Shown here: one piece after another, positions 1 to 64,000 of the stretch
How positions within the stretch are numbered: position 1 is the first letter of the stretch
Layout of the letters: each line of letters opens with the position of its first letter
Source: Candidatus Marispirochaeta associata
GTDB lineage: Bacteria > Spirochaetota > Spirochaetia > JC444 > Marispirochaetaceae
Length of the DNA stretch: 64,000 bases
Reading direction: 5' to 3'
Assembly: GCA_001749745.1 (NCBI GenBank)
Contig: JWTM01000101.1
Coordinates: forward strand, 310,001-374,000
Translations under genes and position numbers: made by a program
Notes under the pieces: generated by a model
What the model was told of the DNA's origin: nothing
Seen by the model: the letters and a program-made list of their open reading frames with translations, nothing else
Database searches by the model: none

Positions 1-1899
1 CGGCCGGTAGAGGGCGTTCAAGGCTATCAGTTCCTCGATACTGGTCGGTTTGGCCTGTTTCAGGATCCCCTGCATGCCGGAGGATTCAAACTGGAAGACC
101 GCGGTGCTCTTCCCTTCGCCGAGCATGGCGAAGGTGGGCTCGTCGTACTCGGGGATGGTCTCGATATCGAAGTCTGGATCGAGTTTATGGATCAGTTTCT
201 CGGTGTTCTTGATCAGGGTTAGGGTCTTAAGGCCTAAGAAGTCCATCTTGACCAGGCCGCACTCCTCGAGCTGGTCCATGGTGAACTCGGTGGAGATCTG
301 GCCGGTCTTGGAGTCCTTGTAGAGGGGCACGTAGTCGGTCAGCTTGCTGCGGCCGATCACCATCCCGCAGGCGTGGGTCGACGAGTGGCGGTTCATCCCC
401 TCCAGGACCCGGGCGGTGTCGATCAGTCGCCGGTAGATCCCCCCCTTCTCGCGAAACTCGTTCAGCCGGGGTTCCATCTCCAGGGCCTTCTCCAGGTCGA
501 TCTTGGGGCCGTCCGGTACCAGCTTCGAGATCTCGTTGGACTCGTTGAACGGGATATCCAGTACCCGGGCGACATCCTTCAGGACCGCCTTGGTTTTGAG
601 GGTTCCGAAGGTACAGATCGCCCCGACCTTATCGGCCCCGTACTTGTTGGTAACGTAGTCGATAACCTCATTCCGCCGTTCGAAGCAGAAGTCGACGTCG
701 AAGTCGGGCATGGATACCCGCTCGGGATTGAGGAAGCGCTCGAAGAGGAGGTTATACTTCAGGGGATCGATGTCGGTTATCCGCATGGCGTAGGCCACCA
801 GGCTTCCGGCGCCGGATCCGCGGCCGGGGCCGACGGGGATGCCGTTTTTACGGGCGAAGTCGATGAAGTCCCAGACGATCAGGAAGTAGCCGGTGAAGCC
901 CATCCCCTGAATGATATCGAGCTCATACTCGGCCCGTTTGCGGATCTCGTCGGTAATCTCGGGGTAGAGCTTTTCCAGGCCCGAATAGACGATATGGCGC
1001 ATGAAGCTGTCGGGCGAGTCGAATTCCGCGGGGATCTCGTAGTCCGGAAGCAGCGGGCCGGGCAGGGGAATCTCAAGATTGCACTGCTCGGCGATCTTGA
1101 CGGTGTTGCTGATCGCTTCAGGTACATCCTTGAAGATCTCCGCCATCTCGTCGGGAGTCTTGAAGTAGAACTCCTGACTGTCGAAGCGCATGCGCTTCTC
1201 GTCGTTTACCTTCTTGCCGGTGCCGATACAGATCAGGATATCCTGGGCCTCGGCGTGGCTCCGTTCCAGGTAGTGAATGTCGTTGGTGGCGATCAGCGGG
1301 ATGCCGGTCTCCCGGGAGAGTTGGATGATCTGGGGATTGACCTGCTTCTGCTCGGGAATACCGTGATCCTGAAGTTCCAGGTAGTAGCCGTCGGGACCGA
1401 AGAGGGAGCGATAGTATTCGGCGGTCTTGCGCGCCTCGTCATGCTGGCCGTTGAGAAGGTGGGTCGGGATCTCTCCGGCCAGGCAGGCGGAGGTACAGAT
1501 CAGTCCCTCCGCATGCTTCTCCAGGAGTTCGTTGTCGATCCGCGGTTTGTAGTAGAAGCCGTCCAGGTAACCCTGAGAGACGAGGACCATCAGATTTTGA
1601 TACCCGATCTTGTTCTTGGCCAGCAGCACCAGGTGGTAGTATTTGTTCTGCTTCTCCGAGCCGCTCTTGACCAGCCGTGATTTCGGCGCCACGTAAAACT
1701 CGCAGCCGATAATCGGATTGATACCCTTGGCCTTGCAGGCCTTGTAGAAGCGCAACACCCCGAACATGTTCCCATGGTCGGTTATGGCGAGGTGCTTCAT
1801 TCCTAAGGATTCGGCTTTATCTACCAGGCTTTTAATACTTGCTGCTCCGTCCAGCAGCGAATAGTCGGAATGGTTATGGAGATGGACGAATTCCGGCAT
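1..1899 (-). CDS. dnaE: DNA polymerase III subunit alpha, 5' part (runs off window)
   Basis: Replicative polymerase catalytic subunit of the DnaE class. The first 633 codons are present and the gene continues past base 1. It opens MPEFVHLHNHSDYSLLDG, the PHP domain with its HxH metal motif, followed by AITDHGN and, near residues 350-360, GPGRGSGAGSLVAYA. The PDFDVDF motif of the polymerase active site lies near residue 395, so palm, thumb and fingers begin inside the window. Start chosen at the ATG ending at 1899, with a GAGGGG ribosome-binding site just upstream. It is transcribed away from the lipoprotein gene. Identity is certain; only the 3' half is unseen. Confidence 0.97.
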   Translation of the reverse strand, partial: MPEFVHLHNHSDYSLLDGAASIKSLVDKAESLGMKHLAITDHGNMFGVLRFYKACKAKGINPIIGCEFYVAPKSRLVKSGSEKQNKYYHLVLLAKNKIGYQNLMVLVSQGYLDGFYYKPRIDNELLEKHAEGLICTSACLAGEIPTHLLNGQHDEARKTAEYYRSLFGPDGYYLELQDHGIPEQKQVNPQIIQLSRETGIPLIATNDIHYLERSHAEAQDILICIGTGKKVNDEKRMRFDSQEFYFKTPDEMAEIFKDVPEAISNTVKIAEQCNLEIPLPGPLLPDYEIPAEFDSPDSFMRHIVYSGLEKLYPEITDEIRKRAEYELDIIQGMGFTGYFLIVWDFIDFARKNGIPVGPGRGSGAGSLVAYAMRITDIDPLKYNLLFERFLNPERVSMPDFDVDFCFERRNEVIDYVTNKYGADKVGAICTFGTLKTKAVLKDVARVLDIPFNESNEISKLVPDGPKIDLEKALEMEPRLNEFREKGGIYRRLIDTARVLEGMNRHSSTHACGMVIGRSKLTDYVPLYKDSKTGQISTEFTMDQLEECGLVKMDFLGLKTLTLIKNTEKLIHKLDPDFDIETIPEYDEPTFAMLGEGKSTAVFQFESSGMQGILKQAKPTSIEELIALNALYRP

Positions 1900-1921
1900 A
1901 GTTCCCCTCTCGTTTACTGAA

Positions 1922-1951
1922 ACTATACCGCCTCTTGGGGCCTCGAAGCAA
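1922..1951 (-). promoter_or_regulatory. Putative sigma-70 promoter of dnaE
   Basis: Reading the minus strand, TTGCTT (1951-1946) and TATAGT (1927-1922) are separated by 18 bases, which places the start of transcription about 15 bases upstream of the dnaE ATG. Seen in sequence; function inferred. Confidence 0.45.
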
Positions 1952-1975
1952 GCCGAATGCTATATCTATTTGGAC

Positions 1976-2018
1976 TTGACTTATGCACTGTTGTAGTATA
2001 AATTACACAAAGAGTGCA
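1976..2018 (+). promoter_or_regulatory. Promoter with overlapping long inverted repeat, upstream of small lipoprotein
   Basis: TTGACT at 1976-1981 is followed by TATAAA (1997-2002) or TAAATT (1999-2004) as -10. A 35-base imperfect inverted repeat runs from TGCACT (1984-1989) to AGTGCA (2013-2018), with inner TTGT/ACAA arms, and spans the -10. The same TGCACT half-site recurs in the promoters of the TetR gene and of the RND operon, so this is a candidate operator of that TetR regulator. Confidence 0.45.
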
Positions 2019-2077
2019 AAAACACAACACGGAGAGTAGTTAAATATCTCCGTGCAATATACAAACGGAGGCGCCCT

Positions 2078-2224
2078 ATGAAGCGTACTATTTCTGCAAT
2101 CCTACTCGCCCTTTTCTCTATCAGCATGTTGAGCGGCTGTATCCATCTGAAGGAGTTCACCCCGGAAGAGCTCGACCGGCTGATGTACTCGGGGGAGCAC
2201 CAGGAGCAGAGTCTGGGCCGCTAG
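2078..2224 (+). CDS. Small lipoprotein, 48 aa
   Basis: Short gene with a clear ribosome-binding site (GGAG, 2067-2070) before ATG. The product MKRTISAILLALFSISMLSG-C has a basic n-region, a hydrophobic core and the lipobox LSGC with Cys21, so it should be a lipid-anchored envelope protein. The mature part is only 28 residues, hydrophilic and acidic (HLKEFTPEELDRLMYSG). It has its own promoter and a strong rho-independent terminator, so it is probably a real monocistronic gene. I recognise no family. Its promoter carries the half-sites seen around the neighbouring TetR/RND genes, which suggests co-regulation with that export system; this link is inference. Confidence 0.7.
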   Translation: MKRTISAILLALFSISMLSGCIHLKEFTPEELDRLMYSGEHQEQSLGR

Positions 2225-2241
2225 GCATCAGCTCGCTATGC

Positions 2242-2275
2242 AAAACCCGCCGGTCCCCGTCGGCGGGTTTTTTCG
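2242..2275 (+). terminator. Rho-independent terminator after small lipoprotein gene
   Basis: Perfect 10-base stem AAACCCGCCG / CGGCGGGTTT (2243-2252, 2261-2270) followed by a T run to 2273. It lies 18 bases after the lipoprotein stop. Confidence 0.88.
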
Positions 2276-2277
2276 TA

Positions 2278-2315
2278 TTGGAGATCCTGGGTACAGCGTG
2301 TATACTAAGTGCACT
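2278..2315 (+). promoter_or_regulatory. Promoter and putative autoregulatory operator of the TetR gene
   Basis: TTGGAG (2278-2283), a 17-base spacer and TATACT (2301-2306) form a good promoter. The palindrome AGTGCACT (2308-2315) covers the expected start of transcription, the usual position for TetR autorepression. The half-site matches those at 1984, 2013 and 2978. Confidence 0.5.
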
Positions 2316-2327
2316 AAGGAGTGGCTT

Positions 2328-2963
2328 GTGGGAATCGTTGAGCGGAAACTGCGCGAGAAGAATCGGCGGATTGAGGAGATAATCAGTGCGGCCCGGACGA
2401 TCTTCATGGATAAAGGCTATAACGATACCACCATGCTCGATATCGCCGAAGAGTCCGAGCTGAGTCGACGCACCCTCTACCTCTATTTCAAGAGCAAGGA
2501 GGAGATCTCCTTCGCCCTGATGTATGAAGCCTTCCAGAAGCTCTACAAGCGGCTGCTCGCTTCATGCGAGGGCGGGGGAAGCGCCCTGGAGAAGATCAGC
2601 CGTTTAAAACAGGCCTACCTCGATTTCTATAAACAGGATTTCGATAACTTCTATTTCACCACCTATTTCAACGTCAAACTCAACCTGCGTAATATCGAGC
2701 AGAAGGATGTAAAGCGCTGCTTCGATGTGATCGAGCAGATCCTGGCGCTTTTCGCTACCATTCTCAAAGAGGGAACCCATGACGGGAGCTTTCGCTCCTT
2801 GAAGAACTACAAATTGACCGCTTTCGTCCTGGGGGAGCTGATTCAATCCTCCATGCAGCAGGTCGCCAGCCAACACCAACTCTTAGAGCAGGCCTCCGGG
2901 TTCAGTCAGGAAGAGATTCTTTCGGAGCTCTTCGATCTGGCTATTCATTCAATAACTGCATAA
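2328..2963 (+). CDS. TetR/AcrR family transcriptional regulator
   Basis: About 211 aa. The N-terminal helix-turn-helix domain is typical of TetR: RRIEEIISAARTIFMDKGYN, then TTMLDIAEESELSRRTLYLY, ending FKSKEEI. The C-terminal two thirds is the helical ligand-binding and dimer domain. I chose GTG at 2328 because AAGGAG lies 6 bases upstream; the longer frame from 2238 would start inside the preceding terminator. It is followed after about 100 bases by the RND exporter operon on the same strand. Repeated TGCACT sites in its own promoter and in the exporter promoter suggest that it represses both. The inducer is unknown. Confidence 0.9.
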   Translation: MGIVERKLREKNRRIEEIISAARTIFMDKGYNDTTMLDIAEESELSRRTLYLYFKSKEEISFALMYEAFQKLYKRLLASCEGGGSALEKISRLKQAYLDFYKQDFDNFYFTTYFNVKLNLRNIEQKDVKRCFDVIEQILALFATILKEGTHDGSFRSLKNYKLTAFVLGELIQSSMQQVASQHQLLEQASGFSQEEILSELFDLAIHSITA

Positions 2964-2977
2964 ACAAGTGAATTAAT

Positions 2978-3048
2978 TGCACTCACTGTGTTGACCTTCG
3001 GCGGAGCTTTGATTATTCTAAATGCACATAGAGTGTAATATATGCATT
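2978..3048 (+). promoter_or_regulatory. Promoter and operator-like repeats of the RND export operon
   Basis: TTGACC (2991-2996), a 17-base spacer and TATTCT (3014-3019) form the promoter. TGCACT (2978-2983) lies just upstream. Downstream, AATGCA (3021-3026) and TGCATT (3043-3048) form an inverted repeat that also contains TGCAC and GTGTA. Sites flanking the promoter fit TetR control. Confidence 0.5.
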
Positions 3049-3060
3049 AGGAGTAATTGA

Positions 3061-5712
3061 ATGAACTGGTTAACGAAGCATCCTAAGTTTGTGCTTACCG
3101 TCACCCTGATCCTGACGATCATTGCCGGTCTGCTCATCCCCCGGATGGTGATCAACAATAGCGTAATGGTATTTTTTCCCGACGAGCATCCCTCGAACCT
3201 CAAGCTGGAGGAGCTGGACGAGATCTACGGGAATCAGATTCTGATGGTGGTCTCCCTGACCGCCGAGGAGAAGGGGATTCTCACCCCCCGGGTGATCAAG
3301 CATGTGGCGGGACTGGCCGAAGAGATCGAGACCTACGACTTCGTCGAGGACGTGAAAGCCCTGACGAACACCGATTATCCCGTCGGTACCGCCGAAGGAA
3401 TGGAGGTAGGCCCTCTTATCCCGGAGGATTTCTCCGGAACTGAGACGGAACTCATCAATATCCGTCGCAGTCTGATGGACTGGTCCGAGATGTATCGCCA
3501 CATGGTCTACAGCGACGATCTTAAATCAACGCAGCTGATCATCTCCATCGACTACGACCATGAAGCCAAGGACCTGGACGCCCTCTATGCCAAGGTTCTG
3601 GCTCTTATCGAGGATACCGGACTGGATGAGGTCGAGTACCGCCTGGCCGGTCACCCGGTAATTACTCAACGGGCCAAGGCTTATATGTACCGCGACTTGG
3701 CCGCCCTGATCCCGGTGGTGCTCCTGGTTATCCTGACGGTGCTCTTCCTGGCCTTCAAACGGCTCCAGGCGACGCTGCTGCCGGTAATCACCGTCTCCAT
3801 CGCCACCGTTTGGACTCTCGGGGTGATGGCCCAGGCCGGCATCGAGTTCACCATTATTTCCACCTGTCTGCCGGTGCTGCTGATCGCCGTGGGGAGCGCC
3901 TACGGTATCCATGTTCTCAACCACTACTATGATGAGCTCAAGGAGTCAGCCCCCGGAACGGCGCATACCGAGCTGGTCGCCCAATCGGTGCGACGGGTGA
4001 TGAAACCGGTCTTGATGGCGGGCTTTACCACCATCGCCGGATTCATGTCGATCGTTACCTCAGAGATCGTTCCCTTAAGGGAGTTTGCTATCTTCTCTTC
4101 CTTAGGTACCCTCTTCTCGCTGATCCTGGCTATGACCTTCATCCCGGCCGTTGTGAGCCTCAGACCGCCCAAGATGCAAGCTACGCAGAAGAAAACCGGC
4201 CGGGCGGCCGAGGAGCGGGAGCGCTTCTACGTCAAGCTCTTCGCCTACTTACGGACCCGTAAACCGGCGCTACTCGCTGGAAGCCTGATCATTATCGGTC
4301 TCTCTATCTACGGATTGACCCAGATCAATATCGAGAGCTCGATGATCGAGTACTTTCCCAAAGAGAGTACGATGCGGCGACATAACGACTATGTCTCCGA
4401 CGCCTTCGGTGGTACCAATCTCTTCAGTTTAGTGGTCAAGGGCGAGGAGTCCGGGGCGCTAACGGAGCCGGAAATCCTGAAAGCCATGGATGAACTCAAG
4501 ACCTACCTGATCGAGAATCACGAGAAGGTGGGGAAGGTCGTCTCCTACTCGGATTTCATCCGGCGCATGAATAGAATAATGAACTACCCTCCTGCGGAGG
4601 CTCAGAACGGCGGCGACGTTGTCACGCCGACTGAAACCTCGTCCTTCTCCGACGACGCCGTAGAATTTGCGAGTTTCTTCGACGACGCTGAAACGGTGGA
4701 GGATTCCTCTGTCGCTCTTGACGAGGACGCAGGCACGGTAGTTTCTTCTACAGATACTCCCTATCGCTACGACGAATACCCTCGAGAGATGAGTTATCGA
4801 GATCTGCTTGAGCTGCTCAGCGAGGCGGCTCTGACCAAGTCAGGCGCGGAGCTATCGGCCGAGGAGCTGGTGAATCTCATTCAGAATGAGTTCAATTATC
4901 GGGGCGCAGCCTTCGACGAGATTCCCTACGATCCGGCTAAATATCCGGTAGAGAGCCGGGAGGAGCTGGCGAACCTGATCAGTCAGTATCTGCTCCTCTA
5001 TTCGGGCTCCCTCGATGAGTTCGCCGATGACGCCTTAGAGCCCGCCGAGGCGCGCATGACGATACAGATGACCGATAATGCGACCGGTCCGGTGGCGGCG
5101 GTAATCAAGGATGCGACGGCCTTTGCCGAACGAAACTTTCCCGCAGGCTACACTCTCGAAGCGGGGGGCACCGCCGAATTGGAGTTGGCCCTGACCAAGA
5201 TGATTACCAGCTCCCAGATTACCAGCCTCGCGGTAGCCCTGGTGATTGTCTTCATCATCATCGCCGTCGCCTTTCGCAGCCCCTTAGCCGGTCTTATCGG
5301 CTGTATCCCCTTGAGCCTGGCGATCCTGATCAACTTCGGCATCATGGGGCTTACGGGGATCAACCTCGACATTGTAACCAGCCTAATCGCCTCGATCGCC
5401 ATCGGTATCGGCGTAGACTACACGATCCACCTTCTAACCAACTACCACGAGGAGCGTCTGAAGAGCGACGACCTGCAGCTGGTCACCCGCAATTCCCTGA
5501 AGCTCTCCGGCCGGGCGATTCTGATCAACGCCCTGGCGGTGGGCTTAGGCTTTGCCGTCCTCCTCTTGTCCGGCTTTGTGGTGCTCCGCTACATCGGTCT
5601 TCTGGTGGCGATAATCATGGGAACCTCCTCCCTGGCGGCCCTGGTTCTCTTGCCCATTATTCTCAATACCTTCCGTCCGGCTTTCATCTCCAGAAATCCC
5701 GGCGAGAAGTAG
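3061..5712 (+). CDS. RND superfamily (MMPL-type) exporter
   Basis: 883 aa inner-membrane transporter of the COG1033 'predicted RND exporter' group, driven by proton motive force. A first membrane helix near residues 9-29 is followed by a large periplasmic loop, a six-helix bundle (about 210-370), a second periplasmic loop, and a second bundle from about 715 to the end that contains GIGVDYTIHLL. The second periplasmic loop carries an acidic, Ser/Thr-rich stretch (about residues 515-575) that looks disordered. The start follows GGAG. It is first gene of an operon with a LolA-like protein and a barrel, a set usually taken to move lipids or lipoproteins to the outer membrane. The cargo cannot be read from the sequence. 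Confidence 0.9.
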   Translation: MNWLTKHPKFVLTVTLILTIIAGLLIPRMVINNSVMVFFPDEHPSNLKLEELDEIYGNQILMVVSLTAEEKGILTPRVIKHVAGLAEEIETYDFVEDVKALTNTDYPVGTAEGMEVGPLIPEDFSGTETELINIRRSLMDWSEMYRHMVYSDDLKSTQLIISIDYDHEAKDLDALYAKVLALIEDTGLDEVEYRLAGHPVITQRAKAYMYRDLAALIPVVLLVILTVLFLAFKRLQATLLPVITVSIATVWTLGVMAQAGIEFTIISTCLPVLLIAVGSAYGIHVLNHYYDELKESAPGTAHTELVAQSVRRVMKPVLMAGFTTIAGFMSIVTSEIVPLREFAIFSSLGTLFSLILAMTFIPAVVSLRPPKMQATQKKTGRAAEERERFYVKLFAYLRTRKPALLAGSLIIIGLSIYGLTQINIESSMIEYFPKESTMRRHNDYVSDAFGGTNLFSLVVKGEESGALTEPEILKAMDELKTYLIENHEKVGKVVSYSDFIRRMNRIMNYPPAEAQNGGDVVTPTETSSFSDDAVEFASFFDDAETVEDSSVALDEDAGTVVSSTDTPYRYDEYPREMSYRDLLELLSEAALTKSGAELSAEELVNLIQNEFNYRGAAFDEIPYDPAKYPVESREELANLISQYLLLYSGSLDEFADDALEPAEARMTIQMTDNATGPVAAVIKDATAFAERNFPAGYTLEAGGTAELELALTKMITSSQITSLAVALVIVFIIIAVAFRSPLAGLIGCIPLSLAILINFGIMGLTGINLDIVTSLIASIAIGIGVDYTIHLLTNYHEERLKSDDLQLVTRNSLKLSGRAILINALAVGLGFAVLLLSGFVVLRYIGLLVAIIMGTSSLAALVLLPIILNTFRPAFISRNPGEK

Positions 5713-5742
5713 AACAATACCAACACATTTAGGAGTGAACAG

Positions 5743-6513
5743 ATGACTAAACGAATTCTAATGCTTATGACGGCGGCACTGATTCCTTTCGGACTCTTTG
5801 CCCTGGACGGGACCGAGATCGCCCAGCGAGCCCACGACATCGAAGACGGAGAGACGAGCCACAGCGCGGTCCAGATGGATCTGATCGAGAGCGACGGCGA
5901 GGTAAAGAGTCGACTGATAGAGGAGTGGGGTAAGGACGAGGGCGAGTTGACCTCCATGGTGATGGTCTTCCGCAGCCCGGCCTCGGTAAAGGATACCCGT
6001 TACCTGCAGATCGAGAACGAGGGTCGGGACGACGACAAATGGATCTATCTCCCCGCCCTGAAACGGGTACGCCGGATCGCCTCCTCCGAGGGCGACAAAT
6101 CCTTCATGGGTTCCGACGCCAGCTACGACGATATGGAGACCCGGGATGTCGAGCGGGATCACCACGAGCTGCTGCGGGAGGAGCGCTTCGTTTCCTGGGA
6201 CTGCTACGTGGTCAAAGCCTGGGCCAAGGATCCCGCCGACAGCCAGTATTCCCATCGGATTACCTGGTTCGACAAGGCGAGCTTCGTGCCGGTCAAGGTC
6301 GAGATGTACGATAAGCAGGAGGAGCTCCTCAAGGTGCTCTCCGTGGAGAAACTCGAACGGGTTCAGGGCTACTGGACGCCCATGCAGACCCTGATGGAGA
6401 ACGTCCAAACCGGCCACTCCACGCGGCTCAGCTTCAAGAAGCTTGTCTACGACGAGCCCCTGCCGGAGGCCCTCTTTACGACCGCCTTCCTGGAGACCGG
6501 CCGGGTCCGTTAG
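5743..6513 (+). CDS. Outer membrane lipoprotein-sorting protein (LolA-like fold)
   Basis: 256 aa with a Sec signal peptide (about residues 1-20, ending LFALDG). The mature protein carries the hallmarks of the family usually annotated 'outer membrane lipoprotein-sorting protein': a DKWIYLPALKRVRRI strand pair and SFMGSDASYDDME. This half-barrel fold binds lipid or lipoprotein acyl chains in the periplasm. It is 30 bases behind the RND exporter with its own GGAG site, and probably acts as the periplasmic carrier between exporter and outer membrane. The family is well recognised, but its substrate is not established. Confidence 0.88.
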   Translation: MTKRILMLMTAALIPFGLFALDGTEIAQRAHDIEDGETSHSAVQMDLIESDGEVKSRLIEEWGKDEGELTSMVMVFRSPASVKDTRYLQIENEGRDDDKWIYLPALKRVRRIASSEGDKSFMGSDASYDDMETRDVERDHHELLREERFVSWDCYVVKAWAKDPADSQYSHRITWFDKASFVPVKVEMYDKQEELLKVLSVEKLERVQGYWTPMQTLMENVQTGHSTRLSFKKLVYDEPLPEALFTTAFLETGRVR

Positions 6514-6522
6514 GAGGATGAG

Positions 6523-7920
6523 ATGAAGGCTAAGTATATTGGATGTCTATTTTTAGCCCTGCTGCTGTCGGTCCTGCCGGCGGCGGCGGATGACTTCAGC
6601 TTCGACGATCTGGAGGGTTTCGAGGATGACGGCGCGGCTGCCGGAAGCCTGCTCGAGATCGACGGGGAACTGATCTTCCGCACTCGAGCCTATATAAGCG
6701 AGGCGGCGCTGGAGGATGCGGGAGATCTCGACGCATCGGGCGATCGGCTCGAGGCGCTTCCCCAGGCGCGGCTCAACTTTAGTTATGCGGCGGAGAAGGC
6801 CGATATCTTCGTCAATCTGGATGTCGACCGCAAGGAGCTGGCCGACTCTCCGGAGAGCTTGCTGGACGAGGCCTACTTCCGCTACTACGGCACAGGCTAT
6901 GAGCTTGAGGCGGGCCTGATGAAGGTGGTCTGGGGCAAGGGGGATCAGCTGCATGTGGTCGACTTCCTGAACGCCGACGATACCTCCGATGCGGTCAATC
7001 CCGACTACCTGGATCGGCGCCTGGCCGCGCCGATGATCAAACTCAATCTCTATCCTGGGGAGGGGGGCAAACTGGAGCTGGTCTACCTGCCGACCCTGGT
7101 CGCCGACGCGATAGAGACCGAAGGTCCCTGGGCCTCTCGGGATGCCCTCGCCCTGACGGCCGCGGCTGCGAACTTCGTCGATAATGCAGGGCTATCCCCA
7201 TCTCAACTGACGGAGTACCTGGATCCCGACGCCTTCTATCCCGATACGGATACCCTGGATTACTCCCAAGGCGCCCTGCGCTACACCGACACCGTCGGCG
7301 CCCTCGACTGGGGCGTGAGCTACTACTATGGATTTCATAAACAGCCTTCGGTCAAGGTGAGTTACTCATCCCCGACGGTGGTGAGCGGCATCGAGCTCGA
7401 CTACGACCGGCTGAACGCCTTTGGTGTGGAGGCGGGGGGCGTCTTCGGCGGCTTCAACCTGCGGGGCGAGGCGGCCTACTCCCTGACCGAGGATAGCGGC
7501 GGGGATGATCCCTATGTGCACAACGACAGCCTCCACTATCTGGCCGGCTTCGACCGGGATCTGCCGCTGAATAACTTGAACCTCAACCTGCAGTACACCG
7601 GAGATCTGGTCCTGATGAATGACGAGATAAGCCTGCCGGACGACGTAGACTACGATCCCGATGATCGCTACTTCCGGCAGAGGGTGATTCTCAAGCTTAG
7701 CGATTCCTACGCCCACGAGACGGTCAAACCGGAGCTGAAGGGGATCTATACCTTCGAGGATCGGGATTATCTGATTGCTCCGGGGATCGTATTCAAACCG
7801 GCGGATAACTTATTAGTAAATCTCGAGGCTGGATTCTACGGAGGCGAAGACGACTACACCGAACTGGCGCAGTTTGACGACGCCGATTACCTGGAACTGG
7901 GATTCAAGTACACTTTCTAG
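6523..7920 (+). CDS. Outer-membrane beta-barrel protein of the RND/LolA-like operon
   Basis: 465 aa with signal peptide MKAKYIGCLFLALLLSVLPA then an alanine-rich cleavage site. It has alternating aromatic/polar strands and ends ...LELGFKYTF; a terminal phenylalanine is typical of outer-membrane barrels. The internal segments GDQLHVVDFLNADD and NPDYLDRRLAAPM resemble the DUF1302-like barrels that accompany MMPL-type exporters. It is translated 9 bases after the LolA-like gene (AGGAGG site). It is likely the outer-membrane partner of the system. Its stop lies 13 bases from the convergent DUF4954 gene, leaving no room for a terminator. Confidence 0.75.
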   Translation: MKAKYIGCLFLALLLSVLPAAADDFSFDDLEGFEDDGAAAGSLLEIDGELIFRTRAYISEAALEDAGDLDASGDRLEALPQARLNFSYAAEKADIFVNLDVDRKELADSPESLLDEAYFRYYGTGYELEAGLMKVVWGKGDQLHVVDFLNADDTSDAVNPDYLDRRLAAPMIKLNLYPGEGGKLELVYLPTLVADAIETEGPWASRDALALTAAAANFVDNAGLSPSQLTEYLDPDAFYPDTDTLDYSQGALRYTDTVGALDWGVSYYYGFHKQPSVKVSYSSPTVVSGIELDYDRLNAFGVEAGGVFGGFNLRGEAAYSLTEDSGGDDPYVHNDSLHYLAGFDRDLPLNNLNLNLQYTGDLVLMNDEISLPDDVDYDPDDRYFRQRVILKLSDSYAHETVKPELKGIYTFEDRDYLIAPGIVFKPADNLLVNLEAGFYGGEDDYTELAQFDDADYLELGFKYTF

Positions 7921-7933
7921 AGCTCTATCCCAG

Positions 7934-10036
7934 CTAAATAAGTGTTGCAGCCGAGCGGAAGCGGTCGATCAGCGTATCGCTCTCCGCCCGGTTGCTCCGG
8001 ACGAATTCGTTCTCATCGATCGTCCCCTGAACCGCCGTTCGCTCCGAATCGCTCCTGAAGCTCAAAGCCTTGAATGGATCCTGAAGATCCTTGTTCCGGC
8101 TCTCCCGAACCCTCTCGACGATAAGTGCCTGAATCCGCTCCGCTTCGGCGAAGAGCCTCCGCCATGCGGCGGTATCCGGGGTTCCCCCTTCGAGGAGGCG
8201 GAAGTAGTCGAAGGCGTCCCGCACCTTCTCATGCCCGTACTCTTCATGCCACTCATCGTAGCGACGGTGAATCGCCTCCCAGTCGTTAAGATCCCCGGTG
8301 CGAATTTCCGCCCGTAAGCGATCGACCTGCTCCTCCGGGACCAGCTGCCCTCCCAGGTTGATCCACTTCCGGGGCTCAGTCGCTTCGGATGCGGCCAGGG
8401 CACCGACTAGGCCGGCGCCCTTCTCCTCCAGGGCGGGGAGCAGGGTAGAGGCGATGTAGTAGGAGAGCATCTCCCGGTAGGCGATCCGGGCCTTGTCGGC
8501 CTTCAGGATGCGTACCCTGCGGGATGTGCGCTCCACCAGCCCCCGGGGGGCCTCGAGCTCTCCGGCTTCGCCGGAGGGGTCCCACTCATCAAGGAGGGAG
8601 AGGGCCTTCCAGATCTCGGCGGCCGTATCGGGGGCGAGAAAATCGAACTCCACCTGCTGACTGGGGCGAATGCGCCTGTCCCGGGCGGCGTACTTCTTCG
8701 CATTCCGGATCAGGGCATACATATTGTAGTTCCACCAGAAGGCGGGAATAATCTCCAACTCTCCGCGCGACTCGTTGTTGTTCAGAAGCGAGAAGGGGAG
8801 GGGCTGGTTAAGCTCCGCCGGATAATCCCCCTTCGCGATCAGGGTATAGGCGGCGAAGCGGCTCGGGTGCTTGAGGCTGGTGCAGAGCCCCGGCCAGAAT
8901 CCCCGTCCGGCGACCAGCTCGTTGTCGTTGGCCCGGCTGTTATGGTTAGAGCCGACCGTCGCTCCGGCGGCCATATTCGACTGGCCCATCACCACCGAGG
9001 CGATCAGAAAGGAGTTGTTGTGGTGCTGCTCGTGGGCCGGGAAGATCAGGTTGTTCAAGACCTCGCAGCAGGAGATGGTCGAGTTGTCCCCCAGGAAGGA
9101 GTGGATCAACCGGGCGCCGTACTTGAGGCTGGTGTTGTTGCCCATCATGAAGCGCACCGCCTTACAGCCGTAGAAGACCCGGGAGCCGTAGCCGATGATC
9201 CCGTTGACCAGCTCCACCCCCTCGCCGATCTGACTCGGCTCCTCCGCCGATGAGTTGACGGTCAGGTTCTTGAGCTTGTTGGCGCCCTTGATGTAGCAGG
9301 CCTCGCCGACGGCCACATCCTTGATGATCCTACTGCTCTTGATCACCGAACCCTTCCCGATACTGCCGTAGTAACCCCGGCGCGGGTCGTTCGAGGCCTG
9401 AGTTATAGCCTTCAGTCTCTGCATGAGCTCACCGTCGTCCCGGTACTTGCCCCAGAGGTAGGCGTCGGCGGTGCGCATCCCGTCGAAGGGGAGCACCGCC
9501 CGATTGCCGGCTTCGTTCATCAGATCGAGCCAGACTCGGTCCGATTCGGGTTCTCCCTCCTTCAGGATGCCGTTGCCGAATTTAGCGTGGTTGGTCACGT
9601 GGAGCTCGTCGATATCCCTTAAAATGCAGGCGTCGCCGATGCGGTAGTGAGCGCAGTAACTCAGGTTCTGCAGGGCGGCGTCGTTTCCGATGTCGCAGTC
9701 GATGATACGACAGTTATCGATGCCGCTCCGGACCCGCAGGTCGTGAAACTCGAGTACCGCTCCGTCGAGCCGGCCGATCCGCACCAGCCCGGAGAAGCTC
9801 GAGCGGCGGATGAACTCCGGTAGAAAGGGGTCGCATACCAGAACGGTAGACCAATCCTCGGCGCTGTTGCCGCCTGTCTCCAAGGCGGTGATCTCCGCCT
9901 TCGTCAGCCCCCGCCAGGGGATCTCTTCGCCGGAGGCTTGAAGGTTGCGCAGGTAGTACTGGTTCTCCCCCGGCGGCAGGTACTCCTCGGGAATGAACTG
10001 AGGAGCAAGAGCGTGATTGCGGTAGACCTCGACCAT
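7934..10036 (-). CDS. DUF4954 family protein with left-handed beta-helix
   Basis: 700 aa, full length for the family, cytoplasmic, with no signal peptide or membrane helix. The central part (about residues 80-420) is rich in short hexapeptide-like turns such as RIGDACILRDIDELHV, GNGILKEG and GKGSVIKSSRIIKDVAVGEA, the pattern of left-handed beta-helix sugar nucleotidyl- or acyltransferases. The C-terminal part is helical. Start ATG at 10036 follows GGAGG. The function is not established; a role in sugar-nucleotide or cell-envelope metabolism is only suggested by the fold. It is the last gene of the long minus-strand operon that begins with the NusG paralogue. Confidence 0.85.
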   Translation of the reverse strand: MVEVYRNHALAPQFIPEEYLPPGENQYYLRNLQASGEEIPWRGLTKAEITALETGGNSAEDWSTVLVCDPFLPEFIRRSSFSGLVRIGRLDGAVLEFHDLRVRSGIDNCRIIDCDIGNDAALQNLSYCAHYRIGDACILRDIDELHVTNHAKFGNGILKEGEPESDRVWLDLMNEAGNRAVLPFDGMRTADAYLWGKYRDDGELMQRLKAITQASNDPRRGYYGSIGKGSVIKSSRIIKDVAVGEACYIKGANKLKNLTVNSSAEEPSQIGEGVELVNGIIGYGSRVFYGCKAVRFMMGNNTSLKYGARLIHSFLGDNSTISCCEVLNNLIFPAHEQHHNNSFLIASVVMGQSNMAAGATVGSNHNSRANDNELVAGRGFWPGLCTSLKHPSRFAAYTLIAKGDYPAELNQPLPFSLLNNNESRGELEIIPAFWWNYNMYALIRNAKKYAARDRRIRPSQQVEFDFLAPDTAAEIWKALSLLDEWDPSGEAGELEAPRGLVERTSRRVRILKADKARIAYREMLSYYIASTLLPALEEKGAGLVGALAASEATEPRKWINLGGQLVPEEQVDRLRAEIRTGDLNDWEAIHRRYDEWHEEYGHEKVRDAFDYFRLLEGGTPDTAAWRRLFAEAERIQALIVERVRESRNKDLQDPFKALSFRSDSERTAVQGTIDENEFVRSNRAESDTLIDRFRSAATLI

Positions 10037-10064
10037 GGGCGGACAGCCTCCTTCGAAAAGGTAT

Positions 10065-10952
10065 CTATATTGAATCGTTCAGGACGCGCAGAAACCAGCC
10101 GATTGCCCGGCTTATCCGATCCCGGTGGAATTCATCCAGGTCGGGATAGCTCCTCTCCAACTGGCTCTGCAGGAGTTGTGAGAACTCCCGCCGTTCCTCG
10201 GCCAAGAAGGGGAGCTTGCGACCGATCAGTTCGGCCTCGGCGTTGCGGATGCGGATAATGCGCTGGCTGCCGAGGGCGTAACTGGTGCGCAGATCCGAGA
10301 GTACCTCTTTCTGTTTCCGGGCGACGCCGCAGAAGATGAAATGGTCGGGCGAGAATATGCGGCCCTGCTGACGGAACTCCTCCACGTCCCAGTCGAGAAA
10401 GGGGATGCGGATTCGGGTCAGTAGCTCGCCCCGTTCGAAGATCGGCTGGCCTTCGTTGGAGATGAAGCGGTTCAGGTTTATCCAGCGACTCGCGCCCGCC
10501 CGACGCAGTTCGAGACGAACGTCCAAGAGGAGCAGTATCGGGTAGGCCGAGAGCCGGTGTCCCCGGGCGCAGATATTTCCGCCTAGGGTAGCGTGGTTCC
10601 GTAAGGCCATGCCGCCGATGGCGCTCAAGGCGGTGTAGAAGGAACGGGACATTACGTGCTTGCCGGTGCTCATAATCTTGCTGATCGGTACGGCGGCGCC
10701 GATCTCCATGAAACGCTCGGTCCGGCTGATATGGCCCAGCTCTTCCACCCGGGCCAGGTCTATGATCTCCCCGCCCAAGCGGTTTTGGGGGCTGCGGTTA
10801 TGGAGCAGATAGCTTCCGCCGGCAAAAAGCCGGGCTTCGGGATGATCCCGGTAGATAGAGAGCAGATCGCCCAGGTTGGTCGGGCTGTAGATCTTGGTCG
10901 GCGGCCTCGAATCAACCGACACGGTGCCTGTTCCTTCTGATGCGTCCGGCAT
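10065..10952 (-). CDS. Molybdenum hydroxylase FAD-binding subunit (xanthine dehydrogenase family)
   Basis: 295 aa medium subunit of the CoxM/XdhB type. FAD-binding motifs are visible: FAGGSYLL (residues about 42-49) and ATLGGNICARG (about 124-134). It accepts electrons from the 2Fe-2S subunit. The reading frame overlaps the preceding gene by 41 bases; a GTG at 10922 behind AAGGA, giving an 11-base overlap, is an alternative and perhaps better start. The FAD domain is well kept, while the catalytic subunit of the same operon is degenerate, so the physiological substrate is uncertain. Confidence 0.88.
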   Translation of the reverse strand: MPDASEGTGTVSVDSRPPTKIYSPTNLGDLLSIYRDHPEARLFAGGSYLLHNRSPQNRLGGEIIDLARVEELGHISRTERFMEIGAAVPISKIMSTGKHVMSRSFYTALSAIGGMALRNHATLGGNICARGHRLSAYPILLLLDVRLELRRAGASRWINLNRFISNEGQPIFERGELLTRIRIPFLDWDVEEFRQQGRIFSPDHFIFCGVARKQKEVLSDLRTSYALGSQRIIRIRNAEAELIGRKLPFLAEERREFSQLLQSQLERSYPDLDEFHRDRISRAIGWFLRVLNDSI

Positions 10953-11391
10953 ACTGGACCGCCTTCAACATGCTGCGGTAGTCGGTGCAGGCGCACTTCA
11001 CCGTCCGAAAGGTCTCGGCGATCTCGTCTTCCCTCGGATCGGGGCTCAGTTCCAGCAGGGAGTGAATAGTCAGTATGCGTCCGGCGGCGCAGAAGCGGCA
11101 GGGGGCCATGCCGGCCTCCTTCATCCCGGCCAGGATCTCTTTGTAGCCGTGCTGTTTGGCAAAGCCCTCGATGGTGGTTATGCGGGTGCCGCGGATCCGG
11201 AAAAGCGGGGTTAGACAGGCGTGATACACCTCGCCGTTGATTAAGACGATGCAGGAGCCGCACTCGCCGGTATAGCAACCGGCGTGGGTGCCGATCAGCC
11301 TGAAACGCTCCCGGAGGACGTCGATCAATCTCAGTTCCGCTTCCGCGTCGAGACTTTCACTGCTGCCGTTCAGGTAGAAATCGATTCTCAC
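10912..11391 (-). CDS. 2Fe-2S subunit of molybdenum hydroxylase
   Basis: 159 aa small subunit (CoxS/XdhC-type). The plant-ferredoxin-like cluster is seen in GCYTGECGSCIVLINGE followed by HAC. The second, helical cluster is seen as CRFCAAGRI with a distant CACTDY, so all eight cysteines are present. Starts with GTG at 11391, overlapping the stop of the catalytic subunit by 4 bases, which indicates translational coupling. It relays electrons from the molybdenum site to FAD. Confidence 0.9.
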   Translation of the reverse strand: MRIDFYLNGSSESLDAEAELRLIDVLRERFRLIGTHAGCYTGECGSCIVLINGEVYHACLTPLFRIRGTRITTIEGFAKQHGYKEILAGMKEAGMAPCRFCAAGRILTIHSLLELSPDPREDEIAETFRTVKCACTDYRSMLKAVQYAGRIRRNRHRVG

Positions 11392-13418
11392 TGCTCCTCC
11401 ATGTATCGATAGAGACTGCGCGAACTCAAGGGGAGCTGATCGAAGTAGACCCCCGAAGCCTGACTGAGGGCGGCGGTAAAGGCCGGCGGAATCATGATGT
11501 AGGGGAGATCGCCGATGCCTGAGGCGTATTTCTGCCGGGAGTTGCGGTTGAACTGGATCGACATAGGGGGAATCTCCCGGTACTCGGGAAGATGAAAGAG
11601 CCCCTCCTCCTCCGGGAGAAGGTCGGGGCTGAATCCGCAGCCCTCAAGAGCTTGAAGAATGCCGATCTCCAGGCTGCTCTCCGCCCGGTGTCGGTGGATT
11701 ACCTCTCCGCAGTCCACCGCGGTCCAGACCCCGCGTACCCGCTTCTCAAAGAGGGTCGGATCGAGCTCCACCTCCACCACGCAGGCCGCCCAGCTGCGGG
11801 CCGCATAGGGGTTGCCCTGCATGGTCGACTCCTCCCAACGATCCCGGGCCGGAAGCCGGAAGGAGCGGGATGCCTCTAAGGGAAGGGGATTGCGGAACCG
11901 TCGCTTCTTGATCGCCTCGCAGCAGCGTTCGACCAGCCGGAACAGGACCGAGATATTCCGGGAGAGTCCCGAAGGGCCGCTGTCGGGTACCTGGGCGGTA
12001 TCGTCGTTGATGATATGCACCCCGTCCCGGTTTATGCCGAGAATCTCCGCCGCTCTCCGCCGGGCAAGTCCGGCGGTGCGATTGGACCCGGCCAGCCCGG
12101 AGGTGTAGATATAGAGACTCCCCTCGGATTCGAGGCGTACCGTAACCTTGAAGCGCTCGGTATCCTCGCCGCGGCCGAAGAAGCCGTTGCCCTGATAGAC
12201 CCCGGCGATACCGATGCCCCGCATCAAGAGACTCTCGTCGCCGCTGTTAATGCGCCGCTTCTTGGCCAGCTCGTACGCGGCGTGCTTGCGGCTGAAATCC
12301 GAGGCGGCGGCCACTCTGGTGAGCAGTTCCGGCAGCGGACTCTGGCGGCCGTCGAGGTTGTCCAGCTTCCATTCGAGAGGATCGGACTGGGATATCTCGG
12401 CTATGCGGCTGGCATGGGTCTCGGAAGCGAAGAAGCAGCCGGCTATGCCGGCCCCGGGAGAGAAGTTCAAGGGACGCCGGTTGGTGGTAATCATCCGGGT
12501 TCGGACGCGGACATTCTCGCAGGCATAGTTTCCCGCCGCCGCCGCACCGGCCCGCTTGAGGGCCTCCCGGCTATAGAGCGGATAGGCCCCCGCCTCCAGG
12601 TTGACCTCTACATCGATGCCGGCCAGTTCGCCCTCCTTGCTGAGCGCCGTCCGGTGGAAGACCTGCACGGGCGTTCCCAGGGGACCGTAGCGTAGCCGAT
12701 CGTCCGGACTCAGGAGCAAGCGGGCCGGCCGGCCGCTGTTCCAGGTTACCAAGGCGGTGTAGGCGGCCAGGATGGAGGGGTAGGTGAGTTTCTCGTCGAA
12801 CTGAGCCGCATAGGCGGTGCGGCGCACATGGATCTCCCGCTCTTTTAGCTTCAGGGCGGCGGCTACGGTGCGGCGCACATGATGTATCCATTGGGTCGAG
12901 GAGTAGATAACCAAGCGGCCCTCCTCGAAGCGTGAGAAGGCGCCCTGGGTATCGATCGACCAGGGGCGGGTCTCGTTGACCGTGTAGCTCCCCTCCAGGA
13001 CCTGAAAGGCGTTCTCCAGGGCCTCGTCGGGGTCTCCCTTGCTGAGGATCTCTTCGGCGGCTATCTGATTATTGAGGTAGGCATGGAATGCGGGCAGGAT
13101 CTCTTCCGTGCGGTAGTCTATTTCGACCTGGTCGGCGAAGGCCTCGGCTGCCGCCCTCTCCGGAGCGGCCACGATCAGCAGGGGCTGGCCCGGATAGGCC
13201 AGCTCCTGGTCGGCCAGCAAGGGCATTGCCCCTTCGGAGAGTTCTACCCGATTGATACCGGGGATATCCTGGGCGCCGTAGATTCGGAGTTCCCCCGGCG
13301 GTTCGGGGTAGGAGAGCAGATTGAGCCGTCCCCGTTGGACGGAGGAGCGCACCAGGGTGAGATGCAGCATCTCGGGATCGTGATAATCATCGATGTAGCG
13401 AATCCGGCGCTGTTCCAT
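11388..13418 (-). CDS. Molybdopterin-binding catalytic subunit, xanthine dehydrogenase family, divergent
   Basis: 676 aa, shorter than the 750-800 residues usual for this large subunit. The fold is recognisable from VPDSGPSGLSRN (family TPDSG...SR) and from the C-terminal YASGIGDLPYIMIPPAF (family KGxGEPP...PA). Several cofactor and catalytic motifs are eroded: GGxFGxK reads YAAQFDEK, the RxFG region reads SPGAGIAGC, and the C-terminal catalytic Glu of GEPP is Asp (GDLP). Electron-transfer subunits follow directly. It may be a divergent hydroxylase with an unusual substrate, or a poorly active one. No obvious purine gene is nearby; sugar-nucleotide genes lie upstream in the same operon. Confidence 0.82.
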   Translation of the reverse strand: MEQRRIRYIDDYHDPEMLHLTLVRSSVQRGRLNLLSYPEPPGELRIYGAQDIPGINRVELSEGAMPLLADQELAYPGQPLLIVAAPERAAAEAFADQVEIDYRTEEILPAFHAYLNNQIAAEEILSKGDPDEALENAFQVLEGSYTVNETRPWSIDTQGAFSRFEEGRLVIYSSTQWIHHVRRTVAAALKLKEREIHVRRTAYAAQFDEKLTYPSILAAYTALVTWNSGRPARLLLSPDDRLRYGPLGTPVQVFHRTALSKEGELAGIDVEVNLEAGAYPLYSREALKRAGAAAAGNYACENVRVRTRMITTNRRPLNFSPGAGIAGCFFASETHASRIAEISQSDPLEWKLDNLDGRQSPLPELLTRVAAASDFSRKHAAYELAKKRRINSGDESLLMRGIGIAGVYQGNGFFGRGEDTERFKVTVRLESEGSLYIYTSGLAGSNRTAGLARRRAAEILGINRDGVHIINDDTAQVPDSGPSGLSRNISVLFRLVERCCEAIKKRRFRNPLPLEASRSFRLPARDRWEESTMQGNPYAARSWAACVVEVELDPTLFEKRVRGVWTAVDCGEVIHRHRAESSLEIGILQALEGCGFSPDLLPEEEGLFHLPEYREIPPMSIQFNRNSRQKYASGIGDLPYIMIPPAFTAALSQASGVYFDQLPLSSRSLYRYMEEQ

Positions 13419-13427
13419 GCTTCCTGC

Positions 13428-14594
13428 TTACAGGCTATTCTCGACCGCCCGGATCACTCTGTCAACCTGCTCTTCGCTCATGGCCGGATAGATGGGCAGG
13501 CTGAAGCCGCTCCGGTATGCGGCCAGGCTGCGGGGAAAGTCCTCCGGCTTGAGGCGGTAGAGGTCCCGGTAGTAGGGCATGATATGCAACGGAATATAGT
13601 GGACCGAGGTGCCGATCCCCGCCTCGGCCAATCTCTCGATCAGGGCGTCCCGGTCGATTCCGGCGTCCGCCGTGAGGCGCAGAATGTAGAGGTGCCAGGC
13701 GTGCTCTTCCTTGCGAGGCGGCAGATGCAGCGGAGAGAGCCCGCCGAAGGCCGCGTCGTAGCGTTCGGCAATCTCCCGGCGCCGATTCAAAAACTCGTCG
13801 GCCCGCCCGAGCTGCACCCGACCGATGGCGGCGGCCAGATCGGTCAGGTTGTACTTGTAGCCGGCTTCGACCACGCTGTAGGCCCAGCGGGCGTCGGCGG
13901 AGGTGTAACGATCCCAGACCGTTCGGTCGATTCCGTGCAGCCGCATGATCCGCACCCGCTCGGCGAGCTCCTCGTCGTCGGTGACGAGCATGCCCCCTTC
14001 GCCGGTGGTAATGGTCTTGGTGGCGTAAAATGAGTAGACCCCGGCCCGACCGCTGGTTCCGGTCATGCGCCCGTCGTTAGAGCGGACCGGAAAGGCGTGG
14101 GCCGCATCCTCTATGATGGCGATCCCCCGTTTTTCACAGAGCTGCATGAGGCTCTTCATGTCGCAGGGCTCCCCGGCCAGGTGAACAGGAACAAGCGCTT
14201 TTACCCGTTTCCCCGCCGCCTTCGCCCGGTCGAGGGTTCTCTCCAGCTCCCGGGGGTCGAGATTGAAGCCCCCCTCCTCGATATCGCTGAAGAGCACCTC
14301 CGCGCCAAGATAGCGGACGATTTCGGCGGAGGCGGTGAAGGTGAGGGGGGTAGTTACGACCGTGTCTCCCGGTCCGATGCCGACGGCTTCTAAGGCCAGG
14401 TGGAGTCCTGCGGTAGCTGAATTGAGGGCCAAAGCGAAGCGGCTGCCGACTCGCGCGGCGAACTCCCGCTCGAAGCTCACCGCCTCTTTGCCGGTAGTGA
14501 GCCAGCCGGAGCGCATCACCCCTAGGACAGCCTCCTCTTCGGCGGCGCCGAGGCTGGGGAGCGCGAAGGGAATAAACTCAGTATTCCGGCTCAT
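13428..14594 (-). CDS. DegT/DnrJ/EryC1/StrS family aminotransferase
   Basis: 388 aa PLP-dependent sugar aminotransferase, full length. Family motifs: TTPLTFTASAEIVRYLGAEV, EDAAHAFP (the Asp that contacts the PLP pyridine) and YSFYATKTITTGEGGM (Schiff-base lysine in ATK). It normally aminates a nucleotide-linked 4-keto sugar. It directly follows, with a 17-base overlap, a CapD-type 4,6-dehydratase that could supply the keto sugar, so together they may make a UDP-4-amino-4,6-dideoxy sugar for a surface glycan. The exact sugar cannot be told from sequence. Confidence 0.93.
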   Translation of the reverse strand: MSRNTEFIPFALPSLGAAEEEAVLGVMRSGWLTTGKEAVSFEREFAARVGSRFALALNSATAGLHLALEAVGIGPGDTVVTTPLTFTASAEIVRYLGAEVLFSDIEEGGFNLDPRELERTLDRAKAAGKRVKALVPVHLAGEPCDMKSLMQLCEKRGIAIIEDAAHAFPVRSNDGRMTGTSGRAGVYSFYATKTITTGEGGMLVTDDEELAERVRIMRLHGIDRTVWDRYTSADARWAYSVVEAGYKYNLTDLAAAIGRVQLGRADEFLNRRREIAERYDAAFGGLSPLHLPPRKEEHAWHLYILRLTADAGIDRDALIERLAEAGIGTSVHYIPLHIMPYYRDLYRLKPEDFPRSLAAYRSGFSLPIYPAMSEEQVDRVIRAVENSL

Positions 14595-16053
14595 CGTCGA
14601 CCTTCTCGAAGCTGGGAATGTGAGCGGCCAAGGTCTCCCGCAGCCGGCGTCGATTGCGGAACTCCTCCGGCCGCGCCGGATCGAAGAAGCAGGTCGGACG
14701 CAGACTCTCTATCAGGTGCTTCAGGTCGCCTTCGATGTGAGGGCGTCGATTCAGGCGCAGAATGCGGGGAAAGTCGGTGGCGTCGCTCGCTTCGTCCTCG
14801 GACCAGAGTCGCTCGCACTGTTTCTCGCCGGGCCGGAGTCCGATGTAGGTAATCGGGATATCCCTATCGGGTTCGTAGCCGTAAAAGCGGATCATCTGTT
14901 CGGCCAAATCTCGAATCTGCACCGGGTCGCCCATATCGAGGACGTAGAGTTCTCCGCCGGAGCCGAGGCCGCCCGCCTTCAGCACCAGAGAGACCGCCTC
15001 GGGGATGGTCATAAAGAAGCGCGACGCCCCGGGATCGGTTATGGTAACGGGGCCTCCCTTCTGAATCTGCTTGCGGAAGAGGGGGACGATCGATCCCCGG
15101 CTGTCGAGGACATTGCCGAAACGAACCACCATGCGCTGCTCACTCTCCCCGGCGGCGGCCAGGAAGAGCTCCTCGCAGATCAGCTTGCTCGCTCCGTAGA
15201 CGAACTGCGGTTCGACCGCCTTGTCCGTGGAAATCAGTACCATCCGGGGAGTGGCGCTCTCCCGGGCCGCTTCGATCAGGTGCAGGGTTCCGAAGACGTT
15301 GTTCTTGATCACCTCCACCGGATTGGCTTCCGCCATAGGGACGTGTTTATAGGCGGCGCAGTGGAAGATGATGTCCGCCTTGAGCCGCTTGATGATAAAG
15401 CGGGTGTAGTCCCGGTCCTTCAGGTCGCCTACCACCGGAACCAGGGTCGCCCGTTCGCCGACACCCTCCTCCTGGAGAATCTTCAGCTCCTTTTCGATCT
15501 CATAGACGTTGTTTTCGCCGTGGTCGAAGAGATAGATCCGTTCCGCCCCGGCCGAAAGCAGCTGCCGGGAGAGTTCAGAGCCGATACTGCCGCCGGCGCC
15601 GGTAATCAGCACCCGCTTACCCCGCAGGTAGGCCAGGGTCTCCTTCAACGGGATGCGGACCGGGGTTCGCCCCAAGAGGTCCTCCACGGCGATCTCCCTC
15701 GTCTGAATCAGGTGGGCGTCGCCGTCGATGATCTGGGCCAGGTTGGGCAGGATGCGGATCCTCTCCAGCGGGGTCTGGGAGAGGTAGCCGTAGATGGTCT
15801 TGAGTTGGGCGGTAGAGGCCGCGGGAATGGCGATCAAGGCCTCCTGGGCCTGAACCGTGTCGAGTATCCGGGAAACGGCGGAGATGGGGCCCAGTACCGG
15901 TATGTCGTCGATGTCGCGGCCGATCTTTTGCGGATCGTCGTCCAGGAATGCGGCCACCCGGCCGTATACTCCCTTACGCTTAATCTCTGCGGCTATCTCC
16001 CGGCCGGCGAAACCCGCTCCCACTATCAGAATGCTTTTTGCGTTTTTCTGCAT
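14578..16053 (-). CDS. CapD/WbpM-type nucleotide-sugar 4,6-dehydratase, soluble form
   Basis: 491 aa. An N-terminal nucleotide-binding domain (SILIVGAGFAGREIAAEI, about residues 8-130) precedes the extended SDR domain with RVLITGAGGSIGSEL (NAD binding), STDKAVEPQFVYGASK (Y-x3-K catalytic pair) and ITYIGLRPGEK. Membrane-bound relatives are about 600 residues with four N-terminal helices; these are missing here, so the enzyme should be cytosolic. It probably acts on UDP-GlcNAc or a similar sugar nucleotide. Its start overlaps the end of the NusG-like gene by 74 bases, and its end overlaps the aminotransferase start. Confidence 0.9.
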   Translation of the reverse strand: MQKNAKSILIVGAGFAGREIAAEIKRKGVYGRVAAFLDDDPQKIGRDIDDIPVLGPISAVSRILDTVQAQEALIAIPAASTAQLKTIYGYLSQTPLERIRILPNLAQIIDGDAHLIQTREIAVEDLLGRTPVRIPLKETLAYLRGKRVLITGAGGSIGSELSRQLLSAGAERIYLFDHGENNVYEIEKELKILQEEGVGERATLVPVVGDLKDRDYTRFIIKRLKADIIFHCAAYKHVPMAEANPVEVIKNNVFGTLHLIEAARESATPRMVLISTDKAVEPQFVYGASKLICEELFLAAAGESEQRMVVRFGNVLDSRGSIVPLFRKQIQKGGPVTITDPGASRFFMTIPEAVSLVLKAGGLGSGGELYVLDMGDPVQIRDLAEQMIRFYGYEPDRDIPITYIGLRPGEKQCERLWSEDEASDATDFPRILRLNRRPHIEGDLKHLIESLRPTCFFDPARPEEFRNRRRLRETLAAHIPSFEKVDDEPEY

Positions 16054-16597
16054 TTTGTTCTTCTTCTTGCGCCGGTTCTATTAGATCGAATCCGAAGTCT
16101 ACACTGAAAGAGTTCTCGTACATATTGAGGCGGACCTTCGCACGTCTCTTTCGTTTATCGACCTTGATAATCCGTCCCTCAAGGCCTTTCAAGGGCCCCT
16201 CGACCACCTGAATGCGCTTGTTCTCGTCGAAGAGCACCCGCGAGGTTTTTACCGTTTCGCCGTGTTCCAGGAAATGGACCAGTACCCGTCGGTCCTCTCC
16301 GGTCAGCGGCTCAATATCGGTATTGGCCTTCAGGAACTTGTAGATCCCATCCACCGGGCGCAAGGCCCAGTATACCTCAGGATAGACCTGTTGGGCTTCT
16401 AAAAAAAGATATCCCGGGTAGATGGCGGCTGTTTCGGTGCTGGTTTTACCCCGACGACGGATCGTCAGCGTCCGTTGCGGGAAGAGCAGCCGGCCGTACT
16501 CCTCATCGGAGAGCCCGTTGACCCTGAGGGCCGTTTTAGCGAGCTTGAGAACCTTCGCTTCACTCCGGGTCTGCACCTGCAGTACGAAGTATTCCAT
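15980..16597 (-). CDS. NusG-family specialised antiterminator (RfaH/LoaP-like)
   Basis: About 205 aa from ATG at 16597; an in-frame ATG at 16618 would add seven residues. The N-terminal NGN domain starts MEYFVLQVQTRSEAK and holds the NusG-type IYPGYLFLEA. The C-terminal KOW domain reads VVEGPLKGLEGRIIKVDKRK. The last 25 residues are charged and lie in the region shared with the next gene, so they may be of little importance. It is not the housekeeping NusG, which sits with secE and ribosomal genes; paralogues at the head of polysaccharide operons prevent early termination. A weak promoter, TTGATC-N18-TATGGT, lies at 16638-16609. It heads an apparent operon of about 8.7 kb. Confidence 0.88.
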   Translation of the reverse strand: MEYFVLQVQTRSEAKVLKLAKTALRVNGLSDEEYGRLLFPQRTLTIRRRGKTSTETAAIYPGYLFLEAQQVYPEVYWALRPVDGIYKFLKANTDIEPLTGEDRRVLVHFLEHGETVKTSRVLFDENKRIQVVEGPLKGLEGRIIKVDKRKRRAKVRLNMYENSFSVDFGFDLIEPAQEEEQNAEKRKKHSDSGSGFRRPGDSRRD

Positions 16598-16678
16598 GGA
16601 TGATGGGCACCATAGCATGGAACTTGAAAAGCGATCAAGGAGCGTCGGAATCGGTCGATACTAGGAGCGGAGGTATCC

Positions 16679-17170
16679 ATGAAAAACCGGGTAATCGTCC
16701 CGCTTTTGTTTATTATGACCGCCGCTCTGCTGCAGGCGGAGACGGTACTGATTTTTACCCGTAATTCTCACAATCCCGAGCTCGAAGCGGTAATGGAACA
16801 GCAGTCCGCTATCGAAGACGGGGTAATGGAGGCCTTCTTCGATGCCGGGCATATCGTCTTCAATGCCGGGATTGTTGAAACGAATGAGAAACTGGAGATT
16901 CCGTCCGAACGGCTCTCTTTCCGGATGGCGAAACAGGGCGGAGCCTACTATCTACTGGAGATCGATGTGGACTATCGCGACATCGACGATAGTGTAGAGG
17001 TCTCAAGCGCCGCCTACCGTTTCTACGATGTGATGAGCGGCGACATACTGACCGAAGGCAGCCTTACTGTCGCCGATGTCGAAAGCCGGCCGGATACGCC
17101 GGTGAAGACGGTATGCAGCCACATGGGAGCTTCGATCGCCTCCGGGGCGCTCTCGAAGCTGCACCTGTAA
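16679..17170 (+). CDS. Secreted or periplasmic protein of unknown function, 163 aa
   Basis: A clear signal peptide (MKNRVIVPLLFIMTAALLQA, cleavage after AxA-like LQA) precedes a compact mature domain of about 140 residues with alternating strands (YYLLEIDVDYRDIDDSVEVS, then YRFYDVMSGD). There is a strong GGAGG site 8 bases before ATG. I do not recognise a family. It runs divergently from the NusG-like operon and is followed after about 35 bases by the RlpA/SPOR-like gene, with which it is probably co-transcribed. A role in the envelope is suggested only by export and neighbours. Confidence 0.75.
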   Translation: MKNRVIVPLLFIMTAALLQAETVLIFTRNSHNPELEAVMEQQSAIEDGVMEAFFDAGHIVFNAGIVETNEKLEIPSERLSFRMAKQGGAYYLLEIDVDYRDIDDSVEVSSAAYRFYDVMSGDILTEGSLTVADVESRPDTPVKTVCSHMGASIASGALSKLHL

Positions 17171-17207
17171 ATCCTGGAACGGGATCCAGATTGCCGAGGA
17201 GATGAGG

Positions 17208-18677
17208 ATGAAAAGAACCGCATTAATTATACTGCTGGCCCTGCTTGCGGCCGGGACAGCCCTGGCTCAATCCGAGTGGGAGGGCACTACCGCCATGGGG
17301 CGCTATGGGGAGTTCCCCAGTTCCGGATACTACGGCGCCTCAAACTCCTTTCCCCGGAACACCCTGGTAGAGGTAGAGAATGTCGAGACCGGTCGCACGG
17401 CGACGGTTCTAATCGTGGACCGCTTAGATGATCCGGGACTCTTCCTGCTCCTCTCCCGGGAGGCGGCCGAGGAACTCGGTATCGAGGACGATCAGGTAGT
17501 GCGTAGCCGGGTTGTGCTGGCCGATAACTCGAACCGTCTGGCGGTAGAGAACGAGGATCGCCCCTTCAGCCCCGATCCGGATGTAAATCCGGGCGCCGAC
17601 GAGGAGCTTGCCTTCCTCGACCGTTACCTGGCGGAAGAACCCGAAGAGACCGCTCCCGTCGCACCCCCGGCCCCGCCCGCGGAGGAACCTGTTGTCTCCG
17701 GCGGATTAATTGTTCAAGCCGAGCCGGAGGAGGAGCCGGAAGTTCCCGCCGAGGAAGCCCCCGAGGAGGAGCTTGCGACCGAGCCGGAACTCTTAGCGAA
17801 CGAGACTGAACTCCTCGGCGCCGCCGAGCCGGATAACGGACTCGAGCCCGAGGTGGCCGAACCGGATCTCCCGCCGACGGAGTTGGGCATAGTCGTCGCC
17901 CCCGAGCCGGAAGCGGCGGAAACCCCGGCAGCGCCGCCCCAACCGGCCGGACCATTCATCGAGGAGCTCTATGCCCAGGCGCCGCCTCAGGCCGTTCTCG
18001 ATGTTCCTTTGGACGATCCGGATCTGCTGGACAGGGTCGCTTCGGAACGCAGCGCCGATAACCTGGCCGGAGCGACGGCTCCGGAGGATGCCGAAGAGCT
18101 GGCCGTAGCTGATCTCCCGCCCACGCCGGAGGCCCGGGAGCGGGAACGGATACTGGCCGAGCAGTTTCCCCTGCCGGTTCCCCCCTACGACGGCGAGGAA
18201 GAGGAGTTTGCCGCGGCTGAACCGATGCTGATCGAAGAGGCCCGCCCCGCCGCCGTGGCCGAGGCGGAGGAACCTGCGGTCGAACCTGCGGCTCCCGTGG
18301 AGGAACCGGAGGGCCAGGTGGCCCTGGTTCTTGAACCTGCCGAGGAGCGTCCCCCGGAGGCCCCGGCGGAGGAGGAAGCTGAGTCTGAGCCCGCGGTAGT
18401 CGAAGCGCCTGCGGCCGAGCCGACCGAGGATGTTTCGGTCTCGGCACGGCTCAATCCGGAGTATCACTACCTGCAGTTAGGGGTCTACTCCTCCCAGGGC
18501 AGCGCCCAAACAACGGCGGCCCGCTTTTCATCGGTCTATCCGGTAATGGTATTGAATCAGGACAACGCATTGTATAAGGTCCTGGTTGGACCCCTTTCGC
18601 CGGACGAGAGCGGCGCTCTGCTTCTGAACTTCAGGGCCCAAGGCTTCCGGGACGCATTTATCCGTAAGGGGTATTAA
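17208..18677 (+). CDS. RlpA-like double-psi beta-barrel and SPOR domain protein
   Basis: About 489 aa. Signal peptide (residues 1-21, ending AGTALAQ); an RlpA-like barrel (about 25-105) with GYYGASNSFPRNTLVEVEN and ATVLIVDRLDD; a linker of some 280 residues very rich in Pro, Glu and Ala; and a C-terminal SPOR domain (from about 415, HYLQLGVYSSQGSAQ) that binds denuded septal peptidoglycan. In RlpA lytic transglycosylases a conserved His (TAAHxTLP) and Asp (NDRGP) are needed; here the first region reads GASNSFP, so lytic activity is doubtful. I prefer ATG at 17208 over 17202 because GAGGAG then has normal spacing. Probably a periplasmic division-site protein. Confidence 0.85.
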   Translation: MKRTALIILLALLAAGTALAQSEWEGTTAMGRYGEFPSSGYYGASNSFPRNTLVEVENVETGRTATVLIVDRLDDPGLFLLLSREAAEELGIEDDQVVRSRVVLADNSNRLAVENEDRPFSPDPDVNPGADEELAFLDRYLAEEPEETAPVAPPAPPAEEPVVSGGLIVQAEPEEEPEVPAEEAPEEELATEPELLANETELLGAAEPDNGLEPEVAEPDLPPTELGIVVAPEPEAAETPAAPPQPAGPFIEELYAQAPPQAVLDVPLDDPDLLDRVASERSADNLAGATAPEDAEELAVADLPPTPEARERERILAEQFPLPVPPYDGEEEEFAAAEPMLIEEARPAAVAEAEEPAVEPAAPVEEPEGQVALVLEPAEERPPEAPAEEEAESEPAVVEAPAAEPTEDVSVSARLNPEYHYLQLGVYSSQGSAQTTAARFSSVYPVMVLNQDNALYKVLVGPLSPDESGALLLNFRAQGFRDAFIRKGY

Positions 18678-18689
18678 GCAGGGAGCTGA

Positions 18690-20741
18690 ATGTCCGATCC
18701 GAAGCACGAAATCGATACCCTCGTCGCCAGGCTGCAGGCCTGGCAGCATGACTACTACATCAAGGCCCGGCCCTCGGCAACCGACGCCGAATACGACCGG
18801 GCCTTCGATCGTCTCCTGGAACTCGAAAAGGCCTATCCCGAGTTGCGCCGTCCCGATTCCCCGTCGTTGAGGGTCGGAAGCGATCTCTCGGCCGATCTGC
18901 CCGAGGTGGACCATACCATTCCGGTTCTGAGCCTCGACAAGGCCTACACCGCAGCGGAAGTCGCCGACTGGGCGGCCAAGACCGAGAAGAATGCCGATGC
19001 CCGGCTCAACTTCGTGGTAGAGGAGAAGATCGACGGCGCCTCGATCGTGCTCTACTACGAGAAGGGCCTTCTGGTGCGGGCGGTTACCCGTGGCAACGGT
19101 ACGCGGGGGAACGACATCACCGCCAATGTACGTACCATCCGCTCGGTTCCGCTGCGTCTGCCTGAAGCGGTAAATATAGCCGTCCGGGGCGAGATCTACT
19201 TGCCCTTAGAGCGCTTTGCGGAGATTAACGCCCGGCAGGAGGTCCCTTTCGCTAATCCCCGCAATCTGGCCGCGGGAAGCTTGCGGCGCAAGAAGAGCAG
19301 CGAGGTAGCCGCGATTCCCCTGGAGATCTTCGTCTACGAGGGCTTTTTCGCCGACGACTCGGCCGCAGAATACCGCACCCACCACGATCTCCTCTCCTAT
19401 CTTCAGAATCTCGGTTTCCGGGTCAATCCTCGCCTGGGGCTATTCGGTCCCGATTATGGTTCCGGCCGCTTCCGTGCCGGAGAACTCAGCTTTTCTGCGG
19501 GCCCCCTGGAGAAGGTGGAGGGATTCCTGAAGCGGATGAACGAGGAACGGAACTCCCTGGGGTACGAGATCGACGGCCTCGTCATCAAGGTGGATGAGCT
19601 CGCACCCCGGGAGGAGCTCGGCTACACCGGTCATCATCCCCGCTGGGCTCTGGCCTTCAAGTTCGAATCCCCCGAGGCGGTCAGCACCGTCAAAGCGGTG
19701 GAGGTTCAGGTCGGGCGCACGGGACGAATCACCCCGGTGGCCCGCATAGAGCCGGTTCTGATCGGCGGTTCCACCGTCTCCAATGTTACCCTTCATAATC
19801 AGCAGTATATCGATGCCTTAGAACTCGGCATCGGCGATCAGGTCGCCGTATCCAAACGGGGAGATGTGATCCCCGCGGTGGAGCGGGTGGTCGAAAAGAG
19901 CGAAGCAGCGGAGCCTGTCTGGCGCATGCCGGAGGCCTGTCCCTCCTGCGGGGAGGGGCTGGAGAGCCATGGCGCCCATCTCTTCTGTGTAAACCGGCGT
20001 TGTCCCGATCAGGTCCGGGGGCGAATCGTCTTCTTCATCGGCAAGGATCAGATGGATATCGACAATTTCGGGCCCGAGACCGCCTCCTTTCTGATCGAGA
20101 AGGGACTGCTTACGGGGATTGAGGATATCTACCGCTTCGATCCGGAGACACTGGCCGGGGAGGCCGGATTCGGGGAGAAGAAGATCGCCCTCTTGAAGCA
20201 GGGCATCGAAGCGAGCAAGGAACAGCCCTATCGCCGGGTACTGGCCTCATTAGGCATTCCCGACCTGGGACAGAAAGCGGCGGAGCTCCTGATCGAAGCG
20301 GGCTACCGCGGAATCGACGCCCTGCTAAAGGCGGCGGACGGAAAAGAAGAGGCGGCCCTGGCCGAGATCCACGGCATCGGCGAGAAGACCGCCGCCTCGA
20401 TTCTGATGAGTCTCCGGGATCCGGAACTACGGAAACAGATCGCCGCTCTTCGGCAGGCGGGTCTCAATTTCGAGGAAGAGGAGACGGAGGCCTCGAGCCT
20501 GCCGCAGATTTTTTCAGGCCAGGTCTGGTGCGTCACCGGGAGCTTCGAGAACTACAAGCCCCGGGGGAAGGCGATGGAGGAGGTCAAACTCCGCGGCGGC
20601 CGCAGCGTCGGCGCCATTACCGGCGCGGTAACCCATCTTCTGGCCGGAAGCGGCGGGGGCAGTAAACTCGCCAAGGCCGAGAAGCTCGGGATCGAGATCG
20701 TTTCGGAAGAGGAGTTCCTGAAACTCCTGGGGAGCGAATAG
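18690..20741 (+). CDS. ligA: NAD-dependent DNA ligase LigA
   Basis: 683 aa, full length. The adenylation domain holds the active lysine in EEKIDGAS (Lys113). The OB-fold region follows, then a four-cysteine zinc finger (CPSC...C...C, about residues 410-430), helix-hairpin-helix repeats (ASLGIPDLGQKAAELLIEAG; IHGIGEKTAASIL) and a C-terminal BRCT domain (FSGQVWCVTGSFENYKPRGK). It seals nicks in replication and repair. Start follows GGGAG. The next gene begins at the base after its stop, so the two are co-translated. Confidence 0.98.
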   Translation: MSDPKHEIDTLVARLQAWQHDYYIKARPSATDAEYDRAFDRLLELEKAYPELRRPDSPSLRVGSDLSADLPEVDHTIPVLSLDKAYTAAEVADWAAKTEKNADARLNFVVEEKIDGASIVLYYEKGLLVRAVTRGNGTRGNDITANVRTIRSVPLRLPEAVNIAVRGEIYLPLERFAEINARQEVPFANPRNLAAGSLRRKKSSEVAAIPLEIFVYEGFFADDSAAEYRTHHDLLSYLQNLGFRVNPRLGLFGPDYGSGRFRAGELSFSAGPLEKVEGFLKRMNEERNSLGYEIDGLVIKVDELAPREELGYTGHHPRWALAFKFESPEAVSTVKAVEVQVGRTGRITPVARIEPVLIGGSTVSNVTLHNQQYIDALELGIGDQVAVSKRGDVIPAVERVVEKSEAAEPVWRMPEACPSCGEGLESHGAHLFCVNRRCPDQVRGRIVFFIGKDQMDIDNFGPETASFLIEKGLLTGIEDIYRFDPETLAGEAGFGEKKIALLKQGIEASKEQPYRRVLASLGIPDLGQKAAELLIEAGYRGIDALLKAADGKEEAALAEIHGIGEKTAASILMSLRDPELRKQIAALRQAGLNFEEEETEASSLPQIFSGQVWCVTGSFENYKPRGKAMEEVKLRGGRSVGAITGAVTHLLAGSGGGSKLAKAEKLGIEIVSEEEFLKLLGSE

Positions 20742-21491
20742 ATGGCTTTGAGCTACGCGGAACGCCAAACGCTACAGAAGCGCCTCGAGGCCGAGGGCTA
20801 CGGCGTGATACCCAACGATCAGTATCTGATCGATCTGGAAGATCAGTTCAAGGGGATCTGGGAACAGGTCAAACCCTTTACCATGACCAGCCCGGAGCGG
20901 GGCTACGGCCTCTACCAGGCGGTCAAATACCTGGAGGAACGCAACCTGGAGGGAGATCTCGTGGAGTGCGGGGTCTGGAAGGGCGGTAGCTGTATGGTGA
21001 TGATGCAGACCCTGGCCGCCTTAGGACGACGCCGGCGGATCTGGCTTTACGATACCTTTACCGGGATGCCCGAACCGGGCGAGGAGGATAGAATCGCCTG
21101 GAACGGCCGCTCCGTGCGGGAGAAATGGGAGTCCGACGCTCTCGCCTCCTGGGCGGTAGGAGTAGAGCAGGTGAAACAGAATCTCTCCGCCGTGGACTAT
21201 CCGGAGGAGAAGCTCCGCTTCGTTCCCGGCGACGTGGCCGAGACCCTCAAGGAGAGTATCCCCGGGAAGATCGCCCTCCTGCGGCTCGATACCGACTGGT
21301 ATGCCTCCACTAAGGTAGAGCTGGAGCTGCTCTACCCGCGGCTCGTGTCGGGCGGGGTACTGATTATCGACGACTACGGTCACTTCGAGGGGGCCCGGCA
21401 GGCGGTGGACGAGTACTTTGCTCAATCCCATGCGGGGCCGATCCTGTTGAACCGTCTCGACTACACCGGACGGATCGGACTCAAGCCCTGA
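20742..21491 (+). CDS. TylF/MycF-family (macrocin O-methyltransferase-like) SAM methyltransferase
   Basis: 249 aa. Characteristic motifs: GDLVECGVWKGGSCMVMMQ (SAM binding), LYDTFTGMPEP, LRLDTDWYASTKVELELLYP (metal-binding Asp) and GGVLIIDDYGHFEGAR. Family members O-methylate sugars, often in glycans or glycosylated natural products, using a divalent metal. The start codon follows the ligA stop directly. There is no natural-product cluster here, so a role in surface glycan methylation is more likely, though that is inference. Confidence 0.9.
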   Translation: MALSYAERQTLQKRLEAEGYGVIPNDQYLIDLEDQFKGIWEQVKPFTMTSPERGYGLYQAVKYLEERNLEGDLVECGVWKGGSCMVMMQTLAALGRRRRIWLYDTFTGMPEPGEEDRIAWNGRSVREKWESDALASWAVGVEQVKQNLSAVDYPEEKLRFVPGDVAETLKESIPGKIALLRLDTDWYASTKVELELLYPRLVSGGVLIIDDYGHFEGARQAVDEYFAQSHAGPILLNRLDYTGRIGLKP

Positions 21492-21556
21492 TCCCTTGAC
21501 GAATCGCCTTTTTTTAGCGAAATTTCATTCACACACTGTGCAAGGAGCAACTGTAG

Positions 21557-22255
21557 ATGACACGTGAACAAATATTGAGCAATACCGCCGTCCGGGAACG
21601 GAGCATCCTGCGGAACGTCTATGTCTGGATGACCATGGGCCTGGCCCTCACCGGCGTAATCAGCCTGGGGATGGCCTCCAATCCCAATATGGTAATCGCC
21701 TTCGCCTCTAACCCTGTCCTCTTCTTCGGGGCTATCATCGGCGAGTTCGCCCTGGTATTCTATCTCTCGGCCCGGCTGATGAAGATGAGCGCCACCGCCG
21801 CCACCTTAGGCTTCGCCGCCTACGCCGCCTTAAACGGCCTGACCATGTCGGTAATCTTTCTGGCCTACACCGGGCAGAGCATCGCCCAGGCCTTCTTCGT
21901 CGCCGGCGGAACCTTCGCGGGGATGAGTCTGTGGGCCACCGTCACCAAGCGGGATCTCTCCTCTATCGGCAACTACCTCTTTATGGGGCTGATCGGTCTG
22001 ATAATCGCCTCGGTGGTGAATATCTTCTTCCGCTCCGATGTTTTCTCCTTTCTGATCTCCATCGTCGGGGTGGTGCTCTTTTTAGGGCTTACCGCCTACG
22101 ATACCCAGATGATCCAGCGCTGGAACCGCCAGTACGGCAGCTCCATCGGCGAGGCGGACTATGTGAAGCTCTCCATCATGGGCGCTCTCAAGCTCTACCT
22201 CGATTTTATCAACCTCTTCCTCTTCATGCTGCGTATCTTCGGTCGGCGTAACTAG
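21557..22255 (+). CDS. Bax inhibitor-1/YccA family membrane protein
   Basis: 232 aa with seven hydrophobic helices. The family pattern is visible: VYVWMTMGLALTGVISLG, AYAALNGLTMSVIF, SLWATVTKRDLSSIGNYLFM, and the C-terminal LGLTAYDTQMIQRW followed by GALKLYLDFINLFLFMLRI, with the acidic residues of the last helices that form the pore in YetJ-like members. Such inner-membrane proteins (YbhL, YccA, YetJ) leak ions such as calcium or modulate FtsH. Start behind AAGGAG. The gene ends in a strong terminator and appears monocistronic. Confidence 0.95.
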   Translation: MTREQILSNTAVRERSILRNVYVWMTMGLALTGVISLGMASNPNMVIAFASNPVLFFGAIIGEFALVFYLSARLMKMSATAATLGFAAYAALNGLTMSVIFLAYTGQSIAQAFFVAGGTFAGMSLWATVTKRDLSSIGNYLFMGLIGLIIASVVNIFFRSDVFSFLISIVGVVLFLGLTAYDTQMIQRWNRQYGSSIGEADYVKLSIMGALKLYLDFINLFLFMLRIFGRRN

Positions 22256-22278
22256 AGGTTCTTATTCAAGGAATTGCA

Positions 22279-22307
22279 GGCCCCGCCATCGGCGGGGTCC
22301 TTTTTTT
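22279..22307 (+). terminator. Rho-independent terminator after the Bax-inhibitor-1 gene
   Basis: GC-rich stem CCCCGCC-ATC-GGCGGGG (22281-22297), extended by flanking bases, followed by a run of seven T (22301-22307). Confidence 0.9.
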
Positions 22308-22449
22308 GGGTTGAAACCTTGCAAATATCTCCTTTTTCTATAATATTAATAAGCAAATACTACTCATGTGTGTCCGGTTCAGGACCTGATAGCTCAGTAT
22401 TCATGCATTCTATTCTCAATCCGATTCGTTCGGTTCACGGAGGTTTTCC

Positions 22450-24279
22450 ATGCGACGCTCCCTTGCTTTGAAGATATTGATTCCTACCCTGTTCTTGCTG
22501 CTATTCAGTGTCGTCGGGACGGGACTTCTCAGCTATCTCTATACCCGAAAAGCCTATAACGAGGAGATCCGCAGCGACTACTTGCGCAATTATATGATCT
22601 CCATCGGCAACGAGATGGAGGTCGAGATCGGCAAGGCCATCGAAGCCTCTCTGACCCTGGCCTCATCGCCGGTGAGCTTGGCCTGGGTCGAGGGAGAGGA
22701 GCAGGACCAGCGTCTTAAGAACTATGTGCTGGATACCCTGGATATGCTGACTCAAGAATTCGGTTACTTCACCACCTTCCTGGTGAGCAATACAACCTAC
22801 AACTACTGGTCCAACGGCCAGACGCTACTGGACGTGGTCGATCCGAGCGATCCCGACGACTCCTGGTTCTTCTCTTCCATGGAGTCTCCCAATCCCTACG
22901 ACCTGAATCTCGACTATAACGAGGAGCTGGGAGATACCTTTATCTTCGTAAACGCTTATATGCGTCGCAACGACAGGATGCTGGGGACCGCCGGAGTCGG
23001 CGTAACCTTGACCAGCCTGGTAAGCGCCTTCGATGAACAGATTTCCACCGAGGATACGAGTATTTTGCTTACCAATCAGGCCGGGGAGATCCTCGTCTCC
23101 AACACCGAGGCCTTGGTTGGTTCTAGCGTGGAAGAGCTCTTTACGGGCAGCAATTTTGCCGATCTGCAGCAGCAGCTTAGGGAGCAGTATGTCGATCTGG
23201 ATGGTCTGCGTTACGCGCTTATCGAGAAACCGATCCTCGGATCGGACTACTCCTTCGTGCTCGCGGTGCCGGAGCGGGAGCTTAGCGGGTTCATCGATTC
23301 AATCCTCTACTTCACCATGGCCGCCATCGCCGCCTCGGTTCTGATTGCGATCCTGCTCTTGCTTCTCATCGTCCGCTACATTATCACCCGGCCGATCATC
23401 GAGGCGGTTCGCTTTGCCGAGCAAGTAGCCGCCGGGGATCTTAGGGCGCTCATCGAAAGCCGCCGCAGGGATGAGATCGGTCAGCTTTCAAGCTCTTTGC
23501 AGCAGATGGGAACCAAGCTCGGCGATATCATGGGAGAGATCAGAATCGCGTCCGACCAGGTAAACAGCAGCTCTCAGCAGATGAGCGATACGGCGGCTAT
23601 GCTCTCCGAGGGGGCTTCTCAGCAGGCATCCTCCATAGAGGAGGTCTCCTCATCCATGGAAGAGATCAGCGCCAATATCAGCCAGAATGCAGAAAACGCC
23701 ACCGAGACCGAGCGAATCGCCAGCTCCGCCGCATCCGAAGCCGAGGAGAGCGGGGAAGCGGTACGCGAGGCGGTCAGCGCTATGCGCTCTATCGCCGAGA
23801 AGATCAGCATTATCGAAGAGATCGCCCGTCAGACCAACATGTTGAGCCTCAATGCAAGCATCGAAGCCGCCCGGGCCGGAGAGCACGGTAAAGGCTTTGC
23901 GGTAGTTGCCGCGGAGGTCGGAAAGCTGGCGGCCCGCAGTAAGGAGGCGGCCGTGGAGATCTCCGATGTGAGTCGGGATACCCTCGTTGTCTCCGAACGA
24001 GCCGAAAAGACCCTCTCCGAGCTGGTGCCGACCATCCGTAAGACAGCGGAACTCGTTCAGGAGATCGGCGCCGCCAGTCGGGAACAGAACGGCGGCGTCC
24101 AGCAGATCAATCAGGCTGTTTCTCAGCTCGACATCGTCGTGCAACAGAATGCGGCCAGTTCCGAGGAGCTGGCCTCGATCGCCGCCGCCCTGGCGGGCCA
24201 GGCCGGCGAACTGGAACGCTCGATCGCCTATTTCCGGCTTAATGGGGAGGCGAGCGAGGAGCCCTTATTGCTCAACTAG
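22450..24279 (+). CDS. Methyl-accepting chemotaxis protein
   Basis: 609 aa receptor. Membrane helix at about 8-30; a periplasmic Cache-type sensor of about 240 residues; a second helix near 278-303; a HAMP domain ([20 protein letters not shown]); and a cytoplasmic signalling hairpin whose tip reads [20 protein letters not shown] then [15 protein letters not shown] (from about residue 457). No CheR-docking pentapeptide at the C-terminus. A strong GGAGG precedes ATG; a TATAAT at 22339-22344 lacks a well-spaced -35. It is convergent with the sulfo-TK operon and shares the four bases CTAG as stop region with the transporter gene. The ligand is unknown. Confidence 0.96.
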
Positions 24280-25718
24280 TACAACCCCGAAATCATCCCC
24301 ACCCCGTAGATCGCCGTCGCCACCAGGGCGGAGGCGACGATGGTAATCGGAATACCCGCTAACGCCATGTCCTTGATGGAGAAATAGCCGGCGGAGTAGG
24401 GGATTACGTTGGTCGGGCTTGAGGTGACGAGAATAAAGGCCATCGAGGCGGTCAGGGCCGCGGGGATGGCGATGGTCAGCGGAGCGACGCCGATGTTCTG
24501 AGCCAGGGCGATCATTATCGGTATGACGATGGTCGCGGTAACGGTGTTGGACGAGAAGGCGATCTTCAGGAAGCTGACCGCCAGGATCACCAGGAAGACC
24601 TGCAGGAAGGGGTGGATCCCGCCGATGCCGCCTAAAAGAGCTACCGCCAGCCAGTTGGCCGTACCGCTTTCGTAGAGGGACATACCTAAGGAGATCCCGG
24701 TTACTACCAGGAGAATACCGCTCCAGCTGATCTCCCGCTCCACGCTCTTCCACTCCAGGGTGGCCACCCCGGGAATGAAGAAGAGACAACCGGTAAACAG
24801 AACCGGCATCGAGATCGGAATCGAGATACCGAGAAGCGTCGACAAGAGGGGCGACCCGATCCAGAGGACTACCGTCAGGAGGAAGACCACCAGGGTTACC
24901 CACTCCTCCCGGCTCATGGAGGGAAGATCGTCGAATTCGGCCTTCAGCTCTTCCCGGCTTTTCTTTAAGTGCTTCATCTCCGGGGGAAAGAACTTGAGCA
25001 GGAAGAACCAGACCGGTAGGAGCAGCAGCGCCGCGGCGGGAACGCCGTAGGCCATCCAGCCCAGGAAGGTCAGCTCCACCCCAGCCATCTCCTTCAAGAA
25101 ACCGATAGCGATAGGATTTGGCCCGGCCCCCGACGGGGTCGCGATCCCGCCGATGATCGAACCCCAGCAGATAGAGATCATCAACCCCTTGCCGAAATTC
25201 GATTTGAGGGGTTCTACCCCCTCCTCCTGCAGGATCGCCCGCCCTAAGGGCATCAGCATGGCGGCGACTGCCATGTTGGTCAGCCACATGGAGAGGAGGG
25301 TTCCGGTAATCAGGAAGCCGAAGATGATCATCGCCGTGGAGTTCCCGGTCTTCGAGAGGAGAAAGACCGAGATCCGCTTGCCCAGCCCCGAGTGGGTAAT
25401 GAAGGCCGAGAGGATCAGCACTCCTAAAAAAAAGGCGAAGATATGGTTCCCGAAGCCGACGGAGATATGCTCCTTAAAGCTTCCCACCTTGAAGAGGGTA
25501 AGCAGCAGGATGCTCAAGAGGCCGGTCACATGGAAGGGAACCGCTTCGCTCATCCAGAGGATCAGCGCAAAGAGGAGTACTCCCATGGCGGCCTGTCCGG
25601 CCTGGCTCAATAGGATGCCGTCCACGGTGCGGACCCCTTCGGGAAGTACGACGAAGCGAAAAAGAGCGGCGACTAGGAGGGCGGAGAGGAAGATTAGCAG
25701 CTTGGTTCTGGTTTTCAC
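24276..25718 (-). CDS. DASS/SLC13-family anion transporter, probable sulfoacetate exporter
   Basis: 480 aa, 11-12 membrane helices. Family hallmarks: an N-terminal [34 protein letters not shown] in the first half, and [18 protein letters not shown] plus [13 protein letters not shown] in the second; the SNT-like motifs bind sodium and carboxylate or sulfate anions. It is the last gene of the operon, overlapping the SucD-like gene by 4 bases (ATGA). Since the preceding enzymes should yield sulfoacetate, export of that anion is the natural role, but uptake of another dicarboxylate or sulfonate is possible. Transport direction cannot be read from the sequence. Confidence 0.88.
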
Positions 25719-26611
25719 GCCTCGGCCCCTTCGGCCAGTTTGGCCTTCAATAATTCGCCTACCTCACGGGGGCGTCTGGCGACCGCGGCGCCGACCGCCT
25801 CTAAGGCCTCGGTCTTGGCGTCGACGGTACCCTTGCCGCCTACGGCGATAGCCCCGGCGTGGCCCATGCGCTTCCCGGCGGGCGCGGTGCGGCCGCCCAT
25901 GAAGGCCACCAGGGGTTTCGTGAAGCGGCCGGACTCGATCGCCTCGGCGACCTCCTCCTCCATGGTGCCCCCCAACTCACCGATGATGACCACCGCATCG
26001 GTCTCGTCGTCGGCCTCATAAGCCGGCAGAAACTCGGCGAAGCGAGAGCCGGGGATCTGGTCCCCGCCGACGCCGATCAGGGTGGAGACGCCGAAGCCTG
26101 CGGCCACCACCATGGCGGTGATCTCATTTGTCAGGCTCCCCGAGCGGGTCATGACTCCGATCCGTCCCGGGGTGTAGACCCGTTTGATCCAGTAGGGGAA
26201 GAAGCCCATCATCGCCTGGTCGGGGCTGATGACCCCCGAGGTGTTGCCGCCCACGACCTGAGCCCCGGCGTCCAGGGCCGCGGCCCGGATCTCCAGGGTC
26301 TCCTGCAGCGGGATTCCCTCGGCTACGGTGACGATCTTCTTGATTCCCGCCTCCAGGGCCTCGAAGACGGCATCCTTGGTGAAGCGGGGCGGGACGAAGA
26401 GCATGGCCGCGTCGATCTTCTCTTCCGCCGCCGCCCGGCGCACGGAGTGGTAGACGGGAATCCCAGAGACCTCTTGCGCCTCTTTCCCGGGGGTGACCCC
26501 GGCGACGATCCGGGTGCCCATGCCCTGCATATGCTCGGTCCAGTAGCTCCCTTCCTTGCCTGTGATCCCTTGAATCAGGACCCGGGTATCGGACTCGATG
26601 AAGATGCTCAT
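25715..26611 (-). CDS. Succinate-CoA ligase alpha subunit (SucD) family; probable sulfoacetate-CoA ligase
   Basis: 298 aa. CoA-binding Rossmann domain at the N-terminus and flavodoxin-like ligase domain with the phosphorylated histidine in RTAPAGKRMGHAGAI (His251). Overall it matches SucD, but the acid-binding loop that reads GPNCPG in true SucD is GGNTSG (121-126), suggesting another acid. It forms an ADP-forming acyl-CoA ligase with the SucC-like protein encoded just before it (4-base overlap). Placed directly after an acylating aldehyde dehydrogenase, it most likely makes ATP by hydrolysing the acyl-CoA that enzyme forms; sulfoacetyl-CoA is the inferred substrate (role of SqwKL). Confidence 0.88.
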   Translation of the reverse strand: MSIFIESDTRVLIQGITGKEGSYWTEHMQGMGTRIVAGVTPGKEAQEVSGIPVYHSVRRAAAEEKIDAAMLFVPPRFTKDAVFEALEAGIKKIVTVAEGIPLQETLEIRAAALDAGAQVVGGNTSGVISPDQAMMGFFPYWIKRVYTPGRIGVMTRSGSLTNEITAMVVAAGFGVSTLIGVGGDQIPGSRFAEFLPAYEADDETDAVVIIGELGGTMEEEVAEAIESGRFTKPLVAFMGGRTAPAGKRMGHAGAIAVGGKGTVDAKTEALEAVGAAVARRPREVGELLKAKLAEGAEA

Positions 26612-27729
26612 GTCTCTGCTCCTTGTGCTTCCCGGGCCAGCTGAACGGCGGTGCGGACCGCCTCTTCGGTGTCGTAGAGCGGGGTGAGCCCGGCTTCTTT
26701 CAGGATGCGGTCGGCCTCCTCCTCGTTGGTCCCGCGGATGCAGGTGACGATGGGCCGGTCGGGCTTGAGCTCCTCAATTGCCGCGACAATGCCATCGGCC
26801 ATTACGTCGGCCCGGGCGATGGTTCCGAAGGTGACCACCAGGATTACCCTGGCCTCGTTCTTCAGGCAGAGGCGCATCGCCTCCTTGGCCTTACGGTAGT
26901 TGGGGCCGCCGAACTCGAGGTAGTTGGCCACCCGGCCGCCTTCATAGTTTACCAGGTCATAGACGGTGGTAGTCAGTCCCGCGCCGGCGCACATCAGGCT
27001 GATATCCCCGTCGAATTGCAGATAGGGAATCCCCTCCTGGGCCGCTTCGAAGGCCGCCTCGCTCTCGTAGTACTCCCGGCCGGGTACATAGGCCGGCTGT
27101 CTGAAGCCCGAAGCATCGTCGATGACGAACTTGCCGTCCCCACAGACCAGATTGCCGTCGGCGGTAATAAAGAGCGGATTGATCTCCGCCAGCTCCGCAT
27201 CCTTAGCGCGGAAGAGCTTGTAGAGTTTCATTAAGAGAGCGCTTAAGGGCTTATAGGCTTCCGGGGCGATGCGGTAGGCCAAATCCCGGGCCTGGAAGGG
27301 CATCAGTCCCCGGTCGATGGGGACGATCTCGCGGATGATCTTCTCCGGCGCCTCCTCGGCCAGGGTCTCGATCTCGACTCCGCCGGCGGAGGAGGCCATG
27401 ATCAGGATGCCGCCCGAGACGGGATCGGGCGACATAGAGAGGTAGAGCTCCGACTGGAAGTCGACCGCCTCTTCTACCATCACGGCTGCGCCGGATTTAG
27501 TCCGGATATCCCGGGCCAGCTCCACCGCCTCTGCGGCGGTATCGGCCTTCTTGACCAATCCCGCCTTCCCGCGGCCCCCGTGGAGGACCTGGGCCTTTAT
27601 CATGCAGGGGGCGCCGATGGAATCCACCGCGGCCCCGATCTGCGATTCTTCCGCGGCTAGGGCGTTCTCCGGTACCGGCAGGCCCGCCTCCTTGAAGAGC
27701 TCCTTGGCCTGGTATTCGTAGAGCTTCAC
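26608..27729 (-). CDS. Succinate-CoA ligase beta subunit (SucC) family; probable sulfoacetate-CoA ligase
   Basis: 373 aa. ATP-grasp domain (MKLYEYQAKELFKEAGLPVP; MIKAQVLHGGRGKAGLVK; AELAEINPLF) and a C-terminal CoA-ligase domain. Residues that contact the acid in SucC are changed: VNGAGL reads CAGAGL (247-252) and NIFGGI reads VTFGTI (299-304). This supports a substrate other than succinate. Starts with GTG at 27729, one base after the stop of the aldehyde dehydrogenase gene. No other TCA-cycle gene is near, so it should not be taken as the housekeeping succinyl-CoA synthetase. Confidence 0.88.
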   Translation of the reverse strand: MKLYEYQAKELFKEAGLPVPENALAAEESQIGAAVDSIGAPCMIKAQVLHGGRGKAGLVKKADTAAEAVELARDIRTKSGAAVMVEEAVDFQSELYLSMSPDPVSGGILIMASSAGGVEIETLAEEAPEKIIREIVPIDRGLMPFQARDLAYRIAPEAYKPLSALLMKLYKLFRAKDAELAEINPLFITADGNLVCGDGKFVIDDASGFRQPAYVPGREYYESEAAFEAAQEGIPYLQFDGDISLMCAGAGLTTTVYDLVNYEGGRVANYLEFGGPNYRKAKEAMRLCLKNEARVILVVTFGTIARADVMADGIVAAIEELKPDRPIVTCIRGTNEEEADRILKEAGLTPLYDTEEAVRTAVQLAREAQGAET

Positions 27730-27730
27730 C

Positions 27731-29146
27731 CTATTCCGTCCCTTCTATCCGGTATTCGTTCCAGAACTCGCCCCAGATATCCTTATCCGTCGGTTTGACC
27801 GGGTCGAAGGGGTAGGAGAGCCAGGTGATGTTCATAAAGTGCTTGTAGTAGATGTTCTCGGTGGTAATGTTTCCTCCCCAGGTGCCGCAGCCGAGGGTGA
27901 CCGTCGAGGGCATACCGTTGAAGAAGTTCCCGCCGTTACCGGGGGCCTGGGGTTGGCGCACTAGCACCCGGGAGGTGTGCATCTCGAGCGCCATGCGTTC
28001 CACGTACTCCTCTTTGAAGGTGTGGATGCCGCAGGAGTGGCCGGTCCCGGCGGCGTTGGTAAGCCGGACTAGGGTATCCATCGCCTCGTCGAAATCGCTG
28101 TAGCGCCAGAGGGTCAGCACGGGACTAAGCTTCTCCCCGGCGAACTTGTCCTCCTCCACCGATTCGCCCCCTTCCACCATCAGGATTCGAAAGGGACCCT
28201 CCAGGTCGAGGCCGGCGTCGGAGGCGATCTGCATGGCCGAGACGGCGACCACCGCCGGATTCAAGGCCATGTGTCCCTTTTTATTCGGTTTCCACATATG
28301 GGCTTTGAGGGTCGCCTTCTGGGAGTCGTCCATCAGGAGGGAGCCCTCGGCGAGCATCGCCTTCACGAACTCGTCGTAGACCGAGTCGTGGATAATGACC
28401 GAGTTCTCGCTGGAGCAGGAGGTGGCGCAGTCGAAGGCCTTGCTTAAGGCGATCTTCTTGGCCGCATCGGCCACATCGGCGTCCTCGGCCACGATCTGCA
28501 CCGCATTACCCGGTCCTACGCCGTAGGCGGGGGTGCCCGAGGAGTAGGCCGCCTTGACCATGGCGCCGCCGCCGGTGGCAAGCACCAGATCGACCCGCTT
28601 CATCAGATCCCCGGTCTTTTCGATGCTCGGCTCGGCGATAATTTGCACCAGATCCTCCGGGGCGCCGATGCGTTTCAGTTCTTCCCGCATCAGTTCGACG
28701 GCCAGACCGGAGGATTTTTTCGAGCGGGGATGGGGGGCGAAGATCACCGCATTCCGCCCTTTGAGGATAGAGACTGCGTTCGACGCCGGAGTAGCCGTCG
28801 GATTGGTGACCGGGGTTAAGGCCCCGACGATCCCTACCGGCTTGGCGTATTTGCGGATCTTCTTGACCGGATCATCCTCGATTACCCCCACCGAGGGTTT
28901 GTCCTTAACGTCGTTGATAACGCCTAAGACCTTCACCTTGTGTTTCGTAATCTTATCGGCCACGGAGCCCATGCCGGTCTCATCCACCGCCGCTTCAGCC
29001 AGGCGTTTGATATTCTCGTCCTTGTACATCGCCCAGGCCACGGCCAGGCAGACGTCGTCCACCTCTTTCTGGGTGAACCCGGCGGCGATCTCCGCCGCCT
29101 TCCGGGCCCGCTCGAGTAGGGTATCCAGCTCTCTATCCATTTCCAT
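27731..29146 (-). CDS. CoA-acylating aldehyde dehydrogenase; probable sulfoacetaldehyde dehydrogenase
   Basis: 471 aa of the AdhE-N/EutE/SauS type, which oxidises a two-carbon aldehyde with NAD(P) and CoA to the acyl-CoA. Seen: the cofactor-binding GGGAMVKAAYSSGTPAYGVG, catalytic Cys244 in FDCATSCSSENSV (Cys240 is an extra cysteine), and C-terminal TLGCGTWGGN. No microcompartment shell genes or alcohol dehydrogenase domain are present, which argues against ethanolamine use. In the sulfo-TK setting sulfoacetaldehyde is the expected substrate (role of SqwD). ATG at 29146 sits behind AGGATAGCAGG. Confidence 0.87.
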   Translation of the reverse strand: MEMDRELDTLLERARKAAEIAAGFTQKEVDDVCLAVAWAMYKDENIKRLAEAAVDETGMGSVADKITKHKVKVLGVINDVKDKPSVGVIEDDPVKKIRKYAKPVGIVGALTPVTNPTATPASNAVSILKGRNAVIFAPHPRSKKSSGLAVELMREELKRIGAPEDLVQIIAEPSIEKTGDLMKRVDLVLATGGGAMVKAAYSSGTPAYGVGPGNAVQIVAEDADVADAAKKIALSKAFDCATSCSSENSVIIHDSVYDEFVKAMLAEGSLLMDDSQKATLKAHMWKPNKKGHMALNPAVVAVSAMQIASDAGLDLEGPFRILMVEGGESVEEDKFAGEKLSPVLTLWRYSDFDEAMDTLVRLTNAAGTGHSCGIHTFKEEYVERMALEMHTSRVLVRQPQAPGNGGNFFNGMPSTVTLGCGTWGGNITTENIYYKHFMNITWLSYPFDPVKPTDKDIWGEFWNEYRIEGTE

Positions 29147-29182
29147 CCTGCTATCCTTCAGCTCTCTCTATCGTTTGTTTCG

Positions 29183-29662
29183 CTATTTGAAGTTTTTATC
29201 TTCGATCGCCTGAACGCCCTTAAAGGCGTTGGTCAGGAATTCCTTCTTGAACTCCATCTTCTCGGTAAACTCAACGCCCAGCCAGGCGTCGACGATCTGG
29301 GTCCCTAAGAAGGGAGCGGTAATCCAGCCGCCCATGGTGATAACATTGGCGTTGTTGATGATCTTGCCTCGTTCGCCGGCGAAGATCCCGTCGGCCACCA
29401 CCGCATAGACCCCTTTGTACTTGTTGGCCACAATTGCCATACCCTGGGCTGTGCCGCATATCAGGATGCCTTTGTCGGCCGTTCCGGCCTGAATCGCTTC
29501 GGCCACTTTCGGGGCCTGCTCGAAGTAGGGTTTGGGGGCATCGGGAGATTCGATCCCGAAGTCGGTAATCTCCACGTCTCCCCGCTCTTTAAGGTGTTTT
29601 ACAATAGCCTCTTTTAAGGGAAATCCTGAGAGATCGGATGCAATTGCCAGTTTGATACTCAT
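29183..29662 (-). CDS. RpiB/LacA-family isomerase; probable 4-deoxy-4-sulfoerythrose isomerase
   Basis: 159 aa, usual RpiB length. The catalytic base Cys is kept (GILICGTAQGMAI, Cys69, E. coli RpiB Cys66). However, the ring-opening His99 is Ile102 (GKIINNANV instead of SRQHNDTNV), phosphate-contacting Arg83 is Tyr86, and His10 is Leu11 (DLSG). A tetrose with sulfonate at C4 has no O4 to close a ring and carries no phosphate, so these losses fit a sulfoerythrose/sulfoerythrulose isomerase (role of SqwI). Alignment to E. coli RpiB was made by eye from memory. Overlaps the transketolase C-terminal gene by 4 bases, behind GGAG. Confidence 0.87.
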   Translation of the reverse strand: MSIKLAIASDLSGFPLKEAIVKHLKERGDVEITDFGIESPDAPKPYFEQAPKVAEAIQAGTADKGILICGTAQGMAIVANKYKGVYAVVADGIFAGERGKIINNANVITMGGWITAPFLGTQIVDAWLGVEFTEKMEFKKEFLTNAFKGVQAIEDKNFK

Positions 29663-30606
29663 ACTCGTACTCCTTCTTTCTTTGCCGCCGCTAAAGTCTC
29701 CGCCTTCTCGGCGATGACGGCGTCGTTCATGCCGTAGCGCTCCATCAGATACTCGAGGGTTCCCACCTCGCCGAACTCATCCTGGACGCCGTGGCGCTTC
29801 ATCAGGGTAGGGCGCTGCTCGCACAGCACCTCGGCTACCGCAGAACCTAGTCCGCCCTTGACCTGATGATTCTCGCAGGTCAGGATCGCGCCGGTCTTCT
29901 CGGCATATTCTAGGACCAGCTTCTCGTCCAGGGGTTTGACGGTGTGCATGTCGATTACCGCCGCGTCGATACCTTTTTTGGCCAGCATCTCCGCCGCCTT
30001 CAGGGATTCGGGAACCATCACCATTCCCATGGCGATGATGGTCAGATCCTTGCCGTCCCGGAGCACCTTCCCCTTACCGAGCTCGAACTCTTCCGAATCC
30101 TCGTAGAGTTTGACTCCGCCCTTGCGGTGCAGCCGCATGTAGGTCGGCCCGTTATGGGCGGCGGAGAGACGGGTCAGCTTCGCGACCGAGGTCAGGTCGG
30201 CCGGCTCGAATACCACCAGATCGGGGATGGTGCGCATCAACCCCACATCCTCGAAGGGCATGTGGGTGCCGCCGTTGTACTGGGCGGTAATTCCCGGATC
30301 GGTGCCCACCAGGTGTACCGGAAGCTTAGCATAGTTGGCGGAGAGGAAGAACTGATCAAAGGTTCTTCTGGATGCGAAACAGGCGAAGCTCGCGGCAAAA
30401 GGGAGTTTGCCGACGGCGGCTAATCCGGAGGCGACGCCGACCATATTGGCCTCGGCCACGCCGACGTTGATCGCGCGCTCCGGGAATGATTTGGAGAAAC
30501 TGCCGGTGCCGGTGGCCTTCATCAGATCCGCTTCGAGCACGACGATGCGTTCGTCCTCGCCGGCCATCTCGATCAGGGTGTTGGTGTATACCTCGCGCAT
30601 ATCCAT
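29659..30606 (-). CDS. Transketolase, C-terminal subunit (split type)
   Basis: 315 aa holding the pyrimidine-binding domain (MDMREVYTNTLIEMAGEDER) and the C-terminal domain. The catalytic Glu that activates thiamine diphosphate is present (NVGVAEANM, Glu52). The acceptor-site motif GEDGPTHQP of E. coli transketolase reads QYNGGTHMP (109-117): the His is kept (His115) but the Asp that reads the substrate C2 hydroxyl is Asn111. It pairs with the N-terminal subunit encoded one base upstream. In the proposed pathway it moves C2 units from sulfofructose, and again from sulfoerythrulose, to glyceraldehyde-3-phosphate. A plain pentose-phosphate role is the alternative. Confidence 0.9.
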   Translation of the reverse strand: MDMREVYTNTLIEMAGEDERIVVLEADLMKATGTGSFSKSFPERAINVGVAEANMVGVASGLAAVGKLPFAASFACFASRRTFDQFFLSANYAKLPVHLVGTDPGITAQYNGGTHMPFEDVGLMRTIPDLVVFEPADLTSVAKLTRLSAAHNGPTYMRLHRKGGVKLYEDSEEFELGKGKVLRDGKDLTIIAMGMVMVPESLKAAEMLAKKGIDAAVIDMHTVKPLDEKLVLEYAEKTGAILTCENHQVKGGLGSAVAEVLCEQRPTLMKRHGVQDEFGEVGTLEYLMERYGMNDAVIAEKAETLAAAKKEGVRV

Positions 30607-30607
30607 A

Positions 30608-31441
30608 TTAGTTCACCTCCTGGCCGGTCAGTCGGACGATCGCCTCTTTGGCCGTCTCGTAGTCGAAGGGCATGTTGTGATTCCCCAGGTTATCCTCGGC
30701 GAAGAAGGCGCCTTTGCCTTTGACGGTATCGCAGACGATCATGCTCGGTTTACCGGTCTCGGCGTCCGCCGCCTGAATCGCCGCATCCAAGGCCTCGAGG
30801 TCGTGTCCGTCCACCCGTTGGGTGTGCCAGCCGAAGGCTTCCCATTTGGCAGCGATATCCTCCAGATTCATGATGTCCTTGGAGTAGCCGTCGATCTGCA
30901 TCTTGTTGAAGTCGGTAAAGGCGATCAGCCGGTCCAGCTTGAAGTGGGCCGCGCAGAGGGCCGCCTCCCAGACCTGCCCCTCGTTGGATTCCCCGTCGCC
31001 GATTACTGCGAAGATGCGGGCGGGATTCTTGTCCATCCTAAGACCCATGGCCATGCCGATCGCCGCCGAGAGTCCCTGCCCCAGGGAGCCGGTGGTCATA
31101 TCGATCCCGGGGGTGCGATTCTTGTCGCAGTGGCTCGGCAGCCGGGTGCCGCCTACATTGAGGGTATGGAGCCACTCCTCGGGGAAGAATCCCTTGTCGG
31201 CCAGAACCGAGTAGAGGGCCGGACCGGCATGTCCCTTGGAGAGGACCAGGCGGTCGCGATCCTCCATGCTGGTGTTCTTGGGATCAACCTTCATGTGACG
31301 GTAGTAGAGAAGGGTTAGAATTTCGACGATGGAGAGGGCGCCGCCGATGTGGCCCACGCCGAGATAGCCGATCTGGTCGATGGTTAATACACGTATATCC
31401 CGCGCCTTTCGGGCGAGACTCTTTGTATCGATGGCATTCAC
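30608..31441 (-). CDS. Transketolase, N-terminal thiamine-diphosphate-binding subunit (split type)
   Basis: 277 aa. Motifs: GYLGVGHIGGALSIVEILT, LSKGHAGPALYSVLADKG, TTGSLGQGLSAAIGMAMGL and the TPP/Mg site GDGESNEGQVWEA with the distal N of DFNKMQ. Starts with GTG at 31441; GGAG lies 11 bases upstream. It is the first gene of the operon that runs transketolase N, C, isomerase, aldehyde dehydrogenase, SucC-like, SucD-like, transporter. The divergent ROK gene and a shared palindromic operator lie upstream. Confidence 0.92.
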   Translation of the reverse strand: MNAIDTKSLARKARDIRVLTIDQIGYLGVGHIGGALSIVEILTLLYYRHMKVDPKNTSMEDRDRLVLSKGHAGPALYSVLADKGFFPEEWLHTLNVGGTRLPSHCDKNRTPGIDMTTGSLGQGLSAAIGMAMGLRMDKNPARIFAVIGDGESNEGQVWEAALCAAHFKLDRLIAFTDFNKMQIDGYSKDIMNLEDIAAKWEAFGWHTQRVDGHDLEALDAAIQAADAETGKPSMIVCDTVKGKGAFFAEDNLGNHNMPFDYETAKEAIVRLTGQEVN

Positions 31442-31459
31442 GATACACTTCGCTCCTTT

Positions 31460-31479
31460 CCCGGTAATCCGGGTTTTTT
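31460..31479 (+). terminator. Small hairpin with T run between divergent genes
   Basis: CCCGG-TAAT-CCGGG (31460-31473) followed by TTTTTT on the plus strand. It could stop antisense transcription entering the ROK promoter. On the minus-strand mRNA the same hairpin would sit just upstream of the transketolase ribosome-binding site. The stem is only five pairs. Confidence 0.4.
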
Positions 31480-31481
31480 GC

Positions 31482-31538
31482 TTGACTATTTAATCGTGTC
31501 GTACTTTAATGAATTATTACTTACTTTATGTAAGTAAT
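31482..31538 (+). promoter_or_regulatory. ROK gene promoter with palindromic operator
   Basis: TTGACT (31482-31487), a 17-base spacer and TTTAAT (31505-31510) make a promoter for the ROK gene. A perfect 9-base inverted repeat, ATTACTTAC-N5-GTAAGTAAT, lies at 31516-31538 over the expected start site; its core TTACTT-N5-AAGTAA (31521-31537) recurs in the GH31 promoter. Because the region is divergent, the same site can also control the transketolase operon; no convincing minus-strand -35/-10 pair was found. Confidence 0.65.
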
Positions 31539-31634
31539 GAATTGAATCTATCACTGTTGCCGTGGCTTGTAAAGGGTTTTTCTGTACAGGAGAAAGTATT
31601 CTTGATAAGATCAGGTATACAGAATGAGGCGGGT

Positions 31635-32849
31635 ATGCGCAGCGGGCGACACAATCCTCTCCGCGGATCGGACATCCGGGAGCGAAACGAAAAGATTATT
31701 CTCTCCCTAATCTCCCGCAAGGGCAGGCTCTCCCAGTCCGAGGTGGTGGCCATGACCGGCCTCAAGCCGCCGACGGTCTTAAGGATCTTCGCCAAGCTGG
31801 TCGAGAGCGGGATGATCCGCGTTTCGTCGATTCAGGACCGGGATCCCGAGCGGAAGGGGAGGCGACCGGTCTTCTACGAGCTCGTCCCCGACTGCGCCTA
31901 TGTGATCGGCGTCGATTTCTGGGCCCAGAACGCCTCCATCGTCATCGTCGACTTCGCTAATAATCCGGTCTATACCAGCCGGCTCCATTTTAAGCGAGAT
32001 CTCGATGCCGGGCAGGTCGTAAAAGAGCTGATAGAGCTGATCCGGAGCTCGGTGGAGCGCTCTGGTCTGGATGGGGACGATATTATCGGGATCGGCATCG
32101 GCGCCCCGGGCAGAATCGATACGGCCACCGGGACGGTAATCTACTACGCCCGTATCCCCGGGATGGTGGAGTATCCCTTATCGGAGGAGATCAAGGCCGA
32201 GTTCGACTATCCCGTGCTGGTCAACAACAATACCAATGTGATCGCCCTGAACGCCTGGAATCGGGGCGAATCGCGGGGATTGCGTTCCTATATCACTATC
32301 CTGATCCGTTCCGGTGTGGGCGGCGCCTACCTACAGGAGGGGCATCTCCTTCAGAACGGACGGCAGACCGTATTGGAGCTGGGACATCTCTCTGTGGAAC
32401 GTATTGCCGGGGAGAACGGCTGCGGAGACTCCTGCTGTCTCGAAGACCGGATCGCCGAGGGGACCCTGCTGGAGGAGACGAGTGAACTCTTCGGGATCGA
32501 ATCGATCGAGGAGCTCGACAGTGCGATCGAGAAGGACGACCCCAAGTTGCTCTCATTTCTGGATACCAAGGCCCGTATTCTGAGTTATATCTGCAGCGAC
32601 CTCTATCATATTTTTAATCCCGAGGGGATGCTGCTAATCTCCCGTTCCCGGGCGCTTTCCCGTTTTCTCGCATCCAGGCTGGACGTCCACTTCCACGATG
32701 TCTGCGATTTGCCTCAATCGGTATCGAAGCTGACCTTCTTAGGCGATGTCTACGATCCGACCCAGGCCTGCATCGGAGCATCCCGTCTGATATTCGACGC
32801 CTTCTTCACCTCATCATTGACCGGGGTGGAGACAATCGTCCAGCAGTGA
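31635..32849 (+). CDS. ROK family transcriptional repressor of the sulfo-TK cluster
   Basis: About 404 aa from ATG at 31635 behind AGGCGG. An N-terminal winged helix-turn-helix (RNEKIILSLISRKGRLSQSE then VVAMTGLKPPTVLRIFAKL) is joined to a ROK sugar-binding domain (YVIGVDFWAQNASIVIVDF; GIGIGAPGRIDTATG; VLVNNNTNVIALNAWNRG). A zinc-type cysteine cluster is seen in ENGCGDSCCLEDRIAEG. It lies between and divergent from the catabolic operon. The matching palindromes at its own promoter and at the GH31 promoter suggest it represses both until a pathway sugar binds. The inducer (sulfoquinovose or an intermediate) is inferred. Confidence 0.9.
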   Translation: MRSGRHNPLRGSDIRERNEKIILSLISRKGRLSQSEVVAMTGLKPPTVLRIFAKLVESGMIRVSSIQDRDPERKGRRPVFYELVPDCAYVIGVDFWAQNASIVIVDFANNPVYTSRLHFKRDLDAGQVVKELIELIRSSVERSGLDGDDIIGIGIGAPGRIDTATGTVIYYARIPGMVEYPLSEEIKAEFDYPVLVNNNTNVIALNAWNRGESRGLRSYITILIRSGVGGAYLQEGHLLQNGRQTVLELGHLSVERIAGENGCGDSCCLEDRIAEGTLLEETSELFGIESIEELDSAIEKDDPKLLSFLDTKARILSYICSDLYHIFNPEGMLLISRSRALSRFLASRLDVHFHDVCDLPQSVSKLTFLGDVYDPTQACIGASRLIFDAFFTSSLTGVETIVQQ

Positions 32850-32863
32850 TGTCGATGAATTGA

Positions 32864-32906
32864 TTGACAGTGCCCCGATCTCGTGATTTACTTACAGAAA
32901 GTAAAT
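32864..32906 (+). promoter_or_regulatory. GH31 gene promoter with ROK-type operator
   Basis: TTGACA (32864-32869), a 17-base spacer and TTTACT (32887-32892). The palindrome ATTTACTT-ACAGA-AAGTAAAT (32886-32906) covers the -10 and has the same TTACTT-N5-AAGTAA core as the site at 31521-31537, so repressor binding would block the polymerase. Confidence 0.7.
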
Positions 32907-32945
32907 AAATGAGATCCCGGATAATAATGACAAGCGAGGGCCGAA

Positions 32946-35000
32946 ATGACCTTACAGATAACTGAAACCGATCTTTCCTATGATTTTGCCGCAGGCGCGC
33001 TCCGGGTCTTCTACAAGAACCGGCTCATCATTGAATCCCGAAATGATCTTCCCTTCCTGACGATCGCCGAGGGCGAGGGGCACTATAAAAATGTGCGCGG
33101 CAACTACCGGATCCGGGACAGCCGCAAACGGCGCATGGAACTCGATCCCAGTGAACCGAAAGTCGTACCGGGCCGGGGACTGACCGTCGATTTCGGGGGC
33201 ATTATCGAGTGCCGGATCAGCGTAGGCGAGGATCTCTGCCGGCTCAGTTTCTCTAAACTGGAGACGCCCCGGGCCTTGGGCTGGAACCGATTAATCCTTC
33301 GTCTGCCGGCCGTACCGGGCGAGCGGATCTACGGCGGGGGCGAGCAGTTCTCCTATGTCAATCTCAGGGGGCGCCATACGGTCAACTGGGTTCAGGAGTC
33401 GGGCGTCGGACGCGGTCGAAATGCCATCAGTCTCTTCGCTCAGCTCCACTCCGGCGAGGGCGGTACCCGGCAGTCCACTTACTATCCGCTGCCGCAGTTT
33501 ATCTCCTCGGAAAACTACTACGTTCATGCCGACTGCGCCCGCTATTCGAGCTTCGACTTTACCGGCCGCAACTCTCACCGACTGGTCTTCTGGGATACCG
33601 ACTTCACCCTGACCATCGGCACCGCCAAGAATCCCCGCAAGCTGGTCGGACGTCTTTCTGCCACCAGCAAGCGTCAGCCGCCCCTCCCCGAATGGGTCTA
33701 CGACGGGATGATTCTCGGGCTGCAGGGGGGCAAGGAGACCGTCTCCGCAAAGTTGGAGAAGGCACTAGGCCACGGGATTCAGGTGGCCGGTCTCTGGTGC
33801 CAGGATTGGGAGGGGGTGCGCTTCACCGCCTTCGGTCAACAGCTATTCTGGGACTGGAAACCCGACGAGAAACGCTACGGCGACCTCAAGGCCTACACGG
33901 AGGAGCTTAAGAATCGTGAACCGAATCCGGTGCGCTTTCTGGGCTATATCAATCCCTTCCTCGCCTTGGAAGGAGAGCTCTATAAAACCGCGGCCGAGAA
34001 GGGCTACTGCGTCAAGAACCGCAAGGGCGAAGATTATCATGTTACCATAACCACCTTCCCCGCCGCGCTCTTAGACCTTACGAATCCCGAAGCCTGTCTC
34101 TGGATAAAAGAGGTTATCAAGAAGAATATGCTCGGCAGCGGTCTTGCCGGTTGGATGGCCGATTTCGGCGAATACCTCCCCACCGATGCGGTGCTCTTCT
34201 CCGGGGAGGATCCCGAGGAGTTTCACAACCGTTACCCCGCCGTCTGGGCCAAACTCAACTACGAAGCCCTGGAGGAGGCCGGGATGGAGAAGGAGGCCCT
34301 GATCTTCATGCGGGCCGGATTCTCCGGCGGCATCGAGTACGCCATGAGCGTCTGGGGCGGGGATCAGCTGGTCAGCTTCAACCGGGACGACGGCTTTCCT
34401 TCCGCGATCCGGGCGGGGATCTCCCTCGGTCTCTCCGGGGTCGGCAACTATCATACCGATCTGGGCGGCTATACCACCATGGCCTGGGTCAAGCGGCGGA
34501 AGGAGCTCTTCTTTCGCTGGGCGGAGATCGCGGCCTTCATGCCGGTGATGCGTACCCACGAAGGGAACCGGCCTTTAAGCAACTGGCAGTTCGACCGGGA
34601 CGAGGAGACCCTGGAGCTTCTGGCGCGGATGACGAAGATCTACGCCGGCCTGAAGCCCTATCATCTCAAGCTGAGCGCCGAGTACCAGGAGAAGGGAATG
34701 CCGCCGATTCGTCACCTGCTGCTCCATTACCCCTCGGACCGGGAGGCGCGGCGCATCGAAAACCAGTATCTCTACGGGAAGGATCTGATGATCGCCCCCA
34801 TAACGACCCCGAAGGCGATCCAGCGGCGGGTCTATCTGCCCGATGCGGTCTGGGTTCACGCCTGGACCGGCCGGCGCTATAAACAGGGCTGGCGTCCCAC
34901 CGAGGCGCCTCTGGGCGAATCGCCGGTCTTCTACCGTCACGACTCTCCCTTCCGGGAACTCTTCGAGGAGATCTTCGGGCCCTATCAGCGTTCCGAGTAG
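32946..35000 (+). CDS. GH31 family alpha-glycosidase, sulfoquinovosidase (YihQ)-like
   Basis: 684 aa without signal peptide, close in length and sequence to E. coli YihQ, which frees sulfoquinovose from sulfolipid glycosides. Nucleophile Asp406 in GWMADFGEYLPTD and acid/base Asp473 in WGGDQ match YihQ Asp405 and Asp472. Of the residues that hold the sulfonate in YihQ, Gln262, Gln288, Trp304 and Tyr508 are kept (Gln260, Gln286, Trp302, Tyr509), but Arg301 is Gln299 (TAFGQQLFWDW). Alignment was made by eye from memory of YihQ. Substrate is therefore probably a sulfoquinovoside or a close analogue. Its own promoter carries the ROK operator; it overlaps the convergent gene by 16 bases. Confidence 0.88.
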   Translation: MTLQITETDLSYDFAAGALRVFYKNRLIIESRNDLPFLTIAEGEGHYKNVRGNYRIRDSRKRRMELDPSEPKVVPGRGLTVDFGGIIECRISVGEDLCRLSFSKLETPRALGWNRLILRLPAVPGERIYGGGEQFSYVNLRGRHTVNWVQESGVGRGRNAISLFAQLHSGEGGTRQSTYYPLPQFISSENYYVHADCARYSSFDFTGRNSHRLVFWDTDFTLTIGTAKNPRKLVGRLSATSKRQPPLPEWVYDGMILGLQGGKETVSAKLEKALGHGIQVAGLWCQDWEGVRFTAFGQQLFWDWKPDEKRYGDLKAYTEELKNREPNPVRFLGYINPFLALEGELYKTAAEKGYCVKNRKGEDYHVTITTFPAALLDLTNPEACLWIKEVIKKNMLGSGLAGWMADFGEYLPTDAVLFSGEDPEEFHNRYPAVWAKLNYEALEEAGMEKEALIFMRAGFSGGIEYAMSVWGGDQLVSFNRDDGFPSAIRAGISLGLSGVGNYHTDLGGYTTMAWVKRRKELFFRWAEIAAFMPVMRTHEGNRPLSNWQFDRDEETLELLARMTKIYAGLKPYHLKLSAEYQEKGMPPIRHLLLHYPSDREARRIENQYLYGKDLMIAPITTPKAIQRRVYLPDAVWVHAWTGRRYKQGWRPTEAPLGESPVFYRHDSPFRELFEEIFGPYQRSE

Positions 35001-35773
35001 GGATGACGGACCACCCGCGCTTGGAGACTCCGACTCCGGTTGGGGATGAGCTCAGGCAGGCTCCCGGCGAGCACGAGCTGATCGTCGATGACGATTAGAA
35101 CGCCCCGAACCCCCTGAATTGAGCTAAGCTCCCCGGCGACGGCCTCGGCGCTCTCTTTATCACGACTCAGATTCCCGGCTTTTGTCGCCGCCGCGTCGGC
35201 CAGGGAGGCGTCATCGGCGACCACCGTGGCCAGGTCCGCCCGTCCGAAGGAGTGGGAATGACCCAGCTTCGAGGATGAGGAGCAGACCGCCAGGGGAGAA
35301 TCCTCAACCCGAATCCGGAACGCGAGTCGTTCCGCCAGGGGCGAACCGTACAGTCCCACCACGGCCTCCTCGTTAAGATGGAGAAAGATATCCCCGCCGT
35401 TGTTGACGATGGCCTCGGGACTCCCCCGGCGAAGTGCCTCCTCTGCTGCCATCTGGGCTACGCTGCCGGCCACCGCCGCCATCGGGCCGACGCCGACCGC
35501 AGTCGATGCGGCATGCATCCGCTTTGCGATCTCGGGGGGATTCCCGGGCAGGCTTGCCAGAGGTTCGAGGCTGGTTTGAAACTCCGGAAAGGTATCGATA
35601 TAGGCGCCCAGTTCCCGGCGTAGCTGCTTGATCCTCCTCCGGACCGTCTGCGGATCGGCGCAGGAGACCAGAAAGGCGGCTTCCCGGAAGCGGAACTGGG
35701 CGAAGCTTCTCAAAAGATGGAGCTGCAGGCCCCGTAGGGGCAGTTCTTCAGGCAGGCGAGACACTCCACGCAC
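34985..35773 (-). CDS. UPF0280 (COG2122) ApbE-like protein of the homocysteine cluster
   Basis: 262 aa as drawn, with a 64-base overlap into the previous gene; a TTG at 35713 overlapping its stop (TTGA) would remove about 20 N-terminal residues and may be the true start. Motifs: AVGVGPMAAVAGSVAQMAAE, VNNGGDIFLHL and SSSSKLGHSHSFGRADLATVVA, typical of the family related to flavin transferase ApbE. As I recall, COG2122 genes are linked to COG1900 and a NIL-domain ferredoxin in anaerobes that make homocysteine directly from sulfide and aspartate semialdehyde, and all three lie together here. Its exact chemistry is unsettled. Confidence 0.85.
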   Translation of the reverse strand: MRGVSRLPEELPLRGLQLHLLRSFAQFRFREAAFLVSCADPQTVRRRIKQLRRELGAYIDTFPEFQTSLEPLASLPGNPPEIAKRMHAASTAVGVGPMAAVAGSVAQMAAEEALRRGSPEAIVNNGGDIFLHLNEEAVVGLYGSPLAERLAFRIRVEDSPLAVCSSSSKLGHSHSFGRADLATVVADDASLADAAATKAGNLSRDKESAEAVAGELSSIQGVRGVLIVIDDQLVLAGSLPELIPNRSRSLQARVVRHPYSER

Positions 35774-36120
35774 TTGGCGTCGTCGAACTCTACCCGGCGT
35801 TCCGGACCCTTGCTGAAATGGAGCGCCTTGGTGGGGCAGTGGGGCACACAGTTACCACAGCTCACGCAGCGCTCCTCTTCCCACCGTACTCCCCGCTGGT
35901 GTTCCCGTACCTCGATACCGAGCTCCTCGGCCCAGGCGATTCCGGCGGCGATATCATCCTCGGTGCCGCTCAAATCGAGCACCAGATAACCCTCCTCATC
36001 GGGGGTGACCTTGGCCCGGAAGATGTTGACCATCAGATCGTGCTCCTTTACCAGCTGGTAGACGATCGGTTTCTCGGTCTCGCACTGGGGAAAAAAGAGC
36101 ATCAGCCGTTTGGTACTCAT
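35710..36120 (-). CDS. NIL domain and 2x[4Fe-4S] ferredoxin protein
   Basis: 136 aa. N-terminal NIL (ACT-like) domain (about residues 3-75, RLMLFFPQCETEKPIVYQL) and a C-terminal bacterial ferredoxin with two CxxCxxCxxxCP motifs: CVSCGNCVPHCP and CVECLACLKNCP. It is the usual partner of COG1900 proteins (Methanosarcina MA1822-type) and is thought to give electrons or handle sulfur in homocysteine formation. Overlaps the COG1900 gene by 4 bases (ATGA), indicating translational coupling. Confidence 0.9.
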   Translation of the reverse strand: MSTKRLMLFFPQCETEKPIVYQLVKEHDLMVNIFRAKVTPDEEGYLVLDLSGTEDDIAAGIAWAEELGIEVREHQRGVRWEEERCVSCGNCVPHCPTKALHFSKGPERRVEFDDAKCVECLACLKNCPYGACSSIF

Positions 36121-37334
36121 CGCACTCCTCCTGCTGAATCACTGCGATAACTAAGATGCATGGGCTTCGTCGATCCCTGAGCCGGGAGGGGCATGGCCAT
36201 CTCGTTCACCGTAAAGTCACCCCGCCTGATTTCATCGGCCAGTTCCCCCGCCGCTTCCAGGGCCAGGGCGAAAGAGGAGGGGCTGCCCGTCTCGATCTTC
36301 CGGCCGAAGAGCTCGATCTCGCCCCGGCGGAGCTCCGCATAGCTTACGTGGGTCAGGGTCTTTCCCGTAGCGCCGGGGTAGTCGACCGCATAGTCCACCA
36401 CCGGGGCCATAATCTCCTTGTCCCGCACCATACAGGCCTTCAGCACCGCAGGAGAGGTGATCGGGATCGGTATGGCGATTCCCAATGCCAGCGAGACGCC
36501 GTAACCTTTTAGGGAGACCGCGCGCACGAAGCGAGGCTTCATCTGTTTCAGATCGGCGGAGAGGGCCAGGGTACCCGCCCCGTCCACCGGTACGCCGTTC
36601 TCGCCCCGGGGAGCGTCGGGACTATGCTGGGTGCCGGGACCGTAGACGATCCCGGGAGCGCCTGCCAGCCAGACCTTCGAACCGATGCCGATCGTGCGGT
36701 AGAAGGGATCGTTCAAGAGGGGGCTCAATTCTCCGGCCGAGGAGTAGCCGATGGAACCGAAATTGGGTTTCAGTACGCCGAGATAGGTATGGATCGTCCG
36801 GTCCGACGAATTGACCGCGGCGTTGTAGTTCTGGTAACAGTTGCGGGGATTGGTCATCAGCACCTGATTCAGGTCCTCGAGGCGGAGCTCCGTCTGGACC
36901 TCCCGCAAGGGATAGTCGTCGGTCCCATAGGAGCGGGCCGAGAGGGTAACCGTCTCGCCGCGCAAGAGCTTCTCGATTACGTGGGCGCCGCCGAAGCGGA
37001 ACTCCCCGGGGTAGTCCATATTGGCCGGATCGTTGACCCGAATCTCGGTCGCCCCCAGGTAGAGGTCCGCCGCGGCAAGGCCGGCATAGGCCGGTACGTC
37101 GTCGAGCCGGGCTTCGGTAATGCGCATCTTGGGTTTGGCATGTCCGGTATTGATAAAGACTCCGGAGGAACACATCGGGCCGAAGGTGGCGGTGCTGACC
37201 ACGTCCACCTCCCGGGCGGCCTTCTCGAGGCCCTGGCTCTCGACATATGCAAAGACCTCGTCGGCGGTAAGGACGACCGCCTTACCGGCCTCGATGCGCT
37301 GGTTAATCTGGTGTACGGATTTAGTTGTTTCCAT
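36117..37334 (-). CDS. COG1900 (DUF39) homocysteine biosynthesis protein
   Basis: 405 aa. The family is recognised by its start (KSVHQINQRIEAGKAVVLTADE), VDVVSTATFGPMCSSG with a conserved cysteine, GAHVIEKLLRGETVTL and NPRNCYQNYNAAVNSSDRTIHTYLG. COG1900 proteins with a NIL ferredoxin convert aspartate semialdehyde and a sulfur donor to homocysteine without O-acetyl- or O-succinyl-homoserine. Followed by the ferredoxin and COG2122 genes in one operon. Its ATG is two bases after the stop of the SMP-30 gene. Confidence 0.9.
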   Translation of the reverse strand: METTKSVHQINQRIEAGKAVVLTADEVFAYVESQGLEKAAREVDVVSTATFGPMCSSGVFINTGHAKPKMRITEARLDDVPAYAGLAAADLYLGATEIRVNDPANMDYPGEFRFGGAHVIEKLLRGETVTLSARSYGTDDYPLREVQTELRLEDLNQVLMTNPRNCYQNYNAAVNSSDRTIHTYLGVLKPNFGSIGYSSAGELSPLLNDPFYRTIGIGSKVWLAGAPGIVYGPGTQHSPDAPRGENGVPVDGAGTLALSADLKQMKPRFVRAVSLKGYGVSLALGIAIPIPITSPAVLKACMVRDKEIMAPVVDYAVDYPGATGKTLTHVSYAELRRGEIELFGRKIETGSPSSFALALEAAGELADEIRRGDFTVNEMAMPLPAQGSTKPMHLSYRSDSAGGVR

Positions 37335-37335
37335 T

Positions 37336-38208
37336 TTATCCCTTAAATCGATAACTCGAGCTGCCGCTCACTCCGGGGCGAACCTGGAAGAGGCCGCCGG
37401 ATTGCGGAAATTCGGCTAATGCGTCGACCTCCATCTTCTGACGGGCGGTGGTTATATAGAGGGTATCCATCCCCGGACCGCCGAAGCAGCAGGAGGTGAC
37501 GTTCGGAGCGGGGACCTCAATCTTGGAGAGCATCCTGCCTGTCTCCGGATTCCAGCGGGCCACGCAGCCTCCGCGGTAGAAGGCGATCCAGAGCATCCCC
37601 TCGTCGTCGATGGTCATCCCGTCGGGGCTGCCCATTGATTCCGGCGTCTGCAGTGCGATGGACGGTGAGGAGATCTCGCCGCTCTCGGGCTCGTAGGCAA
37701 AGCTCACCACGCTCTTGGTGGGGGAATCGATATAGTACATCCGGTCCAGCTGCAGATTCCAGGCCATGCCGTTGGAGACGGTCACCCCTTCGACCCATTT
37801 GGTTAGGCTCTTATCCGGATCGAGCCGATAGAGGGAGGCGCTGCCGGTCATGCGGCTCAACGACATGCTGCCCGCCCAGAAGCGTCCGCCGGGATCGCAC
37901 TTCCCGTCGTTGAAGCGGGTGTCGGGATTGTCCGGTTCGGGATCGGCGATGCGATCCAAGCCGCCGCCGGCGGGATCGACGAAGGCGAATCCCCGCTCGG
38001 TGGCGGCCAGCAGTCCGCCCGTCTCCCGCAGCACCACCGCACCGACCTTCTCGCCCACGGAGATTTCCTCGTCGGATTTCCCATCGGCGGATGTTCGATG
38101 AATGATGCCGGCATTAATATCTACCCAGTAGAGCTGCTGTTCCCGGTCGTCCCAGCAGGGGCCTTCGCCCAGATCGGCTTGTGCGTCAAGCAGGCATTCG
38201 ATGTTCAT
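37336..38208 (-). CDS. SMP-30/gluconolactonase/LRE family protein
   Basis: 290 aa six-bladed propeller. Metal ligands are visible: Glu in DLGEGPCWDDREQQLYWVD, the Asn of TRFNDGKCDPGGRFWAGSM, and NGMAWNLQLDRMYYIDSPT, plus GSPDGMTIDDEGMLWIAF. These enzymes hydrolyse sugar lactones. It is the first gene of the homocysteine operon, one base before COG1900, although no chemical link is obvious. A sulfogluconolactonase of the sulfo-ED pathway belongs to this family, but no sulfogluconate dehydratase or aldolase is present, so I do not assign that role. Confidence 0.88.
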   Translation of the reverse strand: MNIECLLDAQADLGEGPCWDDREQQLYWVDINAGIIHRTSADGKSDEEISVGEKVGAVVLRETGGLLAATERGFAFVDPAGGGLDRIADPEPDNPDTRFNDGKCDPGGRFWAGSMSLSRMTGSASLYRLDPDKSLTKWVEGVTVSNGMAWNLQLDRMYYIDSPTKSVVSFAYEPESGEISSPSIALQTPESMGSPDGMTIDDEGMLWIAFYRGGCVARWNPETGRMLSKIEVPAPNVTSCCFGGPGMDTLYITTARQKMEVDALAEFPQSGGLFQVRPGVSGSSSYRFKG

Positions 38209-38290
38209 AATGCCCCCATGGTAGGAGCAATACCGGGGATTGTCAAAGGGGAGTCTAGGCCTTATGCTCCTCAGTGGATGAAATTGACCT

Positions 38291-39769
38291 ATGAAAAAGC
38301 TCTACACTAACGCCCGTTTCACCACCATGGGCAATGAAGGCGATACCGCAGCCGCCCTGCTGACCGAAGGGGATCGGATTCTCGCTCTCTACTCCTTAGA
38401 GGAGGATATTCCCCTCTCCCTGGAGGCCGAACGCATCGATCTGAAGGGTGCGGCAGTCTATCCCGGCTTTGTAGATACCCATACCCACGCCTTCGAAGGA
38501 GGGCTCTACTCCATCTGCGTCGATTTGGGCGCCTGCCGTAGGATCGACGAGGTGCTGGAGCAGCTTGCCGAGGCGGATCCCGTGGGCGGGCTTGTGATCG
38601 GCTGGAATCTCGACACCTTCGCCCTGGCCGAGGGGCGCTTCCCCAGCCGAGAGGAGCTTGATCGGGTTCAGCCCGACCTGCCCCTTCTGCTTCGCCGCAT
38701 CGACGGTCACTCCTCGGCGGTGAACAGCGCCGCAGCCGAGCGCATCCCCTGGCCGGGAGAGCTCCCGGCTTCCAATGAACCCCTGGTAAGCGATCAGAAC
38801 CGGGCGGCCACCGCTTGGTTTCATGCCGCGGTGGATGAGGAGGGAATCCTCGCCGCATACGCGGCCGCTTCCAATATCGCCCTCGCGGCCGGCCTTACCG
38901 GCGTGCATGCCATGATCGGCAACGGCGCCTCCGATCCGCGCCACTACCGGCTTATTCGGGATAACCTTTCTAGCTTCGACGTCGCCTTCACTCTCTATCC
39001 GCAGATCCGGGATATTCCGACCGCCCTGGAGTTGGGAGCGGAGCGGATCGGCGGCTGTGTGCTGGCCGACGGTTCGATCGGGAGCTATACCGCCGCCTTG
39101 AAGGCCCCTTATGCCGACCGGCCCGAGACCGGCGGAGCCCTCTACGAGAGCGACGACCACTGGTACGCCTTCGTAAAGGCCGCCCACGAGGCCGGACTGG
39201 CAGCCTGCATCCACGCTATCGGCGATGCCGCCGTGACGCAAATAGCCCGCATAATGAGCCGGGTCTATCATGAAGACCCGAAATCATTACCCCATCAAAT
39301 CATCCATGCCGAGATGTGCGACGACGAGACCCTCTCCCTGCTTAAGGGGACGCCTGTTTGCGGGGTGATGCAGCCCGCCTTCGACGCTCTCTGGGGCGGG
39401 AAACAGGGGCTCTACCGGGAACGACTGGGGGAGGAGAGGATGCAGCTCTGCAACCGCTACCGATCGATGAGCAATGCGGGCATCCTCTTGAGCGGAAGCT
39501 CGGACTGGTATATCACCCCGCTCGATCCCGTCGGCGGTATCCGGGCGGCGTTGAATCTCCATAATCCGGCCGAAGCGCTCAGCCCCTTCGAGGCCTTGTC
39601 CCTCTTTACCCGTAACGCCGCTGCATTGATAAATCGCAGCGGGGATGAGGGAGTGCTCGCTCCCGGGAAGCCTTGTGATCTCTCGCTCCTTTCGGGCCCC
39701 GTCGAAGAGGCCGGCTCCCGGGTAGTCGGGGTAATCCGGCGCGGCCGGTACTATTCTGCCGATTCTTGA
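38291..39769 (+). CDS. YtcJ-like metal-dependent amidohydrolase
   Basis: 492 aa amidohydrolase-3 family. Metal site HxH in YPGFVDTHTHAFEGGL, later ligands in CIHAIGDAAVTQ and in HAEMCDDETL, and the C-terminal ILLSGSSDWYITPLDPVGG with the catalytic Asp region. It ends with the composite domain strands that close around the N-terminus (LAPGKPCDLSLLS). No signal peptide. Substrates of this family are mostly unknown amides or N-acyl compounds. Divergent from the SMP-30 gene with an 82-base gap. No clear ribosome-binding site before ATG. Confidence 0.88.
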   Translation: MKKLYTNARFTTMGNEGDTAAALLTEGDRILALYSLEEDIPLSLEAERIDLKGAAVYPGFVDTHTHAFEGGLYSICVDLGACRRIDEVLEQLAEADPVGGLVIGWNLDTFALAEGRFPSREELDRVQPDLPLLLRRIDGHSSAVNSAAAERIPWPGELPASNEPLVSDQNRAATAWFHAAVDEEGILAAYAAASNIALAAGLTGVHAMIGNGASDPRHYRLIRDNLSSFDVAFTLYPQIRDIPTALELGAERIGGCVLADGSIGSYTAALKAPYADRPETGGALYESDDHWYAFVKAAHEAGLAACIHAIGDAAVTQIARIMSRVYHEDPKSLPHQIIHAEMCDDETLSLLKGTPVCGVMQPAFDALWGGKQGLYRERLGEERMQLCNRYRSMSNAGILLSGSSDWYITPLDPVGGIRAALNLHNPAEALSPFEALSLFTRNAAALINRSGDEGVLAPGKPCDLSLLSGPVEEAGSRVVGVIRRGRYYSADS

Positions 39770-39779
39770 AGCGGTCGGC

Positions 39780-39807
39780 TTGATTTTTTTAGACCCATCT
39801 ATAGAAT
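39780..39807 (+). promoter_or_regulatory. Putative promoter of the response regulator/hflX/srkA group
   Basis: TTGATT (39780-39785), a 16-base spacer, TAGAAT (39802-39807). Seen; function inferred. Confidence 0.4.
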
Positions 39808-39831
39808 TAATAGAAGATCAGGGGGATTGAA

Positions 39832-40272
39832 TTGAAGACAAAGATGGATTTCCCGTCCATAAATCAGAAGGATCCCGACGGAATCGGTCCGGACGGAAAG
39901 GCATACCGGGTACTCATCGTCGACGACTCGATGTTCGTCAAGAAGCAGCTGGGACAGATCCTCTCTTCCGAAGGCTTCGAGGTGGTCGCCACCGCCGGAA
40001 ACGGCGAAGAGGCGATCGAACTCTATAAGGAACATCATCCGGCCGTCGACATAGTCACCATGGATATTACCATGCCGGGAATGGACGGTATTACCGCCTT
40101 AGAACGTATTATGGCCTTCGATCCGGAGGCGAAGATCATAATGGTCAGCGCCCTGGGCAAGCAGGATCTGGTCAAGAAATCATTCATGTTGGGGGCCAAG
40201 AACTACCTTGTTAAGCCCCTGGACCGTAAAAAAGTCCTCGAACGAATTGTACGGGTGCTGAAAGGTCTATAA
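39832..40272 (+). CDS. CheY-like single-domain response regulator
   Basis: 146 aa from TTG at 39832 behind GGGGGA; ATG at 39844 is the alternative. A short N-terminal extension of about 20 residues precedes a receiver domain with acidic pocket VLIVDDS, phospho-acceptor Asp in IVTMDITMPGMDG, the Ser of MVSALG and the Lys of LVKPLDRKK. No output domain, so it works like CheY or by protein contact. This branch (VTMDITMP, then SALG) is common in spirochaetes and Thermotoga CheY proteins. First gene of a run with hflX and srkA. Confidence 0.93.
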   Translation: MKTKMDFPSINQKDPDGIGPDGKAYRVLIVDDSMFVKKQLGQILSSEGFEVVATAGNGEEAIELYKEHHPAVDIVTMDITMPGMDGITALERIMAFDPEAKIIMVSALGKQDLVKKSFMLGAKNYLVKPLDRKKVLERIVRVLKGL

Positions 40273-40284
40273 ACTACCCCTCAT

Positions 40285-41577
40285 ATGAGCGACCCTACCC
40301 GGGATGCGGAAGGCATCCTCTCTACTCACGCCGAGACAGCGCTGCTCGTGGTTCCCCGTCTTCAGGGAGAGAGCGAACGTGAAAGTCAATCAGCCCTGGA
40401 CGAACTTGAGAGCCTGGTGGATACCATGGGGCTCGAAACGGCTCGCGGTATCATCGCCCCCTTGCGTAAGCCGGCCTCCCGCTACTATTTCGGCAGCGGC
40501 AAGGCCCAGGAAGTGGCCGAGCTGGCCGACGAGCTCGATGTGGACTGCATTATCTTCGACGAGGATCTCTCTCCCTCCCAGCAGCGTAACTGGGAGGCCC
40601 TGACCAAACGCTGCGTGATCGATCGTCACGAGGTTATCCTCGATATCTTCGCCGCTCGAGCCTCGACCCGTGAGGCGGTGCTTCAGGTCGGTCTGGCCCG
40701 CATGGAGTACTCCCTGCCGCGGCTGACCCGGGCCTGGACCCACCTGAGCCGTCAGCGGGGCGGAAGTCGGGGTACCCGAGGCGAGGGAGAGACCCAGCTC
40801 GAGGTCGACCGGCGAATCGTGCTGCGCAAGATCAGCCGCATGAAGCAGGAGCTGAATCAGGTGCGCAAGAATCGCGGGGTGATGCGCAAGCAGCGCGAGG
40901 CTGTCCCCCTGCCGACGGCGGCGATCGTAGGCTATACCAACGCCGGAAAGTCCTCCCTCCTCCACAACCTCACCGGGGCGGAGGTACTGATCGAGGACAA
41001 GCTCTTCGCTACCCTCGATCCGACCACCCGGCGCATCAAACTCGACGGGGGCAACGAGCTCCTCTTGACCGATACGGTCGGATTCATCCGCAAGCTGCCC
41101 CACGATCTGGTGGACGCCTTCAAGTCGACCCTGGAGGAGACCGCCCTGTCCGATTTCCTGCTTTTGGTGGTGGATGCGTCGGATCGGGAGCTGGAAGAAC
41201 ACCTGAAGGTCACCAAGCAGGTTCTGAATGAGATCGGCGCCGGCGAGAAGCCCATGCTGCTCTGCTTCAACAAGACCGATCTCTGTACCCCGGAGGAGCT
41301 GCACGGCCTGGAGCTTAGGTTTCCCGATGCGGTCTTCTTCTCCGTGCGTACCGGCGACGGCCTCGACTCGCTCCCCGGCGCCCTGGAGCGCATGCTCTAC
41401 GGGGGACTGCTTCGGCACAGCTACCGGCTCCCCTCCAGCCGTCACGATCTGGTGGCCCTGGCCCATCGAACCGGCAAGGTTCACCGGGAGGAGTATCTGG
41501 AGGAGGGGATTATCCTCGAGGCGACGGTACCTCCCAAAACCGACGGGCTGCTCCGCGCCTATACCGAGGAGCGGTGA
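40285..41577 (+). CDS. hflX: Ribosome-associated GTPase HflX
   Basis: 430 aa. N-terminal HflX domain (YYFGSGKAQEVAELADELDV; DEDLSPSQQRNWE; GSRGTRGEGETQLEVDRRI) and a GTPase domain with G1 VGYTNAGKSSLLHNL (about residue 215), G3 DTVGFIRKLPHDLV and G4 NKTD. HflX rescues and splits stalled 70S ribosomes under stress. Only 12 bases follow the response regulator; the ribosome-binding site is poor. It ends TGATG, the A of its stop starting srkA. Confidence 0.96.
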   Translation: MSDPTRDAEGILSTHAETALLVVPRLQGESERESQSALDELESLVDTMGLETARGIIAPLRKPASRYYFGSGKAQEVAELADELDVDCIIFDEDLSPSQQRNWEALTKRCVIDRHEVILDIFAARASTREAVLQVGLARMEYSLPRLTRAWTHLSRQRGGSRGTRGEGETQLEVDRRIVLRKISRMKQELNQVRKNRGVMRKQREAVPLPTAAIVGYTNAGKSSLLHNLTGAEVLIEDKLFATLDPTTRRIKLDGGNELLLTDTVGFIRKLPHDLVDAFKSTLEETALSDFLLLVVDASDRELEEHLKVTKQVLNEIGAGEKPMLLCFNKTDLCTPEELHGLELRFPDAVFFSVRTGDGLDSLPGALERMLYGGLLRHSYRLPSSRHDLVALAHRTGKVHREEYLEEGIILEATVPPKTDGLLRAYTEER

Positions 41578-42557
41578 TGGGCGGTTTCGACCTGCTCACC
41601 CCGGACCTGGTACTCGGGGCGGTCAGTCAGAGCTTCGACCTGGAGTTGGATTCGACCCTTACCCCCTATCCGAGCTATATCAACCGCGTCTATGGCCTTC
41701 GCGCAGCAGAAGGCAAAGAGCTGGTGGTCAAGTTCTACCGGCCCGGCCGCTGGACGGACGAGGCTATTCTCGACGAGCACGCCTTTCTGAGTGATTGTCG
41801 CGAGGCGGAGCTGCCGGTGGTCGCGCCTCTGGCCGACGCCGACGGGGACACCCTCTTTGCGGTGGATGCCTTGGATGACGAGGGGGAGGAGAGCGAGTTT
41901 CTGTTCGCCCTCTTTCCCAAGCGGGGCGGCCGGATCTTCGATGCCGAGAGCGACGATGCCTGGCTGCGCCTCGGCCGGCTGATGGGAAGACTCCATGCAG
42001 TAGGCGCCCGGGACGGGGCGGAAGAACGGATACGGCTTCATCCGGCCGAGACGACCCGACGTCAGGCGGAGGAGCTGAGCCGCTTGGCCCATCCCGATTG
42101 CCGCGGGGAGTTTGAGGAACTGACCCTGGAGGCCCTGGAGCGGATCCTGCCCCTCTTCGACGGGATTCCCATGCAGCGGATCCACGGCGACTCCCACCGG
42201 GGGAATATTCTCGACCGGGGGGATGAAGGCCTCTTGCTGATCGATTTCGACGATATGGCGGTCGGGCCTGCGGTGCAGGACTTGTGGTTGCTCCTGCCCG
42301 GCCGGCGAGAGGAGTGCGGCCGGGAGCTGGGGCTTCTGATCGAAGGCTATGAGGAGTTCCGGCCCGCCCCCTACGAAACCTTCTCCTTGATCGAACCCCT
42401 GCGTTTCATGCGCATGATCCACTTCATGGCCTGGTGCGGTAGACAGCGGCAGGATGCGGGCTTCCGAACCCACTTCCCGGACTGGGGTAGCAGGGCCTAC
42501 TGGATAACCGAGGTCGAGGATCTCCGTCAGCAGCTGACCTTCATCGACCGCGTTTAG
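41577..42557 (+). CDS. srkA: Stress response kinase A (SrkA/YihE) family protein
   Basis: About 326 aa, same length as E. coli SrkA. It has the aminoglycoside-phosphotransferase kinase fold: VVKFYRPGRWTDEAILDEH (ATP lysine), RIHGDSHRGNIL (catalytic Asp and Asn) and LIDFDDMAVGPAVQDLW (metal Asp). SrkA is a Ser/Thr kinase that counters MazEF-type stress killing. I prefer ATG at 41577 (TGATG overlap, GAGGAG 5 bases upstream) over GTG at 41574. Confidence 0.93.
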   Translation: MGGFDLLTPDLVLGAVSQSFDLELDSTLTPYPSYINRVYGLRAAEGKELVVKFYRPGRWTDEAILDEHAFLSDCREAELPVVAPLADADGDTLFAVDALDDEGEESEFLFALFPKRGGRIFDAESDDAWLRLGRLMGRLHAVGARDGAEERIRLHPAETTRRQAEELSRLAHPDCRGEFEELTLEALERILPLFDGIPMQRIHGDSHRGNILDRGDEGLLLIDFDDMAVGPAVQDLWLLLPGRREECGRELGLLIEGYEEFRPAPYETFSLIEPLRFMRMIHFMAWCGRQRQDAGFRTHFPDWGSRAYWITEVEDLRQQLTFIDRV

Positions 42558-42691
42558 AAGCTCTCCCCTGGGGCCGGAATCAGGACTCTGAAACTTTCTC
42601 ATCTCAAGAAAATCCTGTATACTGAAACGATTGATTTAGCTCGAGTCGGCGGAATTTCCATCTGGGCATCCGCCGGGGAGGAGTGCCCTTC

Positions 42692-43999
42692 ATGGCCCGC
42701 TTTCGCGTTTACTCTATTCTCTTTCTCATGGCGGCTTTTCTCTACGGTCACGAGATTGAGTTCTATCTGGCGGGAGAAAGCCGGATGGAGCTTAGCGATG
42801 AGGGCAGAGAAGCTACTCTTTTGATGGAGACCGGTGCCGATTGGCAATATCAGTTCTCTCCCGGACAAAGCCTGAACGCCGCCGGCGGCATCCGCTTCGA
42901 TCCCGACCCCTACCACGGAGATCCCGGGCTGAGCGGCGATGTAACGCAGTTCGTCTATCGGGGGCGCTTTCCCCATCCCTCTGGTTCGGCGGGCGAGTAT
43001 ATCTCCATTAACGGCGGACGCCGTGAAATAAGAGATCTTTCCGGACTGGTGCTCGCTGCTTATTTTGACGGCGTCGGATTCGGCTTTTCCCGGCCCGGTC
43101 AAAGTATCAACGTCAATGCCGGCTACAGCGGTCTTGTGAATGATGAGTTCTCACCGTTGACGCGCACCCCCTACGAGGCGCAACGGGATGATTCCTATTT
43201 CGGCCCCGCCCGGCTGCTGGTAGCGGCCGATCTTGAGCGAGCCGTTTTAACAGGAGGGCAGATGCTTCGGGCGGCGGTGATCGGTAACCTCGACACGGCG
43301 GAGGCGGAAGAGGAGGAGCGGGACGCCTATGATTCCCTCCTCCTTGGAGCCGGCCTGGACGGCCCCTTCTCCTCGGGCTTAAGCTATGCAGTTTTTTCGT
43401 ACTTTCAGTTAAACCGGTATTATGAGAGCGACGAGCGGGAGATCGTACTCAGCGAAGGCAACGCAGTGGCGGCGGGATTCAGGTTGTTGTATGAGATGCC
43501 CGCGCTGTCGGCATCTCGAGTTGAAGCGGCTCTGCACTACGCCTCAGGGGACGAGAAACATCCCCTCTTTTCCGACTCCGGCGGCGGCTCAAGCACGCAG
43601 TTCGTTCCATACTCCGAGAGTTCCCTGAGTCTGGTCTATCCGGTGAGCTTCTCCAATCTATTGGCCGGACAACTCGTCTATTCCCTCAAGCTTCTGCAGG
43701 ATGAGAGGATCCCTGCCGAAGGGGGGCTGCTGCTCGAAGGGGGGGCTTCCTTCCTTTACCGGCCGAACGAGGGCGCCGGTACCATGAGCGAGCCGGGATT
43801 CTACCTGGAAGAGAAGGGGTATATGGGCACGGAACTTATGCTTGCCGCCGAATGGCAGGTCAATGCGGGTTTGAGCATCGGGCTCAGGACGGGACTCTAT
43901 CTGCCCGGCGGAGATTTTGCCGGAACCGATCTCTTTCCGGATGATAAACTCCTGGCCGGGTTCACTCTGACGGGATCGTATCGCCCCTTCTTTCCTTGA
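42692..43999 (+). CDS. Putative outer-membrane beta-barrel protein, unknown family
   Basis: About 435 aa. Signal peptide (MARFRVYSILFLMAAFLYG) then a long series of amphipathic strands alternating with polar turns (ERAVLTGGQMLRAAVIG; YEMPALSASRVEAALHYASG; GLSIGLRTGLYLPGG), a barrel-like pattern. I do not recognise a family. ATG at 42692 is preferred over GTG at 42683 because GGGGAGGAG has normal spacing. A TATACT at 42618-42623 may be its -10. GGGCA (42664-42668) and TGCCC (42684-42688) could fold with the ribosome-binding site in the loop. Confidence 0.7.
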   Translation: MARFRVYSILFLMAAFLYGHEIEFYLAGESRMELSDEGREATLLMETGADWQYQFSPGQSLNAAGGIRFDPDPYHGDPGLSGDVTQFVYRGRFPHPSGSAGEYISINGGRREIRDLSGLVLAAYFDGVGFGFSRPGQSINVNAGYSGLVNDEFSPLTRTPYEAQRDDSYFGPARLLVAADLERAVLTGGQMLRAAVIGNLDTAEAEEEERDAYDSLLLGAGLDGPFSSGLSYAVFSYFQLNRYYESDEREIVLSEGNAVAAGFRLLYEMPALSASRVEAALHYASGDEKHPLFSDSGGGSSTQFVPYSESSLSLVYPVSFSNLLAGQLVYSLKLLQDERIPAEGGLLLEGGASFLYRPNEGAGTMSEPGFYLEEKGYMGTELMLAAEWQVNAGLSIGLRTGLYLPGGDFAGTDLFPDDKLLAGFTLTGSYRPFFP

Positions 44000-44033
44000 T
44001 TCTATCCCCCCACCGGTCGATACTTAACCCAGG

Positions 44034-45143
44034 ATGTCCTCATTTTTTATCGAGTGGATCAAAAATCGACTCTTTCGACTTTCCGATGCCTCCATGGTTC
44101 AAGAGCGGACCCGAAAACTGGTCATGCTCTATACGATCATACTGGTAGGAGTCGTACTGTTATTGGCCCTCGGCAGCCTGGCCTATTTAAACGGGGACTA
44201 TCCGCTGGCCCTGCTGGATCTGGGATTGAGTCTCTTCTTCATCGGGTTTTTTATCTACCTTCGATTGAGCGGAAATCTCGCTGTAGGGAGCTTTGTCGGG
44301 GTAGCGGTAATATTTTTCTTTTTTCTTATTCTCTTCGCGACCGGTGCCGCCGATCACCAGGCTTTTATGTGGTATTACTCCTTTCCCCTGATTAGCCTTT
44401 TTCTCTTGGGACTGCAGATCGGTACCGCCTCCTCCCTCCTGTTGATTGGGCTCTCTCTTCTAATCTGTCTCTTCAGGGACTTCCTCCCCTTCTATACCCC
44501 CTATCCCGAGGGACAGGTACTGCGGCTCTTCTTTAGCTATATGGTGGTTCTTGTTTTTGCCCACCTATTCGAAAGCACCCGGCGGGTTACGCGGGAGCAG
44601 CTGGAATCGGCCATGCAGAATCTCAACGAATTGGCAATTCGAGATGGATTGACCGGTCTCTATAACCGGCGCTATTTCGATGAGGTGATCCAACGGGTCT
44701 TGAATCAGGTGAGCCGCGACGGGAATACGGTTGCGTTTTTAATGGCGGATTTAGATTTTTTCAAGGGCTATAACGATGCCTACGGTCACCGGGCCGGGGA
44801 TGCGGTGTTGAATACCTTTGCCTCGGTGCTCAACGCCCAGGTCCGTCGAAAAACCGACCACGCCTTTCGATACGGCGGGGAGGAGTTCGCCCTCCTTCTC
44901 TCCCCGACCAACCGGGAGACGGCTCTCCGCTTCGCCGACCAGCTCATCGCCGATACTGAGGAGCTCAAGATTCCCCACGCCTCGAGCCCCTTCGGGGTAC
45001 TGACCGTCTCGGTGGGCGTAGCCCTGGTGAGAATTGACCAAGGCGTTACCATGCAGCACATGATAGACCTGGCCGACCAAGCCCTTTATGAGGCCAAGAA
45101 TCGGGGACGGAATGGACGCGTTATCAAGGAAGAGGTCAGTTGA
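44034..45143 (+). CDS. Membrane-bound GGDEF diguanylate cyclase
   Basis: 369 aa. Five or six hydrophobic helices in the first 190 residues (from VMLYTIILVGVVLLLALGSL onward) form a membrane sensor. A short coil leads to the GGDEF domain: RDGLTGLYNRRYFDEV, LMADLDFFKGYNDAYGHRAGD and RYGGEEFALLLS (about 281). The RxxD inhibitory site is present five residues before the motif (RKTD), so feedback by cyclic-di-GMP is likely. No EAL domain. Its 3' end overlaps the convergent LON-domain gene by 8 bases. Confidence 0.94.
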   Translation: MSSFFIEWIKNRLFRLSDASMVQERTRKLVMLYTIILVGVVLLLALGSLAYLNGDYPLALLDLGLSLFFIGFFIYLRLSGNLAVGSFVGVAVIFFFFLILFATGAADHQAFMWYYSFPLISLFLLGLQIGTASSLLLIGLSLLICLFRDFLPFYTPYPEGQVLRLFFSYMVVLVFAHLFESTRRVTREQLESAMQNLNELAIRDGLTGLYNRRYFDEVIQRVLNQVSRDGNTVAFLMADLDFFKGYNDAYGHRAGDAVLNTFASVLNAQVRRKTDHAFRYGGEEFALLLSPTNRETALRFADQLIADTEELKIPHASSPFGVLTVSVGVALVRIDQGVTMQHMIDLADQALYEAKNRGRNGRVIKEEVS

Positions 45144-45780
45144 CCAGGCTGGCGAAATCGATCTTATAGCCTAAGAGATCTTCCAGTTTCTTCTCGGCCC
45201 GATGCCGACGCAGGCGCTTGCCGATCTGCTGTATGGCGATCTCGAGCCTGTAGAGGGTATCGGTGCTCTCCAGCATGGCCTGTTTCTGTTCCATACCCAG
45301 AAGATCGGTGCCGCAGATTACCAGGGAAAGCTGTTCGGGATTCATACTCTCGAGACCTTCGCTATCCAGGTAGAGATCCTCCTCGGCGGCGATATTGAGT
45401 ATCCCTTCGGCTGCCATCCGGGCCAGTCCGTCGGAGTGAGCATCGTATTCGAACTCTTCATCCGAGAAGTATTCCACCTCGGCTTCCAGGTTTTGTTGAT
45501 CCCCGAAGAACCTGCGCACCCGGAAACGCTCTTGACCAAAGGAGAGCAGATCGAAACGGCCGTCCTCATACTCCTTGAGGATGCCCCGGATCTGAGCGGA
45601 ACAGCCTACACGGCTATAGCCGTCTTTGGTCTGCTGTAAAACGCCGAACTCCTCCTGGTTGTCGATGCAGTGACGCATCATGCGCCGGTACCGCTCTTCG
45701 AAGATATGGAGCGGCAGGGGCATGTTGGGGAAGAGGACCAACGGCAGCGGAAATATCGGTATACGCTGAACCCTAACCAT
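45136..45780 (-). CDS. Stand-alone LON peptidase substrate-binding domain protein
   Basis: 214 aa, with IPIFPLPLVLFPNMPLPLHI then FEERYRRMMRHCIDNQEEFG at the start, the N-terminal domain of Lon, without ATPase or protease domains. The C-terminal half is helical. Such proteins are widespread; their function is not well known. A TATACT on the minus strand (45807-45802) is a possible -10 with a weak -35. Confidence 0.93.
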   Translation of the reverse strand: MVRVQRIPIFPLPLVLFPNMPLPLHIFEERYRRMMRHCIDNQEEFGVLQQTKDGYSRVGCSAQIRGILKEYEDGRFDLLSFGQERFRVRRFFGDQQNLEAEVEYFSDEEFEYDAHSDGLARMAAEGILNIAAEEDLYLDSEGLESMNPEQLSLVICGTDLLGMEQKQAMLESTDTLYRLEIAIQQIGKRLRRHRAEKKLEDLLGYKIDFASLVN

Positions 45781-45834
45781 CAGTTACTCCTTGCTACTTA
45801 GAGTATACTAATCTTATTAGGGTTAGAAAACCAT

Positions 45835-46851
45835 CTATATTTCAACGATTATCTTCGTGATCTCTCCCGGATTCTCCGCCCAATCGGCCAGGGCTTGCCC
45901 GGCTTTATCAAGGGCTATGCGCTTCGAGACTACCCGCTCCAAGGGGAAGGTTCCCTCCGCAAGATAGGCGGAAGCGGCTTGAAAATCGAGGTAGGTGGCA
46001 TTGCGGCTGCCCCGTACATCGAGCTCCTTTTGGACGATCAGTTTGGTCGGCAAGGGAGCATCCTCTTTGGCGTAGCCGATACAGGCGAGGCGTCCGCAGA
46101 AGGCTGCAAGCTCCACCGCCAAACGATAGGTGATGGGATTGCCGACCGCTTCGATTACCGCATCGGCCCCTGAGCCGCCGGTCAACTCATTCAGTCGGGA
46201 CTGCGGATCCTCGTTGCGGCTGTTGATGACCGCCGTCGCCCCGAGGCTTTGCGCCGTGGCTAATTTGGTATCGTCTATATCTATTACGATGACCCGGGCG
46301 CCGCGGATTACTCCCCGGACAATGGCGCCGATCCCGATCATGCCGCAGCCGATAACGACCAAGGTATCCGCATCGCTTACGGCGGCCCGGTCGACCGCAT
46401 GGAAGCCTACTGTCAGGGGCTCCACCATCGGCAGCAGCTCTTCCTCAAGACCATACTCCGGCGCTATGGCGCGCCAGGGAACGGCAATATATTCGCACAT
46501 GCCGCCGTCCCGCTGCACACCCAGGGTCTGATTGTAACGGCAGGCGTTGGAACGGCCCCGGCGGCAGGCCGAGCAGCTTCCGCAGGCGGTGTAGGGGATC
46601 AGGGTAACCGCTCGACCGGGTACGAACTCTTCCGGTACATTAGCTCCCCTCTCTGCAATTACGGCGCCGATCTCGTGACCCGGTATCCGCGGATAGGCAA
46701 CCAGGGGATTTTTTCCCAGATAGGTGGAGAGATCCGATCCGCAGAATCCGACCTGCTTTACCTGTAGCAGGCACTCCTCCGGGCCGTATTCGGGGCGGGG
46801 GATCTCGGTTACAGCAGTTTTTCCCGGTTCGGTTATTTGAAAGGCTCTCAT
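45835..46851 (-). CDS. Zinc-dependent medium-chain alcohol/sugar-acid dehydrogenase (LgoD-like)
   Basis: 338 aa MDR. Catalytic zinc ligands in VGFCGSDLSTYLG (Cys) and IPGHEIGAV (His-Glu). The structural-zinc lobe is CGSCSACRRGRSNAC. NAD binding at VVIGCGMIGIGA. The segments YPRIPGHEI, TLIPYTAC and RGSRNATYLDF resemble L-galactonate 5-dehydrogenase (LgoD/YjjN). With the lactonase and aldose dehydrogenase genes upstream in the same operon it probably oxidises an L-fuconate- or L-galactonate-type sugar acid. The substrate is inferred from context. Confidence 0.88.
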   Translation of the reverse strand: MRAFQITEPGKTAVTEIPRPEYGPEECLLQVKQVGFCGSDLSTYLGKNPLVAYPRIPGHEIGAVIAERGANVPEEFVPGRAVTLIPYTACGSCSACRRGRSNACRYNQTLGVQRDGGMCEYIAVPWRAIAPEYGLEEELLPMVEPLTVGFHAVDRAAVSDADTLVVIGCGMIGIGAIVRGVIRGARVIVIDIDDTKLATAQSLGATAVINSRNEDPQSRLNELTGGSGADAVIEAVGNPITYRLAVELAAFCGRLACIGYAKEDAPLPTKLIVQKELDVRGSRNATYLDFQAASAYLAEGTFPLERVVSKRIALDKAGQALADWAENPGEITKIIVEI

Positions 46852-46873
46852 ATTCGCTCCTTGCCTCGATTCA

Positions 46874-47713
46874 CTAGCGCGGCTCGAGATGATAGATACG
46901 GCGGGCGTTCTCGCCCATAATCAGTTTCTGTTCGTTCGGGCTCAGCTCGGCTATAAGCGTCTCCGCGGCGGCGCACCATTCCCGATACTCGGCACCTAAC
47001 AGGGATACCGGCCAGTCGGAGCCGAACATCACCCGCTCGGGACCAAAGGCCTCTAAGACGGTATCCGCATAGGGGCGGAGCTCCTCGACGCTCCAGTTCT
47101 CCGGATCGGCTTCGGTAATCATTCCCGAAAGCTTGCAGCTCAGGTTATCGAAGCTCCCTAAGGCGCGGATATGTTCCGCCCAGGGCTGAAGCTCCCCGTC
47201 GGCGATCCGCGGTTTGGCGATGTGATCCAGCACCAGGGGTTGTTCTCGATGGCGGCGGACGAATTCGAGGGTCCCGGGAAGCTGGCGTTCGAATATCAGA
47301 ATCTCGTAGATCAGTCCCGCACCCGCGAGCTTATCTACCCCGCGATTAAAGGCTTCTCCCAGGATAAATTCGGGATCCGGCTCATCCTGTACCACGTGGC
47401 GCACCCCCTTGAGGAGTCTCTCTTCCGCCAAATCCTCCAGAAGCTCATCCAAATCCGAAGAGGCGAGGGGGAGCCAGCCGGTAACGCCGGCGATCGGGCT
47501 ACCAGCTTCCGCGGCCAGGGAGAGGAGCCAGCGAGTCTCCTCCACGGTCTGCCGGGCCTGAACCGCCAGACAGGCATCCATCCCGGCCGATTTCAGGGCC
47601 GCTTTTAGCTCCGGAAGGCCGAAATCCCGGCGTAGAATCGCTGAATCCTCAGAGATCCAACCGTACTCGGCCTCGCTGAAGTTCCAGAGATGATGGTGGG
47701 CGTCGATTCGCAT
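46874..47713 (-). CDS. Amidohydrolase, L-fucono-1,5-lactonase-like (COG3618)
   Basis: 279 aa. Starts MRIDAHHHLWNFSEAEYGWI, the metal-site signature of COG3618 sugar lactonases, followed by GVRHVVQDEPDPEF, LVLDHIAKP and FGSDWPVSLLGA (metal Asp). Members open L-fucono- or L-rhamnono-lactones. It lies between an aldose 1-dehydrogenase, which makes such lactones, and a sugar-acid dehydrogenase, spaced 4 and 22 bases. Confidence 0.9.
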   Translation of the reverse strand: MRIDAHHHLWNFSEAEYGWISEDSAILRRDFGLPELKAALKSAGMDACLAVQARQTVEETRWLLSLAAEAGSPIAGVTGWLPLASSDLDELLEDLAEERLLKGVRHVVQDEPDPEFILGEAFNRGVDKLAGAGLIYEILIFERQLPGTLEFVRRHREQPLVLDHIAKPRIADGELQPWAEHIRALGSFDNLSCKLSGMITEADPENWSVEELRPYADTVLEAFGPERVMFGSDWPVSLLGAEYREWCAAAETLIAELSPNEQKLIMGENARRIYHLEPR

Positions 47714-47717
47714 AGGG

Positions 47718-48782
47718 TTATACCTCTCCCGCTTCCGGCCAGGCTTGGGTGGGAAGCACCTCGATCATACCAAGCTTTAAGAGATCCTCCCAGAAGGCCT
47801 CAGGCGCCCGGGAGAGTACCGCGGCGACGTTTTGGGCCACCCGGGAGGCTTTGGCCGTGTTGAGGGCCACAGCGCTGATCGCTGGGGGACGCAGACCAAA
47901 CTCGATGCAGACTTCGGCGGGCTTGACCTCGTGGGTTTTACAGAGTTCAAAGAACCGGGAGCGCCAGGTGAAGAGCTCCTCATCGGTTTCAGGATCGGGA
48001 CGGCGGTAATCGAAGAACTCCCCGCCGGTGAGGAACCCGGCGTGGAAGAGGGCGGAGTTGATAATCACCGTGCCCCGGCTCTGCAGATCGCGCATGAACC
48101 GACGCAGCTCGGCCGGATGGCGGTAGATGGTGTAGCTGCAGGCGAACATGGCCCAATCGAGCTTCAACTCGCTGCTCAAGCGACTGATAATCGACCAATC
48201 CTTGGCGCCCACGCCGACCGCATCCACGTAGCCTTTCTGTTTGAGCTCGAAGAGGGCCTGGTAGGATTCGAGAATATCCTCGAAGCGCCGTTCCCGGTCG
48301 GCCTCCGTCGCTGCAGCGGCGAGATACTCGTCCGGATCGTGGCAGGAGACGACCCGCGCCTCGTACGGGGCGAGGAGTTCGTTCCCCTGTTCCCAGCATT
48401 CGACGATCCCCCGGCGGGAGAAATCCTGCTTTGCATCGTTTTCGAGGCCGAACCAGACCCCCTGTTCGAAGGTCGGCTCGGGGCCCTGCAGGGGAACCCG
48501 CTTCCAGCCCAGCTTGTTGCTGATGGAGACCGCCTTGGGCGGAATCGCCATATCCTGCAGGGTCTTCCCCATCATTTCCAGGGCCAGACCGGCGCCGTAT
48601 TTCCCGGCGCTGTCGAGGGCCACCGGGGTATCGACCGTACTGAACCATTCCCGGGCGATGGCAAGTTTTTCGTCGTAGCTTAATATCTGATAAAGGTTTC
48701 CCAGCGCGCTGGTACCGAAGATGATTTCGGGGACCCCGGGGCCCCGGTCGCTTAAAGTAGTTCGTTGCATACTGCTCGTCAT
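47718..48782 (-). CDS. Aldo/keto reductase, L-fucose (D-threo-aldose) 1-dehydrogenase-like
   Basis: 354 aa. The AKR tetrad is visible: Asp and Tyr in ALDSAGKYGAG, Lys in ISNKLGWKR, His in VVSCHDPDEY. The long form with a KLGWKRVPL region and a C-terminal NTAKASRVAQNV cofactor loop resembles bacterial L-fucose dehydrogenases, which oxidise the aldose to a lactone with NAD(P). First gene of the operon; ATG at 48770 is a possible start, since the promoter would place transcription near 48782. Confidence 0.87.
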   Translation of the reverse strand: MTSSMQRTTLSDRGPGVPEIIFGTSALGNLYQILSYDEKLAIAREWFSTVDTPVALDSAGKYGAGLALEMMGKTLQDMAIPPKAVSISNKLGWKRVPLQGPEPTFEQGVWFGLENDAKQDFSRRGIVECWEQGNELLAPYEARVVSCHDPDEYLAAAATEADRERRFEDILESYQALFELKQKGYVDAVGVGAKDWSIISRLSSELKLDWAMFACSYTIYRHPAELRRFMRDLQSRGTVIINSALFHAGFLTGGEFFDYRRPDPETDEELFTWRSRFFELCKTHEVKPAEVCIEFGLRPPAISAVALNTAKASRVAQNVAAVLSRAPEAFWEDLLKLGMIEVLPTQAWPEAGEV

Positions 48783-48788
48783 ACAATC

Positions 48789-48857
48789 AGTATAGCCTCC
48801 GCTCTGGATTCGACAATCCGCAAAATGCGAGTAATGCTTCTTGAATTGCGCAAATTC
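48789..48857. promoter_or_regulatory. Sugar operon promoter with upstream palindromes, divergent region
   Basis: On the minus strand TTGTCG (48816-48811), a 16-base spacer and TATACT (48794-48789) form the promoter of the aldo/keto reductase operon. Just upstream of its -35 lie CGCA-AAA-TGCG (48819-48829) and GAATTGCGCAAATTC (48843-48857), sharing GCAAA elements 26-29 bases apart. That position suits an AraC-type activator, and the XylR-like gene starts at 48881. Confidence 0.5.
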
Positions 48858-48880
48858 AGGACCCAGGTTATAGTAGGAGG

Positions 48881-50017
48881 ATGAAGGTTGCCCTCTTTAT
48901 GGGCCTGGAAGACTATTATGAACACGGTATAGCCCGGGGGGTGGTGCGTTATGCCCGGGAGCAGCGGGATTGGCGCCTCTTCGGCCCGGGCTGGATGTTC
49001 TCTTCTCTCAAGAGCCTCCGCTCCTGGCAGGGAGACGGTATAATCGCCCGTATCGAATCGACGCAGAGTGCGGATCTTCTAGAGTCCCTCTCCGTGCCCG
49101 TTATCGATGTGGCCGGGGCCTATTCTCGGCCCGGATTCCACTATGTAGGCGCCGACGACCGGGCTATAGGCCGCAGCGCCGGACGCTATTTTGCCTCCCT
49201 CGGATTCCGCTCCTTTGCCTATGCCGGGGTAGAGGATGTCCGTTGGTCCGAGGAGCGGGGTGCGGGTTTTTCCGATGAGACGGGCGGGCTGGAAGCTCAG
49301 TTTCTGCGCAGTCTCGACTGGTACGAGAAGCGGGAGAACGAGGAGGACCTAAAGCGCTTCTTGGGATCCCTGGAGAAGCCCACGGCGCTCTTCGCCTGTA
49401 ACGATACCGTGGGGCTGCGGGTGATAAACGCCTGCGGCTACGCCGGGATAGAGGTCCCGCAGGAGGTTGCGGTCCTGGGGGTGGATAACGAGGATATCCC
49501 CTGCGAACTGGCCGCGCCCCCCCTCTCTTCGATTCCCTTACCTTTAGAGGAGATCGGCTATCGGGCGGCGGAGAGCCTGCACCGGCTGTTTCTCGGTCGC
49601 AGCCTGCCGCGGCGGCTCCTCTTCCCGCCGGAAAATCCCATTCTGCGGGAATCCTCCCGGGTATTCGCCTATTCCGACCCGCTGGTAACCGCCGCCTTAG
49701 CGCGTATACGCGGCGGCGAGCCCCTGCAGAGCGTGAGTGAGCTGTCGCAGCTCTTGAATGTTTCCCGCAGAAGTCTGGAGGTGCATTTCAAGAGCGCCAC
49801 CGGTAAGACCCTTCATCAGGAGATTATCGAGTCGCGGATCTCCCTGGCGCTGCATCTTTTGAGTCATGAGGATCTCAAGGTCTCGGCGGTGGCCGAATCG
49901 ACGGGCTTCCGCTCGGTACAGCGTTTTTATGCCGTCTTCAAGGAGCATACCGGTTGTACCCCGGTCGAATACCGGGAGCGGAGCAGGGTATCCCTCAGGA
50001 ATAATCCACCCCGATAG
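48881..50017 (+). CDS. XylR-like transcriptional activator (PBP1 sensor and AraC domain)
   Basis: 378 aa. No N-terminal DNA-binding domain; residues 1-260 are a LacI/periplasmic-binding-protein-like sugar sensor (MKVALFMGLEDYYEHGIARG; ACNDTVGLRVINACGYAGI; VAVLGVDNEDIPCELAAPPL). The last 105 residues are an AraC HTH pair (SVSELSQLLNVSRRSLEVHF; AVAESTGFRSVQRFYAVFKE). This is the architecture of E. coli XylR. It is divergent from the fucose-type operon and probably activates it on sensing the sugar. Start follows TAGGAGG directly. Confidence 0.92.
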   Translation: MKVALFMGLEDYYEHGIARGVVRYAREQRDWRLFGPGWMFSSLKSLRSWQGDGIIARIESTQSADLLESLSVPVIDVAGAYSRPGFHYVGADDRAIGRSAGRYFASLGFRSFAYAGVEDVRWSEERGAGFSDETGGLEAQFLRSLDWYEKRENEEDLKRFLGSLEKPTALFACNDTVGLRVINACGYAGIEVPQEVAVLGVDNEDIPCELAAPPLSSIPLPLEEIGYRAAESLHRLFLGRSLPRRLLFPPENPILRESSRVFAYSDPLVTAALARIRGGEPLQSVSELSQLLNVSRRSLEVHFKSATGKTLHQEIIESRISLALHLLSHEDLKVSAVAESTGFRSVQRFYAVFKEHTGCTPVEYRERSRVSLRNNPPR

Positions 50018-50924
50018 CCGGTCCGCCCGCTTCGGCCCGGGCGATATGGTCGAGGATGACCGTCGATTTCCGGCCTTCCACACCGTCGCAGAGGAGCGTT
50101 TCCCCCTCGGTCAGGGCGCGGACGAAGTTCTCGATCAAACCCCAGTGGGTAAAGGGGAGTCCCGGCACCGAGAGCTGAATCTTCTCTTCTCCGCCCCGGG
50201 CCAGTACCAGAATCTCTCCCCCCTTCAAATCTTCGAGGTAGAGGATCCCCTCCTCACCCTCGATTTGAAGCGCCTCGGGCATGCCGGTTTCGAGCCAGCC
50301 CTGAGCCATGGAGACGGTGACCTGGGATTGGGTGGTTAGCGTCAGGAGCGGTATTCGTGATTCCGGGGCGAACGAGTCCTCACCGCCCTTACCGAGGGCG
50401 ACCTCGGCAATATCCCCGAAGAGGTAGTGCACCAGATCGAGCCGGTGCGACGTGGGGAATTCGTTGTTAATTGATGCAGCTATGGGGGTGCCGATCAGAC
50501 CGCTGGCGAGGACTCCTTTCAGCTTTTGGATGGACGGAAAGCCGCGGCGATAGTAGGCTACGCCCAGGCGACGATCGGCCTTCTCCGCCGCCCGGATCAT
50601 CCGGGCACAACCCTCGGCATTCAGCGCCATAGGCTTCTCTACCAGCACATGCTTCCCGGCCTCGAGGGCGGCCACTGCCTGTTCCTCGTGCAGCGCATGG
50701 GGCGTCGCCACATAGACTGCGTCGATCTCGTCGCTTTTGATCAGCGCACTCAAACTCTCCACATATCGGCCGCGGCCGTGGCGGATTACGAACTCCTCTC
50801 CCTCTTCCCGGTTACGGCGGTGGACCAGTTCGAGACTGGAGCCGTTGACCAGATAGAGTGGAGGTCCTGATTTTCGTTCACACACGTCGCCGGCGCCGAC
50901 TACGCCCCATCGAATGGTATCCAT
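49995..50924 (-). CDS. Gfo/Idh/MocA family oxidoreductase
   Basis: 309 aa NAD(P)-dependent sugar oxidoreductase. Rossmann start RWGVVGAGDVCERK; YVATPHALHEEQAVAALEAG; the catalytic-region VEKPMALNAEG. The C-terminal half is the GFO_IDH_MocA barrel-like sheet. It overlaps the end of the XylR-like gene by 23 bases, tail to tail. The specific sugar is unknown. Confidence 0.9.
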   Translation of the reverse strand: MDTIRWGVVGAGDVCERKSGPPLYLVNGSSLELVHRRNREEGEEFVIRHGRGRYVESLSALIKSDEIDAVYVATPHALHEEQAVAALEAGKHVLVEKPMALNAEGCARMIRAAEKADRRLGVAYYRRGFPSIQKLKGVLASGLIGTPIAASINNEFPTSHRLDLVHYLFGDIAEVALGKGGEDSFAPESRIPLLTLTTQSQVTVSMAQGWLETGMPEALQIEGEEGILYLEDLKGGEILVLARGGEEKIQLSVPGLPFTHWGLIENFVRALTEGETLLCDGVEGRKSTVILDHIARAEAGGPAIGVDYS

Positions 50925-51014
50925 GCTGAAAATGCTACCACGGAAGCGGCGCCTTGTCGATTGATTGGAACGGGTACTTGTCCTCCAATGGCAAATCCGG
51001 CATGGTATAAGCCT

Positions 51015-52052
51015 ATGGAGAATCGAACCGTTCTGCTGCTGATTCTGATCGCGGCGATGGCCCTTTTTATCTATCTGACCCGGATGTTTTTCGTTCCCTT
51101 CGTGGTCGCCCTGACGGTGGCGAACCTCTTCGATCCCCTCTACCGCCGTTTTCTAAAGCGCTTCAAGGGACGCAACGGTCTGGCGGCCTTCGTCTCGACC
51201 CTGGTGATCTTCCTGGTCGTGGCGGTGCCGATCTATCTGGTGGCCCAGGTTCTGGTGGTGCAGACCATCGATCTCTATAATTTCCTAAGGGATTACCTCC
51301 GGGATCCCGGCTTGGGTCCTCTGATCAGTCAGATCGAGAGCTGGTCCATCTTAAGGAATGTCGATCTGCGCCAGTTCGACTGGGCCAATATCGCCAGCCG
51401 AACCCTCTCCCAGACCGCATCCCTAACCACCCAGCTGGTTAACCGCACCTCCGCCGGAGTCGTATCGGTAGCCTTCAACACCTTCATCGTCTTCTTCGCC
51501 CTCTTCTTCTTCCTGAAGGACGGGGACGGCATGCTCGAGGGCATCAAGCAGGCCATGCCCTTGGAGAACCGTCACGTGGAACGGGTGGCCGACGAGTTCC
51601 GCAGAACCAGCAAGGCCGCGGTATCGGCGACGGTCGTTATCGGCATTATCCAGGGGGTTGTCGGGGCGGTCACTCTGCTGCTGGTCGGTATCCAGGCCTG
51701 GATCGTCTGGGGAGTGATTATGACTATCCTCTCCATTATCCCGCTGGTCGGCTCCTACTTCATCATGGTCCCCGCCGCGCTGGTGTTGGCGGCGGGGGGA
51801 CGGATCTGGGCGGCGCTCTTCGTATTGATCATGGCTACCGTCGTATCCTACGGCGTCGACTACCTGCTGCGCCCCCGGCTGGTGGGCAAGGATGCCAAGA
51901 TGCACGACCTCCTGGTCTTTGTCTCATCCCTCGGCGGACTCTCCGTATTCGGCTTGATGGGCTTTATCGTCGGCCCGGTTATCGCCAGCGTACTGGTGGC
52001 GATGCTGAATATATTTAAAGAGGGGCTCGATCTGCCTGCGGAGCTGGAATGA
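51015..52052 (+). CDS. AI-2E family transporter
   Basis: About 345 aa from the ATG at 51015; the open frame extends to a TTG at 50961, but the family begins at MENRTVLLLILIAAMALFIYL. Eight hydrophobic helices, with the family's PIYLVAQVLVVQTIDLYNFL, FFLKDGDGMLEGI, IQGVVGAVTLLLVGIQAWIV and YLLRPRLVGKDAKMHDLLVF. Members (YdiK, PerM, TqsA) are implicated in export of small molecules or sodium/proton exchange. Followed with a 4-base overlap by a Gfo/Idh/MocA gene. Confidence 0.93.
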   Translation: MENRTVLLLILIAAMALFIYLTRMFFVPFVVALTVANLFDPLYRRFLKRFKGRNGLAAFVSTLVIFLVVAVPIYLVAQVLVVQTIDLYNFLRDYLRDPGLGPLISQIESWSILRNVDLRQFDWANIASRTLSQTASLTTQLVNRTSAGVVSVAFNTFIVFFALFFFLKDGDGMLEGIKQAMPLENRHVERVADEFRRTSKAAVSATVVIGIIQGVVGAVTLLLVGIQAWIVWGVIMTILSIIPLVGSYFIMVPAALVLAAGGRIWAALFVLIMATVVSYGVDYLLRPRLVGKDAKMHDLLVFVSSLGGLSVFGLMGFIVGPVIASVLVAMLNIFKEGLDLPAELE

Positions 52053-53026
52053 TCCCCTGCGCCTTGATAGGCCTCGGCCGGATCGCCTCGCTCTTAGAGG
52101 ATGATCTTCGCCGGGAGAAGCCCGCCACCCATGCGGGAGCGATCAGCGCTCATCCGGATACCTATATCGCCGGAGGCGCCGATACCGATCCCGAACGGCG
52201 CAGACTCTTCGCGGAGCGCTGGGGCGTGGAATCCCTCTACGAGGATCCCGCCCTGATGATCCGGGAACTGCGACCGCAAATTCTCCATATCTGCACCCAC
52301 GCCGACTCTCACCTCGACTACCTGGAGCTAGCCGTGAAAGAGCAGGTTCCGGTAGTCGTGTTGGAGAAGCCGGTGGCCGACTCTATCTCCCGGGCGCGGC
52401 GCATGCAAGGGCGGCTGGCCGGGAGCAGTACCCGGGTGGTGGTCAACCATGAGCGTCGCTACTCGAAGGACTACCTCAGAGTCCGAGAGCTCATCAGAAG
52501 CGCTCGTTACGGAGTATTGCGTTCGGTAACGGGAAAACTCTTCATGGGAAGGGAGCGGCCGGTGGAGGCGATTCTCCTCTACGATGCGACCCATCTCTTC
52601 GATATCGTCGCCTTCCTCTGCGGAGAACCGATTCGGCGGCTGCGGCGCATCGGCGGACGACGAAGGGGTGAGCATTCGGTATTCGTCGGGGCCGACTGCG
52701 GCGCCGTACCGATCATGGCCGAAGTGGGCCGGGGCCGGGATCATCTGGTCTTCAGTCTCGAGCTCTCCTTCGAGAGGGGGATGATCCGGGTCGGTAACGG
52801 TATCTACGAGGAGTGGGAGAGCGATGAATCCCCCTACTACGAGAAGATGCGCTCCCTGATGCCGGTGGAATGTGATGCAATCGGCCCCACCGGCTACTTC
52901 GTCGGGATGTTTGCCGATGCGGTCCGGCTGCTTCGCACCCCGGAGGGGGAGGCCGTTTCGGGATACCGGGAAGGCGTCGAGTCCCTGCGAATCGTGCAGC
53001 AGATGCGCCGTGGTTTGAGAATATAG
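52049..53026 (+). CDS. Gfo/Idh/MocA family oxidoreductase, divergent
   Basis: 325 aa. N-terminal IPCALIGLGRIASLLEDD; HICTHADSHLDYLELAVKE; VVLEKPVADSISRARRM; then NHERRYSKDYLRVREL. It lacks the most typical GCGxxG motif (reads GLGRIA). Overlaps the AI-2E gene by ATGA. Likely acts on an unknown sugar or inositol derivative. Confidence 0.88.
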   Translation: MIPCALIGLGRIASLLEDDLRREKPATHAGAISAHPDTYIAGGADTDPERRRLFAERWGVESLYEDPALMIRELRPQILHICTHADSHLDYLELAVKEQVPVVVLEKPVADSISRARRMQGRLAGSSTRVVVNHERRYSKDYLRVRELIRSARYGVLRSVTGKLFMGRERPVEAILLYDATHLFDIVAFLCGEPIRRLRRIGGRRRGEHSVFVGADCGAVPIMAEVGRGRDHLVFSLELSFERGMIRVGNGIYEEWESDESPYYEKMRSLMPVECDAIGPTGYFVGMFADAVRLLRTPEGEAVSGYREGVESLRIVQQMRRGLRI

Positions 53027-53087
53027 CCCATCTTATGATTATGACGATCCCTTGCACCGTTCCCGGCTCTCGGTTAGGCTTCCTCCG

Positions 53088-54992
53088 ATGAGTAGGCACG
53101 ACGACAACTTCATTGACCCTCCCGATTCCCTAAGCGATGCCATTCTCAGGCGGGTGCGCGGCGCCGCCAAGAAGGAGCGCTGGGGCCGGTCTATTCTGAA
53201 GATTGCCTGGACCGCCGGACCGGTAACCTACTTGGCTCTTCAGGGGGGCTATCTGATTGGTTACGGGAAGTCGGCGCCCAATCAAGTTTTTATCTACTTC
53301 GCCGGCTATACCCTTGTGGCCGGTATCTTCGCGCTGATCGTACGCTTCCTCTACAATCTGACCCGGGGAGGCGAGCATGACGAGGACCGCCGCTCCCTGG
53401 AACGGCTTTTCGATCGTCTACCCGATAGAATCATCGAGATCCGGGATCTGCAGTTGGCGGCCCTCGATCCCTACGGTCGCAAGGTGCTGGCGGCGAAATA
53501 CCTGCTGGAGAATCCCGACGCCGGGGCCGATGCTGTGGCGACCGCGCTGATGGATCTGACCGGGGACGCAAAGATTGCCGCCCAGATCAGGGATGTGGAG
53601 GTCTACCGTCGCTTCGGTCTCAGCCTGCGGGCCGAAGAGAAGAGCGAATGGCTCAAGAGTGCGCTGCACGACCACGGCGAGGAGCTCAACGCCGCTTCCC
53701 AGGAGGTTTCGCGTCTGGTATGGCAGCGGGCCTCCGGATCGGCTCCGTCGAAACGTATTGGCCGGGCGCGGACCAGGGGCTTTATCGGCCGAACCCTGGC
53801 GGCCAATGAGCAGGATAATCTGAATCTCATGAGCCTTATCGACGCCGAGGAGATCTGCGTCCTGGTCTATGAGCTCATTAGCGGCCGTCGTTTCCCTCAG
53901 TTCCAGGTTCGCTATTACGGAAATAAAGCCTATACCGAATCCGCCCGCCGTTTGGCCCACTCCCGACGGGAGTATCGGTCGGCGGTGTTCGTACGCAACA
54001 GCCGTCTTAGGGTGCTGGCGGAACATCTCTATGCCGGGCCGAAAGAGAAGCGCGGCTGGCTTAAATCCCGGCGGGTAGGCAAGGGCATCAGGCGGGTTCT
54101 CGCCTCCTTGCCCCAGATCCGCTCCGCCCGGCTTCTGCAGGAGACGGTGGTCGAGGCTATGAATGAGCTTGTTCGAAGCGCCGCAACCGGCGGCTCCAGG
54201 GATGAGCAGAGACGGGTTAAGCTCTTGAAGGAGCTCTACCTGCAACTGCGCAAGGCATCGGATAAGGTGGAGAGGGGTTATCGCCAGTTCAAGGCCGACT
54301 GGGAGCGCTATGTGACGGTGATGCAGAAGCGGGAGCAGGCCGGTCCCGTGCGTCTGCTGCACAACGGCGAGACCGGCCGCGGCGTGCGTCTGCAGCTGCG
54401 GCGGATCGGACTCGAAACGAAGAGTACCCTCCCGGCGGCCCGGCTGATCGAAGAGAAGCTCGAGGAGTTTACCCTCGAACATGAGGAGAGCTTAATTAAG
54501 ACGAACGATCAGAAGGAGCTTGCGGTCGATTTATTACAGATTCTCGATCGTTTTCTACCCTTAGGAGAGAGCCAGGTTCAGCGGGCGATCGAGAGCACAA
54601 ATTCCGCCTATCTGATCAGCCTTGAGAAGAATATGACCGTGGCGGCAAAACAGTCCTGGGGATTGGCCCTTGTCTCCGAGGTCGATTCTCCGCTCCGGGA
54701 AGGTATCCACGAGACGATCCGCAGCCTGGTCGAATATGACCGTCTCGAGCTTAGAGAGGCGGATTTCGAGGAGCTCGAGAAGCGCTTCGGTGCCGACCGG
54801 GAGTATCTGGCCGGCTTCGCCGGAGTTCGATGTACCCCCGCCGGTCCCGGTTCCCCCCTTGCCGGGTCAGGCTTCGAAAGCGGTGCGCAAGAGCTCCTGA
54901 GTATACCCCTCCTTCGGCTTGGAGAAGATATCTGCAGCTTCGCCCGCCTCCACCACTTTTCCGTCTTTCATTATTATTATCTCATGGCATAG
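53088..54992 (+). CDS. Unknown membrane-anchored helical protein
   Basis: About 634 aa from ATG at 53088; a longer start at TTG 53052 is less likely. Two N-terminal membrane helices (about 40-95 of the long frame: TAGPVTYLALQGGYLIGYG and IYFAGYTLVAGIFALIVRFL), then a long, charged, mostly helical cytoplasmic part rich in Arg and Glu. I recognise no family. The last 42 codons lie opposite the end of the YejF-like gene and read like translated antisense ([17 protein letters not shown]). A +1 shift near 54825 would give a Pro-rich tail ending at 54900. Either a genuine tail-to-tail overlap or a frameshift near the end. Confidence 0.65.
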   Translation: MSRHDDNFIDPPDSLSDAILRRVRGAAKKERWGRSILKIAWTAGPVTYLALQGGYLIGYGKSAPNQVFIYFAGYTLVAGIFALIVRFLYNLTRGGEHDEDRRSLERLFDRLPDRIIEIRDLQLAALDPYGRKVLAAKYLLENPDAGADAVATALMDLTGDAKIAAQIRDVEVYRRFGLSLRAEEKSEWLKSALHDHGEELNAASQEVSRLVWQRASGSAPSKRIGRARTRGFIGRTLAANEQDNLNLMSLIDAEEICVLVYELISGRRFPQFQVRYYGNKAYTESARRLAHSRREYRSAVFVRNSRLRVLAEHLYAGPKEKRGWLKSRRVGKGIRRVLASLPQIRSARLLQETVVEAMNELVRSAATGGSRDEQRRVKLLKELYLQLRKASDKVERGYRQFKADWERYVTVMQKREQAGPVRLLHNGETGRGVRLQLRRIGLETKSTLPAARLIEEKLEEFTLEHEESLIKTNDQKELAVDLLQILDRFLPLGESQVQRAIESTNSAYLISLEKNMTVAAKQSWGLALVSEVDSPLREGIHETIRSLVEYDRLELREADFEELEKRFGADREYLAGFAGVRCTPAGPGSPLAGSGFESGAQELLSIPLLRLGEDICSFARLHHFSVFHYYYLMA

Positions 54993-56462
54993 GTCTCGGA
55001 CGACGGCCATGTCGTGGCTGATGAAGAGGTAGCTCAATCCGTGACGTTCCTGCAGCTCTTTGAGCAGTTCGATCACTTGGAACTGAATCGACCGGTCCAG
55101 TGATGAAGTCGGTTCATCCAGCACAATGAGACGCGGTTTGAGTACCAGCGCCCGGGCCAGGGCGATCCGCTGTCGCTGACCGCCGGAGAATTGATGTGGA
55201 TATCGGCCTCGATGCTCCGGGTCCAGTCCTACCTCTTTCATGGCTGCCGTAATCAGTGCCGGGCGGTCCTCCTTGGAGCCGATTTCATGAATGTCCAGAC
55301 CTTCCCCAATGATACGCTCTACCGACATTCGCGGACTTAAGGAACCGAAGGGATCCTGGAAGATGATCTGAATTTGTCGTCGAAGGGGGCGCATGGCTTT
55401 GGAATCCAGGGCCGCAATGTTTTGTCCGTCGAAGAGAATTTCCCCATCGCTGTTTTCCAGTCTGATCAGGGCTTTGCCCAGAGTCGTCTTACCAGATCCG
55501 CTTTCTCCCACTACACCCAGGGTCTGACCTTCCCGGATGACGGCGCTAATCCCGTCCACCGCCTTTACATAGGCGACGGTGCGACGGAGAAATCCCTTCT
55601 GAATAGGAAAATGCACCTTTAGGTTGCGAAACTCGGCGATCACCGGCCTTCCTGAATCGGCGCTCGGGGATTCTTCGCCCGGCTCGGCATCGAGCAGGGT
55701 GCGGGTATAATCATGCTTGGGTGCGGCGAAGATCTCGGCGGTCCGCCCCTCCTCGACGATCAGGCCGTTCTGCATCACCGCTACACGCCCGGCGAAGCGA
55801 CGGACGATGGATAGGTCGTGGGTGATGAAAAGAATAGCCATACCCGTCTCGGCCTGCAGTCTCTTGATCAGGCCCAGAACTTCCGCCTGAATAGTCACAT
55901 CCAGGGCGGTGGTTGGCTCGTCGGCAATCAGCAGCCGGGGCTTGTTGATCATCGCCAGGGCAATCATCACTCGCTGCCGCTCACCGCCCGAAAGTTGGTG
56001 GGGATAGGCGCCCAGGCGCTTCTCCGGATCTCGTAGTCCCACTCGCTTCAGCCATTCCAGGGAAATCGGGGTGGCCTCGTTCTCACTGATTCCTTGGTGG
56101 AGCATCAGGGATTCGTTCAACTGCTTGTTGATGTTGTGCAGCGGATTCAGTGACGACATGGGCTCCTGGAAGATCATGCCCACATCGTTACCTCGGACCT
56201 TCCGAAGCTCCGCATCATTCGCCTCGAGTATCGAGGTTTCACCGAAGCGTACGGAGCCCCCTGTATAAGCCACCAGGTTTTCCGGATAGAGACGAAGTAT
56301 CGACTGGGCGGTAACGGTTTTGCCCGAGCCGCTTTCGCCGACCAAAGCCAAGGTTTCGCCGGGATTCAGATCGAAACTTACCCCATGGACAACCTGGTTG
56401 ATTTTGTCATCCCGGCGGAAGCCGATTTTCAGGTCCCGGACCTGTAGAAGTGCCATGCTCAT
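54867..56462 (-). CDS. yejF: Peptide ABC transporter, fused dual ATPase (YejF-like)
   Basis: 531 aa with two nucleotide-binding domains. First: [42 protein letters not shown]. Second: [42 protein letters not shown]. This is the OppD-OppF fusion of the microcin C/oligopeptide importer YejABEF. It powers uptake through the two permeases encoded upstream; its ATG overlaps the YejE stop by 4 bases. The C-terminus is of normal length, so it is the real gene in the 126-base overlap with the plus-strand gene. Confidence 0.95.
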
Positions 56463-57544
56463 GAGGCTTTTCTCGGATCGAATGCATCGCGAACTGCCTC
56501 TCCGACAAAGACCAGCAGCGCCAGAATTGCCGCAAGGACCGTAAAGGCCGAGAAACCAAGCCAGGGAGCCTGAAGATTGGCCTTAGCTTGGGCTAGAAGT
56601 TCTCCCAGAGAGGGAGAACCCGGCGGCAGGCCGAAGCCCAGAAAATCCAGGGCTGTGAGGCTGGTGATAGCGCCGCTCAAGGTAAAGGGCATGAAGGTGA
56701 GCGTCGCCACCATGGCGTTGGGCAGTACATGACGGAATATAATGGTACGGTCGTTCAGACCCAGAGCCTTGGCGGCCAGGACATATTCAAAATTTCGGGC
56801 TCGCAGGAACTCGGCTCGTACTACCCCGACGAATCCCATCCAGGAGAACAACAGTAGAATGCCTAAGAGCCACCAGAAATTAGGCTGAATCACGGAAGAG
56901 AGAATGATCAGGATAAAGAGAGTAGGCAGACTACCCCAGATCTCTATGAAGCGTTGGCCAAGAATATCAACCCGCCCGCCGTAGTAGCCCATGAAGGCCC
57001 CGACCGAGACTCCGACGATGGATGAGACCGTGGTGAGGACCAGGCCGAAGAGCACTGAAATCCTGAAGCCGTAGATGAGCCGCGCCACAACATCCCGCCC
57101 TCGATCGTCGGTTCCCAACCAGTTCTCGGCCGTCGGCGGAGAGGGTGCCGGAGAGGGCAAATTGTAGTTGATGGTATTGTAGCTGAAGCGAACCGGCGGC
57201 CAGAGTATCCAGCCCTCGGATTGGATAAGATCCTGAACGAAGGGATCCCTGTAATCGGCTGTGGTTTCGAAGTCGCCGCCGAACTGGGTTTCCGGGTAGT
57301 CCCTGAGCACCGGTGCATAGAGCCGACCCTGATGACGGACCAGCAACGGCCGGTCGTTGGCGATAAACTCGGCAAAGAGCGACAGGACGAAGAGAATGCC
57401 GAATATCCAGGCGGATACCAGACCCAGCCGGTTGCGCTTGAAGCGTCTCAGTCGTTCAGCGGTCAGCGAATTGATTTCGGACTTAGGCTTATGCGCGTTG
57501 CCAGTCCTACGATTTCTGCGAAAAGAACTGGGAATGAAAGGCAT
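56459..57544 (-). CDS. yejE: Peptide ABC transporter permease (YejE-like)
   Basis: About 361 aa from ATG at 57544, behind GAGGGGGG and right after the yejB stop. N-terminal helix (RLGLVSAWIFGILFVLSLFA), a periplasmic segment (about 75-140) as in YejE, then the permease core with ENWLGTDDRGRDVVARLIYG, VGAFMGYYGGRVD and the ATPase-contact loop AAKALGLNDRTIIFRHVLPN. Confidence 0.95.
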   Translation of the reverse strand: MPFIPSSFRRNRRTGNAHKPKSEINSLTAERLRRFKRNRLGLVSAWIFGILFVLSLFAEFIANDRPLLVRHQGRLYAPVLRDYPETQFGGDFETTADYRDPFVQDLIQSEGWILWPPVRFSYNTINYNLPSPAPSPPTAENWLGTDDRGRDVVARLIYGFRISVLFGLVLTTVSSIVGVSVGAFMGYYGGRVDILGQRFIEIWGSLPTLFILIILSSVIQPNFWWLLGILLLFSWMGFVGVVRAEFLRARNFEYVLAAKALGLNDRTIIFRHVLPNAMVATLTFMPFTLSGAITSLTALDFLGFGLPPGSPSLGELLAQAKANLQAPWLGFSAFTVLAAILALLVFVGEAVRDAFDPRKAS

Positions 57545-57545
57545 G

Positions 57546-58691
57546 CTATACCCCCCTCTTTTCGAAATCGATCCGCGGATCAATCACCGTATACATCAGG
57601 TCGGATACCAGGCCCATCACGAGGCCCAGGAGGGTTGAAATGTAGAGAGTGCCGAACATCACCGGGTAGTCTCTCTGCATCACCGCTTCGAGTCCCAGCA
57701 ATCCGAGGCCGTTTAAAGAGAATATAGTTTCGATAATCACCGAAGCGGAGAAGAGGATCGAGATAAAGGCCGACGGGAAGCCGGCGATCACCAGCAGCAT
57801 GGCGTTCCTGAATACATGCCCGTAGAGGACCTTCTTCTCGGTCAGCCCCTTGGCGCGGGCGGTCATCACATACTGCTTTCCGATTTCATCCAAGAAGGAG
57901 TTCTTGGTAAGCAGGGTCAACGAGGCAAACCCCCCGATAAGCATGGCCGTTAGGGGCAGCGCCAGGTGCCAGAAATAGTCGACGATCTTCATGAAGAGGC
58001 TCAGGTCGTCCCAGTTGGGAGAGGTCAGACCCCGCAGCGGAAAGATCTTCAGAAATGATCCGCCGGCGAACAGAACGATTAAGAGAATCGCGAATAGGAA
58101 GGAGGGAATCGCGTTACCGAAAATCACTACCGCGCTGGTCCAGCGGTCGAATCGGCTGCCGTCCTTGACCGCCTTGCGAATCCCCAGGGGTATCGAGATC
58201 AGGTAGACCAGGAGCGTTGTCCAGAGCCCTAAGGAGATGGATACCGGCATTCGGGAGACGATTAGTCCGATCACCGTATCGCCTTTAAACAGACTGTCGC
58301 CGAAATCAAAGCGCAGATAGTCCCAGAGCATGGTGAAGTAGCGCACATGCATCGGTTTGTCGAATCCGAAACGTTTCTCAATTTCCGCGATGGTTTCCGG
58401 AGCCAACCCCCGAGCGCCGCGATAGGTGCTGTTGGTAACCCCGGCGCCTACAGCGCCGTCGCTGTCCCCGGTACCGCCGTTCTGATTAGTTGAGTTTCCA
58501 TCGGAGGTTTCAACCTGGCCGGTGCCGGAGATCCGGTCCATCACCATATTAGACTGAATGCCCATGGCTTCGGCCAGGGCCTGGTCCACCGGCCCCCCAG
58601 GAGCGACCTGTACAATGAAGAAGTTAATAGTGATGATGGCCAGCAGCGTTGGAATGATAAGCAGCAGCCTCCGAAGGATGTAATTCGCCAT
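57546..58691 (-). CDS. yejB: Peptide ABC transporter permease (YejB-like) with low-complexity insert
   Basis: 381 aa. Starts [20 protein letters not shown] and contains [18 protein letters not shown] and the coupling loop [20 protein letters not shown]. Between the first helix and the periplasmic domain lies a Gly/Asn/Ser/Thr-rich stretch (about residues 52-90: [20 protein letters not shown]). YejB relatives have a linker here; this one is rather long. Inner-membrane channel half with YejE. Confidence 0.94.
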
Positions 58692-58699
58692 CGATATTC

Positions 58700-60667
58700 C
58701 TAATTGCCGGGCAACTCGGCGGCTTTATCCTCGTCGTACCACCAAGTATCGAGACCCACCGCATACTTGGGGCTGATTTCCGGTTTGCCGAACTTGTCCC
58801 AATGGGAGACCCGGAACATGCTGTTGTGCCATTGGGGAATGGAGTAGAAGTTCCATTGGAGCACCCGGTCCAAAGCCCGGCCCCACCAGACCAGGGCCTG
58901 ATTGTCGTTCTGGTTGGCGATAATGCCGTCGATCAGATAATCCACCGCCTCGTTCTGCACCCGGGTGGTGTTGTAAGAGCTATCCAGATATCCGGTCCGC
59001 CATTCGAGCTGCAGAGAGGAATCAGGAAAAAAACCGCCGCCGAGGGTGCCGGTAATCATGTCGTAGTCCCCTTCCCGGTATCGGTTTAGATACTGGGTAG
59101 TGTCCACCATTCGAATGTTCATGGTGATGCCTATTTTCTTTAGATTTTCCTGAAAGGGTATGGCCACTCTCTCCCAGGTGGGGCTGTAGATGAGGAACTC
59201 GAACTCCATGGCTTCGCCGCTTTCCACGTTTACCATTACCTGGTCCTGAATTTCCCAGCCGGCTTCGGCCAGAAGGTCCTTGGCGATGGCTATCTGGCGT
59301 CGGATTTGACCGCTGCCGTCGGTGACCGGCGGTTGGTACTCCTCGGTGAAGACCCGTTCCGGAATCTGATCCCGGATCGGCTCTAGAATTTCCAATTCCT
59401 CGGGCGACGGAAGACCCAGGGCTTCGAAGGGCGAGGACTGGAAATAGCTGCGGGATCGTTCATACTGGCCGTAGAAGAGGTTCTTATTCGACCACTCGAA
59501 ATCAAAGGCGTAGGCAAGGGCTTCCCGTACTTTTGGATCCTGGAAAAGCTCCCGCTGTACGTTGAAAACGAAGCTTTGCATACCCGGCGGGATGTCGTGG
59601 GGGATCTCGTTCTTGAGGATGTAGCCCGCATCGAAGTTAGCCCCAGCATGTCCGATGGCCCACTCTTTAGAGGAGCTCTCCTGTAGATAGTCGATCTCTC
59701 CGGCCTTCAGGGCTTCGAGCTGTACGGAAACGTCTCGGTACATATCGTAGCGGATAAAGTCGAAATTCAAGGTCCCTTTGATAACCGGCAGATCCATGGC
59801 CCAGTAATCCGCTAAACGCTCATAGATTACGTACTGACCCATGGAGAAATCGGCGACGGTGTAGGCCCCGCTGCCCAGGGGTACCTCGGTAATGGGTTCG
59901 CCCAGATCGCGGCCTTCCCAGAACTGCCGGGGAATCACCGGCGTCCCCCCCACGGAGATCAGCATCTCTTTGTCGCCCTTTGCCAAAGTGAATTTCACCC
60001 GGGAATCGTCCAGGGCCTCTACGGAGGTCACCGATTCATAATAGGCCCGAAACTGGGGAACGCCCTGCTCGAAGAAGGTATTGAACGAGAAGACCACGTC
60101 TTCGGCGGTGATAGGAGAACCATCCTGGAAACGGGCTTCAGGACGGATATGGTAGATTATCCAGTCGTATTCCGGAGAATACTCCATCTTCTCGGCAATT
60201 AGTCCGTAGCTGACCTCCACTTCATCTAGACTGCTGGTCAGCAGGCTGTCATAGAAAGATGCCGAGGCGGGGGCCATGTCTCCTCGCTGGGCGTAGCGGT
60301 TGAAGGTATCGAAAGTGCCGATGGAGGCCAGCACCAGGGTTCCTCCCTTCGGCGCATCGGGATTCACGTACTCAAAATGTTCGAAATCAGGACCGTACTT
60401 CGGCTCGCTGCGCATAGACATGGCGTGGGTGACGATGACGCCGTCTTCGTTTACCACTTCCACTGGATTGGGGGGTACCGTCCGGTTTTCATTTACCGCG
60501 CTTTCGGCCGCTGCGCTTCCTACTGCGGAGTCGGTTTCGCTCGCTGTGTCCGAGGAGCCTTGGCCGCATCCGACGAGGATAAGCAACGGCAGCGCCGCTG
60601 CGAGGAAGAGTATCCGATTTATTCTATTTTTCGTTGGTATGTTAAAGAGCGGGACTGCTTTACGCAT
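58700..60667 (-). CDS. yejA: Peptide ABC transporter substrate-binding lipoprotein (YejA-like)
   Basis: About 655 aa from ATG at 60667 behind GGAGG. Signal with lipobox LILVGC, then an acidic Ser/Ala linker and an SBP_bac_5 domain: [35 protein letters not shown] and [20 protein letters not shown] are the YejA signature. Lipid-anchored in the periplasm, it hands peptides, or microcin C-like or muropeptide-like compounds, to YejBE. Confidence 0.95.
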
Positions 60668-60704
60668 ATAACCTCCGGATCTACACAAAATCATTCTGTA
60701 GATC

Positions 60705-60734
60705 AACATACGGGAATTATATACAAAGCGTCAA
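60705..60734 (-). promoter_or_regulatory. Putative promoter of yejABEF
   Basis: On the minus strand TTGACG (60734-60729), an 18-base spacer and TATGTT (60710-60705). A TATAAT also lies at 60721-60716, but without a good -35. It implies that the importer can be transcribed apart from the Gfo gene 80 bases upstream. Confidence 0.4.
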
Positions 60735-60747
60735 TTATAATAGAGAT

Positions 60748-61854
60748 TTAAAACTCTACCGGGGTCCCCGCGTCTAAGGATCGGCGGGCGGCCAGCGCAA
60801 CCTGTAGTGAACGCATCCCCGCTTTTCCGCCGGAGAGGAACTCTCCTCCGTCCTGCAGGCGATCGACGGTATGGATCGTATATTCCCGGATATTCTCGGG
60901 CTCCGTGGCCTCCCATCCGTATGTGTTCACCGTCGCCTCATCAGGACTCGCGTTCAGGGGGCCCGAACTCACGACGCCGAGATAATCGCTGGTACCGGCA
61001 TCCAGGGAGGAGTAGGGCTCTTCTTTGAGGCCGCACCAGGCGCTCCCGGCGGTGCCGTGAAGCTGCAGTACAAGGCTGAAATCGAAGCCGGAGAGGGCGT
61101 GGGAGATTTGGTACACCCCGCCGTCAGAGTAGCTTCCCTGGCAGAAGGCGATGTCCTCGTAGTCGAAATCGGGGTGGATTTTGTCGCTGCCCACCGCAAA
61201 AATCGAGCCGATCTCCTTCCCGGTTACATACTCGGCCAGATCGAACCAGTGACAGGTCTCCTCGATCAAGAGGCCGCCGGAATACTCTTTCTTCTGGATC
61301 CATTTGTTCCACTTGTCCCGTCTGAAAGGGGTTCGGTAATGGTATAGGGCGAAGGCCTGGATATCCCCCAATTCCCCCGATTCTACCAGGCTCCGCAGAC
61401 GCATAACCGCCGGATTGATCCGAAACTCATAGCCCACCGAGATGCGAAGCCCCCTCGACTCAGCCTGCTTGAGGATCTCTTCGGCCTTCTCCTTCTCCAG
61501 GGCCAGGGGCTTCTCCAAGAGGAGATGTTTCCCCGCTTCGAGACAGCGCAGCGCCAGTTCGTAATGGGTGTAGTCCGGGGTGCAGAGGCTGACGAGCTCC
61601 ACCGAATCGTCGGCGAGGATCTCCCCTAAATCGGTCGTGCCTCTAACCCCGAGGTTTTCCCAGGGGGCGCTCTTCTCTTTCGCGGTGAAGAGCCGCTCGA
61701 GCACCTTGAAGCTCCCCTGTTCGAAGGTTCCTCCCAGGCGGGTGAGCCGTTCTGGCTGCAGGTCACAGACATATTTGAGGGCGGCCTGATTCGATTTGAG
61801 GTATCCGGCTACATGGGCCAGACCGATTCCAAGGCCGATTACGGCGGTGTTCAT
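60748..61854 (-). CDS. Gfo/Idh/MocA family oxidoreductase
   Basis: 368 aa, NAD(P)-binding start NTAVIGLGIGLAHVAGYL, VSLCTPDYTHYELALRCLEA, LLLEKPLALEKEKAEEIL, then the YEFRINPAVMRLRSL and GGLLIEETCHWFDLAEYVTG motifs of the substrate domain (catalytic His region). Coupled by a 4-base overlap to the amidohydrolase gene. Substrate unknown; amino-sugar metabolism is suggested by NagB two genes upstream. Confidence 0.92.
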   Translation of the reverse strand: MNTAVIGLGIGLAHVAGYLKSNQAALKYVCDLQPERLTRLGGTFEQGSFKVLERLFTAKEKSAPWENLGVRGTTDLGEILADDSVELVSLCTPDYTHYELALRCLEAGKHLLLEKPLALEKEKAEEILKQAESRGLRISVGYEFRINPAVMRLRSLVESGELGDIQAFALYHYRTPFRRDKWNKWIQKKEYSGGLLIEETCHWFDLAEYVTGKEIGSIFAVGSDKIHPDFDYEDIAFCQGSYSDGGVYQISHALSGFDFSLVLQLHGTAGSAWCGLKEEPYSSLDAGTSDYLGVVSSGPLNASPDEATVNTYGWEATEPENIREYTIHTVDRLQDGGEFLSGGKAGMRSLQVALAARRSLDAGTPVEF

Positions 61855-62906
61855 GGTTCTACTCCTTCAATCTCTTCTATACGTTCGCTAAAACGCTCCC
61901 TGAAGCCATCCAGGTAGGCGGCGGCCTGCTGCTCCCGTAAAGGTCTGGGCCGTACGCCGAAGAGCTCCAGATAGCTCCGTGCGAAGATCCATTCAAGCGT
62001 CCCTTGGTTAAGCCCCAGTCCGGTGATCAGGGGAATATCGGCTTTAGAAAGGGGGAACGGATTCGCGAACTCCTCTTCCCTAGCGAGAAACAGCTCGAGC
62101 ATTCTCGTTCCCCGGCGAACTGTCTTTAAGGATTGGCCGGGAAGTCCTTCGATTTCGCCGCTCTCCTCCTGGAGGGATAGAAAGAGCGCATCCGTACCGA
62201 AGATGATCCGCGGTGCATAGTCGCTGAAGAAGCTCGCCGCCATCCTCCTGCGCTTCTCGCCGCCGCCTAAGTCCGGATAGAGATATCGCCCCGGGGCCAG
62301 GTCGAGGTAGGCGTTGGGGTAATCGTCCAGAAAACCCGCCATCCTCGGAACATCCCCGGCCAGGAAGAGGAGGTGGGGGAAGATGAATCGGCCCTCCGGG
62401 ACTGCGCGGCAAACCCGCTCCGCCTGCTCGATCAGTTCGTCGAAGCCGGGTACCTCTTTTCCGACATAACTCCAGGGGCCGCCGGTGCGTTCCCAGAAGA
62501 GGGGAGGGTCGGCGACATGGATCAGCACCGGGATACCCGCTTCGGCGGCCTTGCGGTAGGCGGCCAGCAGGGCGGGATCGTCGATGGAGAGGCCGAGCTC
62601 GGCCTGAAGCTCCGGCTTTCCTTCCCAGAGTTTAAGGCCGTCGAAACCCATTTCTATCATAGCCTGCGCCTGCTCCTCGAGGGGTGCCCTCTCGGGCGAC
62701 CAGTGGTCGAAGGAGCCGAGGATGTCTACCCGGCCCGGGAGGCAGCGCTTGGCGAGGATCAGTTCCGGATTGAAGTTGAGCCCCTCCCGGAAGGGGAGGG
62801 ATACGATGCCGACCCGGTCCACGCCGCCGATCTGTTCTTGATCCAGATAGGCCTTCAGCTCCTCGAGACGTCCGGCGGCGCCGAAGTGGATATGCCCGTC
62901 GATCAT
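61851..62906 (-). CDS. Amidohydrolase family protein (PF04909-like)
   Basis: 351 aa. HxH metal signature at the start (MIDGHIHFGAAG), MGFDGLKLWEGKPEL, AGIPVLIHVADPPLF (His ligand), IFPHLLFLAGDVPRM and IIFGTDALFLS (Asp ligand). Members hydrolyse or decarboxylate small cyclic acids and lactones. Lies 19 bases after the NagB-like gene. Confidence 0.87.
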   Translation of the reverse strand: MIDGHIHFGAAGRLEELKAYLDQEQIGGVDRVGIVSLPFREGLNFNPELILAKRCLPGRVDILGSFDHWSPERAPLEEQAQAMIEMGFDGLKLWEGKPELQAELGLSIDDPALLAAYRKAAEAGIPVLIHVADPPLFWERTGGPWSYVGKEVPGFDELIEQAERVCRAVPEGRFIFPHLLFLAGDVPRMAGFLDDYPNAYLDLAPGRYLYPDLGGGEKRRRMAASFFSDYAPRIIFGTDALFLSLQEESGEIEGLPGQSLKTVRRGTRMLELFLAREEEFANPFPLSKADIPLITGLGLNQGTLEWIFARSYLELFGVRPRPLREQQAAAYLDGFRERFSERIEEIEGVEP

Positions 62907-62925
62907 GGCTCTCGAACAAGCCGGG

Positions 62926-63750
62926 TCAACGGAGGGCGAAGTCGGGCTTCATGGCCACGATCGGCGTAACCGTCAGGTTTGCCTTCGGGTGACGCCGGGC
63001 GAAGGAGGCGGGAAACTCCGGTCCCATGGGTCCGAAGAGGAGTTTGCGCACCACCGCCGCCTGCCAGGGGCGGTTCATGTAGATCTTCAGCTCCCGGGCC
63101 GCCAGGATCTGCTTCATCCCCACGGTAACCGCCTTGGCCGGCACCTGATCGAAGGCGCCCCGCATGGCGGTGTTGGAGTTGATGGTGATCGTCTCCCGGG
63201 TGAGTTCGACGATGCGCGAGGGAGCGTCGGCGGGACAAGGGGCTTCGTTGAAGGCCAGGTGTCCGTTGATCCCCACCCCGGCGAAGCAGATATCGATCCC
63301 CCCCAACTCCTCTATTCTGCGGTCGTAGGCGGACGGGTCGGACGGGTCGGGAAAGTAGATCTGATCAGCTGCAAGGCCGCAATCGACAGGAACGGTTCCC
63401 AGGAACTCGCGTTCGATAAACCCTCGGAACGAGAGGGGGCTCGTGACCGGCACCGCCCGGATCTCTTCCCCGGGCTCCAGGTACTCGTCCATGAAGAAGC
63501 AGTGCAGCCGGGAGAGGTCCAGGGGCATCCGGCGGCAGAGCTCGGCGAAGCGGCGGTACTGAAAGGTCGGTCCCACCGGTAGAATGAAGCGCGTAAGCTC
63601 GTCTCGCGCATTCGCTTCACGCACCGCGGCGTACATCTCCAGGGCGATCCGCCAGTAGAGATCGGTCTCGGTTTCGACCTGCTCCACCGGGAGCGGGCTG
63701 TCCGGTCCCAATTCCCGGGCGTAGATTGCAGGATCGACGGAATAGCTCAT
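62926..63750 (-). CDS. nagB: Glucosamine-6-phosphate deaminase/isomerase (NagB) family
   Basis: 274 aa. Catalytic motifs: LHCFFMDEYLEPGEE (the DEY that starts ring chemistry), FAGVGINGHLAFNEAP (base and ring-opening His) and NRPWQAAVVRKLLFGPMG. The usual GIGxDGHIAFNEP reads GVGINGHLAFNEAP, so it belongs to a side branch and may act on another amino-sugar phosphate. Only 4 bases separate it from the sugar permease gene upstream. Confidence 0.88.
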   Translation of the reverse strand: MSYSVDPAIYARELGPDSPLPVEQVETETDLYWRIALEMYAAVREANARDELTRFILPVGPTFQYRRFAELCRRMPLDLSRLHCFFMDEYLEPGEEIRAVPVTSPLSFRGFIEREFLGTVPVDCGLAADQIYFPDPSDPSAYDRRIEELGGIDICFAGVGINGHLAFNEAPCPADAPSRIVELTRETITINSNTAMRGAFDQVPAKAVTVGMKQILAARELKIYMNRPWQAAVVRKLLFGPMGPEFPASFARRHPKANLTVTPIVAMKPDFALR

Positions 63751-63754
63751 GCTT

Positions 63755-64000
63755 CTAACCCTTTACCGCTCCGGCGGCCAGCCCCTTGATGATCTTCTCA
63801 TGCAGGAAGACATAGACCAGAATGCTCGGAATAATCGTCAAGACGATGGCGGCGAACATTGAGGTGTAGTCGGTAAAGAACTGACTGGTGAAGAAGCGGA
63901 TACCGAGCTGCAGGGTCCGGGCCTTCATGCTGGAGGTGAGCAGCAGGGCATAGATAAACTCGTTCCAGGAGAAGAGGAAGACGAAGGTTCCGGCGGTAAC
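63755..64000 (-). CDS. Carbohydrate ABC transporter permease, C-terminal part (runs off window)
   Basis: Last 81 codons of a MalG-type inner-membrane permease: FLFSWNEFIYALLLTSS, then two hydrophobic stretches and the typical ending EKIIKGLAAGAVKG. Stop TAG at 63757-63755. It heads the NagB, amidohydrolase and Gfo genes and probably imports the sugar they process. The EAA loop is outside the window. Confidence 0.92.
   Translation of the reverse strand, partial: VTAGTFVFLFSWNEFIYALLLTSSMKARTLQLGIRFFTSQFFTDYTSMFAAIVLTIIPSILVYVFLHEKIIKGLAAGAVKG

Follow-up and report, generated by a model that had tools for sequence, protein, structure and literature searches.

The sulfoacetate variant of the sulfo-transketolase pathway is made up of SqwGH, SqwI, SqwD and SqwKL (PMC12890257, PMC11659671), and SqwI, described from Clostridium sp. 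MSTE9 and from the Acholeplasma sulfoacetate variant, is the putative 4-deoxy-4-sulfoerythrose isomerase of this pathway. According to a 2022 review, the direct measurement of SqwI failed because its substrate isomerises spontaneously (PMC9594981). In the related ribose-5-phosphate isomerase RpiB, His99 (positions in the family are given in E. coli numbering) opens the furanose ring, and the phosphate ligands reported are His11, Arg137 and Arg141 in the Leishmania enzyme and Arg113 in the Mycobacterium one (PMC4783025, PMC3755991), corresponding to His10, Arg133, Arg137 and Arg110. A shorter-chain substrate was argued in 2011 for an RpiB-like protein of Coccidioides by its authors, from the same His to Ser change that is found in the tetrose-phosphate isomerases EryI and DerI (PMC3212906), and in Yarrowia a relative of EryI takes part in the use of erythritol (PMC5992420). 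A literature search, with Liu 2021 and Chu 2023 outside its scope, found no discussion of the residue pattern of SqwI.

The Probable SqwI Gene and Its Operon

The DNA analysed here (the window) is a stretch of 64,000 nucleotides from Candidatus Marispirochaeta associata, in which an open reading frame on the minus strand (29183..29662), starting with ATG and running from 29662 to 29183, encodes an RpiB-family protein of 159 amino acids, predicted to be SqwI, a 4-deoxy-4-sulfoerythrose/4-deoxy-4-sulfoerythrulose isomerase. The protein matches Pfam LacAB_rpiB (PF02502) with an E-value of 1.9e-35, remains below the cut-off of the NCBIfam rpiB equivalog (97.4 versus 138.65 bits) and is far below those of the LacA and LacB equivalog models; furthermore, it is the product of a single gene, with no LacA/LacB pair. 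The AlphaFold model (mean pLDDT 90.9) adopts the RpiB fold, and among the RpiB crystal structures that it matches is 2vvr, the H99N mutant of the E. coli enzyme, with TM 0.79/0.86.

The gene lies in an operon whose members are all on the minus strand. Its start shares four bases with the stop (29659) of the upstream gene, which encodes the SqwH-like C-terminal half of a transketolase (29659..30606; Transket_pyr and Transketolase_C) and is preceded by the gene of the SqwG-like N-terminal half (30608..31441; Transketolase_N, 1.9e-55). Downstream are found a SqwD-like CoA-acylating sulfoacetaldehyde dehydrogenase (27731..29146; SauS model NF047625, E-value 1.3e-157, 525 bits against a cut-off of 600), the SqwK-like beta subunit (26608..27729) and the SqwL-like alpha subunit (25715..26611) of an ADP-forming acyl-CoA ligase, similar to SucC and SucD, respectively, and both below the succinate-ligase cut-off, and a DASS-family anion transporter (24276..25718; TIGR00785, 235.7 bits, above the cut-off of 198.6), possibly a sulfonate exporter. 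On the plus strand, divergent from the operon, are a ROK-family regulator (31509..32849; PF00480 and HTH) and a GH31 sulfoquinovosidase of the YihQ type (32946..35000; PRK10426, 798 bits, above the cut-off of 553). This is the gene set of the sulfoacetate-type sulfo-transketolase pathway, and two features by which SqwI is recognised are found in it, namely a PF02502 protein beside a split transketolase (SqwGH) and the presence of sulfoacetaldehyde-handling genes (SauS-like and SucCD-like) in the same cluster. The assignment to the SqwI type, which a sequence-only reading had proposed, is therefore borne out by operon, fold and Pfam match.

No sulfoquinovose isomerase gene was found in the window, the operon region (24276-35000) included; in the genome bin the FucI-like genes reach no more than 25% identity with the SqvD proteins of other SqwI clusters, and PF07221 (YihS-type) was not found. 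Among the large SqwI loci, 27 of 43 carry SqvD. A split transketolase adjoins SqwI in 76 of 80 loci, and three of the other four are on shorter or cut contigs. Transketolase adjacency taken alone was rejected as a test for SqwI, since a His99 RpiB (L141) and EryI loci also adjoin transketolase genes.

Position 99 in the RpiB Family

The alignment with E. coli RpiB reproduces all four residue pairs that had been proposed by eye: Cys66 corresponds to Cys69 (codon at 29456..29458, minus strand, as for all codons given here), the conserved general base; His99 to Ile102 (29357..29359); Arg83 to Tyr86 (29405..29407); and His10 to Leu11 (29630..29632). The only His of the window protein, His23, is located in helix 1, outside the active site, and is not conserved, so that no realignment can restore a ring-opening His.

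To see how general this pattern is, proteins were collected in two ways. A whole-protein search of 393 spirochaete genomes yielded 28 proteins, of which 22, counting the one from the window itself, have 62-100% identity and six are more distant. Scanning GTDB genomes with sequence patterns returned 80 SqwI loci, mostly from Spirochaetota and some from Chloroflexota; after the removal of duplicates the SqwI set counts 95 proteins, five of which form a sister clade (T9). The SqwIs of Firmicutes, among which is the experimental strain Clostridium sp. MSTE9, are outside this sample, and the Acholeplasma SqwI is likewise outside the clade comparison. No SqwI was found in the viral contigs scanned.

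Position 99 is Ile or Val in 95/95 SqwI-type proteins, Ser in 13/13 proteins of the tetrose-phosphate type and His in 37/37 of the RpiB type, the last group being defined by His99 itself; as the pattern used for the 80 loci included positions 83 and 99, the unbiased support for these two positions comes from the 28 proteins of the whole-protein search. All 95 SqwI-type proteins also have Tyr at 83, Trp at 110, Leu at 134 and Arg or Lys at 95, and the signature is found in none of the 37 His99 proteins. Cys66, Thr68, Gly71 and Asn100 are conserved almost without exception (Cys66 in 94 of 95, with one X). In the 393 spirochaete genomes, each of the 27 transketolase-linked proteins lacking His99 (one of them, L005, linked via SqwD) has Ile or Val at 99, Tyr at 83 and Trp at 110. 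With I/V99, Y83, W110 and L134 fixed in the whole set, the pattern is not one of chance or drift, and the strict restriction of position 99 to Ile or Val points, at the level of sequence, to selection that keeps a small hydrophobic side chain there and not to mere decay.

The loss of the ring-opening His, which fits an open-chain four-carbon substrate, is confirmed for every SqwI sampled. It had also been put forward as a marker of SqwI, and it does separate SqwI from His99 RpiB; as a marker of SqwI only it was rejected, since His99 is also absent from EryI/DerI, from the Coccidioides and Brucella proteins and from LacB. Because tetrose-phosphate isomerases lack it too, the loss, as read from these alignments, is a mark of chain length, that is of four-carbon substrates, and does not tell a sulfonate from a phosphate. 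The earlier view that the sequence predicts the substrate class holds in its open-chain logic and is narrowed to chain length. A better SqwI signature is predicted to be I/V99 with W110, L134 and Y83, together with R/K95.

The Former Phosphate Site and a Candidate Sulfonate Ligand

At the published phosphate ligands SqwI proteins have Leu for His10, Trp for Arg110, Phe (or Trp) for Arg133 and Ala (or Asn) for Arg137, and Leu replaces His134; in the window protein the corresponding residues are L11, W113, F142, L143 and A146, the C-terminal register, and with it the pairs at 133, 134 and 137, being less sure owing to an insertion there. Trp113 (29324..29326) stands in the place of Arg110, Arg113 of M. 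tuberculosis RpiB; Trp is found at this position in 95/95 SqwI, 2/37 His99 proteins and 0/13 of the tetrose-phosphate type. The proposed loss of phosphate-binding residues is therefore upheld for the site as a whole, while one of the residues then named for it has to be withdrawn: Arg83 is not a published ligand, and its replacement by Tyr was rejected as a phosphate marker, as 10 of 37 His99 proteins have Tyr, Phe, Ile or Val at 83 and keep Arg137.

It had been reasoned that such losses are expected of a substrate without phosphate. The substrate still bears a negative sulfonate, however, so an anion must be held, and no ligand had been named for it. Position 95 (Leu in E. coli) is Arg in 90/90 SqwI and in 13/13 tetrose-phosphate proteins and Lys or Arg in 5/5 proteins of the T9 clade; Lys takes the place of Arg in four proteins of the SqwI type. 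No other newly gained cation is shared by all SqwI and all tetrose enzymes, and Arg98 of the window protein (29369..29371) is the best candidate and, by inference from the alignment, the likely sulfonate ligand. In the Coccidioides structure Ser109 contacts the phosphate, and the residue at position 95, Arg105, is coupled to the phosphate via Ser109 and has a halide close to it in the active site (PMC3212906). The C-terminal lysines K135, K139 and K140 were considered as a general sulfonate site and rejected, because they vary within SqwI: this region has Thr, Arg or Ala in L019-L023, and the T9 clade differs.

A few other members of the family deserve mention here. In six RpiB proteins of the Chloroflexota sample (L149, L153, L159, L162, L166 and L171) His99 is present together with Arg at 95, and the phosphate residue Arg110 is lost; the phosphate arginine may have moved in these proteins. 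A very divergent RpiB-like protein with D42P and H10R, encoded on a Streptomyces clavuligerus plasmid (L143:2989-3468), adjoins a B12 radical-SAM enzyme and a DegT aminotransferase and is probably biosynthetic.

The Proposed Tetrose Branch and Its History

The tetrose-phosphate class, identified by gene context as EryI/DerI type, has Ser99 and Arg95 in all of its 13 members. Ser99 proteins are encoded in erythritol, apionate and tetrulose loci (L118, L134, L136-L140 and L144) or adjoin DhaK-type kinases (L129, L150 and L167), and the neighbours of the group include tetrulose kinases of the DhaK type, EryH-like TPI and transketolase. One of these proteins, L118, passes the cut-off of the D-erythrulose-4-phosphate isomerase (DerI) equivalog (255.7 versus 240). 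Of the proteins with known structure, Coccidioides 3qd5 and Brucella 5ifz fit this class best in the alignment; these structures (PDB 3qd5/3sdw and 5ifz), with Ser99 and Arg95, were deposited as ribose-5-phosphate isomerase and are probably misnamed tetrose-phosphate isomerases.

In a tree built without the trait columns, from which the long-branched LacA, LacB, L141 and L143 were left out and whose root is not fixed, a single branch (96/87) parts the His99 proteins from all others, SqwI and its T9 sister form a clade (99/97), and SqwI shares its side of the branch with the tetrose-phosphate proteins. With the trait columns kept, the support of the branch is 84/83 and one long-branched His99 protein falls inside. 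The simplest reading of these sequences is that His99 was probably lost once and that SqwI inherited this loss from a tetrose-handling ancestor, which suggests that the loss predates the sulfo-specialisation.

In the T9 clade (L025-L029) position 9, which is Asp in all the others, is Thr, and position 10 is Arg. The locus L032:7271-7744 lies in a cluster with a cluster-type SqvD (57%), a YihQ-type GH31, DASS and a split transketolase; neither a recognised SqwD nor a recognised SqwF was found close by in the wider locus, which is possibly a further sulfo-transketolase variant with an altered active site.

The kinship with EryI/DerI raises the question of whether the window protein is itself a tetrose-4-phosphate isomerase that supplies erythrose-4-phosphate to the transketolase and is no sulfosugar enzyme. 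In the tree it stands with EryI and DerI on the side opposite to the His99 proteins, like them it has Arg95 but no His99, and among the NCBIfam models the one for D-erythrulose-4-phosphate isomerase (NF051858) is its second-best match. Its score against this model, however, is 104.2 bits where the cut-off is 240; of the pair Ser99 and Arg95 it has Arg98, with Ile102 in place of Ser; and where the phosphate enzymes have Ser99 and, in most cases, Arg110, all SqwI have Ile or Val and Trp. Moreover, the operon accompanies a YihQ-type GH31 and includes a sulfoacetaldehyde dehydrogenase, and neither a tetrulose kinase nor an EryH-like TPI was found in it. We consider this explanation unlikely.

Proposed Function and Mechanism

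From the residue pattern, the clade, the operon and the fold described above we infer, with a probability of about 0.8, that the window gene encodes SqwI, an open-chain 4-deoxy-4-sulfoerythrose isomerase, for which the substrate, the residue roles and a dimeric site are predicted as follows. SqwI would act between the two transketolase steps on the way from the plant sulfosugar sulfoquinovose to sulfoacetate. Erythrose-4-phosphate and its sulfonate analogue have no free C4 hydroxyl, so there is no furanose ring to open and His99 is not needed; the ring-opening step would accordingly be absent, and the substrate would be met in its open-chain form. Cys69 would take the C2 proton, the enediolate would be steadied by Thr71, by loop amides and by Asn103 of the partner subunit, and the return of the proton to C1 would give 4-deoxy-4-sulfoerythrulose. 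In evolutionary terms, the tetrose branch of the RpiB family would have lost His99, probably once, with Ser taking its place in the tetrose-phosphate enzymes and Ile or Val in SqwI; the former C5-phosphate site, now hydrophobic (L11, W113, F142, L143 and A146), would make for a shorter pocket, and the Arg that all tetrose enzymes have acquired at position 95, Arg98 here, likely holds the sulfonate.

As spontaneous isomerisation of sulfoerythrose has been reported (PMC9594981), SqwI might add little catalysis and have another role, for example the protection of a reactive aldehyde or its channelling to transketolase; against this, Cys66, Thr68, Gly71 and Asn100 are near-invariant in the clade and the gene stays with transketolase, which argues for selected catalysis and makes such a role very improbable. 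Least probable of all is that the protein is a standard RpiB which works on ribose 5-phosphate despite the loss of its His. The fold and the Cys/Thr core are retained, and E. coli RpiB H99N retains about 1/26 of kcat (PMC3755991). Against this reading, the corresponding Leishmania mutant H102N is inactive on ribose 5-phosphate (PMC4783025); all or nearly all members of the clade have other residues at the four published phosphate ligands, at Asp42 and at His134; the score stays under the threshold of the RpiB equivalog; and a separate His99 RpiB (L002) exists elsewhere in the same bin, a MAG with 11% contamination.

There is a wider proposal, to which we would give even odds: position 99 would read the class of an RpiB-family protein, with His in the ring-forming C5/C6 enzymes, Ser in those of tetrose phosphates and Ile/Val in those of tetrose sulfonates; one ancestral loss would have founded the tetrose branch, and SqwI would have arisen from it with a hydrophobic wall and one Arg kept for the sulfonate. 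Genes of the RpiB family are by routine given the name ribose-5-phosphate isomerase, and such a rule would correct annotations; with sulfonate use read from I/V99, W110 and L134, it would also reveal sulfoquinovose degraders whose gene cluster is no longer intact; and it would single out Arg98 and the hydrophobic wall for mutation in SqwI. The step from the loss of the ring-opening His to a shorter chain has already been argued in the Coccidioides work; it is the class-wide position-99 rule that is worth testing.

Comparison with Known Systems

With E. coli RpiB, SqwI has in common the fold and Asp9, Tyr43, Cys66, Thr68, Gly71 and Asn100, whereas His99, His10, Asp42, Arg110, Arg133, His134 and Arg137 of the E. 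coli enzyme are all replaced. The galactose-6-phosphate isomerase LacAB shares with it the family and the Cys base but is a heterodimer, in which LacB lacks a ring-opening His because LacA supplies it (His96). The RpiB-like protein of Coccidioides immitis (3qd5/3sdw) resembles SqwI in the replacement of the ring-opening His and in the loss of phosphate residues; unlike SqwI, it is fungal, has Asp at the His10 position and binds phosphate directly through Ser109. EryI/DerI, the Brucella protein (5ifz) included, are like SqwI in a C4 substrate without a furanose, the absence of His99, Arg95, the Cys66 core and the side of the tree, and differ from it in Ser99, in having mostly Arg110 and Arg83, in Gln103 in most of them, in a phosphate substrate and in their erythritol, apionate or tetrulose operons. 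The closest counterparts are the SqwIs of Clostridium sp. MSTE9 and Acholeplasma, with which the window protein shares PF02502 and a place between split transketolase and sulfoacetaldehyde genes; the pathway variant, with SqwD and SqwKL, is the same as the sulfoacetate variant of Acholeplasma, and the window SqwI, unlike these two, is a spirochaete member.
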